Made by a program: the position numbers and the translations under genes
Shown: positions 1 through 64,000 of the stretch, piece after piece
How positions within the stretch are numbered: the first letter of the stretch is position 1
Layout of the letters: every line of letters starts with the position of its first letter
The notes under the pieces: generated by a model
The model's database searches: none
What the model was told of the DNA's origin: nothing
Seen by the model: only the letters and a program-made list of their open reading frames with translations
Assembly (NCBI GenBank): GCA_016873635.1
Contig: VGWJ01000002.1
Coordinates: 1-64,000, forward strand
Length of the DNA stretch: 64,000 bases
Direction: 5' to 3'
Source: Lentisphaerota bacterium
GTDB taxonomy: Bacteria; Verrucomicrobiota; Kiritimatiellia; UBA8416; VGWJ01

Positions 1-165
1 TATGCTGTTCAGTGTGCCGGCTGCAAGGTCATCGCCGGGATGCCCGGCAATGGTCACGCGGCCTGATTTCCAGGGATGCTTGAACTGGCGGTGACTGCCG
101 CCCCGGCTCTTCACCTGGAACCAGCCGTCACGCTCAATCATCTTGATAGCATCTCTGACCTTCAT
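1..165 (-). CDS. hicA: HicA-type mRNA interferase toxin, 3' end off the window
   Basis: The first 55 residues are visible, starting MKVRDAIKMIERDGW at an ATG on the minus strand; the gene runs off the left edge. The short double-stranded-RNA-binding-like fold of HicA is recognisable from the N-terminal helix, the catalytic-His motif GGSHRQFKHP and the following strand GRVTIAGHPGDD. HicA toxins cleave mRNA and are neutralised by HicB, normally encoded directly downstream, which would lie outside this window. No strong Shine-Dalgarno sequence precedes the start. Family assignment is confident; whether an intact HicB follows cannot be seen. Confidence 0.85.
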   Translation of the reverse strand, partial: MKVRDAIKMIERDGWFQVKSRGGSHRQFKHPWKSGRVTIAGHPGDDLAAGTLNSI

Positions 166-285
166 CCGGGGAGAATAGCACGAGTTCCCTCTCTATTTCA
201 ATCCGCATGACACCGTGCCTCTTTTTCCTTCACGCCGCCGCCGCCACTTCCTACCATGCGCGGCTGGCGAGAGAGGGAGGTTCTT

Positions 286-1344
286 ATGACAGCGACAAGC
301 GACGAAAAGAAGAGCGCGGGCAAGCCGTCCGCGTACGCGGCGGCGGGCGTGGACATCGACGTCAAGATGGCCGGGTTGCGCTCGGTGACGCGCATGGTCA
401 ACGCCACGCGCACGCGCGACGCGCGCGGCGGCCTGGGTTCCTTCGGCGGGCTGTACGTGGCGCCGGGCCGCGACGCGCTGCTCGTGGCCAGCACCGACGG
501 CGTGGGCACGAAGCTGAAGGTGGCGGTTCTGGCCGGAAGGCACGACACCGTCGGCCGCGACCTGGTCAATCACTGCGTGAACGACATCCTGGTGCAGGGC
601 GCGCGGCCCCTTTTCTTCCTGGACTATATCGGCGCCGCAAAGCTCGACGGCGCCGTCTTCCGGCAGATCCTGGCAGGCCTGTGCGCGGCCTGCCGGAGCA
701 ACGGCTGCGCCCTGATCGGGGGCGAGACGGCCGAGATGCCCGGGCTGTACCCGGCCGCGGAGTATGACCTCGTGGGAACGATCGTCGGCGCCGTGCCGCG
801 CAAGGACCTGGTCACCGGCAAGGCCATCCGCGAAGGCGACATCATTATCGGCCTGCCGTCTTCCGGCCTGCACACGAACGGCTACTCCCTGGCGCGGGCC
901 ATCCTTTTCGACAAGCTGGGTCTGGGCGTGAGCGATCCGTTCCCGGGCACGAAAATGACCGTGGCCGACGTCCTGCTGGCCGTGCACCGCAGCTATCTCA
1001 GGCCCGTGACCGCGGTGATGAACAAGGTCCGCGTCCGGGGCATGGCGCACATCACGGGCGGCGGGCTGATCGACAACGTGCCGCGCGTTCTGCCGCACAA
1101 CGTCGACGCCGTTTTCGACCGCGCCGCGTGGAAGACGCCGCACCTGTTTCAATTCCTGCAGCGCGAGGGCGGCGTGGACCGCGACGAGATGTACCGCGTG
1201 TTCAACATGGGCATCGGGTACGTGCTGGTGGTCGGCGAAGCCGACGCCGAGGAGGCCCTGGCGATTCTCAGGAACGCGCGCTGCGGCGCGAAGGTGGTCG
1301 GCTACATCCGCCGCGGGCGGCAGCGCAGCTTGCTGACGGGCTGA
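286..1344 (+). CDS. purM: Phosphoribosylformylglycinamidine cyclo-ligase (AIR synthetase)
   Basis: PurM closes the imidazole ring in purine synthesis, converting FGAM plus ATP to AIR in the cytoplasm. The 352-residue length is normal for the family. Characteristic stretches are visible: STDGVGTKLK (ATP-binding loop), the NHCVNDILVQGARPLFFLDY block, GGETAEMPG, SSGLHTNGYSLAR and ITGGGLIDNVPR. The ATG at 286 is chosen because GAGAGGGAGG lies 6-15 bp upstream; a longer frame opens at 256 but has no such site. The gene stands alone: the next gene is convergent and no other pur gene is nearby. Identity is secure. Confidence 0.96.
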   Translation: MTATSDEKKSAGKPSAYAAAGVDIDVKMAGLRSVTRMVNATRTRDARGGLGSFGGLYVAPGRDALLVASTDGVGTKLKVAVLAGRHDTVGRDLVNHCVNDILVQGARPLFFLDYIGAAKLDGAVFRQILAGLCAACRSNGCALIGGETAEMPGLYPAAEYDLVGTIVGAVPRKDLVTGKAIREGDIIIGLPSSGLHTNGYSLARAILFDKLGLGVSDPFPGTKMTVADVLLAVHRSYLRPVTAVMNKVRVRGMAHITGGGLIDNVPRVLPHNVDAVFDRAAWKTPHLFQFLQREGGVDRDEMYRVFNMGIGYVLVVGEADAEEALAILRNARCGAKVVGYIRRGRQRSLLTG

Positions 1345-1361
1345 GAACGTCCGCCGCGGCC

Positions 1362-2204
1362 TTACCACTCCAGCATCTTGACGTCGTCGCGCAGCGGCAC
1401 GGCGCGGTTCGCGCGGCTGCGCTGCTCCGCCGGGCGCTCAGTCGCGCCGTCCGGCCCGTCGCCGGACGCGGGCGCCGTGCCCTGGGCGCCCGGCCGCGCG
1501 AACGCCGATTGGGGGCCGCGGCGATCGGGTGACGCGAAAGGGTCCCATCCGCCGCCGGTCCCCGCGGCGTCGCGGGCGGCCGCATCGGGGGCCAGAATCG
1601 CGTCGGTCAGCTCCCTCCAGCCGGAAATCCCGCCGTCGCGCCGTTCCCGCGCGCCGCTTGCCTCTCCGCCATCCGTCAGGTAGTCCGTTCCGGGGGACCA
1701 GGCGGATCCGCCGCGCCTTTCCGCCGGCGGCCGCCCGGCGCCCGCGGCGCGGCCGCCCAACGGCGCGCCGGCCGCGTCGGCGGCGCCGCCCCACACCTCT
1801 TCGGCCAGCCACCCCCACCCCTCCGCGCGCCCCCGGTCTTTCTCCGCGCCGTCGGTCGCGATCAGGTCGGCGGCTTCCGTTCGCGGCGCGGCGGGCGGCG
1901 CGAAAGCCTGGCGGCGCATCGCCCAGAACGGATCCGACACTCCGCCTGCCGACCGCGCCCCCGGCCCGCCGCCCAACCGGGAGAAGGCGCCGTCCGGCAG
2001 GACCGCCGTTCCGCGTTGCTCGGGCGCGGGCACGCGCAATTCGTACAGCGTAACCGGAACGCGGGACACCGGACCTTCTTCCTCTGCGTCGCGGACCGGG
2101 GCCAGCGCCGGCGGCAATTCCGCCCGGCTGAAAAGCGCATTGCCGGCGGCCAGGCCGATAACCAGTCCGGCGGCGGCGGCCGTGATGCATGTGCGGGGGT
2201 TCAC
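1362..2204 (-). CDS. Anchored low-complexity protein of unknown function
   Basis: This 280-residue protein begins at a GTG directly beside a heptamer repeat. The N-terminus has one hydrophobic segment at about residues 8-24 (AAAAGLVIGLAAGNALF), read as a membrane anchor or uncleaved signal. The rest is rich in Ala, Gly, Arg, Pro and acidic residues with no recognisable domain, and is probably largely disordered and extracytoplasmic. No Shine-Dalgarno sequence is evident. It lies just downstream of the FHA/sigma-54 regulator gene on the same strand, 83 bp away, so co-transcription is possible. No function is proposed. The frame could be non-coding, but its composition fits neighbouring genes. 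Confidence 0.5.
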   Translation of the reverse strand: MNPRTCITAAAAGLVIGLAAGNALFSRAELPPALAPVRDAEEEGPVSRVPVTLYELRVPAPEQRGTAVLPDGAFSRLGGGPGARSAGGVSDPFWAMRRQAFAPPAAPRTEAADLIATDGAEKDRGRAEGWGWLAEEVWGGAADAAGAPLGGRAAGAGRPPAERRGGSAWSPGTDYLTDGGEASGARERRDGGISGWRELTDAILAPDAAARDAAGTGGGWDPFASPDRRGPQSAFARPGAQGTAPASGDGPDGATERPAEQRSRANRAVPLRDDVKMLEW

Positions 2205-2207
2205 TGC

Positions 2208-2245
2208 GGTTGTCGGTTTTGGGTTGTCGGTTTTGGGTTGTCGGG
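2208..2245. repeat. Period-7 tandem repeat
   Basis: Two alternating heptamers, GGTTGTC and GGTTTTG, are repeated head to tail about two and a half times. The array abuts the GTG start of the downstream unknown gene on the minus strand. A different heptamer array with the same period lies at 27894-27928. Confidence 0.9.
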
Positions 2246-2287
2246 CGGGGCCGCGCGTGCCGCTTGCGCGCCAGGGGCCCGCGTGTT

Positions 2288-3646
<1,359 letters not shown>

Positions 3647-3686
3647 GGTTCCGGAGCGTCTGGCGCCTGATACCGATTGCCCCGGC

Positions 3687-3715
3687 ATACTAGAGCGCGG
3701 CGGGCGCCGGCTCAA
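3687..3715 (-). promoter_or_regulatory. Predicted promoter for the FHA/sigma-54 activator gene
   Basis: On the minus strand TTGAGC is followed by 17 bp and TAGTAT. The transcript would start about 35 bp before the ATG at 3646. The -35 element overlaps the last codons of rsmI. Confidence 0.5.
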
Positions 3716-4446
3716 GACTCAACTTGCGGTTCCGCGCCCGCGCGCGCCCCCTCGCGCTCCGCCCTCCGGAACGCGGGATGGTTGCCGGCGATGACCAGCG
3801 TGACTTCGCCGCGCGGGGGCCGGCCGGCGAGGAGGCCGCGCAACTCGCCCAGGTAGCCGCGCATCACCCGCTCGAATTTCTTGGTCAGCTCGACGCACAC
3901 CGCCGCCCGCCGGTCACCCAGGACTTCGAGCGCGGCGCCCAGCGTGTCCGCCGCGCGGTACGGCGACTCGAAGACCACCAGCGTGTGCGGGCGGTCTTTT
4001 TCGTCCTCAAAAAAGCGCCGCCGCGGGCCGGGCTTGCGCGGCGGGTAGCCTTTGAACGTGTAGCTGGACGCGGGCAGGCCGGACAGCAGCAGGGCCACGG
4101 GCACGGCGGAGGCGCCGGGAAGCACCGTGAAATCCAGGCCCCGCTCCACGGCCAGGCTGAGCAGGCGGTAGCCGGGATCGCTGATCCCCGGGTAGCCGCT
4201 GTCGGAACAGACCGCCACGGCCAGGCCCTCGGCGGCCAGGTCCGCGAGGCGCCCGGCCATGTGCGCCTCGTTCTGTTCGCGGTAGCACAGCACGCGCGCC
4301 GGCCGCGGAATGCCGTAGTGCGCCAGCAGCGCGCGCGTGCGCCGGGTGTCTTCGCAGGCCAGCACGTCCGCGCGGCGCAGCGCGTCCAGGGCCCGGGCGC
4401 TGATGTCGTCAAGGTTGCCGATCGGCGTGGCGACGATGTAGAGCAT
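3712..4446 (-). CDS. rsmI: 16S rRNA (cytidine1402-2'-O)-methyltransferase
   Basis: RsmI 2'-O-methylates C1402 in the decoding centre of 16S rRNA using S-adenosylmethionine. The tetrapyrrole-methylase fold is plain: the start LYIVATPIGNLDDIS, CEDTRRTRALL, the SAM loop SDSGYPGISDPGYRL (SDAGTPGISDPG is usual) and PGASAVPVALLLSGLP, then FFEDEKDRPHTLVVFESPYR. The 244 residues are slightly shorter than many homologues, which carry an extra C-terminal domain. The gene stands 62 bp downstream of hflX on the same strand. Identity is secure. Confidence 0.95.
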   Translation of the reverse strand: MLYIVATPIGNLDDISARALDALRRADVLACEDTRRTRALLAHYGIPRPARVLCYREQNEAHMAGRLADLAAEGLAVAVCSDSGYPGISDPGYRLLSLAVERGLDFTVLPGASAVPVALLLSGLPASSYTFKGYPPRKPGPRRRFFEDEKDRPHTLVVFESPYRAADTLGAALEVLGDRRAAVCVELTKKFERVMRGYLGELRGLLAGRPPRGEVTLVIAGNHPAFRRAEREGARAGAEPQVES

Positions 4447-4508
4447 GGCGTTTCCCCGGGCCGCCCCCGCGCGGGCCGCTTCGCCGGGCGCGACCCACGC
4501 CGAGCCGT

Positions 4509-5600
4509 CTACAGCATTCGCGCCATCAGCGCGAGCACATTGTCGAGCCCTTCCCGGCGCGCCGCCGCGACCGGCAGCGCCCCCGGGAACGAGCGCAGCA
4601 GCTCGGGCATCGCCGCGGCGGCGGCCGGCAGGTCGGCCTTGTTCAGCAGCAGCAGCGAAGGCACCCGGTCCGCGCCGATCTCCCGCAGCGTGTCGTGCAC
4701 GACGTCCAGCTGGTCACGCACGTGCGCGTGCGACGCGTCGGCCACGGTCAACAGCAGGTCCGCTTCCACGGCCACGTCCAGCGTTGACCGGAACGAAGCC
4801 ACCAGCCCGTGCGGCAGGTGGCGGATGAAGCCCACGGTGTCGGTAAGCATGGCGCCGCGGCCGTCGGGCAGCCGCACGCGGCGCGTCTTGGTGTCGAGCG
4901 TGGCGAAGAGGCGGTCGTCCACGAACGCCCCGGCCGACGTCAGCGCGTTGAGCATCGTGGATTTGCCCGCGTTGGTGTAGCCCACCAGGCAGACCATGGG
5001 GCGCGGCCGTCCTTCGCGCTCGCGGCGTTCGCGATTCTGGATCGCCTGCAGCTTTCGCGCAAGGAAACGGATACGGCGGCGCATCGGCTCGTTGCGGAGC
5101 TGCAGAGGGCTTTCCCCGGGGCCGCGCATGCCGATTCCGCCCTGGAAGCGCTGCTGGCGGCGCGAGATGGGGATGCGCGAGACCAGGTATTGAAGCTGCG
5201 CCAGCTCGACCTGGATCTGCGCGGCCGCCGACTGCGCGCGCCGCGCGAAAATCTGCAGGATCAGCTCGGTGCGGTCGATGACCTTGACGCCCAGCGCCAG
5301 ATCCAGGTTGTTGACCTGCACCGCGGAAAGGTCGTTGTCGAAGATCACCAGGTTGGCCCGCGCGCGGCGGCAGGCCAGCTGGATGTCCGCAAGCTTGCCC
5401 TCGCCCACCAGGAAGGCGGCGGTCGGGCGGTCGCGCCGCTGGGTGATGCTTCCGCCGACTATCGCGCCGGCGGTGTCGGCCAGACGCTCCAGCTCCTCGA
5501 GCGAATCGGCGGCCACCTCCTTGGAATGCCCGGCCAGAACGACCTGCACCAGCAGCGCCCGCTCGCTCGCGGCGGCGACACTCTCGGCGGGTGCTCTCAA
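4509..5600 (-). CDS. hflX: Ribosome-splitting GTPase HflX
   Basis: HflX is an Obg/Era-type GTPase that splits stalled or stress-damaged 70S ribosomes. The N-terminal glycine-rich HflX domain is visible (GGSITQRRDRPTAAFLVGEG, RTELILQIFARRA, GGIGMRGPGE). The G domain follows: G1 GYTNAGKST, G3 DTVGFI and G4 NKAD. The frame stays open to 5912, but the upstream part overlaps a convincing small gene at 5621-5875. A TTG at 5600, 20 bp after that gene's stop, gives a normal 363-residue protein, so I choose it. Coupling to the small upstream gene is likely. Identity is certain; the start is moderately certain. Confidence 0.93.
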   Translation of the reverse strand: MRAPAESVAAASERALLVQVVLAGHSKEVAADSLEELERLADTAGAIVGGSITQRRDRPTAAFLVGEGKLADIQLACRRARANLVIFDNDLSAVQVNNLDLALGVKVIDRTELILQIFARRAQSAAAQIQVELAQLQYLVSRIPISRRQQRFQGGIGMRGPGESPLQLRNEPMRRRIRFLARKLQAIQNRERREREGRPRPMVCLVGYTNAGKSTMLNALTSAGAFVDDRLFATLDTKTRRVRLPDGRGAMLTDTVGFIRHLPHGLVASFRSTLDVAVEADLLLTVADASHAHVRDQLDVVHDTLREIGADRVPSLLLLNKADLPAAAAAMPELLRSFPGALPVAAARREGLDNVLALMARML

Positions 5601-5620
5601 GTCCGGCCTGCTTCCATGTG

Positions 5621-5875
5621 CTACCTGTGCACCAGGCGGCGCACGACCTTGCGCCGCCGGACCCGGAAGAATTCGCGCCGCAACTCGCGGCGGCTCCTGA
5701 CCGCGGGACGCCCGCGCCAGCTCAGGTACGCCTGGTAGATCTCCTCGTTGCCGAAGGCCGGGCACTTGCGGGTCCCCCGCCACTGCCCGCGGGGGTAGGC
5801 GTACAGCCAGCACTCGTCCCCGAGATTCAACAGACAGGAGTAGCACTTGTGGACCGGCTTGATGCTGTAACGCAT
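5621..5875 (-). CDS. Small cysteine-rich protein, unknown function
   Basis: This 84-residue protein begins MRYSIKPVHKCYSCLLNL and has four cysteines, in a CYSC pair, a DECW and a KCPAF motif, arranged like a small metal-binding knuckle. The C-terminal third is strongly basic (RRELRREFFRVRRRKVVRR), which suggests RNA or ribosome contact. It lies immediately before hflX on the same strand and probably shares its transcript. The coding pattern is stronger than that of the overlapping upstream extension of the hflX frame. I recognise no named family; nucleic-acid binding is inference from charge only. Confidence 0.7.
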   Translation of the reverse strand: MRYSIKPVHKCYSCLLNLGDECWLYAYPRGQWRGTRKCPAFGNEEIYQAYLSWRGRPAVRSRRELRREFFRVRRRKVVRRLVHR

Positions 5876-5912
5876 GCGTCAATCGCGCGAACGGAGCCGC
5901 GGCGTTGTGCAA

Positions 5913-5990
5913 TGGGGCGAGCGACGGGGCTCGAACCCGCGACCCTCAGAGCCACAGTCTGATGCTCTAACCAGCTGAGCTACACTCGCC
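5913..5990 (-). tRNA. tRNA-His (anticodon GTG)
   Basis: Read on the minus strand the gene folds as a standard cloverleaf. It has the extra 5' G (G-1) paired to C73 that identifies tRNA-His, a D arm, an anticodon stem TCAGA/TCTGA enclosing loop CTGTGGC, and a T arm with GGTTCGAGCC. The 3' CCA is encoded. The tRNA sits alone between the hflX transcript and a divergent plus-strand gene. Confidence 0.96.
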
Positions 5991-6072
5991 ACTGCTGCCG
6001 CACGCCCACATAGTGCACTCGGCCCCGGCGAAGGGGCAACAGAAAAGTAGACCGCGGAAAAGCAGATTCCAG

Positions 6073-6101
6073 TTGCGCCCGGGAGAGGCCTCCGTTAAGC
6101 T
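6073..6101 (+). promoter_or_regulatory. Predicted promoter, leaderless type
   Basis: TTGCGC, 17 bp, TAAGCT. The -10 box ends 8 bp before the ATG at 6110, so the transcript should start at or within two or three bases of the start codon. No Shine-Dalgarno sequence is present. Confidence 0.5.
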
Positions 6102-6109
6102 GCGGCATT

Positions 6110-8563
6110 ATGAAGACGCTCTTCGCAACAAGTCGCGGTCGGCGTGTCGTGCTTGCCGGTGTTCTCCTGGTCGTCTGCGGCGTGATGTGGTCGCTCGCGC
6201 AAAACAACGCGGATTCGGCCCTCATGCCCGCCGGCGGGACGGACGCCGGGAGCCTGGCCGAGCTGGAGAAAGCCAGGGTCCAATACGAGGAACTTCTCAA
6301 GCAGAACCCGAACGATCAGGAGGCCTTGCGGCGGTTGATCATGGTGCTGTTCGACATGGGACGCTACGCCGAGGCGCTGGACCTGCTCGAAAAGGCGCCC
6401 GCGGACGTCCCGGACGTATCCGGAGCGGCCGCCCCGGATCTTCCGCTGCCTGCCGTGCCGGCCCTGGCTCCCGCGCCGGCCCCCGCGCCGCCCGTTCCCG
6501 CCGCGGAACCCGCGCCGGAGCCCAAGGCCGCGCCCGAACCCCTTCCATCGGCGGACCCCGCCCGAGAGCAGGAAGACGCGGCGAAGCTCGAGAAGTCCCG
6601 CGCCGCCTTCGAAGCGCGTCTCGCGGAGAACCCCGACGACCAGGTCGCGCTGCGCGGCCTGATCCAGACGCTCTTCGATCTCGGCCGGCACGATGAAGCG
6701 CTGCGCCTTCTGGAAAAAGCGCCCAGCGCCGCCGGCGCCGCCCGCGCCGCCGCCACCGAGCCGGTGACCACGGCCCCGCGCGCGGCGGCCGCCCCCGCCC
6801 CCGCCCCGCGGACGGACACGCCGGAAGCCAAGGCCCTCGCCAGAGAACTGGCGCAGGCCCGGGAAGAGCTCACGGCCGCGCGGCGGCAGATCGCCGAGCA
6901 GGAAAAGGCGCACGCCGCTTTCAGGGAATCGAGCCGCCAGAAGGAAACCGCTCTGGCCGAGATGATCGAGGGGCTTGACCGGCGCGTCCGCGAGTCCGCC
7001 AAGACGGTGGCCGAGACGAAGCAGGCGCTGGAGAAGCTCCGCGAACAGTACGAGACGCTGCAGGCGCTGGCCGAGCGGCATCGCGCCCAATACGACGCGC
7101 ACATGGCTGAGCTGCGGTCCAAGGAAGGCGACGCCGACGCGCGGGTAGCCGCCCTGACGGCCGAGCTCGCAAAGGAGCGCGCGCTGCGCGCCGCCGTCGA
7201 AAAGAAAGCCGCCGACAACCGGGCCGCGATGGAAGCCATGCTGGCCGGACTCAAACAGGCCGTGGCCGGAACCACGGGCGAGCTGGCCGCCGCCGAGAGA
7301 GCCCGCGAAGTCGAAAAGGTCCGCACCGAACAGTTGCGCAAATCCAGCGTTGAAGCCGTTGAGCTGCTGGCCGGCAGCGTGGAGGAGTTGACCGCCGAGG
7401 CCGCGATTGCCGGCGGCCGCCTCGACCGGCTTGCCGCGGAGCTGGCGGCGGCCAGGGCCGCACAGGCTCCGGCCGCCCCCGCCGCGCCGGCGCCCGCGCC
7501 CGTGCGCTCGATCGACCTCGACCTCGACCTCGTCTTAGGGGACACGCCCGCCCAGACCGAAATCAACCTCGGCCGCTTCCTGGGACGCGCCGTCGCCCTG
7601 GAGGTCAATACCGTCTACATCCGCGCCTACTCCGACGCGGACGGCGACGGCCTCGCGGAGGCCATGCATTTCCCGACCGCCGCCGCCGAAGTGCGATCCG
7701 ACCTGCTCAAGCAGGCGGCGGAGCAGTGCCGCAACCGCGGGCTGGCCGTCCTTGCATGCATGCCCACCCTGGCCGTGAAGCTCACGGACGCGGCCCTCAA
7801 CGAAGCACTGCTTGTGCTTGAGTCGAAGAACGGCTGCGTTCGGCCGGCTTTCGATCTGCCGCGGCGCCTCACGCCTTTCGACCCCAGGACATTCGACGCG
7901 CTGGCCACAATCTGCACCGACCTCGTCTCGCGGGTGAAGCTGGACGGAATCCTGTTCGAGGACGACGCCTTCCTCACGGACCTCGAGGACTTCAATCCGG
8001 CCGCCCTGGCCGCGGCGGAGCAGGTTCTCGGCGCCCGCTTCGCCGATCCCGCCGCGCTGAGCGAAAGCCGGCGCATCAAGTGGACGCGCCTGAAGACGCG
8101 CCAGATCAACGCGCTGCTGCGCAACCTGCAGTCCATCGCCTCGGCCGCTCAACCGGAGCTGCGCTTCGCGCGCGCCGTCTACGCGCCGCTCCTGACCACG
8201 CCGGCGGCGGAGCAGTGGCTGGCCCAGAACTACCGCGACGCGGTCCGCGACTGCGACGTGGTCGTGGTCAAGGTCGACCCCGAGGCGGCGGGCGTGCGCC
8301 GCGCCGATGCCTGGCTGAAGAGCATCGTGACCGCCGCGGCGGGCGTGCCCGACGCCCTGTCCAAGACCGTCTTCAAGGTCAACACGCGCGATACGCTCAA
8401 GGACCGCTGGATCGCGGAAGACGCCCTGCGGACGCGAATCGGGACGCTGCGCCAGCTCGGCGCGGAACACGTGGCCTGCGGGCCCGACGACTTCGCCGTC
8501 AATCGGCCTCGCCTCGACGCGCTCAAGGACGCGCTCTCCATGGCGCCGCCCGGCGCAAAGTGA
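6110..8563 (+). CDS. TPR/coiled-coil protein with PgaB-like C-terminal glycan hydrolase domain
   Basis: This 817-residue protein starts with a signal or anchor (VVLAGVLLVVCGVMW, about 13-27). Two near-identical TPR-like modules follow at about 46-95 and 160-205 (LEK..., NP(N/D)DQ.ALR.LI, DEALRLLEKAP), separated by a Pro/Ala linker. A long coiled coil spans about 240-460. From about 466 to 815 the sequence matches the C-terminal domain of PgaB, which cleaves partly deacetylated poly-beta-1,6-GlcNAc: paired D-L-D strands, NTVYIRAYSDADGDGLAEAM, RRLTPFD and the acidic block FEDDAFLTDLEDFNP. The N-terminal deacetylase domain of PgaB is absent, and no pgaA, pgaC or pgaD gene is nearby. An extracytoplasmic glycan-binding or glycan-cleaving role is inferred. 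Confidence 0.8.
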   Translation: MKTLFATSRGRRVVLAGVLLVVCGVMWSLAQNNADSALMPAGGTDAGSLAELEKARVQYEELLKQNPNDQEALRRLIMVLFDMGRYAEALDLLEKAPADVPDVSGAAAPDLPLPAVPALAPAPAPAPPVPAAEPAPEPKAAPEPLPSADPAREQEDAAKLEKSRAAFEARLAENPDDQVALRGLIQTLFDLGRHDEALRLLEKAPSAAGAARAAATEPVTTAPRAAAAPAPAPRTDTPEAKALARELAQAREELTAARRQIAEQEKAHAAFRESSRQKETALAEMIEGLDRRVRESAKTVAETKQALEKLREQYETLQALAERHRAQYDAHMAELRSKEGDADARVAALTAELAKERALRAAVEKKAADNRAAMEAMLAGLKQAVAGTTGELAAAERAREVEKVRTEQLRKSSVEAVELLAGSVEELTAEAAIAGGRLDRLAAELAAARAAQAPAAPAAPAPAPVRSIDLDLDLVLGDTPAQTEINLGRFLGRAVALEVNTVYIRAYSDADGDGLAEAMHFPTAAAEVRSDLLKQAAEQCRNRGLAVLACMPTLAVKLTDAALNEALLVLESKNGCVRPAFDLPRRLTPFDPRTFDALATICTDLVSRVKLDGILFEDDAFLTDLEDFNPAALAAAEQVLGARFADPAALSESRRIKWTRLKTRQINALLRNLQSIASAAQPELRFARAVYAPLLTTPAAEQWLAQNYRDAVRDCDVVVVKVDPEAAGVRRADAWLKSIVTAAAGVPDALSKTVFKVNTRDTLKDRWIAEDALRTRIGTLRQLGAEHVACGPDDFAVNRPRLDALKDALSMAPPGAK

Positions 8564-8568
8564 GACAG

Positions 8569-8601
8569 GGCCCCGCCCCGGCGGTCCGCCGCGGCGGGGC
8601 C
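8569..8601 (+). terminator. GC-rich hairpin after the PgaB-like gene
   Basis: Arms GGCCCCGCC and GGCGGGGCC enclose an inner GGCGG/CCGCC stem directly after the TGA. No U-tract follows, so this may be a stabilising hairpin or a factor-assisted terminator. Confidence 0.45.
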
Positions 8602-8703
8602 GGCGTACCCGCCATGGCCCGCGGGACGACGGCGGGAGGCCCCGCCCCGCCGGGGTTGCCCGCCGCATGACCGTCCCCTGCTCCGCCGCCGATCGCCGCG
8701 TAG

Positions 8704-8838
8704 GGGGTCAGTTACGCGGTGGACGGGTGGCCCGCGACCTCCGGGCGCGGGCGGACATGTACGTGCGCCCGGACTGCGTTTGCCCGCGCCCGGAGGTCGC
8801 GGGCCACCCTGCGGCTGCAGCGCGAAACTGACCGGTTA
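8704..8838. repeat. Palindromic dispersed element, copy 1
   Basis: The element of about 135 bp is bounded by GGTCAGTTACGCG and CGCGAAACTGACC. Inside, bases starting GGGTGGCCCGCGACC and their exact reverse complement form a perfect 28-bp stem around a loop of about 29 bases that contains ACATGTACGT. The same element recurs in the opposite orientation at 13586-13730, and a half copy lies near 15529. Short terminal inverted repeats and no coding capacity resemble a REP element or MITE. It fills most of the gap between the PgaB-like gene and leuC. Confidence 0.85.
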
Positions 8839-8858
8839 CATCGCCGCTGAACTTCCGC

Positions 8859-8887
8859 TTGCGTCGGGCAGGCGGGCGGTGTACTGA
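8859..8887 (+). promoter_or_regulatory. Predicted promoter for leuC-leuD-parA
   Basis: TTGCGT, 17 bp, TACTGA. The transcript would begin near 8894, about 30 bp before the GTG at 8925, which has its own GCGAGGA ribosome-binding site. Confidence 0.5.
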
Positions 8888-8924
8888 ATTGAAGTTTCGA
8901 GGGCGCGACAGCGAGGATCCGAAC

Positions 8925-10226
8925 GTGGGCGCGACATTGACGGAAAAGATCCTGGCACGGGCCGCGGGGCGCACGACGGTCAAGCCGGGCGAGAACATCT
9001 GGATAAACGTGGACGTGCTGCTGACGCACGACGTGTGCGGCCCGGGCACGATCGGCGTCTTCCATCGCGAGTTCGGCCGCGATGCCGGGGTCTGGGACCC
9101 CGGAAAGGTCGTGATCATCCCCGACCACTACATTTTCACCGCGGACGAGAAGGCGCACCGCAACGTCGACACGCTGCGCGCCTTCGCGCGGGAGCAGAAC
9201 CTGCCGCACTACTACGACGTGGATTCGCCCCGCTACCAGGGCGTGTGCCACGTGGCCCTGCCCCAGCGCGGACACGTCCGCCCGGGCGAGGTCATCGTCG
9301 GAACCGACTCCCACACGTGCACGCACGGCGCGTTCGGGGCCTTCGCCACAGGGGTCGGCAATACCGACGCCGGGTTCGTAATGGGCACCGGCAAACTGCT
9401 GGTGAAAGTGCCCGAAACCATGCGTTTCCGTCTGCGCGGCTCCCCCCCTCCGGGCGTGACGGCGAAGGACATCGTCCTGCGCATCATCGGCGACATCGGC
9501 GTGGACGGCGCAACTTATTGCGCCATGGAGTTTTGCGGCGAAGCCGTCGCGGCGCTGAACATGGACGAGCGTATGACCGTGTGCAACATGGCCATCGAGG
9601 CCGGCGCCAAGAACGGCATTATGGAACCCGACGCAACGACCCTGGCCTACGTGCGGGCCCGCACCTCCGCGCCGTTCGAGCCGCTGTGCGCCGACCGGGA
9701 CGCCCCGGCGGCCGCCGACGCCGAAGTTGACGTATCCGCCCTGGAGCCCCTGGTGGCCGAGCCGCACCTGCCTTCCAGCGTGGCGCCGGCGCGCGAGCGC
9801 GGCGGCGTGAAAATCGACCGCGTCTACATCGGGTCGTGCACCGGCGGCAAGACCACCGACTTCATCATGGCGGCGCGCGTGCTCAAGGGCCGCCGCGTGG
9901 CGGTGACGACGTTCCTGGTGCCGGCCACGGTGGAAGTGGCCGAAAGCCTGATGACCGAAACGGTGGACGGCAAGTCCCTGGTGGAGATCTTCGCCGAGGC
10001 CGGCTGCCGCGATATCGCGCCGCCTTCCTGCGCCGCCTGCCTGGGCGGCCCCCCGGACACGTTCGGCCGCGCCGCCGGCAGCGAGACGATCGTCAGCACG
10101 ACCAACCGCAATTTCATCGGCCGGATGGGCTCCAAGCGGGCGTCCATCTACCTGGCTTCGCCGCTGACCGCGGCGGCGTCCGCGGTTGCGGGCCGCATCA
10201 CCGACCCGCGGGAGCTGCCGGGATGA
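8925..10226 (+). CDS. leuC: 3-isopropylmalate dehydratase large subunit (LeuC/HacA family)
   Basis: This subunit carries the [4Fe-4S] cluster of the aconitase-family enzyme that isomerises 2- to 3-isopropylmalate in leucine synthesis. Cluster ligands are visible in SCTGGKTTDF and PSCAACLGG. The GTDSHTCTHGAFGAFATGVGN block and substrate residues in GRMGSKRASIYLASP are intact. GTG 8925 is chosen for its GCGAGGA site 8 bp upstream, giving 433 residues; the frame opens at 8859 without support. The short form with a separate small subunit is the LeuC/HacA branch, so homoaconitase or a related dehydratase is possible. It overlaps leuD by 4 bp. Confidence 0.92.
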   Translation: MGATLTEKILARAAGRTTVKPGENIWINVDVLLTHDVCGPGTIGVFHREFGRDAGVWDPGKVVIIPDHYIFTADEKAHRNVDTLRAFAREQNLPHYYDVDSPRYQGVCHVALPQRGHVRPGEVIVGTDSHTCTHGAFGAFATGVGNTDAGFVMGTGKLLVKVPETMRFRLRGSPPPGVTAKDIVLRIIGDIGVDGATYCAMEFCGEAVAALNMDERMTVCNMAIEAGAKNGIMEPDATTLAYVRARTSAPFEPLCADRDAPAAADAEVDVSALEPLVAEPHLPSSVAPARERGGVKIDRVYIGSCTGGKTTDFIMAARVLKGRRVAVTTFLVPATVEVAESLMTETVDGKSLVEIFAEAGCRDIAPPSCAACLGGPPDTFGRAAGSETIVSTTNRNFIGRMGSKRASIYLASPLTAAASAVAGRITDPRELPG

Positions 10227-10801
10227 CGATGAATGCCGCGGGCCAAAGGCCGAACGAGGGCGTGATCGCGGGGCGGGTCTACGTGCTGGGCGATAACGTG
10301 GACACCGACCAGATCATCCCGGCGCAGTACCTGAACCTGGTCCCGACGATCCCGGAGGAATACGCGCGTCTGGGCACTCACGCCCTGGCCGGCCTGCCGG
10401 ACACGATGCCCGCGTTCGTGCCCCCCGGCGCGACGAAGTCCCCCTACGTCATCATCGTGAGCGGCCGCAATTTCGGCTGCGGCTCGTCGCGCGAGCACGC
10501 GCCCATCGCGCTGGGCGCGGCCGGCGTGCGGGCCGTTGTCGCGGAGTCCTACGCGCGCATCTTCTTCCGCAACGCCGTGGCCACGGGCGAGCTGTATCCG
10601 CTGGAGTCCGCCGACCGCCTGTGCGACGTGTTCCGCACGGGCGACGAGGCCACGCTGGACCCGGCGGACGAGACCATCGTCCACGCGCCTTCCGGACGCG
10701 CCTGGCGGCTGAAGCCGCTGGGCGCGGTGGGCCCGGTGATCGCGGCCGGCGGCATCTTCGGCTACGCGCGGGCCGCGGGCATGCTCGCGCCACGGTCATG
10801 A
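10223..10801 (+). CDS. leuD: 3-isopropylmalate dehydratase small subunit
   Basis: The small subunit forms the swivel domain that completes the active site of the LeuCD isomerase. The 192-residue protein shows GDNVDTDQIIPAQYL near the start, the substrate loop GRNFGCGSSREHAP and AESYARIFFRNAVATG. The ATG at 10223 overlaps the leuC stop as ATGA, so translation is coupled. The sequence class matches the short archaeal/bacterial type II LeuD. Its stop in turn overlaps the parA start. Confidence 0.93.
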   Translation: MTMNAAGQRPNEGVIAGRVYVLGDNVDTDQIIPAQYLNLVPTIPEEYARLGTHALAGLPDTMPAFVPPGATKSPYVIIVSGRNFGCGSSREHAPIALGAAGVRAVVAESYARIFFRNAVATGELYPLESADRLCDVFRTGDEATLDPADETIVHAPSGRAWRLKPLGAVGPVIAAGGIFGYARAAGMLAPRS

Positions 10802-11703
10802 CGGACGCAACGCCCAGGGGGCCCCTCGCCACGCGCGTCGTCGCCGTGGCCAACCAGAAGGGCGGCGTCGGCAAAACCACCACGGTCATCAACCTCGCCG
10901 CCTGCCTCGCCGAGCAGGGGCAGCGCATGCTGGTGATCGACCTCGACCCGCAGTGCAACGCGACCAGCGGGCTGGGCTTGTCGCCCGAGGAGGGCCTGAG
11001 CCTGTACCGCGCGCTGCTCGGCGAGCAGACCGCCCGCAACCTGATCCGGCCGACGGTCGCCGAGGGCGTGGACATCGTGCCCGCCGAGCTGGACCTCGCC
11101 GGCGCGGAAGTGGACGTGGCGCGCATGGACGGTTACCTGCACCGCTTCGCGCTGGCCCTCGCGCCGCTCCGCGCCGCGGCCGACTACGACGTCGTGCTCG
11201 TGGACTGCCCCCCTTCGCTGGGCATCCTGACCATGAACGCGCTGGCCGCGGCCGACGCCGCGCTGATCCCCATTCAATGCGAATACTACGCGCTGGAGGG
11301 ACTGAGCGTGATCACGCGACTGGTCACGCGTCTGCGCGAGGGCGGCGCCAATCCGCGCCTGGAGATCGAGGGCATCCTGATGACGATGTTCGACGGACGG
11401 ACCAACCTGTCCGCGCAGGTCGAGGCGGAAGTGCGCAAACATTTCGGCGACAAGACCTTCGCCACGGTGATTCCGCGCAACGTGCGCCTGAGCGAAGCCC
11501 CCAGCCACGGGCGGCCCGTAAACCAGTACGCCCGCGATTCGTCGGGCGCCTTCGCCTACCGCCTGCTGGCCGCGGAATTCATCCAGCGGACGCGGCGTCG
11601 CGACGCAGGCGCTTCAGCTTGCCCGCCACCGCCACCTTCTGCACCGGCGACATCCGGTCCACCAGCAGAACCCCCTCCAGATGATCCAGCTCGTGCTGGA
11701 TGA
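10798..11703 (+). CDS. parA: ParA/Soj-type chromosome-partitioning ATPase
   Basis: ParA ATPases dimerise on DNA and position chromosomes with a ParB partner. The deviant Walker A QKGGVGKTTT, Walker A' DLDPQCNATSGLG, Walker B DYDVVLVDCPPSLG and the GRPVNQYARDSSGA region are all intact. The ATG overlaps the leuD stop (ATGA), an unusual operon for parA, and no parB follows. The last roughly 38 residues are Pro/Ala-rich and lie on the strand opposite the end of def; the two coding regions overlap by 125 bp. The tail looks like stop-codon loss rather than a domain. It may be the chromosomal Soj or an orphan ParA. Confidence 0.9.
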   Translation: MTDATPRGPLATRVVAVANQKGGVGKTTTVINLAACLAEQGQRMLVIDLDPQCNATSGLGLSPEEGLSLYRALLGEQTARNLIRPTVAEGVDIVPAELDLAGAEVDVARMDGYLHRFALALAPLRAAADYDVVLVDCPPSLGILTMNALAAADAALIPIQCEYYALEGLSVITRLVTRLREGGANPRLEIEGILMTMFDGRTNLSAQVEAEVRKHFGDKTFATVIPRNVRLSEAPSHGRPVNQYARDSSGAFAYRLLAAEFIQRTRRRDAGASACPPPPPSAPATSGPPAEPPPDDPARAG

Positions 11704-12130
11704 CGCGCGCCAGCAGCGCGCGCGCGCGCAGCTCCCGTTCTTTCCCCTCCGCGTCCCGGTAGGCCACGGTGACTTCCGCCGCGCGCCTGACGTTGGCGTA
11801 GATGCCCGGGAAGCTCAGGCAGCCCTCCTGGCCCGTCTGTTCGCCCGCGGAAGCCACCAGGCGGGGATTGACCATCACGATCGGCATGGCCGCCTGCGGG
11901 TTGTGGCGTTCGCCCGTCCGCGGATCGGCGTCCAGGCGCGGCGGCACGTCGATGACGCACAGCGCCTCGCTGCGGCCGACCTGTTCGGCGGCCAGGCCCA
12001 GGCCTTCATGCGCATACATCGCGTCAAGCATGTCGCGCGCCAGGCCGCGCAGCCCGTTGCCGAAATCGGCGACGGGCCCGGCCTTCGCGCGCAGTTCCGC
12101 GCGGCCGTAGGTCAGGACGTCATACTTCAA
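11579..12130 (-). CDS. def: Peptide deformylase
   Basis: Def removes the formyl group from nascent proteins with a catalytic metal. All three motifs are present: EGLGLAAEQVG (motif I), EGCLSFPG (motif II, metal Cys) and QHELDHLEG (motif III, HExxH). The 183-residue length is typical. The start KYDVLTYGRAEL uses a TTG at 12130 that overlaps the end of the upstream LeuA-like gene by 11 bp, indicating coupled translation. The 3' end overlaps parA on the other strand. Confidence 0.93.
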   Translation of the reverse strand: MKYDVLTYGRAELRAKAGPVADFGNGLRGLARDMLDAMYAHEGLGLAAEQVGRSEALCVIDVPPRLDADPRTGERHNPQAAMPIVMVNPRLVASAGEQTGQEGCLSFPGIYANVRRAAEVTVAYRDAEGKERELRARALLARVIQHELDHLEGVLLVDRMSPVQKVAVAGKLKRLRRDAASAG

Positions 12131-13505
12131 AACCGCTCTCCTTCAGCCAGTCGGACAGGTGGGTCCGGACCTGTTCGACCATCTCGCGGTCCGAGATGGA
12201 GGTGGTGCGGTCGTGTTCGTATTCCCTGCAGATCCATTCATGGATGGCCTTGACGCCCGGGTGCTCCTTGGTCAGGGACGACGAGCCGCGACCGATCTTG
12301 TTGTGAACCCACAGCACGACGCCGGACAGTCCGCTCTTGTCCGTGATCGCGACCGACACCGGCCGGTTGAGGAGGCTGGCCGTGTCGAAGATATTGTAGA
12401 TCTCCTCGTTCTTCAGCAGCCCGTCCGCGTGGATCCCGGCCCGCGTCATGTTGAAGTCCTCGCCCACCAGCGGCTGGTTGGCGGGAATCTTGAAGTGCAG
12501 CTCCTTCTCGAAGTAGCGGGCGATCTCGGTGATGACGGTCGTGTCGACGCCGGCGTCGTTGCCCCGCAGCTGCAGATAGCTCAGCACGAGGCCTTCCAGG
12601 GGCGGGTTGCCCGTGCGCTCGCCGATGCCCAGGATGGTGCCGTTGGCGGCGGAGCATCCGTAAAGCCAGGCCGTGACGGCGTTGGCCGTCACCAGGTGCA
12701 GGTCGTTGTGCCCGTGCCATTCCATCCACTCGCTCGGCACGCCGGCATAGTAGGCCAGGCCGTAGATCAGGCCGGGAACGGAGCGCGGCATGGCCACGCC
12801 CGGAAAGGGCACGCCCAGCCCCAGCGTGTCGCACACGCGGATCTTGATGACGGTCTTGCTCTCTTCGGCCAGTTTCATCAGTTCGTGCGCGAAGGGCACC
12901 ACGAAACCGTAGAAATCGGCCCGCGTGGCGTCCTCGAAGTGGCAGCGCGGGGTGATGCCCACCTCGATGGCGTCGCGGATCACGCCGATGTAGTCGTTCA
13001 TCACCTCCTTGCGCCGTTTGCGAAGCTTCAGAAAGATGTGGTAGTCGGAACACGAAGTCAGGATGCCCGTCTCTTTCAGGCCCGCGTCCCTGGCCATCTG
13101 CAGGTCCTTGCGGTTGGCCCGGATCCAGCCCGTCACTTCGGGAAACTCGTAGCCCAGCGCCAGGACTTCGTCCATGGCCTGCCGGTCCTTGCGCGTGTAC
13201 AGGAAGAATTCGGCCTGCCGGATCACGCCTTTCGGGCCGCCGAGGCGGTGCAGCATCTTGTAGAGGTCCACGACCTGCTTGACGGTGTAGGGCGGCATGG
13301 ACTGCTGTCCGTCCCGGAACGAAGTGTCCGTGATCCATATCTCGCGCGGCGTGCGCATGGGCACCAGGCGGTGGTTGAAGCCCAGGCGGGGCGCCTCGGC
13401 GTATGGAAACACGTCCCGGAAAAGGTCGGGCTCGGACGGGTCCTCCAGATGGACCGTGTAGGAGTCGGCGTTGAATGTGTTGTACCCGGGGTTGAATTCC
13501 AGCAT
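12120..13505 (-). CDS. LeuA/homocitrate-synthase family enzyme, (Re)-citrate-synthase-like
   Basis: This 461-residue DRE-TIM metallolyase condenses acetyl-CoA with a 2-oxo acid. Visible signatures are ITDTSFRDGQQSMPPYT (the R-D-x-Q variant of the usual RDGEQ), metal ligands in EWHGHND and the loop GCSAANGTILGIGERTGNPPLEGL. There is no C-terminal leucine-regulatory domain. The N-terminal FPYAEAPRL and the EFFLYTRKDRQA segments resemble a group that I associate with anaerobic (Re)-citrate synthases, often annotated as 2-isopropylmalate or homocitrate synthase. ATG 13505 has GGAAGG 9 bp upstream. It is convergent with leuCD, so leucine synthesis is possible. The substrate is undecided. Confidence 0.8.
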   Translation of the reverse strand: MLEFNPGYNTFNADSYTVHLEDPSEPDLFRDVFPYAEAPRLGFNHRLVPMRTPREIWITDTSFRDGQQSMPPYTVKQVVDLYKMLHRLGGPKGVIRQAEFFLYTRKDRQAMDEVLALGYEFPEVTGWIRANRKDLQMARDAGLKETGILTSCSDYHIFLKLRKRRKEVMNDYIGVIRDAIEVGITPRCHFEDATRADFYGFVVPFAHELMKLAEESKTVIKIRVCDTLGLGVPFPGVAMPRSVPGLIYGLAYYAGVPSEWMEWHGHNDLHLVTANAVTAWLYGCSAANGTILGIGERTGNPPLEGLVLSYLQLRGNDAGVDTTVITEIARYFEKELHFKIPANQPLVGEDFNMTRAGIHADGLLKNEEIYNIFDTASLLNRPVSVAITDKSGLSGVVLWVHNKIGRGSSSLTKEHPGVKAIHEWICREYEHDRTTSISDREMVEQVRTHLSDWLKESGFEV

Positions 13506-13542
13506 GGGGCGCATCCTTCCAAACGTTATCCGAACTCCGCTC

Positions 13543-13571
13543 AGCCTACCCTCTCGCGCGCGCAAAGGCAA
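13543..13571 (-). promoter_or_regulatory. Predicted promoter for the LeuA-like gene and def
   Basis: TTGCCT, 17 bp, TAGGCT on the minus strand. The leader is about 30 nt and contains the GGAAGG ribosome-binding site. Confidence 0.5.
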
Positions 13572-13585
13572 GACGATGTGCGCGG

Positions 13586-13730
13586 GTAACGGGTCAGTTT
13601 CGCGCTGCAGCCGCAGGGTGGCCCGCGACCTTCCGGGCGCGGGCAAACGCAGTCCAGGCGCACGTACATGTCCGCCCGCGCCCTCATAGAAGGTCGCGGG
13701 CCACCCGTCCACCGCGTAACTGACCCCTTA
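13586..13730. repeat. Palindromic dispersed element, copy 2 (inverted)
   Basis: This is the reverse complement of the element at 8704-8838, with the same termini and loop. One stem arm carries a small insertion (TTCTATGA in place of TCC), so the central stem is slightly imperfect. It occupies most of the 301-bp space between the LeuA-like gene and the glycosyltransferase gene, next to both promoters. Confidence 0.85.
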
Positions 13731-13769
13731 CGTGCGCGGGGTGTCGCGGTGCGCGGGAAAGCTTTGGCC

Positions 13770-13799
13770 TTGCCGCAGCGCGTGAGGCGCGCTTATAGT
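13770..13799 (+). promoter_or_regulatory. Predicted promoter, leaderless type
   Basis: TTGCCG, 18 bp, TATAGT. Only 7 bp separate the -10 box from the ATG at 13807, so the mRNA would begin at or beside the start codon. Confidence 0.6.
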
Positions 13800-13806
13800 G
13801 CCGGCC

Positions 13807-14568
13807 ATGCGCGAGGCGTTGATCGTCATTCCCACGTATGACGAACGTGACAACGTGGAGTCGATCTCCCGGGCCATCCTGGAGATCGCACCCGACGTCC
13901 ACGTCCTTTTCGTGGACGACAACTCGCCCGACGGCACCGGCGAAGCGCTGGACCGCCTGGCGGCGGCCGACGCGCGCGTGCATGTAATCCACAAGTCCGG
14001 CAAGGCCGGCCTGGGCCGCGCCTATATCACGGGCTTCAAGTGGGCCCTGGAACGCCCGTACGGGCTGGTCTTCGGCATGGACGCGGATTTCTCCCACGAT
14101 CCCGCCGAGATCCCGGTCATGCGCCGCGCCGCGGAGGAAGCCGACCTGGTGATCGGTTCGCGCTACGTGAACGGCATCCGCATTACGAACTGGCCGCTCA
14201 GCCGCCTGCTCCTGAGCAAGGCCGCCGCGACCTACGTGCGCGTCATCACGGGCATGCCCGTGACCGACCCCACGGGCGGCTACCGCTGCTTCCGGCGCGA
14301 GACTCTGGAGAGCATCGATCTCGACGCAGTAATGTCCAACGGCTACTCGTTCCTCGTGGAAATGGCGTATGTGACCTGGATCAGCGGCTTCCGCATCAGC
14401 GAAGTGCCCATCACGTTCGAGGACCGCCGCTCCGGATATTCGAAGATGAGCATGGACATCTTCCGCGAATCGCTGTGGATCGTGTGGAAACTGGTCTTCC
14501 GCCACGGCCGGCGCCGGCGCCGCGTGCCCGGCCCGGCGCACGGGCCGGGGGGCGGCGGAATCGCTTGA
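13807..14568 (+). CDS. Polyprenyl-phosphate mannosyltransferase (GT2, DPM1-like)
   Basis: GT2 enzymes of this type transfer mannose from GDP-mannose to a polyprenyl phosphate on the inner face of the membrane. The 253-residue protein has the fold's markers: IPTYDERDNVESI, FVDDNSPDGTG, the metal motif FGMDADFSHDP and TDPTGGYRCFRRETL. There are no C-terminal membrane helices, as in the soluble DPM1 class. The frame also has a GTG 9 bp earlier, but the ATG is preferred. The next gene starts 14 bp downstream, and a DUF2723 GT-C follows, which suggests a lipid-linked sugar pathway. The exact sugar is inferred. Confidence 0.88.
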   Translation: MREALIVIPTYDERDNVESISRAILEIAPDVHVLFVDDNSPDGTGEALDRLAAADARVHVIHKSGKAGLGRAYITGFKWALERPYGLVFGMDADFSHDPAEIPVMRRAAEEADLVIGSRYVNGIRITNWPLSRLLLSKAAATYVRVITGMPVTDPTGGYRCFRRETLESIDLDAVMSNGYSFLVEMAYVTWISGFRISEVPITFEDRRSGYSKMSMDIFRESLWIVWKLVFRHGRRRRRVPGPAHGPGGGGIA

Positions 14569-14582
14569 TCGGAGGAGCCCGC

Positions 14583-15479
14583 ATGGGAACGCGTCCCGCG
14601 GACATGCTGGCGGCGTTGCGGCCCAGCCAGTGGACGAAGAACGCCGTCGTCCCGGCCGCCTTCGTGTTCGCGCTGGGCGACCGCGGCCAGCCGGTGGGCC
14701 CGGTCGACGGCCTGCGCGTGGCCGCGGCCACGCTCCTCTTCTGCCTGGTCTCGAGCGCGGTTTACCTTTTCAACGACATACGCGATCTGGAAGCCGACCG
14801 CCTTCACCCGCTCAAGAAGCACCGCCCTCTCGCCGCCGGACGCGTGGGCGTCGGCGCGGCCGGCCTGGTCTCCGCCCTGCTCGCCGCCGGCAGCCTGGGC
14901 GGCGCATGGCTCGTCGCGCCGCGCTTCGCCGGCGTCATGTCGGCGTACGTTCTCATCCAGCTGGTCTACAGCCTGGCGCTGAAACGCGTGGCCCTCGTGG
15001 ATATCATGGTGATTGCCGCGGGGTTCGTGCTGCGGGCGGTGGCCGGGGCCGTGGTGGTCGAAGCGACCATCTCGCCGTGGCTGCTGCTGTGCGCCTTTCT
15101 GCTGGCCGTGTTCCTGGCCCTCTGCAAGCGCCGCCACGAGAAGCTGCTGCTCGAGGACGCGGCCGGCGGGCACCGGCCCAGCCTCGACAAGTATGACCGG
15201 AGCCTGCTCGACCAGTTGATCGGCGTCGCCGCTTCGTCAACCATCGTGGCCTACGCGATCTACACGCTGGCGCCGGGAACCGTCGCCAAGTTCGGCACCT
15301 CCGCCCTGGGCCTGACCATTCCTTTCGTGATGTTCGGCGTCTTCCGCTACCTGGATCTGGTTTACCGGCACGAAGGGGGCGACCGCCCGGAGCGGATCCT
15401 GCTTTCCGACGTGCCGATCCTGGTGAACCTGGCCCTCTACGGAATCGCGGTGGCGCTGATCTTCGCGCTGGCCCGGTAG
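14583..15479 (+). CDS. UbiA-family decaprenyl-phosphate phosphoribosyltransferase-like enzyme
   Basis: This integral membrane prenyltransferase-fold protein (298 residues, about 8 hydrophobic helices) carries the polyprenyl-binding motif NDIRDLEADRLHP near residue 65. Its N-terminal RPSQWTKN is characteristic of enzymes that join phosphoribosyl pyrophosphate to decaprenyl phosphate, the first step to decaprenyl-phospho-arabinose in mycobacteria. A second acidic region, DKYDRSLLDQLIG, matches the family. GGAGGAG lies 7 bp before the ATG. It follows the mannosyltransferase gene by 14 bp and precedes the DUF2723 gene, so the three may make and use polyprenyl-linked sugars. Confidence 0.87.
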   Translation: MGTRPADMLAALRPSQWTKNAVVPAAFVFALGDRGQPVGPVDGLRVAAATLLFCLVSSAVYLFNDIRDLEADRLHPLKKHRPLAAGRVGVGAAGLVSALLAAGSLGGAWLVAPRFAGVMSAYVLIQLVYSLALKRVALVDIMVIAAGFVLRAVAGAVVVEATISPWLLLCAFLLAVFLALCKRRHEKLLLEDAAGGHRPSLDKYDRSLLDQLIGVAASSTIVAYAIYTLAPGTVAKFGTSALGLTIPFVMFGVFRYLDLVYRHEGGDRPERILLSDVPILVNLALYGIAVALIFALAR

Positions 15480-15528
15480 GATGCTTGATCCGCCCCCCCT
15501 CCCCGAGACTGCTGCTTCGCGCGTTTCC

Positions 15529-15566
15529 GGTCAGCCATACGATGGACGGGCGGCCCGCGACCTTGC
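15529..15566. repeat. Degenerate half copy of the palindromic element
   Basis: The stretch GGTCAG..TACGATGGACGGGCGGCCCGCGACCTT matches one end of the elements at 8704 and 13586 at roughly four bases in five. The other arm is missing. It lies between the UbiA-like gene and the DUF2723 gene. Confidence 0.6.
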
Positions 15567-15606
15567 CCCCCTGCGAAAACCGTCCGCCTTCGCATACCCG
15601 GCGGGC

Positions 15607-15636
15607 TTGCGCCGCAATCACGGGGCATGCTATGTT
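15607..15636 (+). promoter_or_regulatory. Predicted promoter, leaderless type
   Basis: TTGCGC, 18 bp, TATGTT. The -10 box ends 7 bp before an in-frame GTG at 15644, the same geometry as at 13770. This supports 15644 as start codon. Confidence 0.5.
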
Positions 15637-15643
15637 GACCGGC

Positions 15644-18600
15644 GTGCGGGGGCGGACCCGCGCGGAACCGACATCCGGCATGAACAACACCGATGCGACA
15701 GTGGCGGACGGGGCCGTCCCGGGAGAAGGATTCCTTCGCCGGCTGGACTGGTCGGCGTTCTGGACGGCCGCCGCCGTTTCCTTTGCCGTCTATTTCTATA
15801 CCCTGGCGCCCACGGTGACCCTCGAGGATTCCGGCGAACTGGCCGTGGCCGGCGACTACCTCGGCGTGCCTCACCCGCCGGGCTATCCCATCTGGTCCAT
15901 GCTGTCCTGGATTTTCAGCCGCATCTTCCGTTTCGTGTCCTTCCGCGGGCAGCCCAACCCCGCCTGGAGCATCGGGCTGTCGTCGGCCTTCTGCGGCGCG
16001 CTGGCCACGGGCGTGACCGCCGCGCTGATCTGCCGGTCGGGCTCGGACCTGCTGCGCGAATCGCACCACGCCGTGGGCGAAAGCGAGCGCGGCAGCGACC
16101 GCCTGATCTGCTGGATCGCCGGCGTGGCGGCCAGCCTGCTGTTCGCCTTCAGCCCCTGCATGTGGTCGCAGGCGGTGATTGTGGAGGTCTACAGCCTCAA
16201 CGCCTTCTTCCTGATGCTCATCTTCCTGCTGGTCTACCTGTGGATGCGGCAGCCGTCGGACCGGCTCTTCTACCTGACCGCTTTCGTGTTCGGACTGGGC
16301 CTGACCAATTACCAGGCGTTGCTGCTGGCGGCGCTGGCGCTGGTCGTTGCCGTGGCGCTGAGGGACCTGGAGCTCTTCCGCGACTTTGCGATCCTGGGGT
16401 TGCCGTACGTCGCGGTGCTGGCCCTGGTCAGGCGCTGGGGCGCGCTGCCCGGGCCCCTTCCGAACGTGGACTCCGTGGGCGGCATCCTGAGCGCGCTGTT
16501 CACGCACGGCGCCCTGCCCCCCATCGTTCACCCCCTGCACGCGACGTGCGCCTTTTACATGATCGGCAACATCGCCCTGCTGGCCCTGGGCTTCTTCTTC
16601 CTGCCGCGTGGGCGGACCGTCGCGCCGTCGTTCCTCTGCGCGCAAATCGGCGTGGCCTTCTACGCCTACATGCCGATCGTTTCGGACCTGCGCAACCCGC
16701 CCATGAACTGGGCCTATCCGCGCACCTGGGAAGGCTTCAAGCACGCCATCAGCCGCGGCCAGTACGAGAAGATCGTGCCCACGGACGTGTTCTCGTTCGT
16801 GTTCGTCCAGCAGCTCGGCACGTTCCTGACCGACCTGCGCCGGCAGTTCACGCTGCCGCTGGCCCTGCTGGGCTTTCTGCCGCTGGCCACGTGGCAGATG
16901 CGCGTCGGCGCGCGGCGTTTCCAGGCGCTGTACGCCGCGGTCGTCCTCGCCGTGCTGGCAACCGTGTTCGTGACGGTCGAAGAGGCGCTGGGCGGCGCGT
17001 CGGCCTTCCTGTCGCGCGTCTACAAGCTGCTGATCCTGGGCGTGCTCTTGATCATGGGCCTGGGCGTCGTGAACGTTCTGCTCGCGCAACTCGACGAGCT
17101 CGGCCGCAAGGCCCTGGGAAGAATGCGCGCGTCCGTCTCCGAGCGGGTCACGGCCGCCCTGGCGCTGCTGGGCGTGGCCGGCGCTTACGCCTACTACGTC
17201 AAAACGCTGGCGGGGAACATCGCGGCCGTCACGGCGCCCCTGCGCGCGCCGGGCGCGAACATCGTTGGCCCGGAGCTGCAGCGCATCTTCGCCGGCAGCG
17301 CCGGCATCGCCGCGGCCGCCCTGGCGCCCGCGCTGATCGTGGGGCTCATCGCCTGGCTGGTGTACGGGCCCTGCCGCCTCACGGCCACCATCGCCCACAT
17401 GCCGCAGAAGTGGGTCGTGGCCACCGTCTTCGGCTTCGTGGCCATGGGCGTGGTGTTCATCGCCCTGGCCAACCTGAAGATGGACATCCAGGACACGTTC
17501 ATCCAGCGCGTGAAGTTCATCTCCTCGCACGGACTGTACTCGCTGTGGATCGGCTACGGGCTGGTTTTCGGACTGGCCCTGACCGACGCGCTGTTCAGGG
17601 GCAACCGCGCGGTGCGCTGGCTCTGCGTCGGCGCGGCCGCGGCCCTGCCGCTCATGCCGCTGGCGCAGAACGCCTTCAACCGCGATCTGATCCGGGTCTA
17701 CGGCGGCGCCGAGCAGAACGGCCACGACTTCGGCTGGCAGTTCGGCAATTACCAGCTGCGCGGCGCCGAGGCCGTCAGCGAGGAACTGGCCCCCGATGAA
17801 GAGCCCCTCCCCAACCCCGTCTTCCCCCCCGCGATGGGGCCCGACGCGATCTTCTTCGGCGGCACCGATCCCGGACGCTTCGTGCCCACCTACATGATCT
17901 ACTCCGCGCGCGTCAGGGAAGACGTGTATCTCATCACCCAGAACGCCCTGGCCGACAACACCTACATGAGCGTGATGCGCGACCTCTACGGCGACCAGAT
18001 CTGGATTCCCGCGCAACCGGACAGCACGCGCGCCTTCCAGCGCTACGTGGAAGAGGTGCAGGCGGGCACCCGGCCGCGCAACGCCGAGCTCAAGATCGAG
18101 AACGGCCGCGTGCAGGTCAGCGGCGCCCTGGGCGTCATGGAGATCAACGGCATCCTCGCCCAGATGATCTTCGAGCACAACAACTACAAGCACGACTTCT
18201 ACGTCGAGGAAAGCTACGTGATCCCCTGGATGTTCCCCTTCATGACGCCCCACGGCCTGATCATGAAGATTCACCCGCGGCACACGCCGCTCGACCCCCG
18301 CGTGGCGCGCGACGACCAGGACTTCTGGGACTGGTACACCCGCCGTCTGCACGGCAGCCGCGCCTTCGAGCGCGACGTCGTGGCCCGCAAATCCTTTTCC
18401 AAGCTGCGCAGCGCCATCGGCGGCCTGTACCGCAGCCGCGGCATGCTCGGCGAGGCGGAAAACGCCTTCCGGCAGGCGCGCACGCTCTACCCGCTCAGCC
18501 CGGAGGCCAACTTCCGCCTGGCCCAGGAGGTCCTCCTGCCGATGGGACGGCTGGCCGAAACGCGCGAGCTGATGGCGGAATTCAGCGACATGGACCCCGA

Positions 18601-19234
18601 CGACCGCAAGGCGCCGGAGTTCCTGGGCCGCATTGACGAAATGCAGAACCTGCAGCGGCGCATCCAGGCGATCGAGGAGGAGATGCGCAAGGGCGACGTG
18701 CAGATCGCCAGGATCCTGGAACTGGCCGATCTCTACCGCCAGGCCGGCCAGGGGCCCCGTTTCATGCACCTGGTCATGGGCATCGTCAACAATCCCCAGA
18801 TGCCGGCCATGGCGCATTTCCGCGCCGCGCAAATGCTGCGCGACAACGGGAACAAGGACGAAATGATCAAGGCCCTGGACCTGGTCGCCGACCGCCTGCC
18901 GCCGGAGACGCCGCCCCAGGCCCTGATGGAAATGGCCCGCATGTACGGCGAGGCCGGGCGCATCGACAGGGCGCTGCAGTGCCTGCGGCGCTACCTGGAG
19001 AAGCAGCCCGGCGACTGGAGCGCGTGGCTCAACGTGGCCGCGATGCACATGGCCGCCGGGCGCAACGAGGACGCCGCGCGGGCCCTGGAGCAGGCCGTGC
19101 GCACCGGCGGCGACGCCGCCCGCGGCATCATCGAAAGCGATGCCCGCTTCAGCAGTCTGTACCGCCAGGCCGCGGAACGCGCCCGTAACCTGATCGGCAT
19201 TCCGGGACTCACCCCGCGCCAGCCGGGTCTGTAA
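15644..19234 (+). CDS. DUF2723 GT-C membrane glycosyltransferase with TPR tail
   Basis: A protein of about 1200 residues. The N-terminal half is a GT-C-fold membrane domain with roughly a dozen helices and the DUF2723 signature DSGELAVAGDYLGVPHPPGYP near the first loop, where the acidic residue is the expected catalytic base. Such enzymes resemble protein O-mannosyltransferases and take sugar from a polyprenyl phosphate on the periplasmic side. The C-terminal third, from about residue 910, is built of TPR-like helices (GMLGEAENAFRQARTLYP, AGRNEDAARALEQAV). GTG 15644 is chosen from promoter spacing; ATG 15680 is the conservative alternative. Its partners are probably the two upstream genes. 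The acceptor is unknown. Confidence 0.88.
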   Translation: MRGRTRAEPTSGMNNTDATVADGAVPGEGFLRRLDWSAFWTAAAVSFAVYFYTLAPTVTLEDSGELAVAGDYLGVPHPPGYPIWSMLSWIFSRIFRFVSFRGQPNPAWSIGLSSAFCGALATGVTAALICRSGSDLLRESHHAVGESERGSDRLICWIAGVAASLLFAFSPCMWSQAVIVEVYSLNAFFLMLIFLLVYLWMRQPSDRLFYLTAFVFGLGLTNYQALLLAALALVVAVALRDLELFRDFAILGLPYVAVLALVRRWGALPGPLPNVDSVGGILSALFTHGALPPIVHPLHATCAFYMIGNIALLALGFFFLPRGRTVAPSFLCAQIGVAFYAYMPIVSDLRNPPMNWAYPRTWEGFKHAISRGQYEKIVPTDVFSFVFVQQLGTFLTDLRRQFTLPLALLGFLPLATWQMRVGARRFQALYAAVVLAVLATVFVTVEEALGGASAFLSRVYKLLILGVLLIMGLGVVNVLLAQLDELGRKALGRMRASVSERVTAALALLGVAGAYAYYVKTLAGNIAAVTAPLRAPGANIVGPELQRIFAGSAGIAAAALAPALIVGLIAWLVYGPCRLTATIAHMPQKWVVATVFGFVAMGVVFIALANLKMDIQDTFIQRVKFISSHGLYSLWIGYGLVFGLALTDALFRGNRAVRWLCVGAAAALPLMPLAQNAFNRDLIRVYGGAEQNGHDFGWQFGNYQLRGAEAVSEELAPDEEPLPNPVFPPAMGPDAIFFGGTDPGRFVPTYMIYSARVREDVYLITQNALADNTYMSVMRDLYGDQIWIPAQPDSTRAFQRYVEEVQAGTRPRNAELKIENGRVQVSGALGVMEINGILAQMIFEHNNYKHDFYVEESYVIPWMFPFMTPHGLIMKIHPRHTPLDPRVARDDQDFWDWYTRRLHGSRAFERDVVARKSFSKLRSAIGGLYRSRGMLGEAENAFRQARTLYPLSPEANFRLAQEVLLPMGRLAETRELMAEFSDMDPDDRKAPEFLGRIDEMQNLQRRIQAIEEEMRKGDVQIARILELADLYRQAGQGPRFMHLVMGIVNNPQMPAMAHFRAAQMLRDNGNKDEMIKALDLVADRLPPETPPQALMEMARMYGEAGRIDRALQCLRRYLEKQPGDWSAWLNVAAMHMAAGRNEDAARALEQAVRTGGDAARGIIESDARFSSLYRQAAERARNLIGIPGLTPRQPGL

Positions 19235-19964
19235 GCTCGCTGACCAGGACGCTCAACGCGAACAGGACCGCCGTGTCCACGCGCAGCACCCGCGCGCCGA
19301 AACTCACGGCCCGCGCCCCCGCCGCGCGCGCCGCCCGGATCTCCTCCGGCGTCAGGTCGCCCTCCGGCCCGACCAGCACGCCTACCCGCCGCGGACGCGC
19401 GCGGCCGGCGGCGCGCACCGCGTCGCGCAACGGCGCCACGCCCGGCCCGATGACCCCCGCGAGGAAGAGATCGAAATCCGCCGCGGCCGCGTCCAGCGCC
19501 TCCGCCAGCGGCAGCAGCGGATGGATTTGCGGCACCCGCGGCGCGCCGCACTGCTTGGCCGCGCTCAGCGCGATGCGCTGCCAGCGCGCCCGGCGCTCCG
19601 CGCGGCGGCCCGCCGGCGGCCGCGCCACGACACGCTCGGTCAGCACGGGCCAGACGTCCGACGCGCCCAGCTCCGTGGCCTTCTCCACGATGTCGTCCAT
19701 GCGGCCGCCCTTCGGCAGGCCGACCAGCAGCGACAGCCGCGGGCCGGCTTCGGCCTCGCGCACGTCGCGCAGCGTCCCGATCCGCGCGCGGCCGCCCGCA
19801 ACGGACAGCAGCGTGCCGCGCGCCTGCCGCCCGCGGCCGTCGAAGACTTCCACCTCGGCGCCCGGCCCCAGGCGCAGCACGCGCGCGAGATGCCGGGTCT
19901 CGTCCCCGGAAAGCAGCGCTTCGGATGGCGTCCAGTCCGGGGGACAGACGTAGAAACGGTGCAT
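19209..19964 (-). CDS. rsmE: 16S rRNA (uracil1498-N3)-methyltransferase
   Basis: RsmE methylates U1498 of 16S rRNA with a SPOUT-fold domain. The 251-residue protein shows the PUA-like N-terminus (HRFYVCPPDW, HLARVLRLGPG), KGGRMDDIVEKATELG, SAAKQCGAPRVPQI and the knot motif VLVGPEGDLTPEE. It begins MHRFYV; its ATG shares a base with the dnaJ stop (TAATG), so it is the last gene of the grpE-dnaJ operon, a common bacterial arrangement. Its end overlaps the convergent DUF2723 gene by 26 bp. Confidence 0.95.
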   Translation of the reverse strand: MHRFYVCPPDWTPSEALLSGDETRHLARVLRLGPGAEVEVFDGRGRQARGTLLSVAGGRARIGTLRDVREAEAGPRLSLLVGLPKGGRMDDIVEKATELGASDVWPVLTERVVARPPAGRRAERRARWQRIALSAAKQCGAPRVPQIHPLLPLAEALDAAAADFDLFLAGVIGPGVAPLRDAVRAAGRARPRRVGVLVGPEGDLTPEEIRAARAAGARAVSFGARVLRVDTAVLFALSVLVSELTDPAGAG

Positions 19965-21139
19965 TACTTGCCCATCGCCTTGCGGCGTTCGTAGAAGGCC
20001 TCGGCCTGCGCGTGAAAGCCGCGTTCCGCGGGGTAGTTGGAAGCGTCGCCGATCTCCTCCAGCTCCTTCAGCAGCTTGCGCTGCGCCGCGTTGAGGTGCA
20101 CGGGAACTTCCACCCGGATGCGCACGTGCAGGTCGCCGTGGCCGTAGCCTTCCACGCTGGGCATGCCCTTGCCGCGCAGGCGGAACACCTTGCCGCTCTC
20201 CGTGCCGGCGGCGATCTTCAGCTTGGCGTAGCCCTCCATGGTGGGCACCTGCACCTCGCCGCCCAGCGCGGCGGTCTCGCAGCGCACCGGCACGTCGCAC
20301 AGCAGGTCGTCGCCATGCCGCTGGAAGACCGGATGCTCGCGCACCCGCAGAACCACGTACAGGTCGCCCGCGGGGCCGCCGCGCAGCCCGGCTTCGCCCT
20401 TGCCGGCAATCCTCAGCCGGGAGCCCGTTTCCACGCCCTGCGGGATGCGCAGCGTGAGCCGGCGCCGGGCCTTGACCCGCCCGGACCCCTCGCAGGTCGC
20501 GCAGGGGCGGGTTACGACGCTGCCCGTGCCGCCGCATACGGGACAGGTCTCCCGCACCCGGAAGAAATCCACGCCCGAAATCACCACGCCCTGGCCTTCG
20601 CACTGCCGGCAGGTTTCGCGCCGCGACCCGGCAGCCACGCCGGTGCCGCCGCACTTCTCGCAGTCCTTGGACAGCGGCAGCGTGATCTCCCGTTCCGATC
20701 CGAAGGCCGCTTCTTCAAAATCGATCTCCAGGTCGAACCGCAGGTCCACGCCGCGCTGCGGCCCGCCGGCCGGGCGGCGCCCGCCGCCGCCGAACAGGTC
20801 GCCGAAGATGCCTCCCCCGCCCCCGCCGAAGAGGCTGCCCAGGATGTCCTGCAGATCGGCCATGTGCGTGAAATCGCGGGAGAAATCGAACCCGCCGGGA
20901 CCGAACGCCGACTTGATCCCTTCGTGGCCGAAGCGGTCGTACTGCTGGCGCTTGCCGGGGTCGCTCAGAACTTCGTAGGCCTCGGAAATCTCCTTGAACC
21001 TGGCCTCGGCCTCGGCGTCGCCCTGGTTGCGGTCCGGGTGATGCTTCATGGCCAGCCGCCGGTAGGCCTTCTTGATCTCGTCCGGGGAGGCCTCCCGCTT
21101 GACGCCCAGCAACTCGTAGTAGTCCCGCTTGACGGCCAC
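19964..21139 (-). CDS. dnaJ: Chaperone DnaJ (Hsp40)
   Basis: The 391-residue protein has all DnaJ regions in order: a J domain with the HPD motif ([11 protein letters not shown]), a Gly/Phe-rich linker with GGGGGG runs, four zinc-binding CxxCxGxG repeats ([32 protein letters not shown]) and two C-terminal substrate-binding domains. It stimulates DnaK ATPase and delivers substrates. It starts 3 bp after grpE. No dnaK is in the window. Confidence 0.97.
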
Positions 21140-21142
21140 GGC

Positions 21143-21745
21143 TTATGCCTCCTCGCCCGCTTCCGGCGACGGGGCGGGCGGGCCGCTGGACACCACAACC
21201 TGCGCCGGACGCAGCAACTGCGCGCCCAGCCGGTACCCGCGACGCACTTGCGCGATGATCGAGCTCTCGGGCGCATCCGCCGACGGCAGGTGCGAGATCG
21301 CTTCGTGCAGATTGGGGTCGAACGGGACGCCCTGCGCGTCGACCGGCGTGAGGCCGAACTTGCCCAGCTTCGACAGGAGCTGCTCGGCGACCATGCGAAA
21401 GCCCTCCGCCACGGGGTCCGCGTTGTCCCGGGCCTGCGCGGCGGCGAGAGCGAGATCAAGATGGTCCAGCACGGGCAGCAGCTCCATCATCAGGTCCTCG
21501 TTGGCCCGGCAGTAGAGGTCTTCCTTTTCGCGCAGCGTGCGTTTCCGGAAATTGTCGAAGTCCGCCTGCAGCCGCAGCAGGCGGTCCTGCAGGGCCTTGA
21601 TCTCCTCTTCCCGCGCCTTGTCGGCCCTGGCGCGCCTGCCGCGATGACGGCTTTCGTGCGCCGGCGCCGCGGGCGCGGATGCTCCGCCCGCGGACGGCTC
21701 CGCCGCGGGGGTTGCATGCTCTTCGGGCTTGTCGGTCACAGGCAT
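21143..21745 (-). CDS. grpE: Nucleotide exchange factor GrpE
   Basis: GrpE releases ADP from DnaK. The 200-residue protein has a disordered Ala/Pro/Glu-rich head, a long dimerising helix (EIKALQDRLLRLQADFDNFRKRTLREKEDL) of which the DFDNFRKR core is diagnostic, and a C-terminal beta domain (HEAISHLPS, VRRGYRLGAQLLRPAQVVVS). It lies between the zinc-ribbon gene and dnaJ with gaps of 7 and 3 bp. Confidence 0.96.
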   Translation of the reverse strand: MPVTDKPEEHATPAAEPSAGGASAPAAPAHESRHRGRRARADKAREEEIKALQDRLLRLQADFDNFRKRTLREKEDLYCRANEDLMMELLPVLDHLDLALAAAQARDNADPVAEGFRMVAEQLLSKLGKFGLTPVDAQGVPFDPNLHEAISHLPSADAPESSIIAQVRRGYRLGAQLLRPAQVVVSSGPPAPSPEAGEEA

Positions 21746-21752
21746 TCCCCGT

Positions 21753-21947
21753 CTAGCGCGGCGTCAACACGCCGCCCGGCTGTCGGACTTCGCGCGTTCC
21801 CAGCGACGCGCCGCACGCCACGCACCGGTATTCGTGCACTTCGGCCCTCGGCAGCACGAGCAACAACCGTTCGCGCACCGGGCGCGCAACGCGGCAACCG
21901 GGGCAGTACAGCTCCGTCGCCCTCAACGATTCGAACTGCTTGCGCAT
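21753..21947 (-). CDS. Small zinc-ribbon protein at the head of the grpE-dnaJ operon
   Basis: A 64-residue protein beginning MRKQFESLRATELYCPGC with two CxxC knuckles (CPGC and CVAC) separated by about 30 residues, the pattern of a zinc ribbon. The frame continues upstream, but this ATG gives the compact domain and follows a predicted promoter. It is the first gene of the grpE-dnaJ-rsmE operon, so a role in proteostasis or heat-shock control is possible, but nothing in the sequence shows it. I do not recognise a named family. Confidence 0.72.
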   Translation of the reverse strand: MRKQFESLRATELYCPGCRVARPVRERLLLVLPRAEVHEYRCVACGASLGTREVRQPGGVLTPR

Positions 21948-21993
21948 GCGACAGCCGTCTCTCCGGCCCCGGCTCAACAAGATGGAGCCCAGC

Positions 21994-22018
21994 AAAATAT
22001 ACCGCCCGCGCCGCGCCG

Positions 22019-22022
<4 letters not shown>
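21994..22022 (-). promoter_or_regulatory. Predicted promoter of the grpE-dnaJ-rsmE operon
   Basis: TTGACG, 17 bp, TATTTT on the minus strand, the closest to consensus in the window. The -35 element overlaps the stop codon of the upstream response-regulator gene. No CIRCE inverted repeat is visible, so HrcA control is not supported. Confidence 0.6.
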
Positions 22023-23369
<1,347 letters not shown>

Positions 23370-23392
<23 letters not shown>

Positions 23393-25397
23393 GGCTCTCC
23401 TTTGGCTGGCCCGGCGCCGCCGGCAGCAGCACGGCCACGCACGTGCCGCGCGCGCCGGTTTCCACGGTCAACCGTCCGCCGTGGTCGGTTACGGTCCGTT
23501 TCGCGATGGGCAGTCCCAGGCCTATGCCCCGCGCCTTGGTCGTGCAGAACGGCGAGAAGATCTTCGTCTCGATCGGCGCCGGTATTCCCCGGCCGTTGTC
23601 TTGCACCCGGATCAGCAGCGCGTCCCGCCCGTCGTCCATGCGGCTGCGTCCGCAGGTGACGGCCACGCGCGGCTCGGACGCGCCTTCGACCGCCTCCAGC
23701 GCGTTCTGCAGGAGGTGGGCGAAGGTTTCGGTCAGGGCGGCCTCGTCGCCGACCAGCGGCGGCACCCAGGCCGCGCCGCCGAACTCCACGCGCGCCGCGC
23801 CGGCGGCCCCGGCGCGCGCCGCGGCCAGCTCCGCGGCTTTCTTCAGCACGCGCTCGGCCGCCACCGCGCGCGGCGCCGGCTCGGGCGGATTGGCGAAGGC
23901 GTCCACCTGGTCGATCATCTTGTTCAGGCGCGCGATCTCGCGCCGCACCAGCGCGCTGAACTCGCCGCGGAATTCCTCGTCGGCGTAGCGCTCCGGCAGG
24001 AGTTGGGCGAACGTGCTGATGGCCACCAGCGGATTGCGGATCTCGTGGGACATGGCGGCGGCCAGCTCCGTCCAGAAGGCGTCGCGCTCCAGCTTTCCGC
24101 GCTGCTCGCGCAGGCGGATCTCTTCGCTCACGTCGCGCAGCACCGCCACGGCCCCGAGGCAGGCCGCGCCGTCTTCGAGGCGCGCGGCCGACACGGCCAG
24201 CGCGCGGCGGGTGGCCTTGTCGATCCATTCCTGCTGTTCGATGCCCGCCTCCCGCGCCAGGGCGCGCGTCAGCAGGTCGGCCAGCCGGCTGCCCAGCCGC
24301 GCCGCGGGCCGGCCGAGCACGTCCTCCGGCCTGACGTCCATGATCGCCGGCGCCGAGCGGTTCATCCAGCGCACGAGTCCCTGTTCGTCCACGGCGACGA
24401 TGCCGGCCGGGATGGCGTGCAGCGCGGTTTCGGCAAAGGTCCTCTGGAAAGCCGCCTCCCGGTACAGCAGCGCGTTTTCCAGGGCGATGGAAACGTGCTC
24501 GCCCAGGGGCATGAGGTCGGCGAGGTCCGCGGGGCCGAAAGGGGTCCCGGTAACGCGCGGCCCCAGGAAGAGCCAGCCCAGCAGGCGGTTGCGCCCGTGC
24601 AGCGGCACGAGCACCTCGGCGCCCAGGATATCCAGCCATCCCGCCAGCATGCCGCGCTCCGCGTCGTCCGTCACGCCGTCCAGGTTTCCCCGCGACGCGA
24701 AGCGCGCCTGCACGCGCATCCAGCGCACCAGCGGATCGTCGGCGGGCACCCGGATTTCCGGCGTGCCCTCGAAGCAGCGCGCGCCGGCGCGCAGCGTGTA
24801 GGGCAGGCCCGCGCGGCCGGCGGCGAATACGCCCACGCGCGAAGCGTGCACCAGCCCGGCGATGTCGCGCACCATGCTGTCCAGCATCGCGTTCACGTCG
24901 TCGAAATGCCGGAACGCGCCGGAGAAGTACTGGAAGCGCAGGGCGCCCGGACCCGGCCCGCCGCCTTCCGCCGCGGGGCGCTCGGCCCAGGCCCGGGCCA
25001 GCCGCGCGCGCAGGGCGCCGTTCTCGCGCGCCAGCTCCAGCCGGTCCTGCGCCCGCGCCATCAGCTCGCGCAGCCGTCGCCCGTCCGCCGTGAGTTCGCA
25101 CACGGCATACACCCCCAGGGCCTCCGCCTCGCGCAGCGGATCGCTGCCCGCCACGCCCGCCGCGATCACCGCGGCCGACTCCGCGCCCGCGGCGCGCGCC
25201 GCCGCCAGGACCTCCCGCCAGGCCGGCGACCTGAGGTCCAGCAGCAGCACGGCCGGCTCCGCCGGCGTCCAGTCCCGGATCGCCTCGGGCGCGCCTCCGA
25301 TGCGCCGCACCCGGGCCGTCTCCCCCGCGTACGCCGCGACGCGCCGCATGAACGCGTCGTCGCGGGTGCACACCAGGCATGCCGCGCGCGGATTCAT
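23370..25397 (-). CDS. Soluble sensor histidine kinase, receiver-like/GAF/PAS
   Basis: A 675-residue kinase with no membrane segments. Residues 1-115 resemble a degenerate receiver (VLLLDLRSPAW without a full acidic pocket). A GAF domain spans about 150-310 (GAEVLVPLHGRNRLLGWLFLG) and a PAS domain about 325-425 (IPAGIVAVDEQGLVRWMN). HisKA follows with the phospho-accepting H in AAMSHEIRNPL, then an ATPase with NALEAVEG, DNGRGIP and IGLGLPIAKR. The ATG overlaps the stop of the preceding kinase gene (ATGA). Its HisKA block is strikingly similar to that of the neighbour, so the two arose by duplication. Confidence 0.92.
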
Positions 25398-27884
25398 GCC
25401 TCCTCCTCCGCCAGCGGGAAGGACAGGTCGAAGCGCGTGCCCTTGCCCTCCGCGCTCGAAACCTCGATCGCGCCGCGATGCTCCTGAATGATGCGATGCG
25501 TCACGGCCAGGCCCAGGCCCGTGCCCTGCGACTTGGTCGTGAAGAAGGGATCAAAGATGCGTGACAGGTTGGCGGGGGCGATGCCGCACCCGGTGTCGGC
25601 GATGCTCACGCGCACGGCGTCCCGCCCGGCACGCGCGCCTTCGCCGCCCGGCAGCGCGCCCTTCACCACCGCGGTGGCAACCGTCAGCGTGCCTCCCGCC
25701 GGCATGGCCTCGATCGCGTTCAGCAGGAAATTGACGAAGGCCTGGCTGAGCTGGTCGGCGTCGCCCATGACCGCGTCGCGTTCGGCCGCCAGGTCTTCCA
25801 CCAGGCGCACGTGGGAGCGCTTGCGCTGTTCGTCCAGCAGGCGCAGCGCGTCGCCCAGCACGACGCACAGGCGCAGGCGCGACAGCGAGGGACGTTCCAG
25901 GCGCGCGAAGTGCAGCAGCCGCGTGACGAGGTTGTCTATGCGCCTGATCTCGTCCCCGATCAGGGCCGAGAACGTGTCGCGGAATTCCTTGTCGTCAAAG
26001 CGCTCGGGCAGAAGCTGCGCGAAGGTCTGGATCGATACGAGCGGGTTCTTGATCTCGTGGGCCATGCCGGCCGAGAGCGTGCCCAGGCTCGCCAGACGGT
26101 CGGTGCGCCGCACCTGCTCCTCGAGCTTGCGCACGGCGGTCATGTCGCTGAAGGCCACCAGCGCGCCCATCAGTTCGCCGGTGTGCCCGTGGAAGCGGGA
26201 TCCGCCGATACGGATCGGCACCTGCTCGCCCGCGGGCGTCGCGATGACGCGGTCTTCGTCCATCAGGCGCGCGTCCCTCTCCAGCGTGGCGCGCAGCGCG
26301 TCGCGCAGCGCGTCCGGCAACGCCGCGATCGACCCCCCCCACGACGGCGGCCGGCTCGAGACCCGTTATGCGGCGCGCCGCCTGGTTGAAGACCGTGACG
26401 GTGCGGTCCGTGTTGGCGGCGACGATGCCGCTGACCAGCGAGTCCAGCAGAATATCGTTGTAGATGCGGCTGTTCTCGGTCTGCGTGTAAAGGCGCGCGT
26501 TGTCGAGCCCGACGCCGAGCTGGTCGCACAGCAACTGCAGCCCCCCCTGCTCGATGACGCCGTAGATCCGGCCGGAGAGGCGCGCACCGAGAAAGAGCAC
26601 GCCCTCCAGCTTGTCCTTGGCGCGGATGCCCACGGCCACCGCGGCCCCGGCCGCGTCCAGCCGGGCCCCGGCCGCGTCGCGCGCCGGGCTGCGCCGCGCG
26701 CGCCGCAGCGCGACCAGCGTGACGGCCTGCCGTTCGCGCGCCAGCATGGCCACCAGCGCGTCGTCCGCCGCCAGCCGCGGGGCGCGGCGCGTTTCGTCGC
26801 CCTGCGCGTAGGCCAGCCTGAACTCGGCGTCCTCGCGCAGGTAGATCAGGACGTGATCCGTGCCCGTGGCGTTCACCACGATGCGCCCGAAACGCTCCAG
26901 CAGTTCGTCCACCGTTCCGATCGACATCAGCGCTTCGTTGGCCTCGTGCAGGGTGGCCCGGATGTCCATGGATCCCATGCTGATGAACAGCCGGTTGGCC
27001 ACGCGCTGCATGCGCCCGTGGGCCGGCGCCATCGAGAAGGCCACGGCCATGGCCGCGATGATGTGCGACGCCGGGTCCGCCCGCAGGCCGGCCCGGACCA
27101 GCAGCCAGGCCATGAGGGCGTTGACCCCCACGTACAGCAACAGCAGGTAAGCCGCCACCAGCCCGTACGCCGTCAGCCGCCGCAGCACGTCGCTCACGCT
27201 CATGATGCGCTGCGTCACGATGCCGTAGGCCAGCACCACGTTCAACACGACGATCGACAGGGGCATGAGCCGCCCCACGTCCTGGCTTCCCGTGAGCAGC
27301 GGAAGGATTTGCGCCAGGCCCAGACCGTAGATGGCCGAGGAAACGAAGGCCAGCACCGTGAACTGCAGCTCCGTGCGCTCGATGCCGCGCGATTGCGTCA
27401 GCCCTTCGCGGTAGCGGCTGCCCAACACCCCCAGCGCCACGACCCAGTAAGCCACGTAGGGGATCTGCGCCCAGCCGTACGTGGGGCTCGGGAATCCCGC
27501 CGGATTCACCCGGCAGTCCAGCACGAAAGAAGGCAACTGCGTGATTACCGCCACGATCGGAATCAGCGCCGCCCACGGCCACAGCTCCCGCGCGATCAGG
27601 CGGTTGTCACTGTCAGCATGCGTGATGCCGAGCCTGAGCAGGTCGAACGCGAAGGGCAGGATAGCCGACGTCAGGCTCGCCTGCCGCACCCAGAAGATCA
27701 GGATCGCGCTGTCCTCGGCGAAGCCGCCCAGGGCCAGACAGGCCGCGTAGGCCGAGAAAGCCGCCGACGCGACGGCGTAGTAGCGGTTCGAGCGCCGATG
27801 GGGGTTCATGGCCAGGACCAGGAACCCCAGGAACAGGTTCACGACCAGGGCGGCCAGGGAGGAAATCTGGAAAGCGCTGTCCAT
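25394..27884 (-). CDS. Membrane sensor histidine kinase, frameshifted at a G8 tract
   Basis: One kinase is split over two frames. The 5' part (26341-27884) encodes seven or eight N-terminal helices (7TM-type sensor), a GAF domain (VGIRAKDKLEGVLFLGARL) and the start of a PAS domain (SGIVAANTDRTVTVFNQAA). The 3' part (25394 to about 26330) continues the PAS domain (SIAALPDALRDAL), then HisKA with H in AGMAHEIKNPL, and an ATPase with NAIEAMP, DTGCGIAP and GTGLGLAV. The break is at eight Cs (26333-26340, G8 on the coding strand); seven would restore one reading frame of about 830 residues. It may be a sequence error, slippage or phase variation. Confidence 0.85.
26333..26340. repeat. Homopolymer of eight C (G8 in the coding strand)
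   Basis: This run sits exactly where the sensor-kinase reading frame shifts. One base fewer joins the two halves in frame. It is the longest homopolymer I noticed inside a coding region here. Confidence 0.9.
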
Positions 27885-27893
27885 GTCGGCCCA

Positions 27894-27928
27894 GTGTTCA
27901 GTGTTCAGTGTTCAGTGTTCAGTGTTCA
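27894..27928. repeat. Heptamer tandem repeat, five copies of GTGTTCA
   Basis: Five perfect copies lie 10 bp upstream of the sensor-kinase start codon (minus strand). Degenerate GTCTGCA heptamers follow to about 27975. The period matches the array at 2208-2245. Confidence 0.92.
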
Positions 27929-27975
27929 GACCCCATCTCCGGTCTGCAGTCTGCAGTCTTTGGTCTGAGGTCTTC

Positions 27976-29175
27976 TCACACCCGGCCGATGACCATCGCG
28001 CTGTTGCCGCGCCCGAAGCCGTGCGTATTCACCATTATCGTGTTCAGCGTCATGGCGCGGGCCGCGCCGGCCACGAGGTCCAGGTCGCACTCCGGGTCCG
28101 CATTCTCGAGATTCGCCGTGGGCGGCACGCGATTCTCCTTAAGCGACAGGCACGCGGCGATCAACTGGTGCACGCTGCCGACCGACATCGGGTTCCCCGT
28201 CACGCCCTTGATCGAGGCTACGGGAATCCGCGACGCGCACTTGCCGAACACGCCGCGGATCAACTGCGCTTCGAGCCGGTCCATGTGCGGATCGCTGGGG
28301 CCGTGGGCCGTGATGTGGTCGATGTCGCCGGGCATGCGCGACGCGTTGGCCAAGGCCAGCTTCATGGCGATCTCGAGGCCCGAACCCTCCGCTCCGGACG
28401 GCGGATCCCCGTGGGTCCCGAAACCCAGGATCTCGGCGTAAACCGCGGCGCCGCGGGCGCTCGCGTGCGCCAGGCTCTCCAGCACCACGATGCCGGCGCC
28501 CTCCGCGATCAGGCCCCCGTCGCGGTCGCGGTCAAACGGCCGGCTGGCTTTGTCCGGCTCGTCGTTGCGCGTCGAAAGCCCCCGCAGCTTGGCGAAGCAC
28601 TCGAAGACCCAGTGCGTCATCATGCTGTCCGACGCGCCGGTGAGCGCCACTTCCGCGCGCCCCCGCGCAATTTCGTCCGCCGCCGCGCCCACCGCATCCA
28701 GACCCGATGCGCAGCCGTCCGAAATGGTGCGGTGCACCGCGTTGAGCCCCAGCGCGTACACGACCCCGCTGGCCGTGGCGTGCGGAATAACGGCGAAGGC
28801 CGTCCATGGACGGGGCGGCTGCTGCGCCACGTCCATGGCCGAAGAACTCACCCCGAGAACCACGGGCACGCTGCTCCTTTTCGATAGCTCCTCGAGCGGA
28901 AGGCCGCCGTGCTCCAACGCCATCCTCGCCGCCGCAATCGCAAACTGCGTGGCCCGGGACATGCGCTTCTCAGGCTTGAGACGCGCATCAATGAACTTCG
29001 CGGGATCAAAATCGCGCACCTCCCCGGCAATCCGGCACGGCAAGTCCGCGGCATCAAAGGCCGCCACCGGACGAATCGCGCTGCGCCCCTCAATCAGGCT
29101 GGACCAGAAAGGATCAAGACCGACGCCGTTCGGCGCTACTACCCCAAGACCCGTGATGACCACCCTGCTCGTCAC
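27976..29175 (-). CDS. FabF-like beta-ketoacyl synthase with altered active site
   Basis: A 399-residue thiolase-fold condensing enzyme of the KAS I/II class. The nucleophilic Cys is in ISDGCASGLDAV and the first active-site His in ITAHGPSDP. At the second His position (TGHLLGAAG in FabF) this protein reads TGNPMSVGS, so the triad would be Cys-His-Asn, as in KAS III. The Lys of the KSMTG motif is kept (IKGVTG). GTG 29175 has GAGGGAG just upstream; the frame extends to 29307 without similarity. It is separate from the main fab operon and has no acyl carrier protein beside it. The product is unknown. Confidence 0.85.
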   Translation of the reverse strand: MTSRVVITGLGVVAPNGVGLDPFWSSLIEGRSAIRPVAAFDAADLPCRIAGEVRDFDPAKFIDARLKPEKRMSRATQFAIAAARMALEHGGLPLEELSKRSSVPVVLGVSSSAMDVAQQPPRPWTAFAVIPHATASGVVYALGLNAVHRTISDGCASGLDAVGAAADEIARGRAEVALTGASDSMMTHWVFECFAKLRGLSTRNDEPDKASRPFDRDRDGGLIAEGAGIVVLESLAHASARGAAVYAEILGFGTHGDPPSGAEGSGLEIAMKLALANASRMPGDIDHITAHGPSDPHMDRLEAQLIRGVFGKCASRIPVASIKGVTGNPMSVGSVHQLIAACLSLKENRVPPTANLENADPECDLDLVAGAARAMTLNTIMVNTHGFGRGNSAMVIGRV

Positions 29176-29398
29176 AGCTCCCTCGCCGGATGCGCATTTT
29201 TGCACGGCCTTGAGGCGTCCGTACAATCTTGCACACGATCTTTTACTACATATCGTGGTTGTCAACAGCAAAATCCACAAAATGTTGACGTTCCGTCCCT
29301 GGCACATGCGCTGCTAAGTAACAGCGAACCTGAATCGGTCGAGGGCGGTACTGACACCCTGCAGGAAAGGCAAGGCCTGAACAAACAAGGACAGTGGG
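29176..29398. promoter_or_regulatory. Divergent control region between ketosynthase and receiver-kinase genes
   Basis: On the plus strand TTGCAC (29200), 16 bp, TACAAT (29222) could drive the receiver-kinase gene with a leader of about 160 nt. On the minus strand TTGACA lies at 29260-29265, facing the ketosynthase. Overlapping it is ACTACATATCGTGGT (29245-29259), which resembles an NrdR box and the motif before nrdJ. A weaker similar motif, CCACAAAATGTTG, lies at 29275-29287. The region is AT-richer than its surroundings. Confidence 0.4.
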
Positions 29399-30574
29399 AT
29401 GATCGCTGCGAACGAACTGCCAAGCGTGCTGGTTATTGACGACGAACTCGGCCCCCGGGAAAGCATCCGCATGCTTCTGAAGGGTACGCACAAAGTCATG
29501 TGCGTCGACTCCGTCGACAAGGGCCTGGATCTGCTCAAGACCGAACATCCCGACCTGGTCATTACGGACATACGCATGCCGGGCAAGGACGGCATCGCCG
29601 GCCTGCGCGAGATCCGCGACATCGACCCCGTCGTGTCGGTCATCATCCTGACCGGGCACGGCAGCCTGGAAACGGCCCGCCAGGCTCTCCGCCTGGGCGC
29701 CACCGACTACATCGGCAAGCCCTTCGATACGCGGGAAATGACCGCCATCGTAAACCGCTACGTGGACCGCTCGCGCCTCGAACGGCGGCGGTCGAACATG
29801 CTGCTGGAACTGGAAGAAGTGAACCGGCGGCTCATTGACGACCTCGCCGACAAGGAGGCCCTGGCCTTGCTCGGCCGCTCATCGGCCGAGTTCGCTCACG
29901 ACCTGCGTAACCCGTTGATGATCGTCAGCGGTTACGTGGACCTGCTTTCCTCCCAGCTCGCCAACGCCAAACAGAACAACGGCGCCGAATACGAGCAGGC
30001 AACCGAATACCTGGACGTCATCGAGCAGAACGTCAAGCGCTGCTGCGAGCTCTCGCATATGTGGCAGAAGATGGGGCGCACCGAGCTCGACCGGGTCAGA
30101 CCGACGGTGGTGTCGGAGATCCTTGACACCTTGACCGCGGCCGTGGAACCCCTGGCCTCAACGCACAAAGTCGCCATCCGGTACGATTACGCCGCCAACG
30201 GCACGATAATCCGGGCCAGCGGCCCGCAGCTCATCCGGGCCCTCTATAACGTAATCGCCAACGCCGTCCAGGCCGTCAAACCTCCGGACGGACGGGTCAC
30301 GGTGTGCTGCCGGCGCGACGGAGACAAGCTTCTGATCGCGGTGCGCGACAACGGGTGCGGCATGCCGCACGACGTGCTGCAGCGCATCTTCGAACCCTAC
30401 TTCACCACCAAGACCGAGGGGCGCGGCACCGGGCTGGGCATGGCCATCGCCAAGCGAATCACGGAAGAACACGGCGGGCGCATCGAAGTGCAGAGCGCCG
30501 TGGGCGAAGGCACAACCGTGCGCTTCGCCTTCCCGCTGACGCCGCAACCGTTCGCCGGCGGCGTCACGGGGTAA
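29399..30574 (+). CDS. Receiver-histidine kinase hybrid
   Basis: A 391-residue cytoplasmic protein with an N-terminal receiver domain (VIDDELGPRES, phospho-acceptor D in VITDIRMPGKDG, K in YIGKPFD), a coiled linker, HisKA with H in EFAHDLRNPL and an ATPase domain (NAVQAVKP, DNGCGMPHD, GTGLGMAIAKR). The receiver-first order means the kinase is probably controlled by phosphotransfer from another kinase, as an intermediate in a phosphorelay. It is divergent from the ketosynthase and has no adjacent output regulator. It may connect to the sigma-54 operon at 22-28 kb, but that is inference. Confidence 0.92.
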   Translation: MIAANELPSVLVIDDELGPRESIRMLLKGTHKVMCVDSVDKGLDLLKTEHPDLVITDIRMPGKDGIAGLREIRDIDPVVSVIILTGHGSLETARQALRLGATDYIGKPFDTREMTAIVNRYVDRSRLERRRSNMLLELEEVNRRLIDDLADKEALALLGRSSAEFAHDLRNPLMIVSGYVDLLSSQLANAKQNNGAEYEQATEYLDVIEQNVKRCCELSHMWQKMGRTELDRVRPTVVSEILDTLTAAVEPLASTHKVAIRYDYAANGTIIRASGPQLIRALYNVIANAVQAVKPPDGRVTVCCRRDGDKLLIAVRDNGCGMPHDVLQRIFEPYFTTKTEGRGTGLGMAIAKRITEEHGGRIEVQSAVGEGTTVRFAFPLTPQPFAGGVTG

Positions 30575-30675
30575 AGACGCGGGCGCTGCGCGCCGGCAGT
30601 TGCGAAGGATCGTCCCCGCACGGTCGGGACGGAGCCCAACCCTCCGGAACCGTCGGAGAACGGCATGATTGAGAG

Positions 30676-30738
30676 CCTGGAGGGACGGCCTCCGCTTGCC
30701 TCGCCGAAGCTTCCGAGCGAAGGCGGGTGCCGTCCGGC
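30676..30738. repeat. Imperfect hairpin element
   Basis: GGACGGC and GCCGTCC bracket an inner imperfect inverted repeat (CCTCGCCGAAGC / TTCCGAGCGAAGGCGG). It lies in the 181-bp gap between two convergent genes and could act as a bidirectional terminator or be a dispersed repeat. No other copy was found in the window. Confidence 0.4.
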
Positions 30739-30755
30739 GCGTCTTTCGCGCCTTC

Positions 30756-32414
30756 TCAGACGTTGGCGTTGATGCCCGCGACCAGCGCGCGTATCGGCTC
30801 CATGTCGCCGGCGAAGAACGCGCGCCGGGTCCGGTCACGGAACTCCACCACGTCCATGCCGGCCGCGCGGCTCATGAGGTAGGTGTCGTCGGCCATGGCC
30901 GTGGGAATGCCCATGGCCTCGACGCGCGCCACGAATTCCGAGGTCTTGCCCAGGATCGCCTTGAAGTCGCGGCCGTCGATGGATACGGGCAGCGGGCTCC
31001 AGAAGGAAGGCGGCATGAGCAGCTTCGCCTTCCAGTGCATGATCTCGCGCAGGTAGCCGGCTTTCTCCAGGGCGACCCCGTAGCGTTGCGGCGAATCGAA
31101 CCAGTCGGTCATGGGCACGACCAGCGGCGCCTGCACGGTCACCGCGCCCGGCCTGGCTTCCGCCAGCAGCGCGAGCGTGTCTTGCTCGCTCTCCTCGGTC
31201 TCGCCCGGCGCGGGGTAGATTATGCTGCCCACCGGAAAGATCCCGGCCGCCGCCGCGCGCCGGATCGTGGGAACGACGTCCGGGAGGGAGATGCCCTTGC
31301 GCATCTTCTTCAGCACGGCCGGGCTGCCCGACTCGATGCCGAAGAACAGCGACACGCATCCCGACGCGGCCATGGCCTCGAAATCCGCCTCCGCGCTGTT
31401 GCGCAGGTGCGCAAAGGATGAATAGGCCCAGGGCTGCCCCCCGCGCGCCGCCGCGGCAAAAGCGTTCAGAAGCTCATACGGGGTGCACGACCCGGCGAAA
31501 CGGAAGGTGCGGATGCGGTAGCGCGCGGCGATATTCCCGATTTCGGCGATCAGCTTCGCGACGCTCTTCGTGCGCAGCGTGTGGTTGCTCTTGACCGGGT
31601 GAATGCAGAAGGCGCAGTTGTTCCGGCAGCCCCGGCTTTCGTCCACCACGATAATCCGGATCTTCTCGTCGCCCGCCATGGCGGGATACACTTCGGGATC
31701 GTACACGGGCATGGGCAGGCGGTCCAGGTCGCGGATCATCTCGTGTCCGCTGCGCCGGATCGCGCCGTCGGCCCTGAAGATCAGGTTGGGAATGGAGGCA
31801 TACGAGCGGGCGTCCGCGCCCGATTCGCCCAGGCGGCGTATGGTTTCCTCGCACTCGCCGAAGGCCAGCGCGTCGAACACGTCGTGCGCTTCCAGGAGCC
31901 GCTCCATGAAGATGTCCACGTGGGGGCCGCCCCCGAAAACTCTCACCGCCGGGCAGCGCCGGCGGATCTCCTCCGCCAGAAAGGCCGCACCCAGCAGCCC
32001 GTCGCCGTTCCAGAGCTTGAAGCCCACGGCCTGGATGCGTCCTTCGCGTATGCGCCGCTCCAGTTCGTCCGCCAGGCGCCGGAGGAGGGCCTGCTGCAGG
32101 GCGGTCCGCTCCTCTTCGCCCTGCTCCAGGCAGCGCAGCAGGCGCGCGCGTTCCGGCGCGTCGGGGGCCCTCGCCCCGGGCCCGGAAGGCATGAGCCGGT
32201 CCCACGCCTGAGCCAGCCGCGACGTCAGCTCGGGCGAGGTGAACTCCGCCATCAGCGAGACGGTGGCGCAGTCCTCGACGCGCACGGCGCGGCCGTCCGC
32301 CAGCAGGGACGCGGCCAGGTTGGCCAGTCCGTTGTCCGGCATCAGGCTGTTGGGCCCGAAAGGGTAACCCGCGTAGTTCACCAGCAGCCAGCGATCAAGC
32401 GCGGCGTCTCTCAT
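30756..32414 (-). CDS. B12-binding-domain radical SAM enzyme
   Basis: A 552-residue protein. The N-terminal part (about 1-190) looks like the Rossmann-type cobalamin-binding domain common in this class (VFGGGPHVD, DALAFGECEETI). The radical SAM domain follows with the cluster motif CRNNCAFC, FRFAGSCTPYELL, FFGIESGSPAVLKKM and PVGSIIYPAPGETEESEQD. Such enzymes methylate or rearrange unactivated carbons. The gene is divergent from a small protein and a GT4 gene. A -10 box ends 6 bp before its ATG, indicating a leaderless message. The substrate cannot be told. Confidence 0.87.
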   Translation of the reverse strand: MRDAALDRWLLVNYAGYPFGPNSLMPDNGLANLAASLLADGRAVRVEDCATVSLMAEFTSPELTSRLAQAWDRLMPSGPGARAPDAPERARLLRCLEQGEEERTALQQALLRRLADELERRIREGRIQAVGFKLWNGDGLLGAAFLAEEIRRRCPAVRVFGGGPHVDIFMERLLEAHDVFDALAFGECEETIRRLGESGADARSYASIPNLIFRADGAIRRSGHEMIRDLDRLPMPVYDPEVYPAMAGDEKIRIIVVDESRGCRNNCAFCIHPVKSNHTLRTKSVAKLIAEIGNIAARYRIRTFRFAGSCTPYELLNAFAAAARGGQPWAYSSFAHLRNSAEADFEAMAASGCVSLFFGIESGSPAVLKKMRKGISLPDVVPTIRRAAAAGIFPVGSIIYPAPGETEESEQDTLALLAEARPGAVTVQAPLVVPMTDWFDSPQRYGVALEKAGYLREIMHWKAKLLMPPSFWSPLPVSIDGRDFKAILGKTSEFVARVEAMGIPTAMADDTYLMSRAAGMDVVEFRDRTRRAFFAGDMEPIRALVAGINANV

Positions 32415-32420
32415 GCCCGC

Positions 32421-32449
32421 ATTCTCGCAGACGTCGCCGCCGAGATCAA
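32421..32449 (-). promoter_or_regulatory. Predicted promoter, leaderless type
   Basis: TTGATC, 17 bp, GAGAAT on the minus strand, ending 6 bp before the ATG of the radical SAM gene at 32414. Confidence 0.45.
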
Positions 32450-32537
32450 TCTCCTCCGCGGGCAATCGCCGCGCCGGCGTGAAGCCCGCCGTCCGGCGCT
32501 GCTTCCGCCCCGCGCCTTCCGGCCGCCGATTTGCGGA

Positions 32538-32567
32538 TTGCCGGGCTTCCGGCCGTTGCCGTATGCT
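32538..32567 (+). promoter_or_regulatory. Predicted promoter, leaderless type
   Basis: TTGCCG, 18 bp, TATGCT, ending 10 bp before the ATG at 32578. There is no Shine-Dalgarno sequence. Confidence 0.55.
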
Positions 32568-32577
32568 CTGCGCCGTA

Positions 32578-33051
32578 ATGACCGAGAAGGCAGGCTTCCG
32601 GATCGGAGCGGAGGGCGTGGACGTCGACGCCGTCGCGGCGCAGGTCGAAGCCGCCGTCGCCGAAAAGGCCCGGCGCGGCGCATACGACGATCCGCGCCTG
32701 GCGCGCGCCAGGCGCGCCGACCTGCTGGACCTTGACAGCAGCGAGGACCTGGCCGCCTGGTACCTCGACAGCCTGGCCGAGGCCGCCCGCGTGGACATCA
32801 ACGACTTCGAGATTCACGAGCGGCGCGCGCGCTTCGGCCGCCTTCTGGTCGCGTTCAAGCGCCTGATCTGGAAGATGCTGCGCTTCTACACCTACCGCCT
32901 CTGGTCACAGCAGAACCAGGTGAACGAACTGCTCCTGGCGGCGCTCGAAACGCTCGAGCGCCGCTCCCGGGAGAAGACCGCCGACCTTGAAGCGCGCCTG
33001 GCCCGCCTGGAGGGCGGCGCGCCGCCGCCATGCCCGCCCGCGGACGAATAG
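32578..33051 (+). CDS. Small helical protein linked to glycosyltransferase
   Basis: A 157-residue, mostly helical protein. The middle (FGRLLVAFKRLIWKMLRFYTYRLW) is amphipathic with aromatic and basic residues, like the membrane-associating region that precedes methyltransferase or glycosyltransferase domains in many O-antigen-type clusters. The C-terminus is a short coiled coil. It overlaps the following GT4 gene by 22 bp, so the two are made together. I infer that it docks the glycosyltransferase or its partner to the membrane. No enzymatic motif is present. Confidence 0.72.
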   Translation: MTEKAGFRIGAEGVDVDAVAAQVEAAVAEKARRGAYDDPRLARARRADLLDLDSSEDLAAWYLDSLAEAARVDINDFEIHERRARFGRLLVAFKRLIWKMLRFYTYRLWSQQNQVNELLLAALETLERRSREKTADLEARLARLEGGAPPPCPPADE

Positions 33052-34208
33052 CGTTTGTAGCCCCGCGTTTCGCGGAGGGCGACACCGTCGGCGGCGCCGA
33101 AATCCTGCTGCGCCGCCAGGCCGAGCGCCTGGCCGCGGGCGGACGTCCGGTTGACTTCCTCGCCACCTGCGCGCGCAGCCACGTGACCTGGGCGAACGAG
33201 CTGCCCGCCGGAAGGCGGCGCGCCGGCAACCTTGACGTCGAGCTCTTTCCCGTGGACCGGGACCGCGACGCGGACGCGTTCCGGCGTGCGCTGCGCGCCA
33301 TCGGCCGCGGCCGCTGGAGGGCGGAGCACGAGCAGACCTGGCTGCGCCACGGGCCGCGCAGCGAGGCCCTCTGCCGGCGCCTCGCGGAGCGCGCCTCCGA
33401 ATACGAGCGCGTCGTGGTCGGCCCCTGCCCCTTCGCCCTGACGGTGCGCGCGGCGGACGTTGTCCCCGATCGCACCGTTCTCGTGCCCTGCCTGCATGAC
33501 GAGCCGTTCGCCCGCCTGGCCGCCGTGCGCGGCATGTTCGCGCGCGTGCGCGCCGTCATGTTCAACACGCCGGCGGAGCGGGACCTCGCCGCGCGCCTTT
33601 ACGGCGGCGGCGCGCCGCGCCGCTTCGTGGTGGGCATCGGCATGGCGCCGTTTCCGGTCGACCCGGACGCGTTCCGGGCGCGGCACGGCCTGGCCGCGCC
33701 CTACCTCATTTACAGCGGCCGGCGCGAGCCGGGCAAAGGCACGCCGCTGCTGCTGACGTACCTTGCCGTCTTCCGGGCGCGCACGGGACGCGACATAGGG
33801 CTGGTCCTCACCGGCGCCGGCCCGGTCGACGCGCCTCCGGACCTGGCGCGTCACGTGCTGGACGCCGGCGTTCTGGGCGAGGCGGACAAGCACGCCGCCA
33901 TGGCCGGCGCGCTGGCGTTCTGTCATCCCTCGCGCCGGGAAAGCCTCGGCATCGTGCTGCTGGAAGCATGGCTGGCGGGCACGCCGGCCCTGGTCAACGG
34001 ACGCGGCGCCGTGTTGCGCGAGCAGTGCCGGCGCAGCCGCGGCGGGCTGTGGTTCCGCGGCTACGCCGAATTCGAGGAGGCGCTGCTGACGCTGGCGGAC
34101 AACCCCGCGCTGCGCGCGGCGCTGGCGGAAGCCGGACGCCGCTTCGTTCTGCGCGAGTGCGCCTGGGAGAGGGTGGAAGCGGCGTTGCTGTCCGCCCTGG
34201 CGGCGTAG
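33030..34208 (+). CDS. Family 4 glycosyltransferase
   Basis: A 392-residue GT-B enzyme. The N-terminal domain has a glycine-rich acceptor loop, DTVGGAEILLRRQAERLA. The C-terminal domain has LIYSGRREPGKGTPLLL, LTGAGP and the nucleotide-sugar-binding E-x7-E region in SRRESLGIVLLEAWLAGTP, which is diagnostic for GT4. Its start overlaps the small helical gene. The sugar and acceptor are unknown; a surface-glycan role is likely from the neighbours. Confidence 0.88.
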   Translation: MPARGRIAFVAPRFAEGDTVGGAEILLRRQAERLAAGGRPVDFLATCARSHVTWANELPAGRRRAGNLDVELFPVDRDRDADAFRRALRAIGRGRWRAEHEQTWLRHGPRSEALCRRLAERASEYERVVVGPCPFALTVRAADVVPDRTVLVPCLHDEPFARLAAVRGMFARVRAVMFNTPAERDLAARLYGGGAPRRFVVGIGMAPFPVDPDAFRARHGLAAPYLIYSGRREPGKGTPLLLTYLAVFRARTGRDIGLVLTGAGPVDAPPDLARHVLDAGVLGEADKHAAMAGALAFCHPSRRESLGIVLLEAWLAGTPALVNGRGAVLREQCRRSRGGLWFRGYAEFEEALLTLADNPALRAALAEAGRRFVLRECAWERVEAALLSALAA

Positions 34209-34215
34209 GGAGCGC

Positions 34216-34677
34216 TCAGGACTTGCTGCGGGCCGCGTCGGCGATGCGCTGCAGGGCCTCGTCCACGCGGCGCAGCGCCTCGTTGATCACGCCCACCTGG
34301 TTGAGAATAGCCCCGAACTGGAGCGTGCGCGCCGCGCGGTCCTTCTCGAGCGCGGCGCGGCGCTGCCGCAAGTCTTCCACTTCGGCTTCCAGCTCCTGTA
34401 TGCGGAACTGGGCTCCGGCCAGGGAGCGGCGCAGGTTGAGAATCCGGATCTCCTGCTCCTCCGCGGAGCTGTCAATGTCCGTCAGCTCCATGCCCTCGGG
34501 AATGGGCACCGGAACGTACTTGCCGCAGTCGCTGCACGGCACCGTCAGCCCCGCCCCGCGGTAGTCAATGGCCAGACTCTTGCCGCAATAAGGGCAGTCG
34601 AAGACAATGTCCGTGGACTTGATTTCCAGTGCGTTCTCGGGCGACGCGCTCAGCACGCTCTGGTCCGGGGAAGCCAT
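34216..34677 (-). CDS. Zinc-ribbon/coiled-coil protein, unknown function
   Basis: A 153-residue protein with a zinc ribbon at about 27-55 (CPYCGKS and CSDCGKY) followed by acidic residues and a coiled coil at about 75-145 rich in Arg, Glu and Leu. GAGGAAC lies upstream of the ATG. It follows rpmB by 14 bp on the same strand and probably shares its promoter. Zinc-ribbon plus coiled-coil proteins are common in PVC bacteria, but no function can be assigned. Confidence 0.75.
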   Translation of the reverse strand: MASPDQSVLSASPENALEIKSTDIVFDCPYCGKSLAIDYRGAGLTVPCSDCGKYVPVPIPEGMELTDIDSSAEEQEIRILNLRRSLAGAQFRIQELEAEVEDLRQRRAALEKDRAARTLQFGAILNQVGVINEALRRVDEALQRIADAARSKS

Positions 34678-34691
34678 TCCGCCGTTCCTCG

Positions 34692-34919
34692 CTAAGCCTT
34701 GACAACCCTGCCCGACTTGATGCACGCGGCACACACGGTGCGGCGCACCGTGCCGCCTTTCTCGCTCACGCGCACGCGCTGCAAATTGGGAAGAAAGCGG
34801 CGCCGCGTGATCCCGGTGGTATGCAATCCGATGCCGCCCTTGCTCTTCTGCAGGCCGTGGCGCACGATCCTGTTGCCTATGCGCGGCGCCTTCCCGCAGA
34901 TCTCACAGACTCTCGACAT
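34692..34919 (-). CDS. rpmB: 50S ribosomal protein L28
   Basis: A 75-residue L28 beginning SRVCEICGKAPRIGN, with the typical KRRFLPNLQRVRV-type core (TRRRFLPNLQRVRV) and C-terminal CxxC pair (VCAACIKSG). Both cysteine pairs are kept, so this is the zinc-binding (C+) form. AGGGAGG lies 4 bp before the ATG. A promoter is predicted 73 bp upstream. Confidence 0.96.
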   Translation of the reverse strand: MSRVCEICGKAPRIGNRIVRHGLQKSKGGIGLHTTGITRRRFLPNLQRVRVSEKGGTVRRTVCAACIKSGRVVKA

Positions 34920-34991
34920 AACGCCTCCCTGACGCCTCAACACGCCGTGGGCGCATCGGCGCTCGACTCCTGTCTCCATCGTTCCGGGGCA

Positions 34992-35021
34992 AGACTAGCC
35001 TATCCGCGGGCGCCTGCGCAA
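34992..35021 (-). promoter_or_regulatory. Predicted promoter for rpmB
   Basis: TTGCGC, 18 bp, TAGTCT on the minus strand. The leader would be about 65 nt with a good ribosome-binding site. Confidence 0.5.
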
Positions 35022-35046
35022 GCGCAGAAATAGCGGGAGATGCGCG

Positions 35047-36642
35047 CTAGGGCGCGCGCGGGCTGCCCAGCCGGAAGCGCAAGTCGGTGTCGCTGCCGCT
35101 GCTGCCCAGCCAGATAGAGCACGTTTTCAGCGGCGCCGCGGCGGCAATCCACTCGCGGATCCGCTCCAGGTTCGCGCGCGCGGCCTCGTTGCCGGCCGAC
35201 CCCTGGGCGATCAGCGCCAGCGAATACACCGCAAGCGCGTTGCGCGTTGCGCGGCCCGCCGACTCCAGGTCCGCCCAGGCGTAGGCCGCCGCGCCGTGCT
35301 CGCCGGCCGCGGCGGCCCAGGTTCCGCCGCCTTTGTTCCCGCCGCCCAGCAGCCTGACCAGGACGTCGGCGTTGCTGGCCAGCACCAGCCAGCCGTCGCG
35401 GACCGCGTAGGCCATCCGCTCGCCGGGCGCCATGCTGCCGTACACGCCGCCGCGTCCCGTATCCAGAACGGTCGCGCGAACGCCCGCCGTATCGATCTGC
35501 CGCGGCAGCAGGGACCACCCGTAACGCCCGTTGAGCCTGTCCATCGCCTCCCGCAGCGCCTTCTCGCCCGCGGCCTCATCCGCCACGCGGGCGCACGCCA
35601 GAACGGTCGGAACGCGCAGGCCGAGAATACGCCCGCTGAGCTCGTCGCCGAGCATGGCGACGAAGACCGGCGCGTCGTCCGCAACCACGCCGCCCAGTCC
35701 CTCGGCCGCCGCGGCCCCGGCGGCGCCGGCGCCGGGCATGGCGAGCAGGGACTTGACGTAGCCGCAGGGCGCCATCACAAGCAGGTCCGGATCGGTCCCG
35801 ATCAGCCGCGCGGCTTCCTCCGCTCCGGACCCGAGGTCCGCCGCCGGCGGCGGCACCACGCGGCCGAGCCGGCCCACCAGCCGGCCCTGCGACCCGCCGG
35901 AGTCGTGGGCGTCAAGCGTGTAACGGAACGCGTAGGGCACGCGCTCGCCTCCCTGGTTGACGTAGGCCGCAAACCAGCCGCGGTCCAGGCAGCCGTCATC
36001 GCCGCCCTCTTCGAGCCGCTCCTGCAGAACCGTCTTGAGCGAACCGCCGCTTTCGATGCGGTCCACCAGAATGCGCAGGGATTCGGCATCCTCGGAATAG
36101 CAGCCCAGCAACAGGCCTTCCACGACTGCCAGGGCCAGTTTCTCGGGACGTCCGGTTTCCAGCACCCAGGCCGTGCGGCCGCCGCCCAGCCGCATGCGAC
36201 GCATCTCCGCCCCTTCGACCAGCCCCCACCGCGACCACCAGCGCAGGATCTGGCCCCGGGCGCCCAGCCAGCTCGAGATGACCCATGCCGGCTTGCCCGT
36301 CCCGCCCAGTTTCGGCGCGTAGCCCACCACCGTATCGCGCGCCGCGAAGCGCCGGACCGCGTCCGCTACCGCCGGGTCCGAAGCCAGAGCCGCACTCTCC
36401 GCCGCATTCACCCCGGCCGCGGCCAGAACCGCCGCGGTCAGCGGGTTGCCGGCGAACTCCTTCCAGCGCTCGGCCAGCCGTTCGTGCTCGCTGACGAATA
36501 CCGCCTCGCGCGGAACGGCCCGGTAGAGCCGCGCCCGGTCAAAGGGGAAGTAGACGCACCACCACGCCGTCAGCGCGATGAAGAGCGCGAGAACGGCCCA
36601 GAACAGGAGGCGTCGGGTCATGTGTCCGGCGCGTGCGCGCAT
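35047..36642 (-). CDS. Anchored extracytoplasmic protein, unknown function
   Basis: A 531-residue protein with one N-terminal membrane segment (LLFWAVLALFIALTAWWCVYF, about 10-30). The rest alternates strands and helices in a pattern like DUF3352-type proteins: YRAVPREAVFVSEHERLAERW near the anchor, and VLASNADVLVRLL near the end. Such proteins are found in PVC genomes and are of unknown role. GGAGA lies 8 bp before ATG 36642; ATG 36621 is an alternative. It is monocistronic as far as can be seen. The domain match is tentative. Confidence 0.7.
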   Translation of the reverse strand: MRARAGHMTRRLLFWAVLALFIALTAWWCVYFPFDRARLYRAVPREAVFVSEHERLAERWKEFAGNPLTAAVLAAAGVNAAESAALASDPAVADAVRRFAARDTVVGYAPKLGGTGKPAWVISSWLGARGQILRWWSRWGLVEGAEMRRMRLGGGRTAWVLETGRPEKLALAVVEGLLLGCYSEDAESLRILVDRIESGGSLKTVLQERLEEGGDDGCLDRGWFAAYVNQGGERVPYAFRYTLDAHDSGGSQGRLVGRLGRVVPPPAADLGSGAEEAARLIGTDPDLLVMAPCGYVKSLLAMPGAGAAGAAAAEGLGGVVADDAPVFVAMLGDELSGRILGLRVPTVLACARVADEAAGEKALREAMDRLNGRYGWSLLPRQIDTAGVRATVLDTGRGGVYGSMAPGERMAYAVRDGWLVLASNADVLVRLLGGGNKGGGTWAAAAGEHGAAAYAWADLESAGRATRNALAVYSLALIAQGSAGNEAARANLERIREWIAAAAPLKTCSIWLGSSGSDTDLRFRLGSPRAP

Positions 36643-36670
36643 ACCGTTTGTCTCCCTGCACGGAGAACGC

Positions 36671-36699
36671 ATTGTCCCTGCCGCGCGCCCGCCCGGCAA
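36671..36699 (-). promoter_or_regulatory. Predicted promoter for the anchored protein gene
   Basis: TTGCCG, 17 bp, GACAAT on the minus strand, about 28 bp before ATG 36642. Confidence 0.45.
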
Positions 36700-36730
36700 G
36701 ACCGCAGGGCGATCCCGCCGGGAACGGGCC

Positions 36731-37654
36731 TCAGGGCAGCCGCAGCGTGCCCACCAGTTCGCGCACGCTCTTGAAATTGTGTTCGACGAGGTAGTCGCGG
36801 ATGCCGTCCGCGACCGCCAGCGGAGCGAGCGGATCGCGGAAGTTGGCGGTGCCCACGGCCACCGCCGACGCCCCGGCGATGATGAACTCCAGCGCCTCCC
36901 GCGCGCCGACGATGCCGCCCATGCCGACCACCGGAACGCGCACGGCCCGCGCCGCTTCCCACACCAGCTTCACGGCCACCGCGTGCACGGCCGGTCCCGA
37001 CAGCCCGCCCGCCACGTTCGCCAGCACCGGCCGCCGCGCGGCCGTGTCGATGACCATGGCCGGAATCGTGTTGATGAGCGAGACGGCGTCGGCCCCGGCC
37101 TCGGCCACGGCGCGGGCCAGGCCGCCGATGTCCGGAACGTTCGGCGGCAGCTTGGGGATGAGCGGCAGCGCCGTGCGGCGCCGCACGGCGGCGGTAACCT
37201 GCGCGGCGGCGCGCGGGTCGGTGCCGAACGAGCTGCCGCCGGCCTTGATGTTCGGGCACGAGATGTTCAGCTCCAGGCCCGCCACGCCTTCCGCGGCGCT
37301 CAGGCGTTCGGCCACGCGTTCGTACTCGTCGATCGTGCGGCCCCATATGTTGACGATCACCGGCACGTCGTACGCGCGCAGGAAAGGCAGATAGTCGGCG
37401 ATGAACTTGTCCGCGCCCGGGCTCTGCAAGCCGATAGCGTTGACCAGTCCGCCGGGCACTTCGACGAGACGCGGCGGCGGGTTGCCGTCCCAGGGCTCGA
37501 TGCGGATGCCCTTGACCACGAATGCCCCCAGCCGTCCGAGGTCCAGCAGGTCGGCGTATTCGGGCCCGTAGCCGTAGGTGCCGGAGGCCACCATCACCGG
37601 GTTCTTCATCCGGATGCCGGCCAGGTCGACGGTCAGATCGGGTTCCGCGCTCAT
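36731..37654 (-). CDS. pyrD: Dihydroorotate dehydrogenase B, catalytic subunit
   Basis: The class 1B enzyme oxidises dihydroorotate to orotate, passing electrons through PyrK to NAD+. The 307-residue FMN TIM barrel shows MKNPVMVASGTYGYGPE, VKGIRIEPWDGNPPPR, ELNISCPN (with the catalytic Cys region of class 1B), LINTIPAM and GMGGIVGAREALEFIIAGA. The ATG overlaps the pyrK stop (ATGA), so the two subunits are co-translated. Confidence 0.95.
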   Translation of the reverse strand: MSAEPDLTVDLAGIRMKNPVMVASGTYGYGPEYADLLDLGRLGAFVVKGIRIEPWDGNPPPRLVEVPGGLVNAIGLQSPGADKFIADYLPFLRAYDVPVIVNIWGRTIDEYERVAERLSAAEGVAGLELNISCPNIKAGGSSFGTDPRAAAQVTAAVRRRTALPLIPKLPPNVPDIGGLARAVAEAGADAVSLINTIPAMVIDTAARRPVLANVAGGLSGPAVHAVAVKLVWEAARAVRVPVVGMGGIVGAREALEFIIAGASAVAVGTANFRDPLAPLAVADGIRDYLVEHNFKSVRELVGTLRLP

Positions 37655-38481
37655 GATCGGGCTGGTGTTCGGTTCTCGGCTGTCGGCGCCACGCAATCGG
37701 ACTCCTCCCAGGCGATCTCCGCGGCATTGAAGACCGGCCCGTCGCGGCACACGCGCGCCCATTGCGTTCCCTCGGGCGTCCGCACCTTCTGTACGCAGGC
37801 CAGGCACGCGCCGGCGCCGCACCCCATGCGCCGCTCCAGCGACACCCAGGCCGGCCATCCGCCGCGCGCCGCGCGCTCCGCCACGGCCCGCAGCAGGCCG
37901 TTCGGTCCGCACGCGTAGCACACCAGCGCCTCCGGCGCCTCCGCCAGCCAGCGGTCCAGCGCCTCGGTAATCAGCCCCGATTCGCCGGCCGTGCCGTCCT
38001 CCGTGGCCGTGCGCGTGTCCCATCCCAGCGCGCTCAGTTCGCCCACGCTGGGAAGCACCGCGGCGGTCGCCGCGCCGACAAAGACCGTCCCCGGCCGTCC
38101 CAGCCGGCGCGCCAGGAAACACAGCGGGGCCAGGCCGTAGCCGCCGGCGACCAGCGCCGCGTGCCTGCCTTCGGCCGCCTCCGTCGGAAAGCCGCGCCCC
38201 AGCGGACCCATCAGGCTGACGGTTTCGCCCGGCGCCAGCCGCGTCATGGCGCGCGTGCCCGCGCCCACGGGCTTGTACATGATCGCGATGCGTTCCTTCT
38301 CGGCCGCGTAGACGCTGAAGGGCCGGCGCAGGGAAGCCTCGATCAGGCCGGCGACGCTGAGGTGTACGAATTGCCCCGGCGCGGCCTCGCGGGCGATGGC
38401 CGGCGCGGCGAAAGTGAGAACGCGGTAGCCGCCGCGCACCGCCTCATGGGACACCACCGCCGCCTGCTCGATCCTCATCAT
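37651..38481 (-). CDS. pyrK: Dihydroorotate dehydrogenase B, electron-transfer subunit
   Basis: PyrK binds FAD and a [2Fe-2S] cluster and links PyrD to NAD+. In the 276-residue protein the FAD site is seen as LRRPFSVYA, the NAD site as LVAGGYGLAPLCFLAR and CYACGPNGLL, and the cluster ligands as MGCGAGACLACV plus VCRDGPVF. Two ATGs stand side by side at 38481 and 38478. A predicted -10 box ends 9 bp before them, so the pyrK-pyrD message appears leaderless. Confidence 0.95.
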   Translation of the reverse strand: MMRIEQAAVVSHEAVRGGYRVLTFAAPAIAREAAPGQFVHLSVAGLIEASLRRPFSVYAAEKERIAIMYKPVGAGTRAMTRLAPGETVSLMGPLGRGFPTEAAEGRHAALVAGGYGLAPLCFLARRLGRPGTVFVGAATAAVLPSVGELSALGWDTRTATEDGTAGESGLITEALDRWLAEAPEALVCYACGPNGLLRAVAERAARGGWPAWVSLERRMGCGAGACLACVQKVRTPEGTQWARVCRDGPVFNAAEIAWEESDCVAPTAENRTPARS

Positions 38482-38490
38482 GCGGGCGCC

Positions 38491-38519
38491 AGTCTTGCGT
38501 TTCCGGGCGCGAAGGTCAA
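38491..38519 (-). promoter_or_regulatory. Predicted promoter for pyrK-pyrD, leaderless type
   Basis: TTGACC, 17 bp, AAGACT on the minus strand, ending 9 bp before the first ATG of pyrK. Confidence 0.5.
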
Positions 38520-38538
38520 GCAAGCGCGCCGGGGCCGC

Positions 38539-38635
38539 GGCTGACCTGCAGCCCGAGGCGAGCTTGCTCGCCGTTGGGCTGTCAGGTCCAGCCGCTTAAT
38601 GGTGGTTCAGGCGCGCGCGCAGCGCGCGCCTGAAC
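38539..38635. repeat. Two adjacent strong hairpins
   Basis: The first (38539-38593) pairs GGCTGACCTGCAGCCC... with GGGCTGTCAGGTCCAGCC, with a few bulges. The second (38605-38635) has a perfect 14-bp stem, GTTCAGGCGCGCGC, with a 3-base loop. Neither has a T-tract. They lie between pyrK and the decayed toxin gene and resemble REP-type palindromes. Confidence 0.75.
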
Positions 38636-38686
38636 GCGCAAGTCTGCCTCGGCGCGAAGCGGAGCAGGCACTTGCCGGTTGGCCGG

Positions 38687-38932
38687 TCATCTGTATGCGT
38701 CTTTTCGATCATCCACGGTCAACATGAACACGATCTTGTCGTCCTCGTCCACGGAGTAGAAAAGGCGATAGGGGCCGCTTCTGTAACGCCATGTCTCGGG
38801 CGTGTACCCCTGCAACTTGCGGATGTTTGGGCCGAAGTATGGCCCCTGGCGCAACTGTGGATAGACGTAGGCCGTGAGTTTCGTCGGCCAACGTCGAGGC
38901 TGTGGGTTCGGCGCGCTGGCGACGATGCCCAC
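38687..38932 (-). pseudogene. RelE/StbE-family toxin, 5' end degenerate
   Basis: The C-terminal 55 residues match a RelE-type mRNA interferase closely: YVYPQLRQGPYFGPNIRKL, then GYTPETWRYRSGPYRLFY and MLTVDDRKDAYR. The expected first strand and helix are missing; the frame reads back into unrelated sequence (VASAPNPQPRRWPT) to a GTG, with a stop 24 bp further upstream. No antitoxin gene is adjacent. I read it as a truncated, inactive toxin gene, although an 81-residue product is possible. Confidence 0.7.
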
Positions 38933-38974
38933 GCGCCTCTGGTTCGAGCCTTCCGTCGTTCAATACGGCGCGAC

Positions 38975-39042
38975 CAGGCCAATCGCGCTCTTGCCTTGAT
39001 TTCCGGCGGCAGGACGCCGTAGGCGGCCCGGAAGTCAGATCC
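38975..39042 (-). pseudogene. Fragment of a second toxin-like gene
   Basis: In another frame on the same strand, SDFRAAYGVLPPEIKARARLAW resembles the N-terminal helices of a different RelE/ParE-like toxin family (shape: FW.AY..LP.EI...A..AY). The frame then loses similarity. With the neighbouring truncated toxin, this marks a decayed toxin-antitoxin locus between nrdJ and pyrK. Confidence 0.4.
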
Positions 39043-39064
39043 GTCGACGCAACGGGCGGGGGCG

Positions 39065-41947
39065 TTACGAGCAGCCCATGGAGTTCCCGCAGTTGTAGCA
39101 GCGGTAGCAGGCGCCGTTGCGCACGGTGATCGCGCCGCACACGTCGCAGGCCGGCGCGTCGTCCATGAAGTGCTCGAACTGGCTGTCCACGCGGCCGTCC
39201 GCGGCGGGATCCGCCGCGCCGGCGCGCGTCTCGGGCGCGCGGCCGCCGGCCGGCGCCGCCGGTTCGCGCGCCACTTCCGCCTTGCCGCCCGGGAAGGTCA
39301 GGTCGAGCCACCGGAAGATGTAGTCGATGATGGACTTGGCCATCGGGATGTCCGGATTTTTCGTGAACCCGCTGGGCTCGAACCGGCTGTGGGCGAATTT
39401 CTTCACCAGCTCGCTCACCGGCACCCCGTACTGCAGGCACAGCGAAATGGCCGTGCCGAACGAATCCATCGTGCCGCCCACCGTGCTGCCTTCCTTGGCC
39501 ATGGTGATGAACAGTTCCCCGGGGCCGCCGTCCTCGTACATGCCCACGGTCAGATAGCCCTCGTGCCCCGCCACCTCGAACTTGTGCGTGATGGACTGGC
39601 GCGTGGCCGGCATGCGCCGGCGGAAGGGCGCGCGCACCGGCGCCGCCGCGCCCTTGGGGGCTTCGCCGTTTCCGTTGTTCCGGGTGCTCACCGGCTGCGT
39701 GCGCTTGGAGCCGTCGCGGTAGATGGCCACCGACTTCAGGCCGAGCTTCCAGCCCTCTATGTAGGCCTGCATGATCTCGTTGACCGTGGCCTCGGTGGGC
39801 ATGTTGATGGTCTTGCTGATCGCGCCCGACAAAAACGGCTGCACCGCGCTCATCATCTTGAGGTGCGCCTTGTAGGGAATGAAGCGCGCCCCGTTGCGCG
39901 GCTTGAAGGCGCAATCGAACACGCCCAGGTGCGAGTCCTTCAGCTCGGGCGAACCTTCGATTGTCTCCTTTTCGTCCACGTACTTCACGACGGCCTCGAC
40001 CTGCTCGTCGCCGTAGCCCAGCTTCAGCAGCGCGGCGCGCAGGGTCCTGTTCACGAGCTTCATCGTCCCGCCGCCGGCAAGCTGCTTGTACTTGACCAGC
40101 GCGATGTCCGGCTCCACGCCCGTCGTGTCGCAGTCCATCATGAACCCGATCGTCCCGGTGGGCGCCAGCAGCGTGACCTGCGCGTTGCGGAACCCCGCGC
40201 GCGGGCCGGTTTCGAGGACCTGCCGCCACTCCCGCTCCGCGGCGCGCCGGATGTCCGGCGGGCACACGCTGCTGTCGATGTCGTTCAGCGCGTCGGCGTG
40301 CATGCCCATGACCTTCAGCATGCAGTCACGGTTGTCCGGGTAGCCGTCGAAGGCGCCCCTGACCTTCGCCATTTCCTGCGACGTCGCGTAGGCGCAGCCG
40401 GTCATCAGGGCGGTGACCGACGCCGCGAAGGCGCGGCCTTCGGCGCTGTCGTAGGGCAGGCCCAGGCTCATGATCAGCGCGCCCAGGTTGGCGTAGCCCA
40501 GGCCCACGGGACGGAAGCGGTGCGAGTTCTCCGCGATTTCCAGCGACGGATAGCTCGCGTTGTCCACGATGATCTCCTGCGCGATCACGAAGAGCCGCAC
40601 CACGTGCCGGAACTTCTCCACGTCAAACACGCCGGCTTCGTCCGCGAACTTCATCAGGTTCAGGGAGGCGAGGTTGCACGCGCTGTTGTCGAGAAACATG
40701 AACTCCGAGCACGGGTTGCTGGCGTTGATGCGGCCGCTGTTGAGGCAGGTGTGCCAGCGGTTGATGGTCGTGTCGTACTGCACGCCCGGATCGCCGCAGA
40801 CGTGCGTGCCCGTGGCGACGGCCTTCATCATGTCACGCGCCCGCAGCGTCTCCATGGTTTCACCGGTGAGCACGGCCTTGGTCTGCCAGTTGCCGTCGTT
40901 CTCGACCGCGCGCATGAACTCGTCGGTCACGCGCACGGAGAGGTTGGCGTTCTGGAACATCACGCTGTCGTAGGCTTCGCCGCCGAAGGAGCCGTCGTAG
41001 CCCTGCTCGATCAGCGCCCAGGCTTTCTTCTCCTCGCGCTGCTTGCTGTTGATGAACTCCATGATGTCCGGGTGGTCCACCCGCAGGCTCTGCATCTTGG
41101 CCGCGCGGCGGGTCTTGCCGCCGGACTTGATCACGGCCGCGACCTGGTCGAACACGCGCATGAAGCTCATCGGACCCGAGGGCGTCCCGCCGCCGGACAG
41201 CTTTTCGCGGCTGCTGCGCAGCGTGCTCAGGTCCGTGCCCGTTCCCGAGCCGTACTTGAACAGCATCGCCTCGGACGCCGCCAGCCGCATGATGTCTTCC
41301 ATGGTGTCGTCCACGGCCTGGATGAAGCAGGCCGAGGCCTGCGGGTTGCGGTAGGAGTTGGCCGTGCGGACGAGGGAGCGGGTCTCCCCGGACCAGCAGT
41401 AGCTGGCGCGGCTGTCGGAGGAGATCCCGTAGACGTGGTAGAGGCCCACGTTGAACCAGACCGGGCTGTTGAACGAGCCGTACTGGTTGACGCACGCGCC
41501 GCACAGCTCGTTGTAGAAACTCTCGGCGTCTTCCGGCGTGGCGAAATAGCCGTCGTTCAGCCCCCAGTCGGCAATGGTGCGCGCGACGCGGTGCACGAGC
41601 TGGCGCACGGAGTATTCGCGCTCGCGGGTGCCCATACCGCCGTAGAAGTATTTCGACGCCACGACGTTTGTGGCCAGCATGGACCAGGACTTGGGAACCT
41701 CCACGTCCTCCTGGACGAAGACCGTTCTGCCCTTGTCGTCGCTGATCGAGGCGCGCCTGCGCTCCCACTCGATCTCGTCGAAGGGAGGCTTGTCCTTGCT
41801 CGCCAGCAAGCGCGGTATGCGCATGCCTTTCGACTTGGGCTGGCGCTCGCTCTCGCCCGCGCGCCTGCCGGACCGCGCCCGTCCCGTGCGCTGCCTCGCG
41901 ACCTGTTCAACTTCGTCGACCGCCACAGGTTCACGTACTTCCAGCAT
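39065..41947 (-). CDS. nrdJ: Vitamin B12-dependent (class II) ribonucleoside-diphosphate reductase
   Basis: NrdJ makes deoxynucleotides with adenosylcobalamin and works with or without oxygen. The 960-residue protein contains the catalytic cysteine region (NPCSEFMFLDNSACNLASLN), the radical-chain loop QVTLLAPTGTIGFMMDCDTTGVEPD and GGLGYAN-type elements (VGLGYANLGALI). The C-terminus has the redox and zinc-ribbon tail, CDVCGAITVRNGACYRCYNCGNSMGCS split over two CxxC pairs. ATG 41947 is chosen because the sequence conserved upstream is regulatory. Two NrdR-like boxes lie 43-101 bp upstream. Confidence 0.95.
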   Translation of the reverse strand: MLEVREPVAVDEVEQVARQRTGRARSGRRAGESERQPKSKGMRIPRLLASKDKPPFDEIEWERRRASISDDKGRTVFVQEDVEVPKSWSMLATNVVASKYFYGGMGTREREYSVRQLVHRVARTIADWGLNDGYFATPEDAESFYNELCGACVNQYGSFNSPVWFNVGLYHVYGISSDSRASYCWSGETRSLVRTANSYRNPQASACFIQAVDDTMEDIMRLAASEAMLFKYGSGTGTDLSTLRSSREKLSGGGTPSGPMSFMRVFDQVAAVIKSGGKTRRAAKMQSLRVDHPDIMEFINSKQREEKKAWALIEQGYDGSFGGEAYDSVMFQNANLSVRVTDEFMRAVENDGNWQTKAVLTGETMETLRARDMMKAVATGTHVCGDPGVQYDTTINRWHTCLNSGRINASNPCSEFMFLDNSACNLASLNLMKFADEAGVFDVEKFRHVVRLFVIAQEIIVDNASYPSLEIAENSHRFRPVGLGYANLGALIMSLGLPYDSAEGRAFAASVTALMTGCAYATSQEMAKVRGAFDGYPDNRDCMLKVMGMHADALNDIDSSVCPPDIRRAAEREWRQVLETGPRAGFRNAQVTLLAPTGTIGFMMDCDTTGVEPDIALVKYKQLAGGGTMKLVNRTLRAALLKLGYGDEQVEAVVKYVDEKETIEGSPELKDSHLGVFDCAFKPRNGARFIPYKAHLKMMSAVQPFLSGAISKTINMPTEATVNEIMQAYIEGWKLGLKSVAIYRDGSKRTQPVSTRNNGNGEAPKGAAAPVRAPFRRRMPATRQSITHKFEVAGHEGYLTVGMYEDGGPGELFITMAKEGSTVGGTMDSFGTAISLCLQYGVPVSELVKKFAHSRFEPSGFTKNPDIPMAKSIIDYIFRWLDLTFPGGKAEVAREPAAPAGGRAPETRAGAADPAADGRVDSQFEHFMDDAPACDVCGAITVRNGACYRCYNCGNSMGCS

Positions 41948-41987
41948 CGTTCTGCCCCCCTGATCCAGGCTAACAACAAGAAAACGG

Positions 41988-42048
41988 CACCACAAGATGT
42001 GCCGCTGGATTGCGTGTCTGGACGCCTTTCTACCCTACATATTGTGGG
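41988..42048 (-). promoter_or_regulatory. Pair of NrdR-like boxes upstream of nrdJ
   Basis: CCCTACATATTGTGGG (42033-42048) closely fits the NrdR palindrome. CACCACAAGATGTG (41988-42001) is a weaker second copy. Their centres are about 42-45 bp apart, near four helical turns. NrdR represses ribonucleotide reductase genes when dATP is plentiful and usually binds paired boxes. No cobalamin riboswitch was seen here. Confidence 0.55.
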
Positions 42049-42051
42049 GCT

Positions 42052-42080
42052 CAAGAAAAAAGATTTCTTTTTTTTCCTGA
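42052..42080. other. AT-rich A-tract/T-tract patch
   Basis: A run of As followed by GAT and a run of Ts (AAGAAAAAAGATTTC then eight Ts) stands out in this GC-rich DNA. Transcribed from fabF it could form a weak A/U hairpin; as DNA it may bend or serve as an UP element for nrdJ. Confidence 0.4.
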
Positions 42081-42176
42081 GGCGCCGTTTTCCTCGATTT
42101 TCCGCTGTTCGGGCATGCCGCGGGTGCCTGCGCGGGCGCCGGAACGCGTGCCGGAACGTGTCGGGCGCGCGGCGCG

Positions 42177-42201
42177 GACTGAGCCGCGCCGCGGCTCAGT
42201 C
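42177..42201 (-). terminator. Perfect hairpin over the fabF stop codon
   Basis: GACTGAGCCGCG and its exact complement form a 12-bp stem with a single loop base. The fabF TGA lies inside one arm. The A/T-rich patch about 100 bp further could complete termination before nrdJ. Confidence 0.55.
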
Positions 42202-43434
42202 GAGTTTCCGGAAGAGGAGCGAGGCGTTGTGGCCGCCGAAGCCCAGCGAGTTGTTGAGGCAGGCGCGGACCGGCTTTTCGCGGGCCGTATTGGGCACGTA
42301 GTCCAGGTCGCATTCCGGATCGGGTTGCTCCTGGTTGATCGTGGGCGGCACGACGCCGTGTTTGATGGCCAGGGCGCACACCGCGCTTTCGATGCCGGCG
42401 GCCGCGCCCAGCAGGTGGCCGGTCATCGACTTCGACGAGCTGATCATGACGCGGCGCGCGTTCTGCTCGCCCAGGGCGGTCTTGATGGCCCTGGTTTCCG
42501 TCTTGTCGTTGAGCTCGGTGCTTGTGCCGTGCGCGTTGATGTAGTCGATGCCCTCCGGCCCCACGCCGCCGTCGCGCATGGCAAGCTGCATGGCGCGCGC
42601 GGCGCCTTCGCCGCTCTCCGCGGGCGCGGTGATGTGGTAGGCGTCGCAGGTCATGCCGAAGCCGGCCAGCTCGCAGTAGATCGGCGCTCCGCGCCTGCGG
42701 GCGTGCTCGATCTCTTCCATGATGAGGATGGCCGCGCCCTCGGCGATCACGAATCCGTCGCGCCCGGCGTCGAAGGGCCGGCTGGCCCTGGCGGGTTCGT
42801 CGTTGCGCGTGCTCAGGGCGCGCATCGCGCAGAAGCCGCCCACGCCCAGCCCGATCACGGGCGCCTCGGCGCCGCCGGTGACGATCACGTCCGTGTCTCC
42901 GCGCTGGATGCACCGCAGGCCGTCGCCCATCGAGTGCGCCGCGGTGGCGCAGGCGGAGACCACGGCGTAGTTCGGGCCGCGGCAGCCGTACTTGATGGCG
43001 ATCAGCCCCGCCGCGATGTTGGAGATCATCTGCGGAATCATGAACGGCGAGCAGCGTCCGGGGCCCTTCTCCAGCAGCACGCTGTGCTGGAGCTCCAGCG
43101 TGCGCAGGCCGCCGATGCCCGATCCCACGATCACGCCGGCGCGATCGGAGCGCAGCGCCTCCGCCGGCAGGCCCGAGTCCCGCACGGCCAGCTCGGCCGC
43201 CGCCATGGCGTAGTGGGTGTATTCGTCCATCCGGCGCTGGTCCTTCTTGGGAATGAAGGCGTCAATGTCGAATTCCTTGACCTCGCCCGCAATGCGGCTG
43301 TCGTACCCTGAGGCGTCGAAACGGGTGATCGGACCGATGCCCGACACGCCGGACGTGATCCGTTCCCAGAAGCGCCCCAGGTCGCAGCCCAGCGGCGATA
43401 CCACGCCGATGCCCGTTATCACCGCCCTTCGCAT
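42196..43434 (-). CDS. fabF: 3-oxoacyl-[acyl-carrier-protein] synthase II
   Basis: FabF elongates fatty acyl-ACP with malonyl-ACP. The 412-residue enzyme has the full Cys-His-His active site: Cys in VSACATAAHSMG, His in INAHGTSTELND and His in SKSMTGHLLGAAAG, with the conserved Lys. The end PDPECDLDYVPNTARE...NNSLGFGGHNASL is canonical. It is the last gene of the plsX-fabHDG-acpP-fabF operon and contrasts with the divergent ketosynthase at 27976. Confidence 0.96.
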   Translation of the reverse strand: MRRAVITGIGVVSPLGCDLGRFWERITSGVSGIGPITRFDASGYDSRIAGEVKEFDIDAFIPKKDQRRMDEYTHYAMAAAELAVRDSGLPAEALRSDRAGVIVGSGIGGLRTLELQHSVLLEKGPGRCSPFMIPQMISNIAAGLIAIKYGCRGPNYAVVSACATAAHSMGDGLRCIQRGDTDVIVTGGAEAPVIGLGVGGFCAMRALSTRNDEPARASRPFDAGRDGFVIAEGAAILIMEEIEHARRRGAPIYCELAGFGMTCDAYHITAPAESGEGAARAMQLAMRDGGVGPEGIDYINAHGTSTELNDKTETRAIKTALGEQNARRVMISSSKSMTGHLLGAAAGIESAVCALAIKHGVVPPTINQEQPDPECDLDYVPNTAREKPVRACLNNSLGFGGHNASLLFRKLD

Positions 43435-43489
43435 GATGTGGTTTCTGCTCCCGACGCTCGGCGCCGCCGTTGAACGTTTCGATGAAATC

Positions 43490-43515
43490 GGCCGGCCCGC
43501 CGCGGCGGGCCGGCC
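43490..43515. other. Perfect 26-bp palindrome between acpP and fabF
   Basis: GGCCGGCCCGCCG is followed directly by its reverse complement. In the transcript it forms a stem of about 11 bp with a tight loop, 27 bp after the acpP stop and 56 bp before fabF. It has no U-tract. It may act as a partial terminator or an RNA-stabilising hairpin that keeps acpP expression above fabF. Confidence 0.6.
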
Positions 43516-43541
43516 CCGCGAACGCAAGTGCCCGGGATCCC

Positions 43542-43781
43542 CTAAGCGGAGATGCCCTTGTTCTTCAGGTATTCGATGACCGCGCCGACGGTCGTCAGCT
43601 TCTCGGCGTCCTCGTCCGGGATTTCCGCTCCGAACTCCTCTTCGAACGCCATGACCAGCTCGACCGTGTCGAGCGAATCGGCGCCCAGGTCCTCGATGAA
43701 CGAGGCCTGCGGCTTGACCTGGTCGGCGCTGACGCCGAGCTGCTCCACGATGATTTCCTTCACTTTGTCTTCAAGGGCCAT
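43542..43781 (-). CDS. acpP: Acyl carrier protein
   Basis: A 79-residue acidic ACP. The phosphopantetheine attachment Ser is in the motif [13 protein letters not shown]. The helices [15 protein letters not shown] and [13 protein letters not shown] are standard. AGGAGAGCAG lies upstream of the ATG (AAAGGAGAGC). It carries acyl chains through the Fab enzymes encoded around it and presumably also serves PlsX. Confidence 0.97.
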
Positions 43782-43799
43782 GATCTGCTCTCCTTTGTG

Positions 43800-44543
43800 T
43801 TACATTGCCATGCCGCCACTCACCGTCAGCACCTGTCCGGTCATGTACGAGGAGTCCTCGCCGGCCAGGAAGACCACCACCCGCGCCACGTCGCGCGCCG
43901 AGCCGAAGCGCTGCATCGGTATCGCTTCCAGCATCCGGCGGCGCACGTCCTCGGGCAACGCTTCCGTCATTTTCGTCTCGATGAATCCCGGGGCGACGGC
44001 GTTGACGCGAATGCCGCGCGAGGCCAGCTCCTTGGCCGCCGACTTGGTGAACGCGATCACGCCCGCCTTGGAGGCCGCATAGTTGCACTGCCCCGCGTTT
44101 CCGATCAAGCCGATAATCGAGGCGATATTCACGATCACGCCGCCGCGCTGCTTCATCATCGGCCGCGTCACCGCCCTGGTGAAAAGGAACGTGCCTTTCA
44201 GGTTCACCCGCAGCACGGCGTCCCAGTCCTCTTCGCTCATGCGCGCCAGGAACGTGTCGCGCGTGATCCCGGCGTTGTTGACCAGGATATCCAGCCCGCC
44301 GAGCGTCTCCGCGGCGGAGCCAACGGCCGCGGCGACCGCGCCGCCGTCGCCCACGTCCACGGCGATGCGCGCCGCGCGGCGCCCCCGGGCCTCCACCGCC
44401 GCCGCCGTTTCCGCCAGCCAGTCCGCCTGGAGATCGCACAGGGCAAGGTCGGCGCCTTCCGCCGCCAGTTCCTCGGCGATGGCGCGGCCGATGCCGCGCG
44501 CCGCCCCGGTCACGATCGCCCGCCTGCCTTCCAGAACGCCCAT
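43800..44543 (-). CDS. fabG: 3-oxoacyl-[acyl-carrier-protein] reductase
   Basis: A 247-residue short-chain dehydrogenase that reduces 3-oxoacyl-ACP with NADPH. The nucleotide loop [20 protein letters not shown] motif ([10 protein letters not shown]), catalytic Ser ([13 protein letters not shown]) and YAASKAG (Tyr, Lys) are all present, as is the C-terminal [16 protein letters not shown]. It sits between fabD and acpP. Confidence 0.96.
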
Positions 44544-44580
44544 GCCGTCTCTCCCGCCCGCCGCAACGCGGGCCGCGCTC

Positions 44581-45507
44581 CTACGCCTTCAGGGCTTCGG
44601 CGGCCCGCTCCAGCGAGGAGCAGTCCTGTATGTTATGAAGCGCCGCCGACCTGTCAATCCGCTTAATCAGGCCGGTGACCACGCGGCCCGGCCCGCATTC
44701 CGCGTAAACCCTGAAGCCGCCGTGCATGAACCACTCCACGCACGACAGCCAGCGCACCGGCGAGGTCACCTGCGCGACCATCGTGCGGCGGATCTCCGCC
44801 GCCTCGTGCGGACGGCCCGTGACGTTGGCCACGACGGGCATGCACGGCGGACGGAAAGCAACGGAAGCGAGAAAAGCGTCCAGCCGCCGCGCGGCCGGCG
44901 CCATGAGCGAGGAGTGAAACGCCCCGGCCACGTTCAGGACCACGGTCTTCGCGGCCCCGGCTTCGACCGCCAGCTTCTCCGCGGCCGCGACGGCCGCCCG
45001 CTCCCCGGAAAGCACGATCTGCTCCGCGGAGTTGACGTTGGCCTTCTCCACGCCCGCGGAAGCGCAGATGGCGTCAATGCGCTCGACCGGCAGCCCGATC
45101 ACGCTGACCATGCCGCCCGCGCGCGCCTGGCAGGCCTCCTGCATGAAGCGCCCGCGCGCCTCCAGAACCCGCAGCGTGTCTTCGAACGACAGCGCGCCCG
45201 CCGCGTGCAGCGCCGTCCATTCGCCCAGGCTCAAGCCCGCCGCCGCCGCGAAGCCCGTCCCGCCCAGCTTCACCTCGAGCGCCTTGAGACAGGCCATGCT
45301 CGTCACGAAGATCGCCGGCTGGCAACGGTCGGACCGCGTGAGATCCTCCTCCGGCCCCTCGAAGCAGATCCGCGACAGCGGATATCCCAGGACCTCGTCG
45401 GCCCGGGCGAAGAGGCGCGCGCATTCGGGATACGCCGCCGCGAGGTCCCTGCCCATGCCCGCCGCCTGCGCGCCCTGCCCCGAGAAAACCACCGCACGCT
45501 TCGTCAT
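44581..45507 (-). CDS. fabD: Malonyl CoA-acyl carrier protein transacylase
   Basis: FabD moves malonate from CoA to ACP. The 308-residue protein starts [14 protein letters not shown]. The nucleophilic Ser is in [10 protein letters not shown], where Leu replaces the usual His of GHSLGE. The catalytic His is in [11 protein letters not shown], and QxxR-type contacts ([12 protein letters not shown]) are kept. It starts just after fabH (2 bp gap) and precedes fabG. A slight substrate-loop change does not alter the assignment. Confidence 0.95.
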
Positions 45508-45509
45508 GT

Positions 45510-46517
45510 CTACCACTCCATCACCGTGGCGCCCCACGTGAATCCGCCCCCGAAAGCCACGAACAGCACGATATCGCCTTTCTTCAGCTTGCCGCCGCGG
45601 GCGGCCTCGTCGAGGCAGACGGGCACGGAAGCCGCCGACAGATTCCCCACCCGATCCAGGTTGACGATGAACTTGTCCATGCAGTCGCCCAGGCGGCTGG
45701 CGATGGCGCTGATGATCCGCATGTTGGCCTGGTGCGGTATGACCCAGTCCACGTCGTCAATGGTCATTCCGCAGCGCTGCAGCGCCTTCTGCCCGGCGTC
45801 GCACATGTAGCGCACGGCATGCTTGAACACCTCGTTGCCGGTCATCTTCATGTAGTGCAGGCGCCGGTCGAGGGTGGCCGGGCTGGCGGGGTTGCGGCTG
45901 CCGCCGCCGGGCAGGTTCAGCAGTTCGGCCAGCGCGCCGTCGGAACCCATGTGGGACGCCATGATGCCCCGCCCCGCGTCCGCGCGCCGCATGACCACCG
46001 CGCCCGCCCCGTCGCCGAAGAGCACGCAGGTGGCGCGGTCCCGCCAGTCGGTGATGCAACTCAGCTTTTCCGCCCCGATGACCAGCGCCGTGCGCACGGA
46101 GCCTTCCGCGATCAGCGCCCGCGCCGCGTCCATGCCGTAGAGAAAACCCGAGCAGGCCGCCGACAGGTCCATGCAGTAAGCGTTGCGCGCGCCGAGGCGG
46201 TCCTGCACGAAGCAGGCCGTGTTGGGAAAGAACATGTCCGGCGTGATCGTGGCCACGACGATCAGGTCCGCTTCCTCGGGCGTCACGCCGGCGTTCCGCA
46301 TGGCGCGGCGCGCGGCTTCCGTCGCCATGTCGGACGAGGCCTCGTCGTCGCGGGCGATGTGCCGCTCGCTGATGCCCGTCCGCGTTCGGATCCACTCGTC
46401 GGAGGTCTCGACCATCTTTTCCAGGTCGTGGTTGGTGAGCACGCGTTCCGGCAGGTACGAGCCGGTGCCGACGATCGTCACCGGCCTGGCATTCCGAACT
46501 GGATCACTGGCACTCAT
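45510..46517 (-). CDS. fabH: 3-oxoacyl-[acyl-carrier-protein] synthase III
   Basis: FabH starts fatty-acid synthesis by condensing acyl-CoA with malonyl-ACP. The 335-residue thiolase-fold enzyme has the Cys-His-Asn triad: Cys in LSAACSGFLYG, His in VIPHQANMRI and Asn in VGNLSAASVP. ETSDEWIRTRTGI near the N-terminus is the usual CoA-binding region. The ATG overlaps the plsX stop (ATGA). Confidence 0.96.
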   Translation of the reverse strand: MSASDPVRNARPVTIVGTGSYLPERVLTNHDLEKMVETSDEWIRTRTGISERHIARDDEASSDMATEAARRAMRNAGVTPEEADLIVVATITPDMFFPNTACFVQDRLGARNAYCMDLSAACSGFLYGMDAARALIAEGSVRTALVIGAEKLSCITDWRDRATCVLFGDGAGAVVMRRADAGRGIMASHMGSDGALAELLNLPGGGSRNPASPATLDRRLHYMKMTGNEVFKHAVRYMCDAGQKALQRCGMTIDDVDWVIPHQANMRIISAIASRLGDCMDKFIVNLDRVGNLSAASVPVCLDEAARGGKLKKGDIVLFVAFGGGFTWGATVMEW

Positions 46518-47521
46518 CTTTTCAGCCCGCCGCGCGCCAGCTCGCCGGCGATCAGACCGCCGATCTGCTGGTGCACCGACTCCGACGCCACGCGGATGGC
46601 GTGGAAAATGGCGCGGGATGATGACGCGCCGTGCGTGATAATACAAACACCGTTAACGCCGAGCAGGGGCGCGCCCCCGTACATCTCGGGGTCCATGCGC
46701 CGCTTCATCGTGCGGAAAGCGCCGTACAGCAGCGCCGAGCCCAGCATCCGCACGGGGTTGCTGGTGAGCTCCTGCTTCATCCAATGGCTGATCGCGTGGG
46801 CCACGCTTTCGCTGGTCTTCAGGACGATATTGCCGACAAAGCCGTCGCAGACCACGACGTCGGTGTGGCCCTCGAACAGGTCGTGGCCTTCCACGTTGCC
46901 CGCGAACTTCAGGGGCGCCTCGCTGAGCAGCTTGAAAGTCTCCTTGGTGGTCTCGTTGCCCTTGATGTCCTCGCCGCCGATGCTCAGCAGCCCGACCGCG
47001 GGTTCCGGGCGGCCCAGGATGACGCGCGAATAGACGCTGCCCATGACCGCGAACTGGGCCAGATGCAGCGGTGTGCAGTCGATCGTGGCGCCGGCGTCGA
47101 GCAGCACCAAGGGATGGCGCTGCGTGGGCAAAACCGCGGCGATGGCCGGCCGCTCCACGCCTTCCAGGGTGCGCAGCTTCAGGGTGGCGGCCACGACCAC
47201 CGCGCCGGTGTTGCCCGCCGAGACGACCGCGTCGGCCTCGCCCTGCTTGACCAGGTCCACGGCGCGGCCGATGGACGAATCCTTCTTCCTGCGAATCGCC
47301 AGGGCGGGCGTTTCGTCCATGCCCACGACTTCGGCGGCGTGCCGGATCTCGATGCGGGGCGAGACGGGGCCGTGCCGCTGCAGCTCGCCGCGCACGGCCT
47401 GCTCGTCGCCCACCAGGATGAGGCGGTCGAAACCTTGCAGGTCGCGCGCCGCGGCGGCCGCGCCCGCGACGACTTCACGCGGCGCGTAGTCGCCGCCCAT
47501 GGCGTCAACGGCAATCCTCAT
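46514..47521 (-). CDS. plsX: Phosphate acyltransferase PlsX
   Basis: PlsX converts acyl-ACP to acyl-phosphate for phospholipid synthesis. The 335-residue protein begins MRIAVDAMGGDYAPREVVAGA and contains VSAGNTGAVVVAATLKLRTLEGVERPA, LLSIGGEDIKGN and GFVGNIVLKTSESVAHA, all typical. It follows rpmF by 16 bp, the widely conserved rpmF-plsX-fabH order, and overlaps fabH by 4 bp. Confidence 0.97.
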   Translation of the reverse strand: MRIAVDAMGGDYAPREVVAGAAAAARDLQGFDRLILVGDEQAVRGELQRHGPVSPRIEIRHAAEVVGMDETPALAIRRKKDSSIGRAVDLVKQGEADAVVSAGNTGAVVVAATLKLRTLEGVERPAIAAVLPTQRHPLVLLDAGATIDCTPLHLAQFAVMGSVYSRVILGRPEPAVGLLSIGGEDIKGNETTKETFKLLSEAPLKFAGNVEGHDLFEGHTDVVVCDGFVGNIVLKTSESVAHAISHWMKQELTSNPVRMLGSALLYGAFRTMKRRMDPEMYGGAPLLGVNGVCIITHGASSSRAIFHAIRVASESVHQQIGGLIAGELARGGLKR

Positions 47522-47537
47522 GCAGGCTCTCCCGGCC

Positions 47538-47723
47538 CTAGGCCTCGGTGTCCACGCTGACCACGGGACGGCCGCGGTAGGCGCCGCACGCGGGACAAAC
47601 CCGGTGCGGGCGGCGCGGAGCGCCGCAGGCGGGGCACGGACTCACGGCAATTGCCGCGTGCCGGTGCGAACGCTTGCGCATGCGGATTCGGCTCTTGGAC
47701 TTCTTCCTTTTCGGTACGGCCAT
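47538..47723 (-). CDS. rpmF: 50S ribosomal protein L32
   Basis: A 61-residue L32 starting AVPKRKKSKSRIRMRKRSH with two CxxC pairs (CPACG, CPACG) for zinc. It precedes plsX in the usual yceD-rpmF-plsX-fab order. GAGGAGAGGC stands before the ATG. Confidence 0.96.
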   Translation of the reverse strand: MAVPKRKKSKSRIRMRKRSHRHAAIAVSPCPACGAPRRPHRVCPACGAYRGRPVVSVDTEA

Positions 47724-47809
47724 GCTGCCTCTCCTCGCCGCGCCCGGCGGAGCTGCCTCCTCCGGCGCGGAGCATCACGCCGACGGACCCCGCGGGCCCG
47801 ACGGCGGCG

Positions 47810-48271
47810 TTATTCCCCTTCATCCAGGCCGTCCAGCGCCGCCCACCGGACCTCTTCCGTCGGCCGGCACCCGCACCGGCCCGCGTTCAGGTTCGCGCCG
47901 CATTGCGGACACAGGCCCCGGCACTGCGCGCGGCACACCGGATGGCTGGGAAAGGCGAGGAGGATAGCTTCCCGCATGGCGGGGGTCAAGTCCACAGAGG
48001 CCCCCGGATTCGACAGCTCCTGCGTGAAGACGAAAGCGGGCTCCTCGGCCTCGTAGGCGAACATCTCGCCGCAGCGCCCGCAGCGGAAGCGCACCCGCGC
48101 GCCCACCCGCCCGCGCACGACCATCTCACGGCCCACCAGGCAAACGGTCAGGTCGTAGCGCAGCGGACCGTCCGGCTGCGCGGCGTCCTCCCGCAAGTCC
48201 AGGGCCGCCGGCTCTTCCGTGCCGCGTACGGCAAGCCCGCCCCTCGGCAGCCGGCCGGCGTCAATGCGCAT
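47810..48271 (-). CDS. yceD: YceD/DUF177 family protein
   Basis: A 153-residue YceD-family protein. These proteins are nearly always encoded next to rpmF and are thought to act in ribosome or rRNA metabolism. Visible marks are a central CGRCGEMF pair, VDLTPAMREAILLAFPSHPVC, and the C-terminal CRGLCPQCGANLN motif typical of the family. Its start overlaps the coaD end by 11 bp. Confidence 0.9.
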   Translation of the reverse strand: MRIDAGRLPRGGLAVRGTEEPAALDLREDAAQPDGPLRYDLTVCLVGREMVVRGRVGARVRFRCGRCGEMFAYEAEEPAFVFTQELSNPGASVDLTPAMREAILLAFPSHPVCRAQCRGLCPQCGANLNAGRCGCRPTEEVRWAALDGLDEGE

Positions 48272-48749
48272 GCCCGAACTTCCTTCTCAGCATCCGCTCC
48301 ACCGGCTCCGGGACAAACTCGCCGGTCTCGCCGCCGAAGAGGGCCACTTCCCGCACGGTGCTGGAACTGACGTAGCTGTGGCTTTCCTTGGGCATCATGA
48401 ACAGCGTCTCGATCTCGGGCGCCAGCTTCCGGTTGGTCAGGGCCATCTGGAACTCGAACTCGAAATCGGAATAGGCCCGCAGCCCCCGGATCAGCACCCG
48501 CGCGCCCTTCCTGCGGGCGAACTCGACCAGCAGCCCGTCGAAAGCCTCGACGGTCACGTTGTCCATTCCGGCCACGACCTCGCGCGCCATGGCCATGCGC
48601 TCCTCGGCGCTGAACAGGTTGTCCTTGGGCGGAGCCGCGGCCACGGCCAGGATCAGGCGGTCGAAGATCTCCGCGCCGCGCTCGATCAGGTCCAGGTGCC
48701 CCAGGGTCATGGGATCGAATGTGCCCGCGTATATCGCCAGATCAGTCAT
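48261..48749 (-). CDS. coaD: Phosphopantetheine adenylyltransferase
   Basis: CoaD makes dephospho-CoA from 4'-phosphopantetheine and ATP. The 162-residue protein carries the nucleotidyltransferase signature AGTFDPMTLGHLDLI, the RGLRAYSDFEFEFQMALTNRKL block and SSSTVREVA. The ATG 48749 overlaps the rsmD stop by 4 bp. CoA supply, ACP and fatty-acid genes are thus contiguous here. Confidence 0.96.
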   Translation of the reverse strand: MTDLAIYAGTFDPMTLGHLDLIERGAEIFDRLILAVAAAPPKDNLFSAEERMAMAREVVAGMDNVTVEAFDGLLVEFARRKGARVLIRGLRAYSDFEFEFQMALTNRKLAPEIETLFMMPKESHSYVSSSTVREVALFGGETGEFVPEPVERMLRRKFGHAH

Positions 48750-49291
48750 TGCTTCTCCCTCGCGTAGAACCGCAGACAAGTTTCGCCGTAGGTGCGCTCA
48801 TCCGTCAACGACCAACTTGCGGCCGCCGGGGCGGCTTCGCCGGCCGCCTGCTCGACGACGACGAGGCCTTCGCCCGCGACGACGCCGGCGCCGCCCAGCG
48901 CGTCAAGCAGCCTTTCACGCCGGTCCAGCGTGCCGTACGGCGGGTCGGCGAATACCAGGTCGAACGGACCGCCCGGCAACCCCCGCCGCAGCGCGCCGCG
49001 AACGTCCGCCGCCACGACGGTCCCGCCGCCGCACAGATCCGCCACGTTGCGGCGCAGGTATTGCAGCGCGCGGCGGCCGGACTCCACCCACACGACCCGG
49101 GCCGCGCCGCGGCTGTGCGCTTCGATGCCCACCGCGCCGGTGCCGGCAAACAGGTCCAGAAACGCCGCGCCGGCCACGCGCCCCGCCAGGATGGAGAAGA
49201 GCGCCTCCCGCACGCGGTCCTGCGTGGGCCGCACCCCCGAGCGGGGCGCGGCCAGACGCCGCCCGCGCAATGTCCCTCCGGTCACACGCAT
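48746..49291 (-). CDS. rsmD: 16S rRNA (guanine966-N2)-methyltransferase
   Basis: RsmD methylates G966 of 16S rRNA. The 181-residue protein starts MRVTGGTLRGRRLAAP, continues RPTQDRVREALFSIL and has the SAM-binding LDLFAGTGAVGIEAHSRGA and the catalytic DPPY (FADPPYGTL). The rsmD-coaD pair with an ATGA overlap is widespread. The frame remains open to 49381, but MRVTGG is the standard start. Confidence 0.95.
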   Translation of the reverse strand: MRVTGGTLRGRRLAAPRSGVRPTQDRVREALFSILAGRVAGAAFLDLFAGTGAVGIEAHSRGAARVVWVESGRRALQYLRRNVADLCGGGTVVAADVRGALRRGLPGGPFDLVFADPPYGTLDRRERLLDALGGAGVVAGEGLVVVEQAAGEAAPAAASWSLTDERTYGETCLRFYAREKQ

Positions 49292-49377
49292 CCGAACTGA
49301 CCTCGCGTACGGCGCCGGCGTCCCGCCGGCATGCCGCGCCGGGCGACCGGCGCGACGCCGGCGCCGCAACGCATGCT

Positions 49378-49959
49378 TCACGGGCTCAGGATGGCCGTGA
49401 GGCCGCGCCGCACGATCATCACCCCGATCGCGGCCAGCAGCAGGCCGGCCACCTTGGAAATGGCCTTCGACCCGGCTTTGCCCAGAAAGGCGTGCAGCCG
49501 TTCCGCATGGTGAAAGACCACGCCCGCGATGAGGATGTTAACGATCAACGCCGCGGCCGTGGGCGCGACGCCGTGCTGATTCAACAGCAGGATCGAAGTC
49601 GTCAGCACGGCCGGGCCCGTGATCAGGGGAACGCCGATCGGCACGGCGCCCAGGCTGTCGGGGTCAACCTGCCGCCTGCTCTTCTCGGCGCTGAGCATGT
49701 CGCTCATCGAGACGACAAACAGCAGCGTCCCGCCGGCGATCATGAAATCGGCGATCGTGATGCCCAGCAGCCGCAGCACGGCGCTGCCCACCGCCAGGAA
49801 GAGCAGCGCCACCGCGCCGGCCGTGATCACGGACTGCCGCAGGACGCGCGGCACGGCGGCGCGATCCAGGTCCTGCGTCAGACCGATGAACAGCGGCAGC
49901 ACGCCGAAAGCGTCCACCGCCACGAACAGCGGCACAAAACACAGCCAGAAGTCTTTCAC
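49378..49959 (-). CDS. MarC/UPF0056 family integral membrane protein
   Basis: A 193-residue membrane protein with six predicted helices. The start KDFWLCFVPLFVAVDAFGVLPLF, the GGTLLFVVSMSDML segment and VPLITGPAVLTTSILL are typical of MarC (UPF0056). The role is unknown; the old link to antibiotic resistance is not supported. It starts with GTG at 49959, 11 bp after a predicted -10 box. Confidence 0.9.
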   Translation of the reverse strand: MKDFWLCFVPLFVAVDAFGVLPLFIGLTQDLDRAAVPRVLRQSVITAGAVALLFLAVGSAVLRLLGITIADFMIAGGTLLFVVSMSDMLSAEKSRRQVDPDSLGAVPIGVPLITGPAVLTTSILLLNQHGVAPTAAALIVNILIAGVVFHHAERLHAFLGKAGSKAISKVAGLLLAAIGVMIVRRGLTAILSP

Positions 49960-49970
49960 CGTTGTCCCGC

Positions 49971-49999
49971 ATCCTAGGGTCCGCCCCCCGCCGCGTCAA
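49971..49999 (-). promoter_or_regulatory. Predicted promoter for the MarC-family gene
   Basis: TTGACG, 17 bp, TAGGAT on the minus strand; 11 bp separate the -10 box from the GTG start, so the leader is only a few bases. Confidence 0.5.
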
Positions 50000-50130
50000 C
50001 TGCGGCTTGTTCGCGTCGGCGCAGGGCCTCCCACCGGGAAACTCTCACCCCCGCACGCAATCACTTCGTCGTCCGGGTGCGGCGCCAGCGCCGGAATGCG
50101 GTCGGCGGCGGAGAACACAGGGGGGGTTGC
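49996..50130 (-). pseudogene. N-terminal remnant of a PIG-L/LmbE-type deacetylase
   Basis: On the minus strand RIPALAPHPDDEVIACGG matches the zinc-binding start of PIG-L deacetylases (APHPDDE..GCGG). It follows no start codon of its own, and after ESFPVGGPAPTRTS the frame ends at a stop. Only this 20-30 residue fragment remains. The rest of the 390-bp gap between the MarC and permease genes (to 50351) holds no other recognisable coding sequence. Confidence 0.5.
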
Positions 50131-50351
50131 CTCGAACGCTCCGTTGTCCGGCGTGCATCCGCCGAAGACGCACAGGCATGCCGCGTCCCGGCGCTTCGCG
50201 TGGCGCTCCGCGCGGCATGCGCTCCGGGCGCCGTCCGTTCCGTTCGCGCTGCGCGGCGTAACCCGGCAAACAAACGCCATGCTTGCCGTAAAGCAACGGT
50301 CTGCGGTTGCTTCTTTGTCCGACGTTCCCACCTGGAAGCCCGCGCCATTGC

Positions 50352-52199
50352 TCACGGCGTGCGTCTGCGGCGCGAGAGCAGCACGATGTCGCGCAGCTGT
50401 TCCGCGTTTCTGGCGTTCATCCAGCGGTCCTCGAACCCCTCTTCCTGGACAATATGCGCGATCGCCACCAGCGCCTTGAGATGAAACTGGCGCTGATCGC
50501 TCGTCCCGGCCAGGACAAACGCCGCGCGCACGGGAGGGCCCAGCTCGGAGAAGCGCACCCCGGGCAGGCTGCGCACAAGCGCAAGCTCGAAAAGATCGTG
50601 GCCTTCGATGATGACGTGGGGGATGGCCAGCCCCGGCCGGATCTCGGTGCTGGACTCGCGCTCCCGGGCGATGAACAGCTCCAGAAGGCGTTCGGAGGGT
50701 ATGTTCAGCCGGCGCGACAGTGCCGCGGCAAGCCGCTCGAAAAGCTGCATGGCGGTCGCCGCTTCGGGAAGATCGAGCACCAAAGCGCCCCGCACGATCT
50801 CGTCGAAACGGTCCGGCTGGATGTTGTCCCGCTCCAGCGCGACCGCGATCAGCTCGTCCTCCAGGCCCGACCGCTTGAACTGCTTCGAGACTGCCGCCCG
50901 GGCGAGATAGACGATCGCGGATTCCCGGTGCACCCTTCGCTGCACGTAGAGACCGTACCAGAGACTCCCCGTCCCCAGAAACGCCGCCGTCAGCAGCAGG
51001 GGCGTGGTTCCCATGTCGAAGATTATGAAGGCGTACACCGCGATGCCCGCCAGCGGCAGCCACGGACACAGCGGCATCCGGAAGGAAGGCTGGTACCCCT
51101 GCATGCCGGCGCGGCGCATGACCACCACCGCCGCGTTGAGGAGGGCAAATGAGATGAGGAACATGGTCGAGGCCGTCTTGGCCAGCTCTTCAACGGAAAG
51201 GAAGGCGATCACGAGCGCCATGAAGACGCTCGTGATCAGAATTGCCGGCACGGGCGTGCCGAAGCGCGCATGAGTGCGGGCAAGAAAGCCGGGCGCCAGG
51301 CCGTCGCGACTCATGGCCAACGGAGAACGCGAAGCCGCGAGGATGCCGGCGTTGGCCGTGGTCGCGTAGGCGAGAAACGCGCCCAGCGCCACGACCGCCG
51401 CCCCCGTCGCGCCGGTCGAAGCCGCCGCGCCCTCGGCGAGAGGCGCGAGGCTGCCGGCGAGCCGCGCAGGCTCCAGAACGCCCACCGTAACAAACACCAC
51501 CGCGACGTACAGCACGTTGACCACGCCGAACGCCAGGAACATGCCCAAGGGTATGTTGCGCCGGGGGTTTTCCACTTCTTCGGAAACGTCGACGACCTTC
51601 GTCAGCCCGCCGTAGGAGACGAAGACCATCCCCGTAACCGCCAGGAACGCCCGCCAGTCACCGGCAAAAAAAAGCGCGAAACGGCGCGGCGCGACCGCCG
51701 GCGCGCCGCCAAGAACGAAGAAGACGAGGCTGGCGACCAGGAGCCCGACCAGAACGTTCTGCGCGCGCCCCGTGCCTTTCACGGATACCAGATTGAGCGC
51801 CGTGAAGACGAGGCACGTGGCCAGCGCGCCGAGCCGCACGGCCAGTTCGCCGGCCGCCGGGTTGATTAGAAGGATCAGCGCCCCCATTCCCACGCAGGCG
51901 AAGGCTGCCTTCAGGCCGATGCACAACCACGAGATCAGTCCCGCCAAGGTGCCGGCGAAGGCGCCCAGGCTACGCTCGACAACGAAGTAGCTGCCGCCCG
52001 ATCTGGGCATGGCGGTGGAAAGCTCGGCCTGCGCGAACATGGCGGGAATATTGAGGAGCCCGGCCAGAAAGTAGGCCAGGATGACGCTCGGCCCCGTCTT
52101 CGCGAAGGCAAGCCCCGGCAGAACAAACAGTCCGGAGCTGATCATCGCGCCGGACGCCACGCTGAAAACGCTCAGCAGGCCGAGCTTCCTCTGCAGCAT
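50352..52199 (-). CDS. APC-family permease fused to a PTS EIIA-like domain
   Basis: A 615-residue protein. Residues 1-410 form 12 membrane helices of the amino acid-polyamine-organocation family (ASGAMISSGLFVLPG at the first helix, SYGGLTKVVDVSEEVENPRRNIP). The C-terminal part, about 450-605, is a soluble domain resembling PTS EIIA of the fructose/nitrogen class: RESSTEIRPGLAIPHVIIEG with the phospho-His, then ALVRSLPGVRFSEL and VRAAFVLAGTSDQRQFHLKALVAIAHI. The fusion suggests transport controlled by PTS phosphorylation. The substrate is unknown. It stands after the short Pal-like gene on the same strand. Confidence 0.88.
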   Translation of the reverse strand: MLQRKLGLLSVFSVASGAMISSGLFVLPGLAFAKTGPSVILAYFLAGLLNIPAMFAQAELSTAMPRSGGSYFVVERSLGAFAGTLAGLISWLCIGLKAAFACVGMGALILLINPAAGELAVRLGALATCLVFTALNLVSVKGTGRAQNVLVGLLVASLVFFVLGGAPAVAPRRFALFFAGDWRAFLAVTGMVFVSYGGLTKVVDVSEEVENPRRNIPLGMFLAFGVVNVLYVAVVFVTVGVLEPARLAGSLAPLAEGAAASTGATGAAVVALGAFLAYATTANAGILAASRSPLAMSRDGLAPGFLARTHARFGTPVPAILITSVFMALVIAFLSVEELAKTASTMFLISFALLNAAVVVMRRAGMQGYQPSFRMPLCPWLPLAGIAVYAFIIFDMGTTPLLLTAAFLGTGSLWYGLYVQRRVHRESAIVYLARAAVSKQFKRSGLEDELIAVALERDNIQPDRFDEIVRGALVLDLPEAATAMQLFERLAAALSRRLNIPSERLLELFIARERESSTEIRPGLAIPHVIIEGHDLFELALVRSLPGVRFSELGPPVRAAFVLAGTSDQRQFHLKALVAIAHIVQEEGFEDRWMNARNAEQLRDIVLLSRRRRTP

Positions 52200-52275
52200 T
52201 GCGGCGTCTCCCGCCCATGACCTTTCTTGTGACCCCTGCGCGGCGCCCCCGCGGCTACTATGCGCTTTCGCGCCT

Positions 52276-52566
52276 TCACTTGTACATGGCAAATTCGAGG
52301 TAGGCGCGCACGGCCAGGGCGCGATGCTCGCCCAGCGCCATGTTGTATTCGTTGCTGCCGCGCTCGTCGCAGTGGCCCTCGGACACGAACTCCGAGAGGC
52401 GCAGCACGTCCTGCTCGAGGGCCCGGGACTCGCGCCGGAAATGCTCGGCCGCGTCATACCACGGCAACGCCGTCAGGGGCGCCGCCGCCAACGCGATCGG
52501 CAGCACCAGCCGCGTCCGCGGGCTCGATTCCGCCGGCAGCCCGATGCGCCTGTCTTTCCTGTTCAA
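52276..52566 (-). CDS. Short Pal/OmpA-like protein, C-terminally truncated
   Basis: A 96-residue product if the TTG that overlaps the upstream stop (TTGA) is used. It has a hydrophobic segment ([17 protein letters not shown]) and then a fragment of the Pal peptidoglycan-binding domain: [32 protein letters not shown]. In full Pal the next 50 residues complete the fold; here the frame stops at FAMYK. It may be a decayed pal gene or a minimal envelope protein. Confidence 0.55.
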
Positions 52567-52811
52567 GTCGTCTCCTCTTCGCGCCACTGCTCGCGGAGTC
52601 TTTGAAACCGGCTTTCGTACACCATCGTGAACAGATCCCTCTTGCGTGGGAAGAGGCGTTCCGCTTCCCGGCGCAGTTTTTCGATGCGGATCTCGATGTC
52701 GATCCAGGGAAGATCGGTGTTCACTATCAGCCGGCGGATATCGTCCGCCTCGCGCTGAAAGGCCCGCAGGCAGCGCGCCTCCCGCTTGATCTGGTCTTCC
52801 CGCGATTCCAT
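52563..52811 (-). CDS. Small charged helical protein, unknown function
   Basis: An 82-residue, highly charged protein (about one third Arg or Glu) predicted to be helical: [25 protein letters not shown] and [20 protein letters not shown]. It contains a WIDIEIRI strand-like segment. It lies between the YgiQ gene, 16 bp away, and the Pal-like fragment. No family is recognised. Confidence 0.62.
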
Positions 52812-52827
52812 GCGTCCGGCCCTGTTT

Positions 52828-54627
52828 CTATGAACCCCCTGCCCGCGTCAGAATGCCGTGCTGGCGCAGGCGGGCGGCGTCGCCGCGGGGCACGGGAACC
52901 GGCGCGCCGTCGGGGGCGACGCCGGCATAGTACATCGCCGCGGCCGCGGTTCCCGGCAGCGGGATGAAGCACTGCACCTGCCGCGGCCTCCAGCGCCGCC
53001 GGTCGAGCCAGCCGCGCAGCGCGCGCATGTCTTCATCCGCCGTTCCCGGGTAGGCGCTGATCAGGTACGGCACCACGTACTGTTCCCTGCCGGCCGCGCG
53101 CGACACGCGCTCGAAAACGTCCAGAAACTCCTCGAACGCGCGGAACGGCGGCTTGCGCATCAGCGCCAGCACGCGGTCGCAACAGTGCTCCGGCGCGACC
53201 TTGAGCTGGCCGCCCACGTAGCGCCGGATGAGCCGGCGCAGGTAGTCCGGATCGCGCGCCGCCAGGTCGTGCCGCACGCCGCTGGCCACGCGCACGTGTT
53301 TCACGCCTTCGACCGCGGCGACGGCGTCGAGCAGGTCGGCCAGCGCCCCCTGCGCCGTGGCGAAATGCGGACAGATCTCCGGAACCAGGCAGCTGGCGCG
53401 CGCGCAGGCGGCCGGGTCGGCGCGGCACGCGGCGCCCCACATGTTGGCCGAAGGCCCGCCCACGTCGCTGACGCTGCCTTTCCAGTCGGGATGCCGCGTC
53501 ATGCCGCGCACTTCCGACAGCACGGAAGCGTCGCCGCGCGAGGCGATGCGCCGGCCCTGGTGCAGCGCCAGGGAACAGAACGCGCAGCCGCCCGCGCAGC
53601 CGCGGTGGGTCGTGACGCTGAATCGCACCGTTTCCAGCGCCGGGACCGGTTCCGAATAGCAGGGGTGAGCGCGGCGCGTGAATGCGAGGGCATACAGCGC
53701 GTCCAGGTCCGCCGCGGCCAGCGGCGGCGCGGGCGGGCTGAAGACCACAACCTGCGCGCCGGAGTCCTGCCGCGCCGCGGCCGTCCCGGCATGCACCTGC
53801 CTTTCCAGCAGCAGCGTCGCCTCCATGAGCCGCGCCGGCCGCGCCGCGATCTCCTCGTGCGAAGGCAGACGCACGACCGCGGATTCGTCCAGCGCGCGCA
53901 GCGCGCGGCCGTCCCGCGGACAGAGCGCATGGGCCGTGCCCGGAATGCCGCGCAGCAGGCCTTCGCGGACGGCGCGCGCCGGATCCTCTCCGGCTTCGGC
54001 CGCGGAGCGGAGACGTTCGCAGGCCCGCAGCATGGACCGCTCGGCCATGCCGTAGACCAGCAGGTCGGCCTTGCTGTCGAGCAGCACGGAACGGCGCAGC
54101 GCGTCCTCCCAGAAATCGTAGTGCGTGGCGCGCCGCATCGAGGCTTCGATGCCGCCCGCGATCACGGGCGTTCCCGGAAAGGCGCGGCGCGCGAGGGCCG
54201 CGTAGACCAGCGTGGCGCGGTTGGGCCGGGCGCCGGACCTGCCGCCGGGCGTGTAGGCGTCGTCGCGGCGCTTCCGGCGGAAGGCCGTGTAGTGGGCAAG
54301 CATCGAGTCCAGGCTGCCCGCCGTCACGCCCACGCACAGGCGCGGCCGTCCCATGCGCGCCACGTCTTCCGCGGTCGTCCAGCGGGGCTGCGCGACGATC
54401 CCCACCCGGAAGCCGTGGCGCTCCAGCCAGCGCCCGAGCAGGGCCGCGCCGAACGCGGGGTGATCTACGTAGGCGTCGCCGGTGACAAGCAGCACGTCCA
54501 GTTCTTCCCAGCCGCGCCCGCGCATGCCGGCGGCGTCGACGGGCAGGAGAAGAGAGGCCGCAAACGCGTCTCTATTGCGCTTGCTTCCCCGCCCCGCCGC
54601 GGCTACACTGTCGGTGTCGTGAGACAT
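52828..54627 (-). CDS. ygiQ: YgiQ family radical SAM protein
   Basis: A 599-residue member of the YgiQ family, whose reaction is not known. The N-terminal domain shows LLVTGDAYVDHPAFGAALLGR and PVIAGGIEASMRR. The radical SAM cluster motif is CAGGCAFC in TTHRGCAGGCAFC. Later blocks VSDVGGPSANMWG, KHVRVASGVRHD, LKVAPEHCCDRVL and VPYLISAYPGT are diagnostic. It is divergent from the operon at 54680; their promoters overlap its first codons. Confidence 0.94.
   Translation of the reverse strand: MSHDTDSVAAAGRGSKRNRDAFAASLLLPVDAAGMRGRGWEELDVLLVTGDAYVDHPAFGAALLGRWLERHGFRVGIVAQPRWTTAEDVARMGRPRLCVGVTAGSLDSMLAHYTAFRRKRRDDAYTPGGRSGARPNRATLVYAALARRAFPGTPVIAGGIEASMRRATHYDFWEDALRRSVLLDSKADLLVYGMAERSMLRACERLRSAAEAGEDPARAVREGLLRGIPGTAHALCPRDGRALRALDESAVVRLPSHEEIAARPARLMEATLLLERQVHAGTAAARQDSGAQVVVFSPPAPPLAAADLDALYALAFTRRAHPCYSEPVPALETVRFSVTTHRGCAGGCAFCSLALHQGRRIASRGDASVLSEVRGMTRHPDWKGSVSDVGGPSANMWGAACRADPAACARASCLVPEICPHFATAQGALADLLDAVAAVEGVKHVRVASGVRHDLAARDPDYLRRLIRRYVGGQLKVAPEHCCDRVLALMRKPPFRAFEEFLDVFERVSRAAGREQYVVPYLISAYPGTADEDMRALRGWLDRRRWRPRQVQCFIPLPGTAAAAMYYAGVAPDGAPVPVPRGDAARLRQHGILTRAGGS
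54581..54609 (+). promoter_or_regulatory. Predicted promoter for the DUF5698/glycosyltransferase/radical SAM operon
   Basis: TTGCTT, 17 bp, TACACT lies inside the 5' end of the divergent ygiQ gene. The leader would be about 65 nt, and the first gene has a strong AAAGGAGGAG ribosome-binding site. Confidence 0.45.
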
Positions 54628-54679
54628 GGCATCAACAGCAGTCTAGCAGAACGGATGATGGCGGGAAAGGAGGAGCCCT

Positions 54680-55048
54680 ATGAACCTCCTCCCGACGATT
54701 CTGCTCTATGTCGGCGTCGGCTGCGGGGAATGGTATCTCGCCTTGCGGCGTACCTTGGCGTGCGCGCGCGGCGAGAAGGCTGCCATGGTCGGTATTGTCT
54801 TTATCGAAAATCTCTTGGGATTATGGGTTTTGTCGAATTTCATCCGTACCAACAACTGGCTCCTTGCCCTGAGCTACTCTTCGGGCGCCGCTTTGGGCGC
54901 CCTGCTCGTGTCGGGTAGAGCCGTCGCGCCCCGCCCGCATCCCCCGGAGAACCGGCAATGCGGTCGAATCGCCCTTGACTCTGGGCGGACGGCGTTCGAC
55001 CATGCTGGCCGTTCGCCCGCCGCGAGGGGCGGGGAGGGCCGGGCGTGA
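54680..55048 (+). CDS. DUF5698-like small membrane protein
   Basis: A 122-residue protein whose first 78 residues form three hydrophobic helices with polar marks resembling DUF5698: GVGCGEWYLALRRTLACARGEK, FIENLLGLWVLSNFI and ALSYSSGAALGALLV. The remaining 44 residues are charged and unrelated. AAAGGAGGAG precedes the ATG. It is AT-richer than its neighbours over 54700-54870. Its stop overlaps the GTG of the next gene (GTGA), making a three-gene operon. Confidence 0.75.
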   Translation: MNLLPTILLYVGVGCGEWYLALRRTLACARGEKAAMVGIVFIENLLGLWVLSNFIRTNNWLLALSYSSGAALGALLVSGRAVAPRPHPPENRQCGRIALDSGRTAFDHAGRSPAARGGEGRA

Positions 55049-56166
55049 AACGCGTTCTCATATTGTACGCCGTGCAAAACAGCGGCCACCACGCCGCGGC
55101 GCGCTGCCTGGAACGGGCCTTCCGCGCGCACGGGCCGGACATCGCGCCGCTGTGCATCGACCTGCTGCAGCACACGCACCCCCGCTGGAACCGGATCGTC
55201 GAGCGCATGTACATGACCACGATCCGTCGCACGCCGGAGCTGTGGGACGCCCTCTACGACAACTTCTGGGTCGAATTCCTGACGCGCCGCGTACGGCAGA
55301 TCATCCAGAAGGGCGGCAGCGCGTCGCTGCAGCGCCTCATGGCCGACTTCGACCCGGACGCCGTGGTCTGCACGCAGGCCTACCCCCTGGCGGTCATAAC
55401 CAACTTCGTGTCGCGCCGGGAGCGGATCATTCCCCTTTTCGGGGTAACGACGGACTACGTGCCGCACCGTTTCTGGATCAACCACGCGCCCAACGTTCAC
55501 TACGTCGTGCCCATCGAGTCGGCCGCGGCCCGGCTGATGTGGCTGGGCATCGGCCGCGAGCGCGTCCGCGTGTTCGGCATCCCGGTCACGGGCGACGGCG
55601 CGCCCGCGCCCGATCCCCCCGCCCGCCCGTCCGAGAAACGGCGCGTCCTGGCCATGGGCGGCAGCCGGGGCATGGGCGTGCTCTTCCGGACCGTGCGCAA
55701 CCTGGATCGCAGCCCCGCGCCGTTCACGATCGACGTGGTCTGCGGAACGAACAACCGCCTGCGCCGGCGCCTGCTCAGGAACCGCCGCCGCTTCAGCCAC
55801 CCCATCCGCATCCGCGGCTACGTGCGCGACGCGGCGCGCCTCATGCCGCGCGCCGACCTGATGCTCACCAAGGCCGGGGGCCTGACGCTGGCCGAGGCGG
55901 CCTGCGCCGGCCTGCCCCTGTTGCTGCTGCGGCCGCTGCCCGGCCAGGAAAGACAGAACACCGCGGTCATGGTGCACCACGGCGCGGCCCTGCAGGTTGA
56001 AAGCGAGCACGACGTGGCGCGCAGCGTCACCGCCCTGCTGGGCAACGGCGACCTGCTGCGCATGATGCGCGCCAAGGCCCGGGCCCTGGCGCGGCCCGAC
56101 GCCGCCGCGCGCATCGTGCGGCACGTGCTGGAATGCATTCACGACCGGCCCGGGACCGCAACGTGA
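55045..56166 (+). CDS. MGDG synthase/processive diacylglycerol glycosyltransferase-like enzyme
   Basis: A 373-residue GT-B enzyme of the MurG/MGDG-synthase (GT28) group. The N-terminal SGHHAAARCLERAF is the signature of diacylglycerol glycosyltransferases. The middle has FGVTTDYVPHRFWI and the C-terminal domain has AMGGSRGMGVLFRTV and LTKAGGLTLAEAACAGLPLLLLRPLPGQE, the nucleotide-sugar site. It starts with GTG and ends overlapping the next GTG start (GTGA). A membrane lipid is the probable acceptor, and the sugar donor is unknown. Confidence 0.88.
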   Translation: MKRVLILYAVQNSGHHAAARCLERAFRAHGPDIAPLCIDLLQHTHPRWNRIVERMYMTTIRRTPELWDALYDNFWVEFLTRRVRQIIQKGGSASLQRLMADFDPDAVVCTQAYPLAVITNFVSRRERIIPLFGVTTDYVPHRFWINHAPNVHYVVPIESAAARLMWLGIGRERVRVFGIPVTGDGAPAPDPPARPSEKRRVLAMGGSRGMGVLFRTVRNLDRSPAPFTIDVVCGTNNRLRRRLLRNRRRFSHPIRIRGYVRDAARLMPRADLMLTKAGGLTLAEAACAGLPLLLLRPLPGQERQNTAVMVHHGAALQVESEHDVARSVTALLGNGDLLRMMRAKARALARPDAAARIVRHVLECIHDRPGTAT

Positions 56167-57872
56167 GCGCCCGCCGCCGCATCCTGTTCCTCCAGCTCCC
56201 GCTGCTGGACAACGATCCTGCCGGCGCCGCCGAGAACAGCCGCCTGGCCGCCGCGTACCTCCGCCACGCGATGGAACGCGGCGGCGAAGACCGCCACTAC
56301 GAGGCCGTCATCGCCGGAGCGGAGACCGACCGCTTCGACGACCGCCGGCTGCTGGCGTGGATTGTCGCCCGGCGGCCCGACGTCGTCGCCGCGACCCTCT
56401 ACGTCTGGAACGTGGAGCGGACCGTCCGCGTACTGCGCGCGGCGCGGTGCCGGCTGCCGGGGCTGGTCGTTCTCGCCGGCGGACCCGAAGCCGCGCGGCC
56501 GCACCCCTTCCTCTTCCGCGCCCGCCTGGCCGACGCCGTGGTCTGCGGCGAAGGCGAGCCGGTCTTCGCCGCGATCCTGCGCCGCCTGCGCGGGGGCCGG
56601 GGCGCCGGCTACGCCAACGTGGCCTGGCGCGCGGCGCGCGGCTACCGCTGGGGACGCCGCCCGCCGCCCCGCCCCGCGCTGGAGCGCATGCTGCCGCCGG
56701 CGGACTTCGCGCTCGGCCGCCCGGACGCCAACGGCGTGGCCTGCATGGAGACCGCCCGCGGATGCACGGCGCACTGCGCCTTCTGCCGTTACCCCGGGCA
56801 CCGTCCCGGAATCAGCGCGCTGCCCGTGTCCGACGTCGTCGCCCGCGTACGCGCCCTGCGCCGCCGCGGCGCGCGCGAGATTCGCTTTATCGATCCCACC
56901 TTCAACGCGCGCCCCGCTTTCCATGAACTGCTCCGCGCCCTGGCGCGGCTCAACGCCGACGGCCGGCTCTCCTTTTGCGCGGAACTGCGGGCGGACACGG
57001 TCACGGCGGAAACGGCCGCGCTGCTGGCCGCGGCCGGGGTGCGCGCGATCGAGATCGGCGTGCAGAGCAGCGACCCGGCCGTGCTGCGGGCCGTGCGCCG
57101 GCCGGGACGTCCCGACCGGGTCATGCCGGGCATCGCCCGCCTGTCCCGGCAGCGCCTGGAGCTCACGCTGGACGTGATGTGCGGCCTGCCCGGCCAGACC
57201 GCCGCCGACGTCCGCGCGACCGTGCGCCGCCTGGCGCGCGTCCGCGGCGGCAGCGTGCAACTGCTGGACACGCTTCTGATCCCCGGCTGCGCCCTGCGTC
57301 AGCGCCGCGCGCGGCTCGGGCTGCGGGCCCAGCGCCGTCCGCCGTACCGCGTGGTGGCGACGCCCGCCATGTCCGCCGCGGAGATGCTCGAAGCGCACGC
57401 GTCCGCCGCCCCCTTCCTGGGCGGACGGCCCGACAGTCCGGCCCGCCGTTTCGTCGGGCGCCGCCTGCCGGACCTGTTCCGCGAACGCGTCATCGTGGAC
57501 CTCGACGCGCCGGCGCGCGTCCCGCGCATCGGCGGAACGGAAAACCGCCGCGCCCTGCTGTTCCGCCACGACCGCCTGTTCGCGAAGCGCGCGGCGGTGT
57601 GCGCGGCCGTCCGCGCGGCCGTCCGCGCGGAACCCGACATGCTGTGGCAGTTCGTGCTCCGCCCCGCGTGGGAGGAGCCGCTGGACCTGCTGGACGCGAT
57701 GATCGCGACCATTGACGGCTTCCCGGAGCACTACGCCGACCGCCTGCTGGTGCGTCCCCCCGGCAGCCGGCGGGTTTCGCGGCGGGTGTTCGTGCTGCTG
57801 CGCCGCGGCCGCGGGTATGATCCGTCGTGGACGGCCGAAGCGGAGGCCCTGCTCGGCCGCGCCTTCTACTGA
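56163..57872 (+). CDS. B12-binding-domain radical SAM protein in lipid-glycosyltransferase operon
   Basis: A 569-residue protein. Residues 1-150 look like a cobalamin-binding Rossmann domain (PDVVAATLYVWNVERTV, LVVLAGGPEAARPHPF, AVVCGEGEPVF). The radical SAM domain has the motif CTAHCAFC in TARGCTAHCAFC, RFIDPTFNARP, IEIGVQSSDPAVL and LDVMCGLPGQTAADV. The C-terminal region (DUF4080-like) contains SRRVFVLLRRGR. GTG 56163 overlaps the upstream stop. Methylation or another carbon-centred modification of a lipid or glycolipid is a reasonable guess from the operon; nothing proves it. Confidence 0.85.
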   Translation: MSARRRILFLQLPLLDNDPAGAAENSRLAAAYLRHAMERGGEDRHYEAVIAGAETDRFDDRRLLAWIVARRPDVVAATLYVWNVERTVRVLRAARCRLPGLVVLAGGPEAARPHPFLFRARLADAVVCGEGEPVFAAILRRLRGGRGAGYANVAWRAARGYRWGRRPPPRPALERMLPPADFALGRPDANGVACMETARGCTAHCAFCRYPGHRPGISALPVSDVVARVRALRRRGAREIRFIDPTFNARPAFHELLRALARLNADGRLSFCAELRADTVTAETAALLAAAGVRAIEIGVQSSDPAVLRAVRRPGRPDRVMPGIARLSRQRLELTLDVMCGLPGQTAADVRATVRRLARVRGGSVQLLDTLLIPGCALRQRRARLGLRAQRRPPYRVVATPAMSAAEMLEAHASAAPFLGGRPDSPARRFVGRRLPDLFRERVIVDLDAPARVPRIGGTENRRALLFRHDRLFAKRAAVCAAVRAAVRAEPDMLWQFVLRPAWEEPLDLLDAMIATIDGFPEHYADRLLVRPPGSRRVSRRVFVLLRRGRGYDPSWTAEAEALLGRAFY

Positions 57873-57926
57873 GGAAGCCGCGACCGGCAGGATGCGATCG
57901 AAGATCGGGCGAGGCCCGACGGGTCC

Positions 57927-58403
57927 CTATTCCCCGGCAAACCTGAAGCTGCGGCCGTCGCTGGTGAAATGGAGCATGGCGTTGGGCGCGTTGGACTGCG
58001 ACGCCAGCAGGATCAGGTCCGTGAAGCCGTCCCTCCGGCTGCTGATCACGCCGATGATGTCGCCGGCCACAACGGGCCGCACCCAGCCGCCTCTGTAGTA
58101 AAGGCTGCCTTGCGCGTCCGGCCCGGCCCCGCGCCGCTGGATGTATATGCCCACGCGGCTCCCGCCGTCTTCGTCCTTCTCGACCACGGCCAGGTCGCTC
58201 AAACCGTCCAGATCGAAGTCCGCTTCGACCAGCCTGCCCTTTTCCGCGACGGTGATTTCGTCGCCCGAAACGGTCTCCACGGTGTTGGTGAACGAAAAGA
58301 CGGTAGCCGCCGGCTTGACCGCCGGCGGCGGCTCTTCCCGCGTTCCGCCGCAACCGGCGCACACAACGATCGCAAGCACCCCGGCCGGGACGATTCGCAT
58401 CAT
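57927..58403 (-). CDS. Putative lipoprotein with FG-GAP-like repeat
   Basis: A 158-residue protein with a lipoprotein-type signal (VPAGVLAIVVCAGC, Cys at about 18). The body contains a short FG-GAP/VCBS-like motif, EADFDLDGLSDLAVVEK, and a related one, RRDGFTDLILL, which often bind calcium on surface proteins. GGGGGAGGTG precedes the ATG, and a second ATG follows immediately. It is convergent with the radical SAM operon and stands alone. Confidence 0.7.
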   Translation of the reverse strand: MMRIVPAGVLAIVVCAGCGGTREEPPPAVKPAATVFSFTNTVETVSGDEITVAEKGRLVEADFDLDGLSDLAVVEKDEDGGSRVGIYIQRRGAGPDAQGSLYYRGGWVRPVVAGDIIGVISSRRDGFTDLILLASQSNAPNAMLHFTSDGRSFRFAGE

Positions 58404-58485
58404 GTCGGCACCTCCCCCTTTCGCGGCGCGTTCGCGGGCAACCCGCGGTCATGCGACGGGCGTTCCAGACCGCGACGCACAAGGC

Positions 58486-58513
58486 TTGACCGCGCGGCCG
58501 CGCCCGCTACAGT
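58486..58513 (+). promoter_or_regulatory. Predicted promoter for the CPBP protease gene
   Basis: TTGACC, 16 bp, TACAGT. The start site would be near 58520, giving a leader of about 55 nt with AAGGA before ATG 58574. Confidence 0.5.
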
Positions 58514-58573
58514 ACGGTGCCCACGCGCGGAACAGCATACGGCGTCCGCGACGCCGGCGCAAGGATCCTTCGC

Positions 58574-59473
58574 ATGACAACGGACGTGTTCCGCGCAATA
58601 TGGAATGCCTGGCCCGCCGAGACGCCGGCGGCGCAACTCGCGGGCCTCGCGGCGCTGCTCCTTCTGGCGGGCGGCATCGCCGCGGACGTCGCGCTCCTCG
58701 CGCGTCATCGGGACGAACGGCGCCGGCAGGAAAGCGTGAAGGGCGTCCTGCTTGCCCGCCCCTGGCCGTGGCGCACGGCGGCGCCGGTTCTGCTGGCGTT
58801 CGCGCTGGTGAATCTGGCGTTCACGGGCGCGCTCGGCATGCTGGCGGAGGGCGTCGGGGAGCCGGGCCGCGTCTTCCTCGCCGTGGCGATCATCGCGCAG
58901 ACGCTGGTCTTTCACGGCGCCGGCCTGGCCGTGATCGCGTACCTCGCGCGCGCCGGCGGCGGGGCGTGGCGCGATTGCCTCGGCCTGCGGAGCGAAGGGC
59001 TCTGGCGGCAGGTCAGGCAGGGCGGTTTCTACTACCTGGCCGCGGTGCCGCCGGTGCTGCTCTCCGCCTGGTTGTACGCGGCGGCGCTGAAGGCGGCCGG
59101 CTACGATATCGAGCCGCAGCCCGTGGTCACGTTGCTCGCCGACAGCCGCTACCCGCTCTGGCTGCAGGCGTACCTGGGCGCCGTCGCCGTCACGGTCGCG
59201 CCCGTGGTGGAGGAAGCGCTGTTCCGCGCTCTCGGCCTGCCGCTCCTCGCGCGCCGCGTCGGGTTCCGCGCCGCGGCGCTGATCGTCTCGCTCGCCTTCG
59301 CGCTGCTTCACGCGCACGTGCCGTCGCTCGTGCCCCTCTTCGTCATGGCGCTGAGCTTCGCCATGGCATTTCTGCAGACCGGTTCGCTGCTGACGCCGGC
59401 CGTCATGCACGCCCTCTTCAACGCGGTCTCCCTGCTCACGCTCCTCGCGCTCGGAAACGGCGCCGCGCAGTGA
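58574..59473 (+). CDS. CPBP-family intramembrane metalloprotease
   Basis: A 299-residue membrane protein with about eight helices and the CPBP (CAAX protease/bacteriocin-processing) motifs in order: EEALFR in VAPVVEEALFRALG, the second motif FALLHAHVPSLVP, and HALFNAVSL near the end. The Glu-Glu and two His positions are the expected zinc ligands. AAGGATCC lies upstream of the ATG. The frame also opens at GTG 58517, but that lies too close to the promoter. The substrate is unknown. Confidence 0.9.
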   Translation: MTTDVFRAIWNAWPAETPAAQLAGLAALLLLAGGIAADVALLARHRDERRRQESVKGVLLARPWPWRTAAPVLLAFALVNLAFTGALGMLAEGVGEPGRVFLAVAIIAQTLVFHGAGLAVIAYLARAGGGAWRDCLGLRSEGLWRQVRQGGFYYLAAVPPVLLSAWLYAAALKAAGYDIEPQPVVTLLADSRYPLWLQAYLGAVAVTVAPVVEEALFRALGLPLLARRVGFRAAALIVSLAFALLHAHVPSLVPLFVMALSFAMAFLQTGSLLTPAVMHALFNAVSLLTLLALGNGAAQ

Positions 59474-59497
59474 GCCGCGCTTCGCGCCACTCGCTTC

Positions 59498-59526
59498 TTG
59501 ATCCGCGGGCCGCCGCGCCTTATTTT
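59498..59526 (+). promoter_or_regulatory. Predicted promoter for mtnA, leaderless type
   Basis: TTGATC, 17 bp, TATTTT, ending 9 bp before ATG 59536. There is no Shine-Dalgarno sequence. Confidence 0.55.
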
Positions 59527-59535
59527 GACCGCGCC

Positions 59536-60627
<1,092 letters not shown>

Positions 60628-63600
60628 TGGCCTTGAGGTTGGGCATCTTCCTGAGCACCGCGGCGTGCGCCGCCGGCCTGTCCACGTAGACGTACTCGAT
60701 GGGCGCGCCCTTGAGCGGCGCCAGGTCCTCGACCCGCGTGCCCTGGCAGTTGATGTTCCGCAGCGGCGCGCCCTCGAGCGGCGCCAGGTCGGACACCGTC
60801 GTGTTGCTGATGTCCAGCCCGCTCAGCGGCATGCCGCGCAGGGCGGACAGGTCGGTCACCGGACAGCCGCGCAGGCTGAGGCGCGTCAGCGGCATCCCTT
60901 CCAGCACGCTCACGTCGGAGAAACGGGTCTGATCGAGCCGCAGGGATGTCAGCGGCAATCCCTTGAGCGCGGAGAAGTCGCCTTTGAAGCCGCTCATGTC
61001 CAGGTCCCGCAGCCGTTTCATGTCGTGCAGCGGCTTGAGGTTCGCGATGGCCATGTCTCTGAGCGTCAGACTGACCACGGGCATGCCCGCCAGCGGGCCG
61101 ATCTCCGTCACCCGCGTGCGGCTGATGTCCAGCCGCCCCAGCGGCACGCCCGTCAGCGGCCGCAGGTCGGCCACGCGGGTGTCGGCGATGGCCAGGGAGT
61201 TCAAGGCCATCTCGCGCATGAACGAGATATTGGGGAGGGCCGTCGCGCTCAGGTCCAGAGTCCTGAGGGGCAGCGCGCGCAGCATCGTGAAGCTCAGCAC
61301 CCGCGTGCCGCGCAGATCCAGCAGCTCCAGCTCCATGCCGGCCAGGGCCGCGATGTCGCGCACCGCCGTCTGCGTGAGGCGCAGCTCCTTCAGCGGCATA
61401 TAGCGCAACGGGGAGATGTCGGTCACGCGGCAGTTGACGACGGCGCAGCGTTCCAGGCGCAAGCCCTTCAGCGGCGCGATGTCCTTCAGCTGGCCGGGGG
61501 GCTGCGCGTCCGGCAGCCCGCAGGCGAAGGCCTTCAGTTCCGTCAGCGCGGCGACCGCGCTGAGGTCCGTCGCGGCGCTGGACCTGATTTCGAGCGCGAC
61601 GACGCGCCCTTCGGCATCCCGCGAATCGCGCACTTCGCCCTCGGCCAGATCCGGATTGCGGCGCAGGAGAATGTCCCGCACAAGATCGGGTTTGCCGCGG
61701 GCGGCCTCCAGCTCCGGCGAGAGACGCACCGCCGCCGCGGCGCGCCGCGCTTCGGCGGCGCCTATGGCCGCCTGAAGCGCCCGCAACGCCGGCGCCGCCG
61801 CGGCCGCCGTGTCGGTTTCCCCGTAGCGCGCATAGTAGTTCTCGATGGCGGTCTGCACGGCCTGCAGTCTTTCGTCGGGTATCTCCGCCCTCCGCAGGGC
61901 CTCGCCCCATTCGCGCGGCTCGCCCGGCGGGGCCGCGATGCCCGCCGCCGCCAGGACGCGCAGCAGGGCGTCCCTGCTTTCCGCCCTGGCCAGAAGCTCC
62001 TCTTCGCCGCTGACGATCTCTGCCAGCGCGCCGCCCAGCGGCGAGTCCACGGCGCCGAAATAGCGCGCGGCCGAGCCGTAGGCCTTGGCCCGCATGGCCA
62101 TCAGCCCTTTCACGAGCGCCGCGGCCGGATCGTCGTCCGGCCCGATGCGCGCCAGCCTTTCCTGGGCGGACAGTTCGGTCCAGGCGAATGTCTGGCGCGC
62201 GGTGGCGCCCGCGCTCATCCGGACCTCGAGCGTCACGCCGGCCGCGTCGGTAGCCACGACCTTGCCCGCGACGGCGCGCGAAGCCAGTTGAAGGGTGATT
62301 GTCTGTCCCTTCTGCGCGGCGAAGGACGCGGCGATCCGCTCGTCGATACGTTCCACGACGCGCAGCAGCGCGTTGGCGCCGGACAGCATTTCGCGGTGCT
62401 CGGCCAGTTCCGGGTCGGCCAGTGCGGCCGCCGTGACCGCGGCCGCTTCGGCGGGGCCTTGCGCGGCCAGGGCCTTCGCCGCGCCGGCGACGGCCTCGTC
62501 GGCTTTCGCCTGCCGCGCCGCGCGCGCGGCTTCCGCCTGCCGCGCGGCTTCGTGCGCGCGGGCGCGCATGGCTCCGGCCGCCGCGATGCGCTGGTCCGCG
62601 GTTTGATCCGCCAGCGGACCGCGATAGGCCTCGTAGACGGCCGCCGCGGAAGTCAAGTCGCCCTTGTCCGCGCAACTCTCGGCCTGGCGCCGGAGTTCTT
62701 CCATGATCTTCGCCGCCGCGGCCTGCGGAGCGGGAGGGGCGGCCGGCCGTTCTCTCACGCCCTCCGCGCCGGGCGGCGGCGCGGGCGCGGACGGGGGCGC
62801 GAGCGCCTCACGCGGCACGGCGCCCGGCGCGATCAAGACCGGCGCGGGCGGCCGTGCGCCGCGTTTATCCGACGCCTTGTTCCTGCCGTGGCGCACGGCC
62901 GCCAGCACCAGCAGGCCCGCGGCCAGCGCCGCCAGCGCCACCAGCGCGGCCACGGCCGCGCGCGGAAGGCCGCCTTTCCGCGCCGGCCGGTCCGGCCGCG
63001 CGCGCCGGCCCGCCTGCTGCCAGTCCGTATGCTGGCGCGTCTGCCGGCGCAGCGTGCCGGCCGCTCCCGGCGGAAGGTGCTCGGGCATGAGCCCGCGGCG
63101 CACGCGCGCGATGTCCGCCCGCACCGCGGCCCACGTGGCCTGACGGTTGTCGCGATCCTTGGCCAGCATGCGCTCCATGAGCCGGCACACGCCGCGCGAC
63201 AGGCCCGGGTTGATGTCGTAGGGATGCGCCACCGTGCCGTTCACCTGCATCTCCATGATCCGTTCTTCGGGCTCGCCCTCGAACATGAGCTTCCCGGTCA
63301 GCAGGTGATACAGCGTGGCGCCCAGGGCGTAGATGTCGGTCCGGTGGTCAAGGTCCGTTTCCCCCAGCGCCTGTTCCGGGGCCGTGTAGGAAGGCGTGCC
63401 CATCACCTCGTCTTCGTCCACGGCGCTCATGGCGCTGATGGTCCGCGCCAGGCCCAGATCGGCCACCTTGACGGTGCCGTCGTCGTCGATCATGACGTTG
63501 TCGGGCTTGATGTCGCAGTGGATGATGCGCGCCTCTTTCCACGCGTACTGCAGCGCGTCGGCCACGCAGTCCGCCAGGAGCAGCACGTTCTTTTCTTCCA

Positions 63601-63906
63601 GGACGCCCTTGCGCCGCACCCACTCCCCGACGGTGTAGCCGGCCACGTACTCCATGACGAAGTAGTAGAGGCCGCCGGCGCAGGCCGCGTCGTGGACCTG
63701 GACGATGCCGGGATGTTTCAGCCGCGCGGCGGCGCGCGCTTCGGTCTGGAACCGCTCCACCTCGGCGGCGCGGTGCGCCAGCCGCGTGTTGAGCACTTTC
63801 ACCGCCACGATGCGGTCGAGGGAGATCTGGCGCGCCTTCCAGACGACCGCCATGCCGCCTTCGCCGGCTTTCTCGAGGATTTCGAAGCCTTCGATATGCG
63901 GCTTGC

Positions 63907-64000
63907 TCATTTCTGGCGCCCGTCACCCCGGCAGGCCTCGCACAGGGCGACGCCCCGCCCGCCGCACGCGGCGCATTCGGCGTCGCGGTGGCGTCCGGTT
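63907..64000 (-). CDS. C-terminal end of a zinc-finger protein, start off the window
   Basis: The last 30 residues of a gene that enters from the right edge. It ends with a DnaJ-like zinc knuckle (CAACGGRG and CEACRGDG, CxxCxGxG type) and RQK, and its stop overlaps the ATG of the kinase gene (ATGA), so the two are co-translated. The rest of the gene is outside the window and nothing can be said about the protein's function. Confidence 0.6.
   Translation of the reverse strand, partial: TGRHRDAECAACGGRGVALCEACRGDGRQK

What the first reader, a model, noticed from the sequence alone, without database searches (positions are those of the whole stretch)
8704..8838. Palindromic mobile-looking element with a perfect 28-bp stem
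Two copies in opposite orientation (8704-8838 and 13586-13730) share about 130 bp with inverted termini GGTCAGTT..CGCG and a loop containing ACATGTACGT. A half copy lies at 15529-15566. All three flank metabolic or glycosyltransferase genes within 7 kb. The structure fits a REP/MITE-type element that needs a helper transposase not seen here.
Basis: seen in the sequence. Interest (0 to 1): 0.6.

Follow-up and report, generated by a model that had tools for sequence, protein, structure and literature searches.

The report
Jumping DNA with a nested hairpin
The palindrome is a small jumping DNA element of about 140 bases whose ends resemble those of a known transposon family (IS66) and whose inside is a second, separately repeated hairpin, so one genomic parasite appears to be carried inside another.

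Summary
The element spans 8700-8839 (and 13586-13731 on the other strand), each copy between exact 8-bp target-site duplications. Of 15 end-paired copies found in fetched parts of the genome, 10 have a perfect 8-bp duplication, 4 match 7 of 8, 1 has none. The ends, GTA(A/G)TGGGTCAGTTACG, nearly match those of an IS66-family transposon elsewhere in the genome (contig C106). So this is an IS66-type MITE, and the helper missing from the window has a good candidate.

The inside is a second repeat. Its stem arms also occur alone, without the IS66-type ends, with conserved arms and different loops (REPIN-like). A sister subfamily carries GTAG-tagged REP doublets behind the same left end. In a second genome (G080) the same left end encloses an unrelated REP doublet whose arms also flank a resident REP-associated tyrosine transposase (RAYT). 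Best reading: a chimera, DDE-transposon ends outside and a REP doublet inside, with cores exchanged between lineages. The RAYT link is shown only in G080; no RAYT-like gene examined in the window's genome is flanked by these arms. No transposition was observed.

The parts
8692..8699 (.). target-site duplication ATCGCCGC, left
8700..8839 (+). MITE copy 1 (type A), 140 bp
   Evidence: end pairing and 8/8 duplication
8700..8718 (+). left terminal inverted repeat GTAGGGGGTCAGTTACGCG
   Evidence: 22 exact pattern matches genome-wide
8726..8808 (+). inner REPIN-like hairpin: arms GGTGGCCCGCGACCTCCGGGCGCGGGC, loop with ACATGTACGT
   Evidence: 28-bp perfect stem; arms occur outside MITEs
8821..8839 (-). 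right terminal inverted repeat GTAACCGGTCAGTTTCGCG (read on the - strand)
8840..8847 (.). target-site duplication ATCGCCGC, right
13578..13585 (.). target-site duplication GTGCGCGG, left of copy 2
13586..13731 (-). MITE copy 2 (type A), 146 bp, inner hairpin 13617-13705
13732..13739 (.). target-site duplication GTGCGCGG, right of copy 2
15529..15566 (+). decayed left half of a type A MITE
   Evidence: 77% over 44 nt; end core 12 of 17
8582..8656 (.). separate GC-rich palindromic repeat related to the core of the type B MITEs, just left of copy 1
   Evidence: (I5)
33677..33704 (-). single GTAG-tagged palindrome resembling the type B REP arm, no MITE ends examined

Best explanation
A non-autonomous IS66-type transposon (a MITE, probably of the ISBst12-like group) of about 60-181 bp carries a REP doublet as its core. 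Outer layer: an IS66 TnpC acting in trans, most likely the one on contig C106, recognises the GTAATGGGTCAGTnACG-like ends, moves the element and leaves an 8-bp duplication. Inner layer: the core is a REPIN-like pair of inverted palindromes from a separate repeat family, which in one relative (G080) is tied to a RAYT. Different cores sit behind a shared 23-bp left end. Shown: end pairing, 8-bp duplications, a resident IS66 with nearly the same ends, core arms occurring without the ends, a RAYT flanked by the core arms in G080. Inferred: that C106 TnpC is the real helper, that the elements can still move, how cores were captured, and that the type A core was ever mobile by itself.
For: 8-bp duplications in 14 of 15 pairs at 7/8 or better, 10 exact; exact repeats only of length 8; mispaired control 2 of 210. 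C106 IS66 ends GTAGTGCGTCAGTGACGGG and GTAATGGGTCAGTGACGGG, TnpC over the IS66 cut-off, relatives with similar ends, two with exact 8-bp duplications. Six solo type A doublets: 3' arms identical, loops 54% alike against 45% for shuffled loops, no trace of MITE ends beside them. Type B cores are GTAG-tagged palindromes. G080: 16 long alignments to its MITE, 9 of 12 filtered pairs with 7/8 or better duplications, core arms flanking a RAYT.
Against: No RAYT-like gene in the window's genome has type A or B arms nearby, so for the window's own element the RAYT link is analogy. The type A tag is GTGG, not GTAG. G080 holds no matching IS66. C106 shows no duplication at its edges in this assembly and shares only the terminal ~17 bp with the MITEs. 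Copy C24:36201 has no duplication. No transposition or empty site was seen.
Confidence: 0.75

Rival explanations
1. An ordinary IS66-type MITE whose hairpin is simply its own interior; the stand-alone hairpins are old copies that lost their ends.
For: Decayed copies with remnants of the ends do exist (window 15529, C109:2612, C34:10334, C106:3887). In G080 nearly all REPs seen are inside MITEs. MITE and solo loops are slightly alike.
Against: Six solo doublets have identical 3' arms but near-random loops and no trace of ends; neutral decay would not spare the arms. In G080 the arms flank a RAYT without MITE ends. Unrelated cores share one left end.
Confidence: 0.2
2. A pure REP/REPIN element moved as a whole by a RAYT (the other half of the reader's REP/MITE proposal).
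For: RAYT-like genes are present in the genome; hairpin doublets with variable loops look like REPINs.
Against: 8-bp target duplications and IS66-type terminal repeats; duplications are not expected from IS200/IS605-type enzymes (recalled).
Confidence: 0.03
3. A cis-regulatory hairpin of the leucine genes.
For: Copy 1 is just upstream of the aconitase-family (leuC-like) gene, and copy 2 lies in the gap upstream of the HMGL-like gene. An effect on expression after insertion is possible.
Against: Other copies lie on many contigs with target duplications; the end sequence is absent from 142 of 144 genomes.
Confidence: 0.02

Closest known systems
IS66 family, ISBst12 group (e.g. ISDge4 of Deinococcus geothermalis; PMC12898284, passages read)
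   Same: Ends starting GTAA with TCAG at positions 9-12, 8-bp duplication, 449-aa TnpC in the helper candidate
   Different: The window element has no gene and is about 140 bp; the C106 element also has a DUF6788 ORF
Bacterial MITEs mobilised by a resident IS (e.g. MITEPye1 with IS1182 elements; PMC11578231, passages read)
   Same: Short, gene-less, terminal inverted repeats, target duplications, hairpin fold, related IS in the genome
   Different: IS66-type ends; the core is a repeat that also occurs alone, and cores differ behind one end
REPINs (REP doublets forming hairpins; PMC3116915, passages read)
   Same: Inverted doublet, conserved arms, variable spacer, single arms; GTAG tag in type B; RAYT flanked by the arms in G080
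   Different: Enclosed in IS66-type ends with 8-bp duplications; type A tag is GTGG; no RAYT linked to the arms in the window's genome
TIRs made of degenerate GTAG units joined to other stem-loops in Pseudomonas (PMC3733652, passages read)
   Same: REP units joined to a further inverted structure
   Different: There the structures flank RAYT-type genes; here the outer ends are those of a DDE transposon

Membership tests
IS66-type MITE | Terminal inverted repeats beginning GTAA | tested here: met
   GTAA or GTAG in most copies; a few read GAAA, GCAA or GTGA
IS66-type MITE | 8-bp target-site duplication | tested here: met
   10 exact and 4 at 7/8 of 15 pairs; exact length always 8
IS66-type MITE | No transposase gene of its own | tested here: met
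   140 and 146 bp; paired copies are 111-181 bp
IS66-type MITE | Related autonomous IS66 with matching ends in the genome | tested here: met
   C106: 16 of 19 bases of GTAGTGGGTCAGTTACGCG at each end; similarity stops soon after
IS66-type MITE | Movement by the IS66 transposase | not testable with these tools
   needs an experiment
REPIN (inner hairpin) | Two inverted REPs with conserved arms and less conserved spacer | tested here: met
   solo doublets: 3' arms 100%, 5' arms 83%, loops 54%
REPIN (inner hairpin) | GTAG tag before each palindrome, type B core | tested here: met
   GTAG plus palindrome 24 times in 361 kb, most of them in MITEs
REPIN (inner hairpin) | GTAG tag, type A core (the window's own) | tested here: not met
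   the arm begins GGTGG
REPIN (inner hairpin) | RAYT gene flanked by the same REP, window's genome | tested here: not met
   no arms near the four complete RAYT-like genes; the fifth, on C129, is cut by the contig end
REPIN (inner hairpin) | RAYT gene flanked by the same REP, genome G080 | tested here: met
   the gene scores 75.5 bits against the NF047646 cut-off of 80

The most novel reading that the evidence does not exclude
REPINs can switch vehicles: instead of relying on their RAYT, REP doublets are repeatedly captured as cores behind IS66-type ends and then spread by a DDE transposase, giving a two-level parasite that depends on two unrelated transposases. In G080 this may be the only way the REP has spread.
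Probability: 0.45. Interest if true: 0.65.

Novelty: new variant of a known kind. Interest (0 to 1): 0.5.

Why it matters
MITEs and REPINs are two widespread kinds of gene-less mobile DNA in bacteria and are treated as separate, with unrelated enzymes. Finding one inside the other, with different REP-type cores behind one conserved 23-bp end in more than one genome, suggests that REPs can escape dependence on RAYTs and offers a natural system for asking how MITE interiors arise. It also warns that REP copy numbers need not reflect RAYT activity.

Tried and rejected
Rejected: a regulatory origin, because of the target duplications and the absence of the end from 142 of 144 genomes. Rejected: a RAYT as mover of the whole element (8-bp duplications). 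Rejected: the second IS66 (C129) as helper, because its ends, GTAAGCGTCCGG, differ.

Led nowhere: Rfam found only a tRNA in the window. A plasmid search with 2 kb around copy 1 found only places of 60-80% identity, those with a named gene being aconitase/isopropylmalate dehydratase genes. The first fold covered only 143 of the 180 nt of a type B element and is not used; the short C3 element there lacked its last 2 nt. The loose end-finder listed 165 pairs in the own genome, mostly chance; filters them, which drops C3:56947 and C50:10025 (8/8 and 7/8 duplications) and keeps two chance pairs (C41:13266, C91:1758). Empty sites could not be tested: no relative nearer than the same order was offered. 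Whether the 60-bp copy at C3:71881-71940, which lacks the inner hairpin, is an empty ancestor or a deletion is open. How many free REPs G080 holds was only sampled.

Full report
Observation. The 28-bp perfect stem belongs to copy 1; copy 2's stem is interrupted. Folding as single-stranded DNA is far beyond shuffles. The copy at 15529 is a decayed left half.

Family. The window is G000:C2:1-64000 of a 3.24-Mb assembly in 145 contigs. A search with copy 1 gave 82 matches, many of them the two arms of one copy. The end pattern GTARNGGGTCAGTTNCGCG has 74 matches with up to 3 mismatches against 18 for the reversed control, 22 of them exact. Fifteen paired copies were found in fetched stretches by end sequence alone; 10 have 8/8 and 4 have 7/8 matching flanks, C24:36201 has none. 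Exact repeats were always 8 bp long. A further 60-bp copy, C3:71881-71940, lacks the inner hairpin and also shows an 8-bp repeat, CGGCAGCG (read).

Helper. IS66 transposases (PF03050) are found at two places. The one on C106 has ends GTAGTGCGTCAGTGACGGG and GTAATGGGTCAGTGACGGG (positions 19 and 1904), a 449-aa TnpC above the IS66 model cut-off, DDE-type motifs (their identity as catalytic is recalled) and a DUF6788 ORF. Its edges show no 8-bp repeat, and the contig begins 18 bases before it. The C129 IS66 has other ends. A relative of the C106 TnpC was found in 15 of 345 genomes of the class, the own genome included. Of these loci, L124 and L130 (the same element as L138 and L139) end in GTAATGGGTCA(G/C)TGAC, L125, L127 and L128 in related forms, and L125 and L135 show exact 8-bp duplications. 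ISDge4, a published ISBst12-group member, has ends GTAACTGCTCAGCA and GTGACTACTCAGCA, a 449-aa enzyme and an 8-bp repeat (PMC12898284, passages); two IS66 elements of Paracoccus have 8-bp repeats (PMC3281130, passages).

Inner hairpin, type A (the window's). The arm GTCGCGGGCCACC occurs 35 times exactly (reversed control 1); 9 of the 35 lie in five type A MITE copies (two in C2, and C10, C17, C54). Six solo doublets have identical 3' arms and loops close to random, whereas the MITE copies also share the loop. Their flanks show no trace of MITE ends (9-11 of 17 bases; control median 9, 95% point 11), whereas four decayed MITEs show 11-15. Conserved arms with a less conserved spacer is how REPINs were described (PMC3116915, passages).

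Type B. Other copies share the left end but have another core: two inverted palindromes, each preceded by GTAG (GTAG-GGCGCGGCG-TCC-CGCCGCGCC and GTAG-GGCGGACCG-TCC-CGGTCCGCC). GTAG plus palindrome occurs 24 times in the 361 kb held, mostly in MITEs, against 4-13 for nine other orders of the same four letters; GGTA (21) and TAGG (14) probably overlap the same motif. GTAG is the tag of a main REP superfamily (PMC3733652, passages). Two 33-bp modules occur in all four presence/absence states, in opposite orientation; 20 of 33 bases are alike, which 4 of 5000 shuffles reach. Related modules lie inside a type A hairpin (C8:4149) and beside copy 1.

Other genomes. The end GTARNGGGTCAGTTACGCGG was found in only 5 stretches of the genome collection: four in one MAG (JANYBP01) and one in a MAG named Kiritimatiellaeota (JAPLSZ01). 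The window therefore probably comes from Kiritimatiellota (inference). G080 gives 16 long alignments to its MITE; of 12 filtered pairs 7 have 8/8 and 2 have 7/8 duplications (one of the 7/8 is an A-run). The left end is identical over 23 bases in types A/B, G080 and JAPLSZ01 (GTA(A/G)TGGGTCAGTTACGCGGTGG; base 5 varies in some type A copies), but the cores are unrelated. On G080 contig C130 a 276-codon ORF scores as a REP-associated tyrosine transposase (NCBIfam 75.5 bits, cut-off 80; Pfam Y1_Tnp 20-21, cut-off 23; PDB 4er8 TnpArep, E 0.001) and is flanked by inverted copies of the MITE's core REPs, the left flank matching one arm and the right flank the other. These copies have no MITE ends. 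In 366.9 kb of other G080 sequence no REP was found (0; shuffled control 1). The JAPLSZ01 copy has another hairpin core and no visible duplication.

Against. In the window's genome five RAYT-like places were found, but no type A or B arms lie near the four complete ones, and three of these have inverted ends of their own. So for the window's element the RAYT link is analogy, and its tag is GTGG. G080 holds no IS66 of the C106 type. No movement was seen.

Literature (held open-access library only). No paper holds both 'Kiritimatiell' and 'miniature inverted'. Three hold REPIN, MITE and RAYT together; passages read in two of them describe no MITE with a REP core, although PMC3733652 reports TIRs made of degenerate GTAG units joined to other stem-loops. 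Searches for IS66 with MITE gave no IS66-type MITE in the passages read. This is not a complete search of print.

Verdict. An IS66-type MITE, which is a known kind, of unusual build: a REP-type doublet as its core, with different cores behind one shared end.

Noticed in passing
L122 (G000:C49, RAYT-like gene at 22396-22785): The gene is flanked by a long direct repeat containing tandem CAGTTACCGCGGTGCGC units, which resemble the MITE end CAGTTACGCGGTG with one extra base.
   Followed up: no
L119, L120, L121 (G000:C4:14222, C1:63475, C2:87233): Three RAYT-like genes have 23-25-bp inverted ends of their own, and two of them match the C-terminal part of DnaA models.
   Followed up: partly
L060 (G000:C11:61326-61402): A tandem run of the type A arm with a 21-bp period (GGTGGCCCGCGACCGACCCAT) leads into a full type A hairpin.
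   Followed up: no
L045 (G000:C8:4130-4188) and L046 (G000:C34:10220-10346): Type A arms enclosing a type B-like 33-bp module: a palindrome nested in another palindrome.
   Followed up: partly
L094 (G000:C129): A complete three-gene IS66 with a DUF6788 ORF lies directly beside a truncated RAYT gene at the contig end.
   Followed up: partly
L005 (G000:C10:23323-23410): A type A MITE copy breaks off in its loop and runs into what looks by eye like the end of an AraC-type regulator gene.
   Followed up: no

Follow-up and report, generated by a model that had tools for sequence, protein, structure and literature searches.

Three genes that lie head to tail in the 64,000-nucleotide stretch of DNA analyzed here (the window), encoding a small membrane protein, a glycosyltransferase and a cobalamin-dependent radical SAM protein, very probably represent a lineage-specific, probably co-transcribed group of normally separate genes and not a dedicated three-protein system. 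The trio is made up of ordinary enzymes in an unusual order; a recurring lipA–glycosyltransferase–acyltransferase cluster and the radical SAM family deserve pursuit more than the trio itself.

The ORF calls place the small DUF5698-like membrane protein (ORF1, 122 aa) at 54680..55048, the MGDG synthase/UgtP-type GT28 glycosyltransferase (ORF2, 373 aa) at 55045..56166 and the class 1 cobalamin-dependent radical SAM protein (ORF3, 569 aa) at 56163..57872, all on the plus strand. The ORFs and the letters at the junctions confirm the head-to-tail arrangement given in a preliminary description of this locus: both junctions read GTGA, with each start codon overlapping the preceding stop, and the GTG starts are consistent with the N-termini of relatives. 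A strong ribosome-binding-site-like GGAGG is found at ~54667-54674, just 5' of ORF1; a promoter scan returned no candidate. The three genes are probably co-transcribed. Four-base overlaps are unremarkable in themselves, since they occur in 4 of the 30 same-strand neighbor pairs within the window (crude gene calls), and the fixed protein ratio that had been proposed does not follow from the overlaps alone. Still, with two junctions overlapping, joint translation may have been selected for in this lineage, which counts against the reading as normally separate genes. A YgiQ-family radical SAM protein outside the trio (52828..54627, minus strand; TIGR03904 1.5e-208, above cut-off) is encoded divergently, 52 bp away. 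On the 3' side are genes for an FG-GAP-like lipoprotein (57927-58403, minus strand) and a CPBP-family membrane protease (58517-59473, plus strand).

The search for the trio covered 57 relatives, 346 class genomes and 80 SAM loci of a species-level genome collection; a phylum sample of 388 genomes was searched for the small protein only. The genomes compared belong to other genera and families than the source genome, which is 92% complete in 145 contigs. No DUF/glycosyltransferase/SAM trio was found outside the source genome in the relatives, class genomes and SAM loci searched, and at all 80 SAM loci a counterpart of the glycosyltransferase or DUF gene was absent from the flanks, which were followed for up to 8 kb. 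The preliminary description had proposed a functional trio and had itself named restriction to this genome as evidence to the contrary; the genome search that it called for finds the trio here only, and the proposal is not upheld. The two genomes with ORF1-like orthologues lack the other two trio genes. Among 345 class-mates, the clade to which the glycosyltransferase belongs and the SAM gene co-occur in four genomes, against 3.8 expected (Fisher p=1), and 49 of the 53 SAM-positive class-mates are devoid of this clade, so the glycosyltransferase product cannot be the general substrate of the SAM family. In one genome (G134) a full DUF5698-DUF2179 protein (L181:5799-6371) is encoded ~2.2 kb before a SAM orthologue; we judge this a coincidence because a minus-strand gene lies between them and the protein is not the counterpart of ORF1. 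A weak SAM match near a glycosyltransferase fragment in G117 was likewise rejected, being a 25% paralogue 6 kb away.

The glycosyltransferase matches two Pfam families above their cut-offs, MGDG_synth (1.7e-19) and Glyco_tran_28_C (1.9e-8), in the same order as in the processive diacylglycerol beta-glucosyltransferase UgtP/YpfP and plant MGD1. Its match to the UgtP profile NF010135 extends over the whole length (4.8e-58, 196.9 bits) and falls short of the equivalog cut-off of 500 bits, while the MurG equivalog TIGR01133 matches the C-terminal half only, at 57.3 bits against a cut-off of 250. The best solved relatives are UgtP (PDB 9wde, 6e-35) and MGD1 (4wyi, 1.2e-23), over most of the length, and the PGQE..N nucleotide-sugar motif is shared with UgtP (GQE..N in MGD1) and absent from MurG. 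The enzyme differs from UgtP and MGD1 in reaching 197 of 500 bits, in its N-terminal motif NSGHHAAA and in belonging to a clade of its own with lipA and acyltransferase neighbors; this clade of 22 rows, with support of 100/100 in a 36-row tree, is distinct from the remaining MGDG-type genes in the class. Judged from its sequence, it is of the same type as UgtP, and is not UgtP itself. These results agree with the earlier assignment to the diacylglycerol-glycosylating type, and the grouping with MurG that had been named as evidence against it was not found, profile and structural relatives both being of the lipid type. The GT28 C-terminal domain is common to this protein and MurG, and would be expected of a MurG-like or other non-lipid enzyme; given the margin of the UgtP profile over that of MurG (197 against 57 bits), the relationship to UgtP and MGD1, which spans most of the protein, and the lipid-glycan acylating type of the linked acyltransferase, such an enzyme is highly improbable. 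The glycosyltransferase most likely moves a hexose from a UDP-sugar onto diacylglycerol or a similar lipid, both donor and acceptor being predicted.

Close relatives of the glycosyltransferase occur in a recurring gene order: lipA–glycosyltransferase–PatA/LpxL-type acyltransferase–GT2–PF06695. Across 17 loci examined in its clade, the PF03279 acyltransferase lies directly downstream in 13 and lipA directly upstream in 10, and the GT2 and PF06695 genes often come next after the acyltransferase. The GT2 of the cluster is polyprenyl-phosphate sugar synthase-like and PF06695 is a membrane protein; loci with the lipA–glycosyltransferase–acyltransferase cluster are L052, L053, L183-L190 and L193. 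In the source genome MGDG_synth occurs once, the acyltransferase–GT2–PF06695 part of the cluster persists on contig C11 (L205:12341-14540) with no glycosyltransferase, and lipA lies on C62 (G000:C62:5248-6072); the recurring cluster is here spread over three contigs. With the C11 cluster lacking its glycosyltransferase and lipA elsewhere, the simplest reading is that the glycosyltransferase was split off from its usual partners in this genome. The C11 acyltransferase is 40-54% identical to the linked acyltransferases of the clade, compared with 22-33% for other PF03279 genes. These other genes can serve lipid A, since the genome carries LpxK.

The best profile for the usual neighbor of the glycosyltransferase is that of PatA, the phosphatidylinositol mannoside (PIM) acyltransferase (PF03279), which in mycobacteria acylates the sugar of a glycosyl-lipid. 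The C11 enzyme scores 134.5 bits against this profile and 64.5 against LpxL; both values are below the equivalog cut-offs, and the partner differs further from PatA-based expectation in lying on another contig here, outside the trio operon. As the C11 enzyme fits the PIM acyltransferase profile best, the likeliest pathway would be formation of a glycosyl-lipid by the glycosyltransferase followed by acylation of its sugar, probably by this PatA/LpxL-type enzyme. From the lipA–MGDG-type glycosyltransferase–PatA-like acyltransferase–GT2–PF06695 cluster, an acylated glycosyl-lipid can be predicted for the class.

The radical SAM protein combines a B12-binding domain (Pfam 2.9e-13) with a Radical_SAM domain (4.5e-25), bearing out its earlier description as a B12 radical SAM enzyme; the N-terminal Rossmann B12 domain precedes the CxxxCxxC radical SAM domain, the order that marks class 1 cobalamin-dependent enzymes. 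C201, C205, C208 and the W82-N83 pair are invariant in 41 aligned SAM sequences. Foldseek searches with an AlphaFold2 model (mean pLDDT 91.6) place TokK (2e-22) and CysS (2e-21) at the top, with TsrM, MgmA, AprD4 and OxsB also among the best solved matches, and in a profile alignment W82 is equivalent to Trp76 of TokK, the residue under the cobalt, a role also proposed for its counterpart in CysS (PMC13331322). On account of these fold matches and the W82/Trp76 equivalence, we consider ORF3 likely to be a stand-alone TokK/CysS-like cobalamin-dependent radical methylase. It shares with TokK/ThnK and CysS the Rossmann B12 domain, the YxWN loop, which follows strand 3 and has its tryptophan under the cobalt, and the CxxxCxxC domain, and differs from them in that identity is only ~20%, the C-terminal domain is another one and the gene lies outside an antibiotic cluster. 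It scores below the curated cut-offs of the KedN5, PhpK, TIGR04013 and TIGR04072 families (TIGR04013, 92.5 of 251 bits), and the HpnJ and TIGR04072 'ladderane' profiles give weak scores. In the predicted reaction, a [4Fe-4S] cluster and AdoMet would generate a 5'-deoxyadenosyl radical, and methylcobalamin would then methylate an unactivated carbon (or phosphorus) of a substrate that would not be the glycolipid in particular.

Residues ~400-569 of the SAM protein (window 57360-57869) are predicted with confidence to fold as a domain (pLDDT 88). Pfam gave no match to it even at E 10, and a fold search of the PDB found no structure at E<=0.001 (best E 0.59). The domain is conserved and carries the motif EPHxLWQFVLxPxxEEPLDLLD. 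Of the 345 other class genomes, 53 have clear orthologues of the protein (39-54% identity). The 80 SAM loci of the species-level collection are mostly labelled Kiritimatiellae, Lentisphaerae or Verrucomicrobia, with some in Deltaproteobacteria, Omnitrophota and Elusimicrobia, and relatives of ~30% identity occur in Planctomycetes and Spirochaetes. A TokK/CysS-like radical methylase family that is this widespread, and whose C-terminal domain is without known fold relatives, merits follow-up.

Two further points count against reading the trio as normally separate genes: the glycosyltransferase and the DUF protein make two of its three parts membrane-related, and B12 radical SAM enzymes have precedents in lipid biosynthesis, among them the weakly scoring HpnJ and TIGR04072. 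A lineage-specific lipid modification system, in which the glycolipid made by the glycosyltransferase receives methyl groups on its acyl chain or head group from the SAM enzyme and the DUF5698-like protein acts as an anchor or adaptor at the membrane, would account for the overlapping genes of the operon, for the lipid type of the glycosyltransferase and for the weak resemblance between the SAM domain and lipid-related B12 radical SAM families. It is nevertheless improbable: neither pair nor trio occurs in any other genome searched, SAM orthologues are widespread in genomes without the glycosyltransferase clade, whose product therefore cannot be their substrate, and among solved proteins TokK and CysS come closest to it. 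The preliminary description had the SAM enzyme modifying a membrane glycolipid or its acyl chain, a claim whose sole tie to lipids is one adjacency and which we do not retain. That the enzyme was recruited in this lineage to methylate the glycolipid, or its acyl chains, that the neighboring glycosyltransferase makes, the DUF5698-like protein being its partner in the membrane, is quite improbable as well; if true, it would be a new kind of membrane lipid methylation dependent on B12.

A somewhat better case, though still an unlikely one, can be made for the SAM enzyme serving another membrane or envelope pathway common to its carriers (e.g. with a polyprenyl, hopanoid or lipid A-linked substrate), the glycosyltransferase being a hitch-hiker. 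The stand-alone occurrence of the SAM gene across Kiritimatiellae- and Lentisphaerae-labelled genomes, Planctomycetes, Deltaproteobacteria and Spirochaetes is in keeping with this, but a conserved neighbor that could indicate any such pathway is missing, none being common to the 42 SAM loci examined. Under the preferred reading of normally separate genes, the link between the three may be recent and limited to this lineage, and the DUF5698-like protein would be an independent membrane protein.

ORF1 matches Pfam PF18955 (DUF5698) with an E-value of 8e-4 and 20.2 bits, below the cut-off of 27.5 bits (one of its relatives scores 16.9 bits), and the Pfam search found no DUF2179 half. Its earlier description as a DUF5698 membrane protein stands as regards a weak resemblance to the membrane half of the UPF0316/YebE family (DUF5698-DUF2179); the family assignment itself is weakened by the sub-threshold score and the missing half. 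No mention of DUF5698 or DUF4080 was found in the literature searched. Hydropathy analysis indicates three hydrophobic stretches in residues ~1-80, followed by a hydrophilic tail. The phylum sample gave no match in 387 other genomes, and ORF1-like orthologues were found in 2 of 345 other class genomes (G181 and G183, 64-72% identity). Over the first 80 codons, comparison with these relatives gives a pS of 0.59-0.70 and a pN of 0.19-0.21, the mark of purifying selection; this and the identity of the relatives argue that ORF1 is a real gene. Codons 81-122 are not conserved, and their GC content by codon position is flat and non-coding-like, so that the first overlap of the trio depends on a fast-changing tail; this tail (window 54920-55045), which overlaps the glycosyltransferase start, may be a recent extension. 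The ORF1 relatives in G181 and G183 do not have glycosyltransferase and SAM genes beside them and are flanked by other neighbors; in G181 one such neighbor encodes what looks, from its sequence, like an EpmA/GenX-type lysine ligase.
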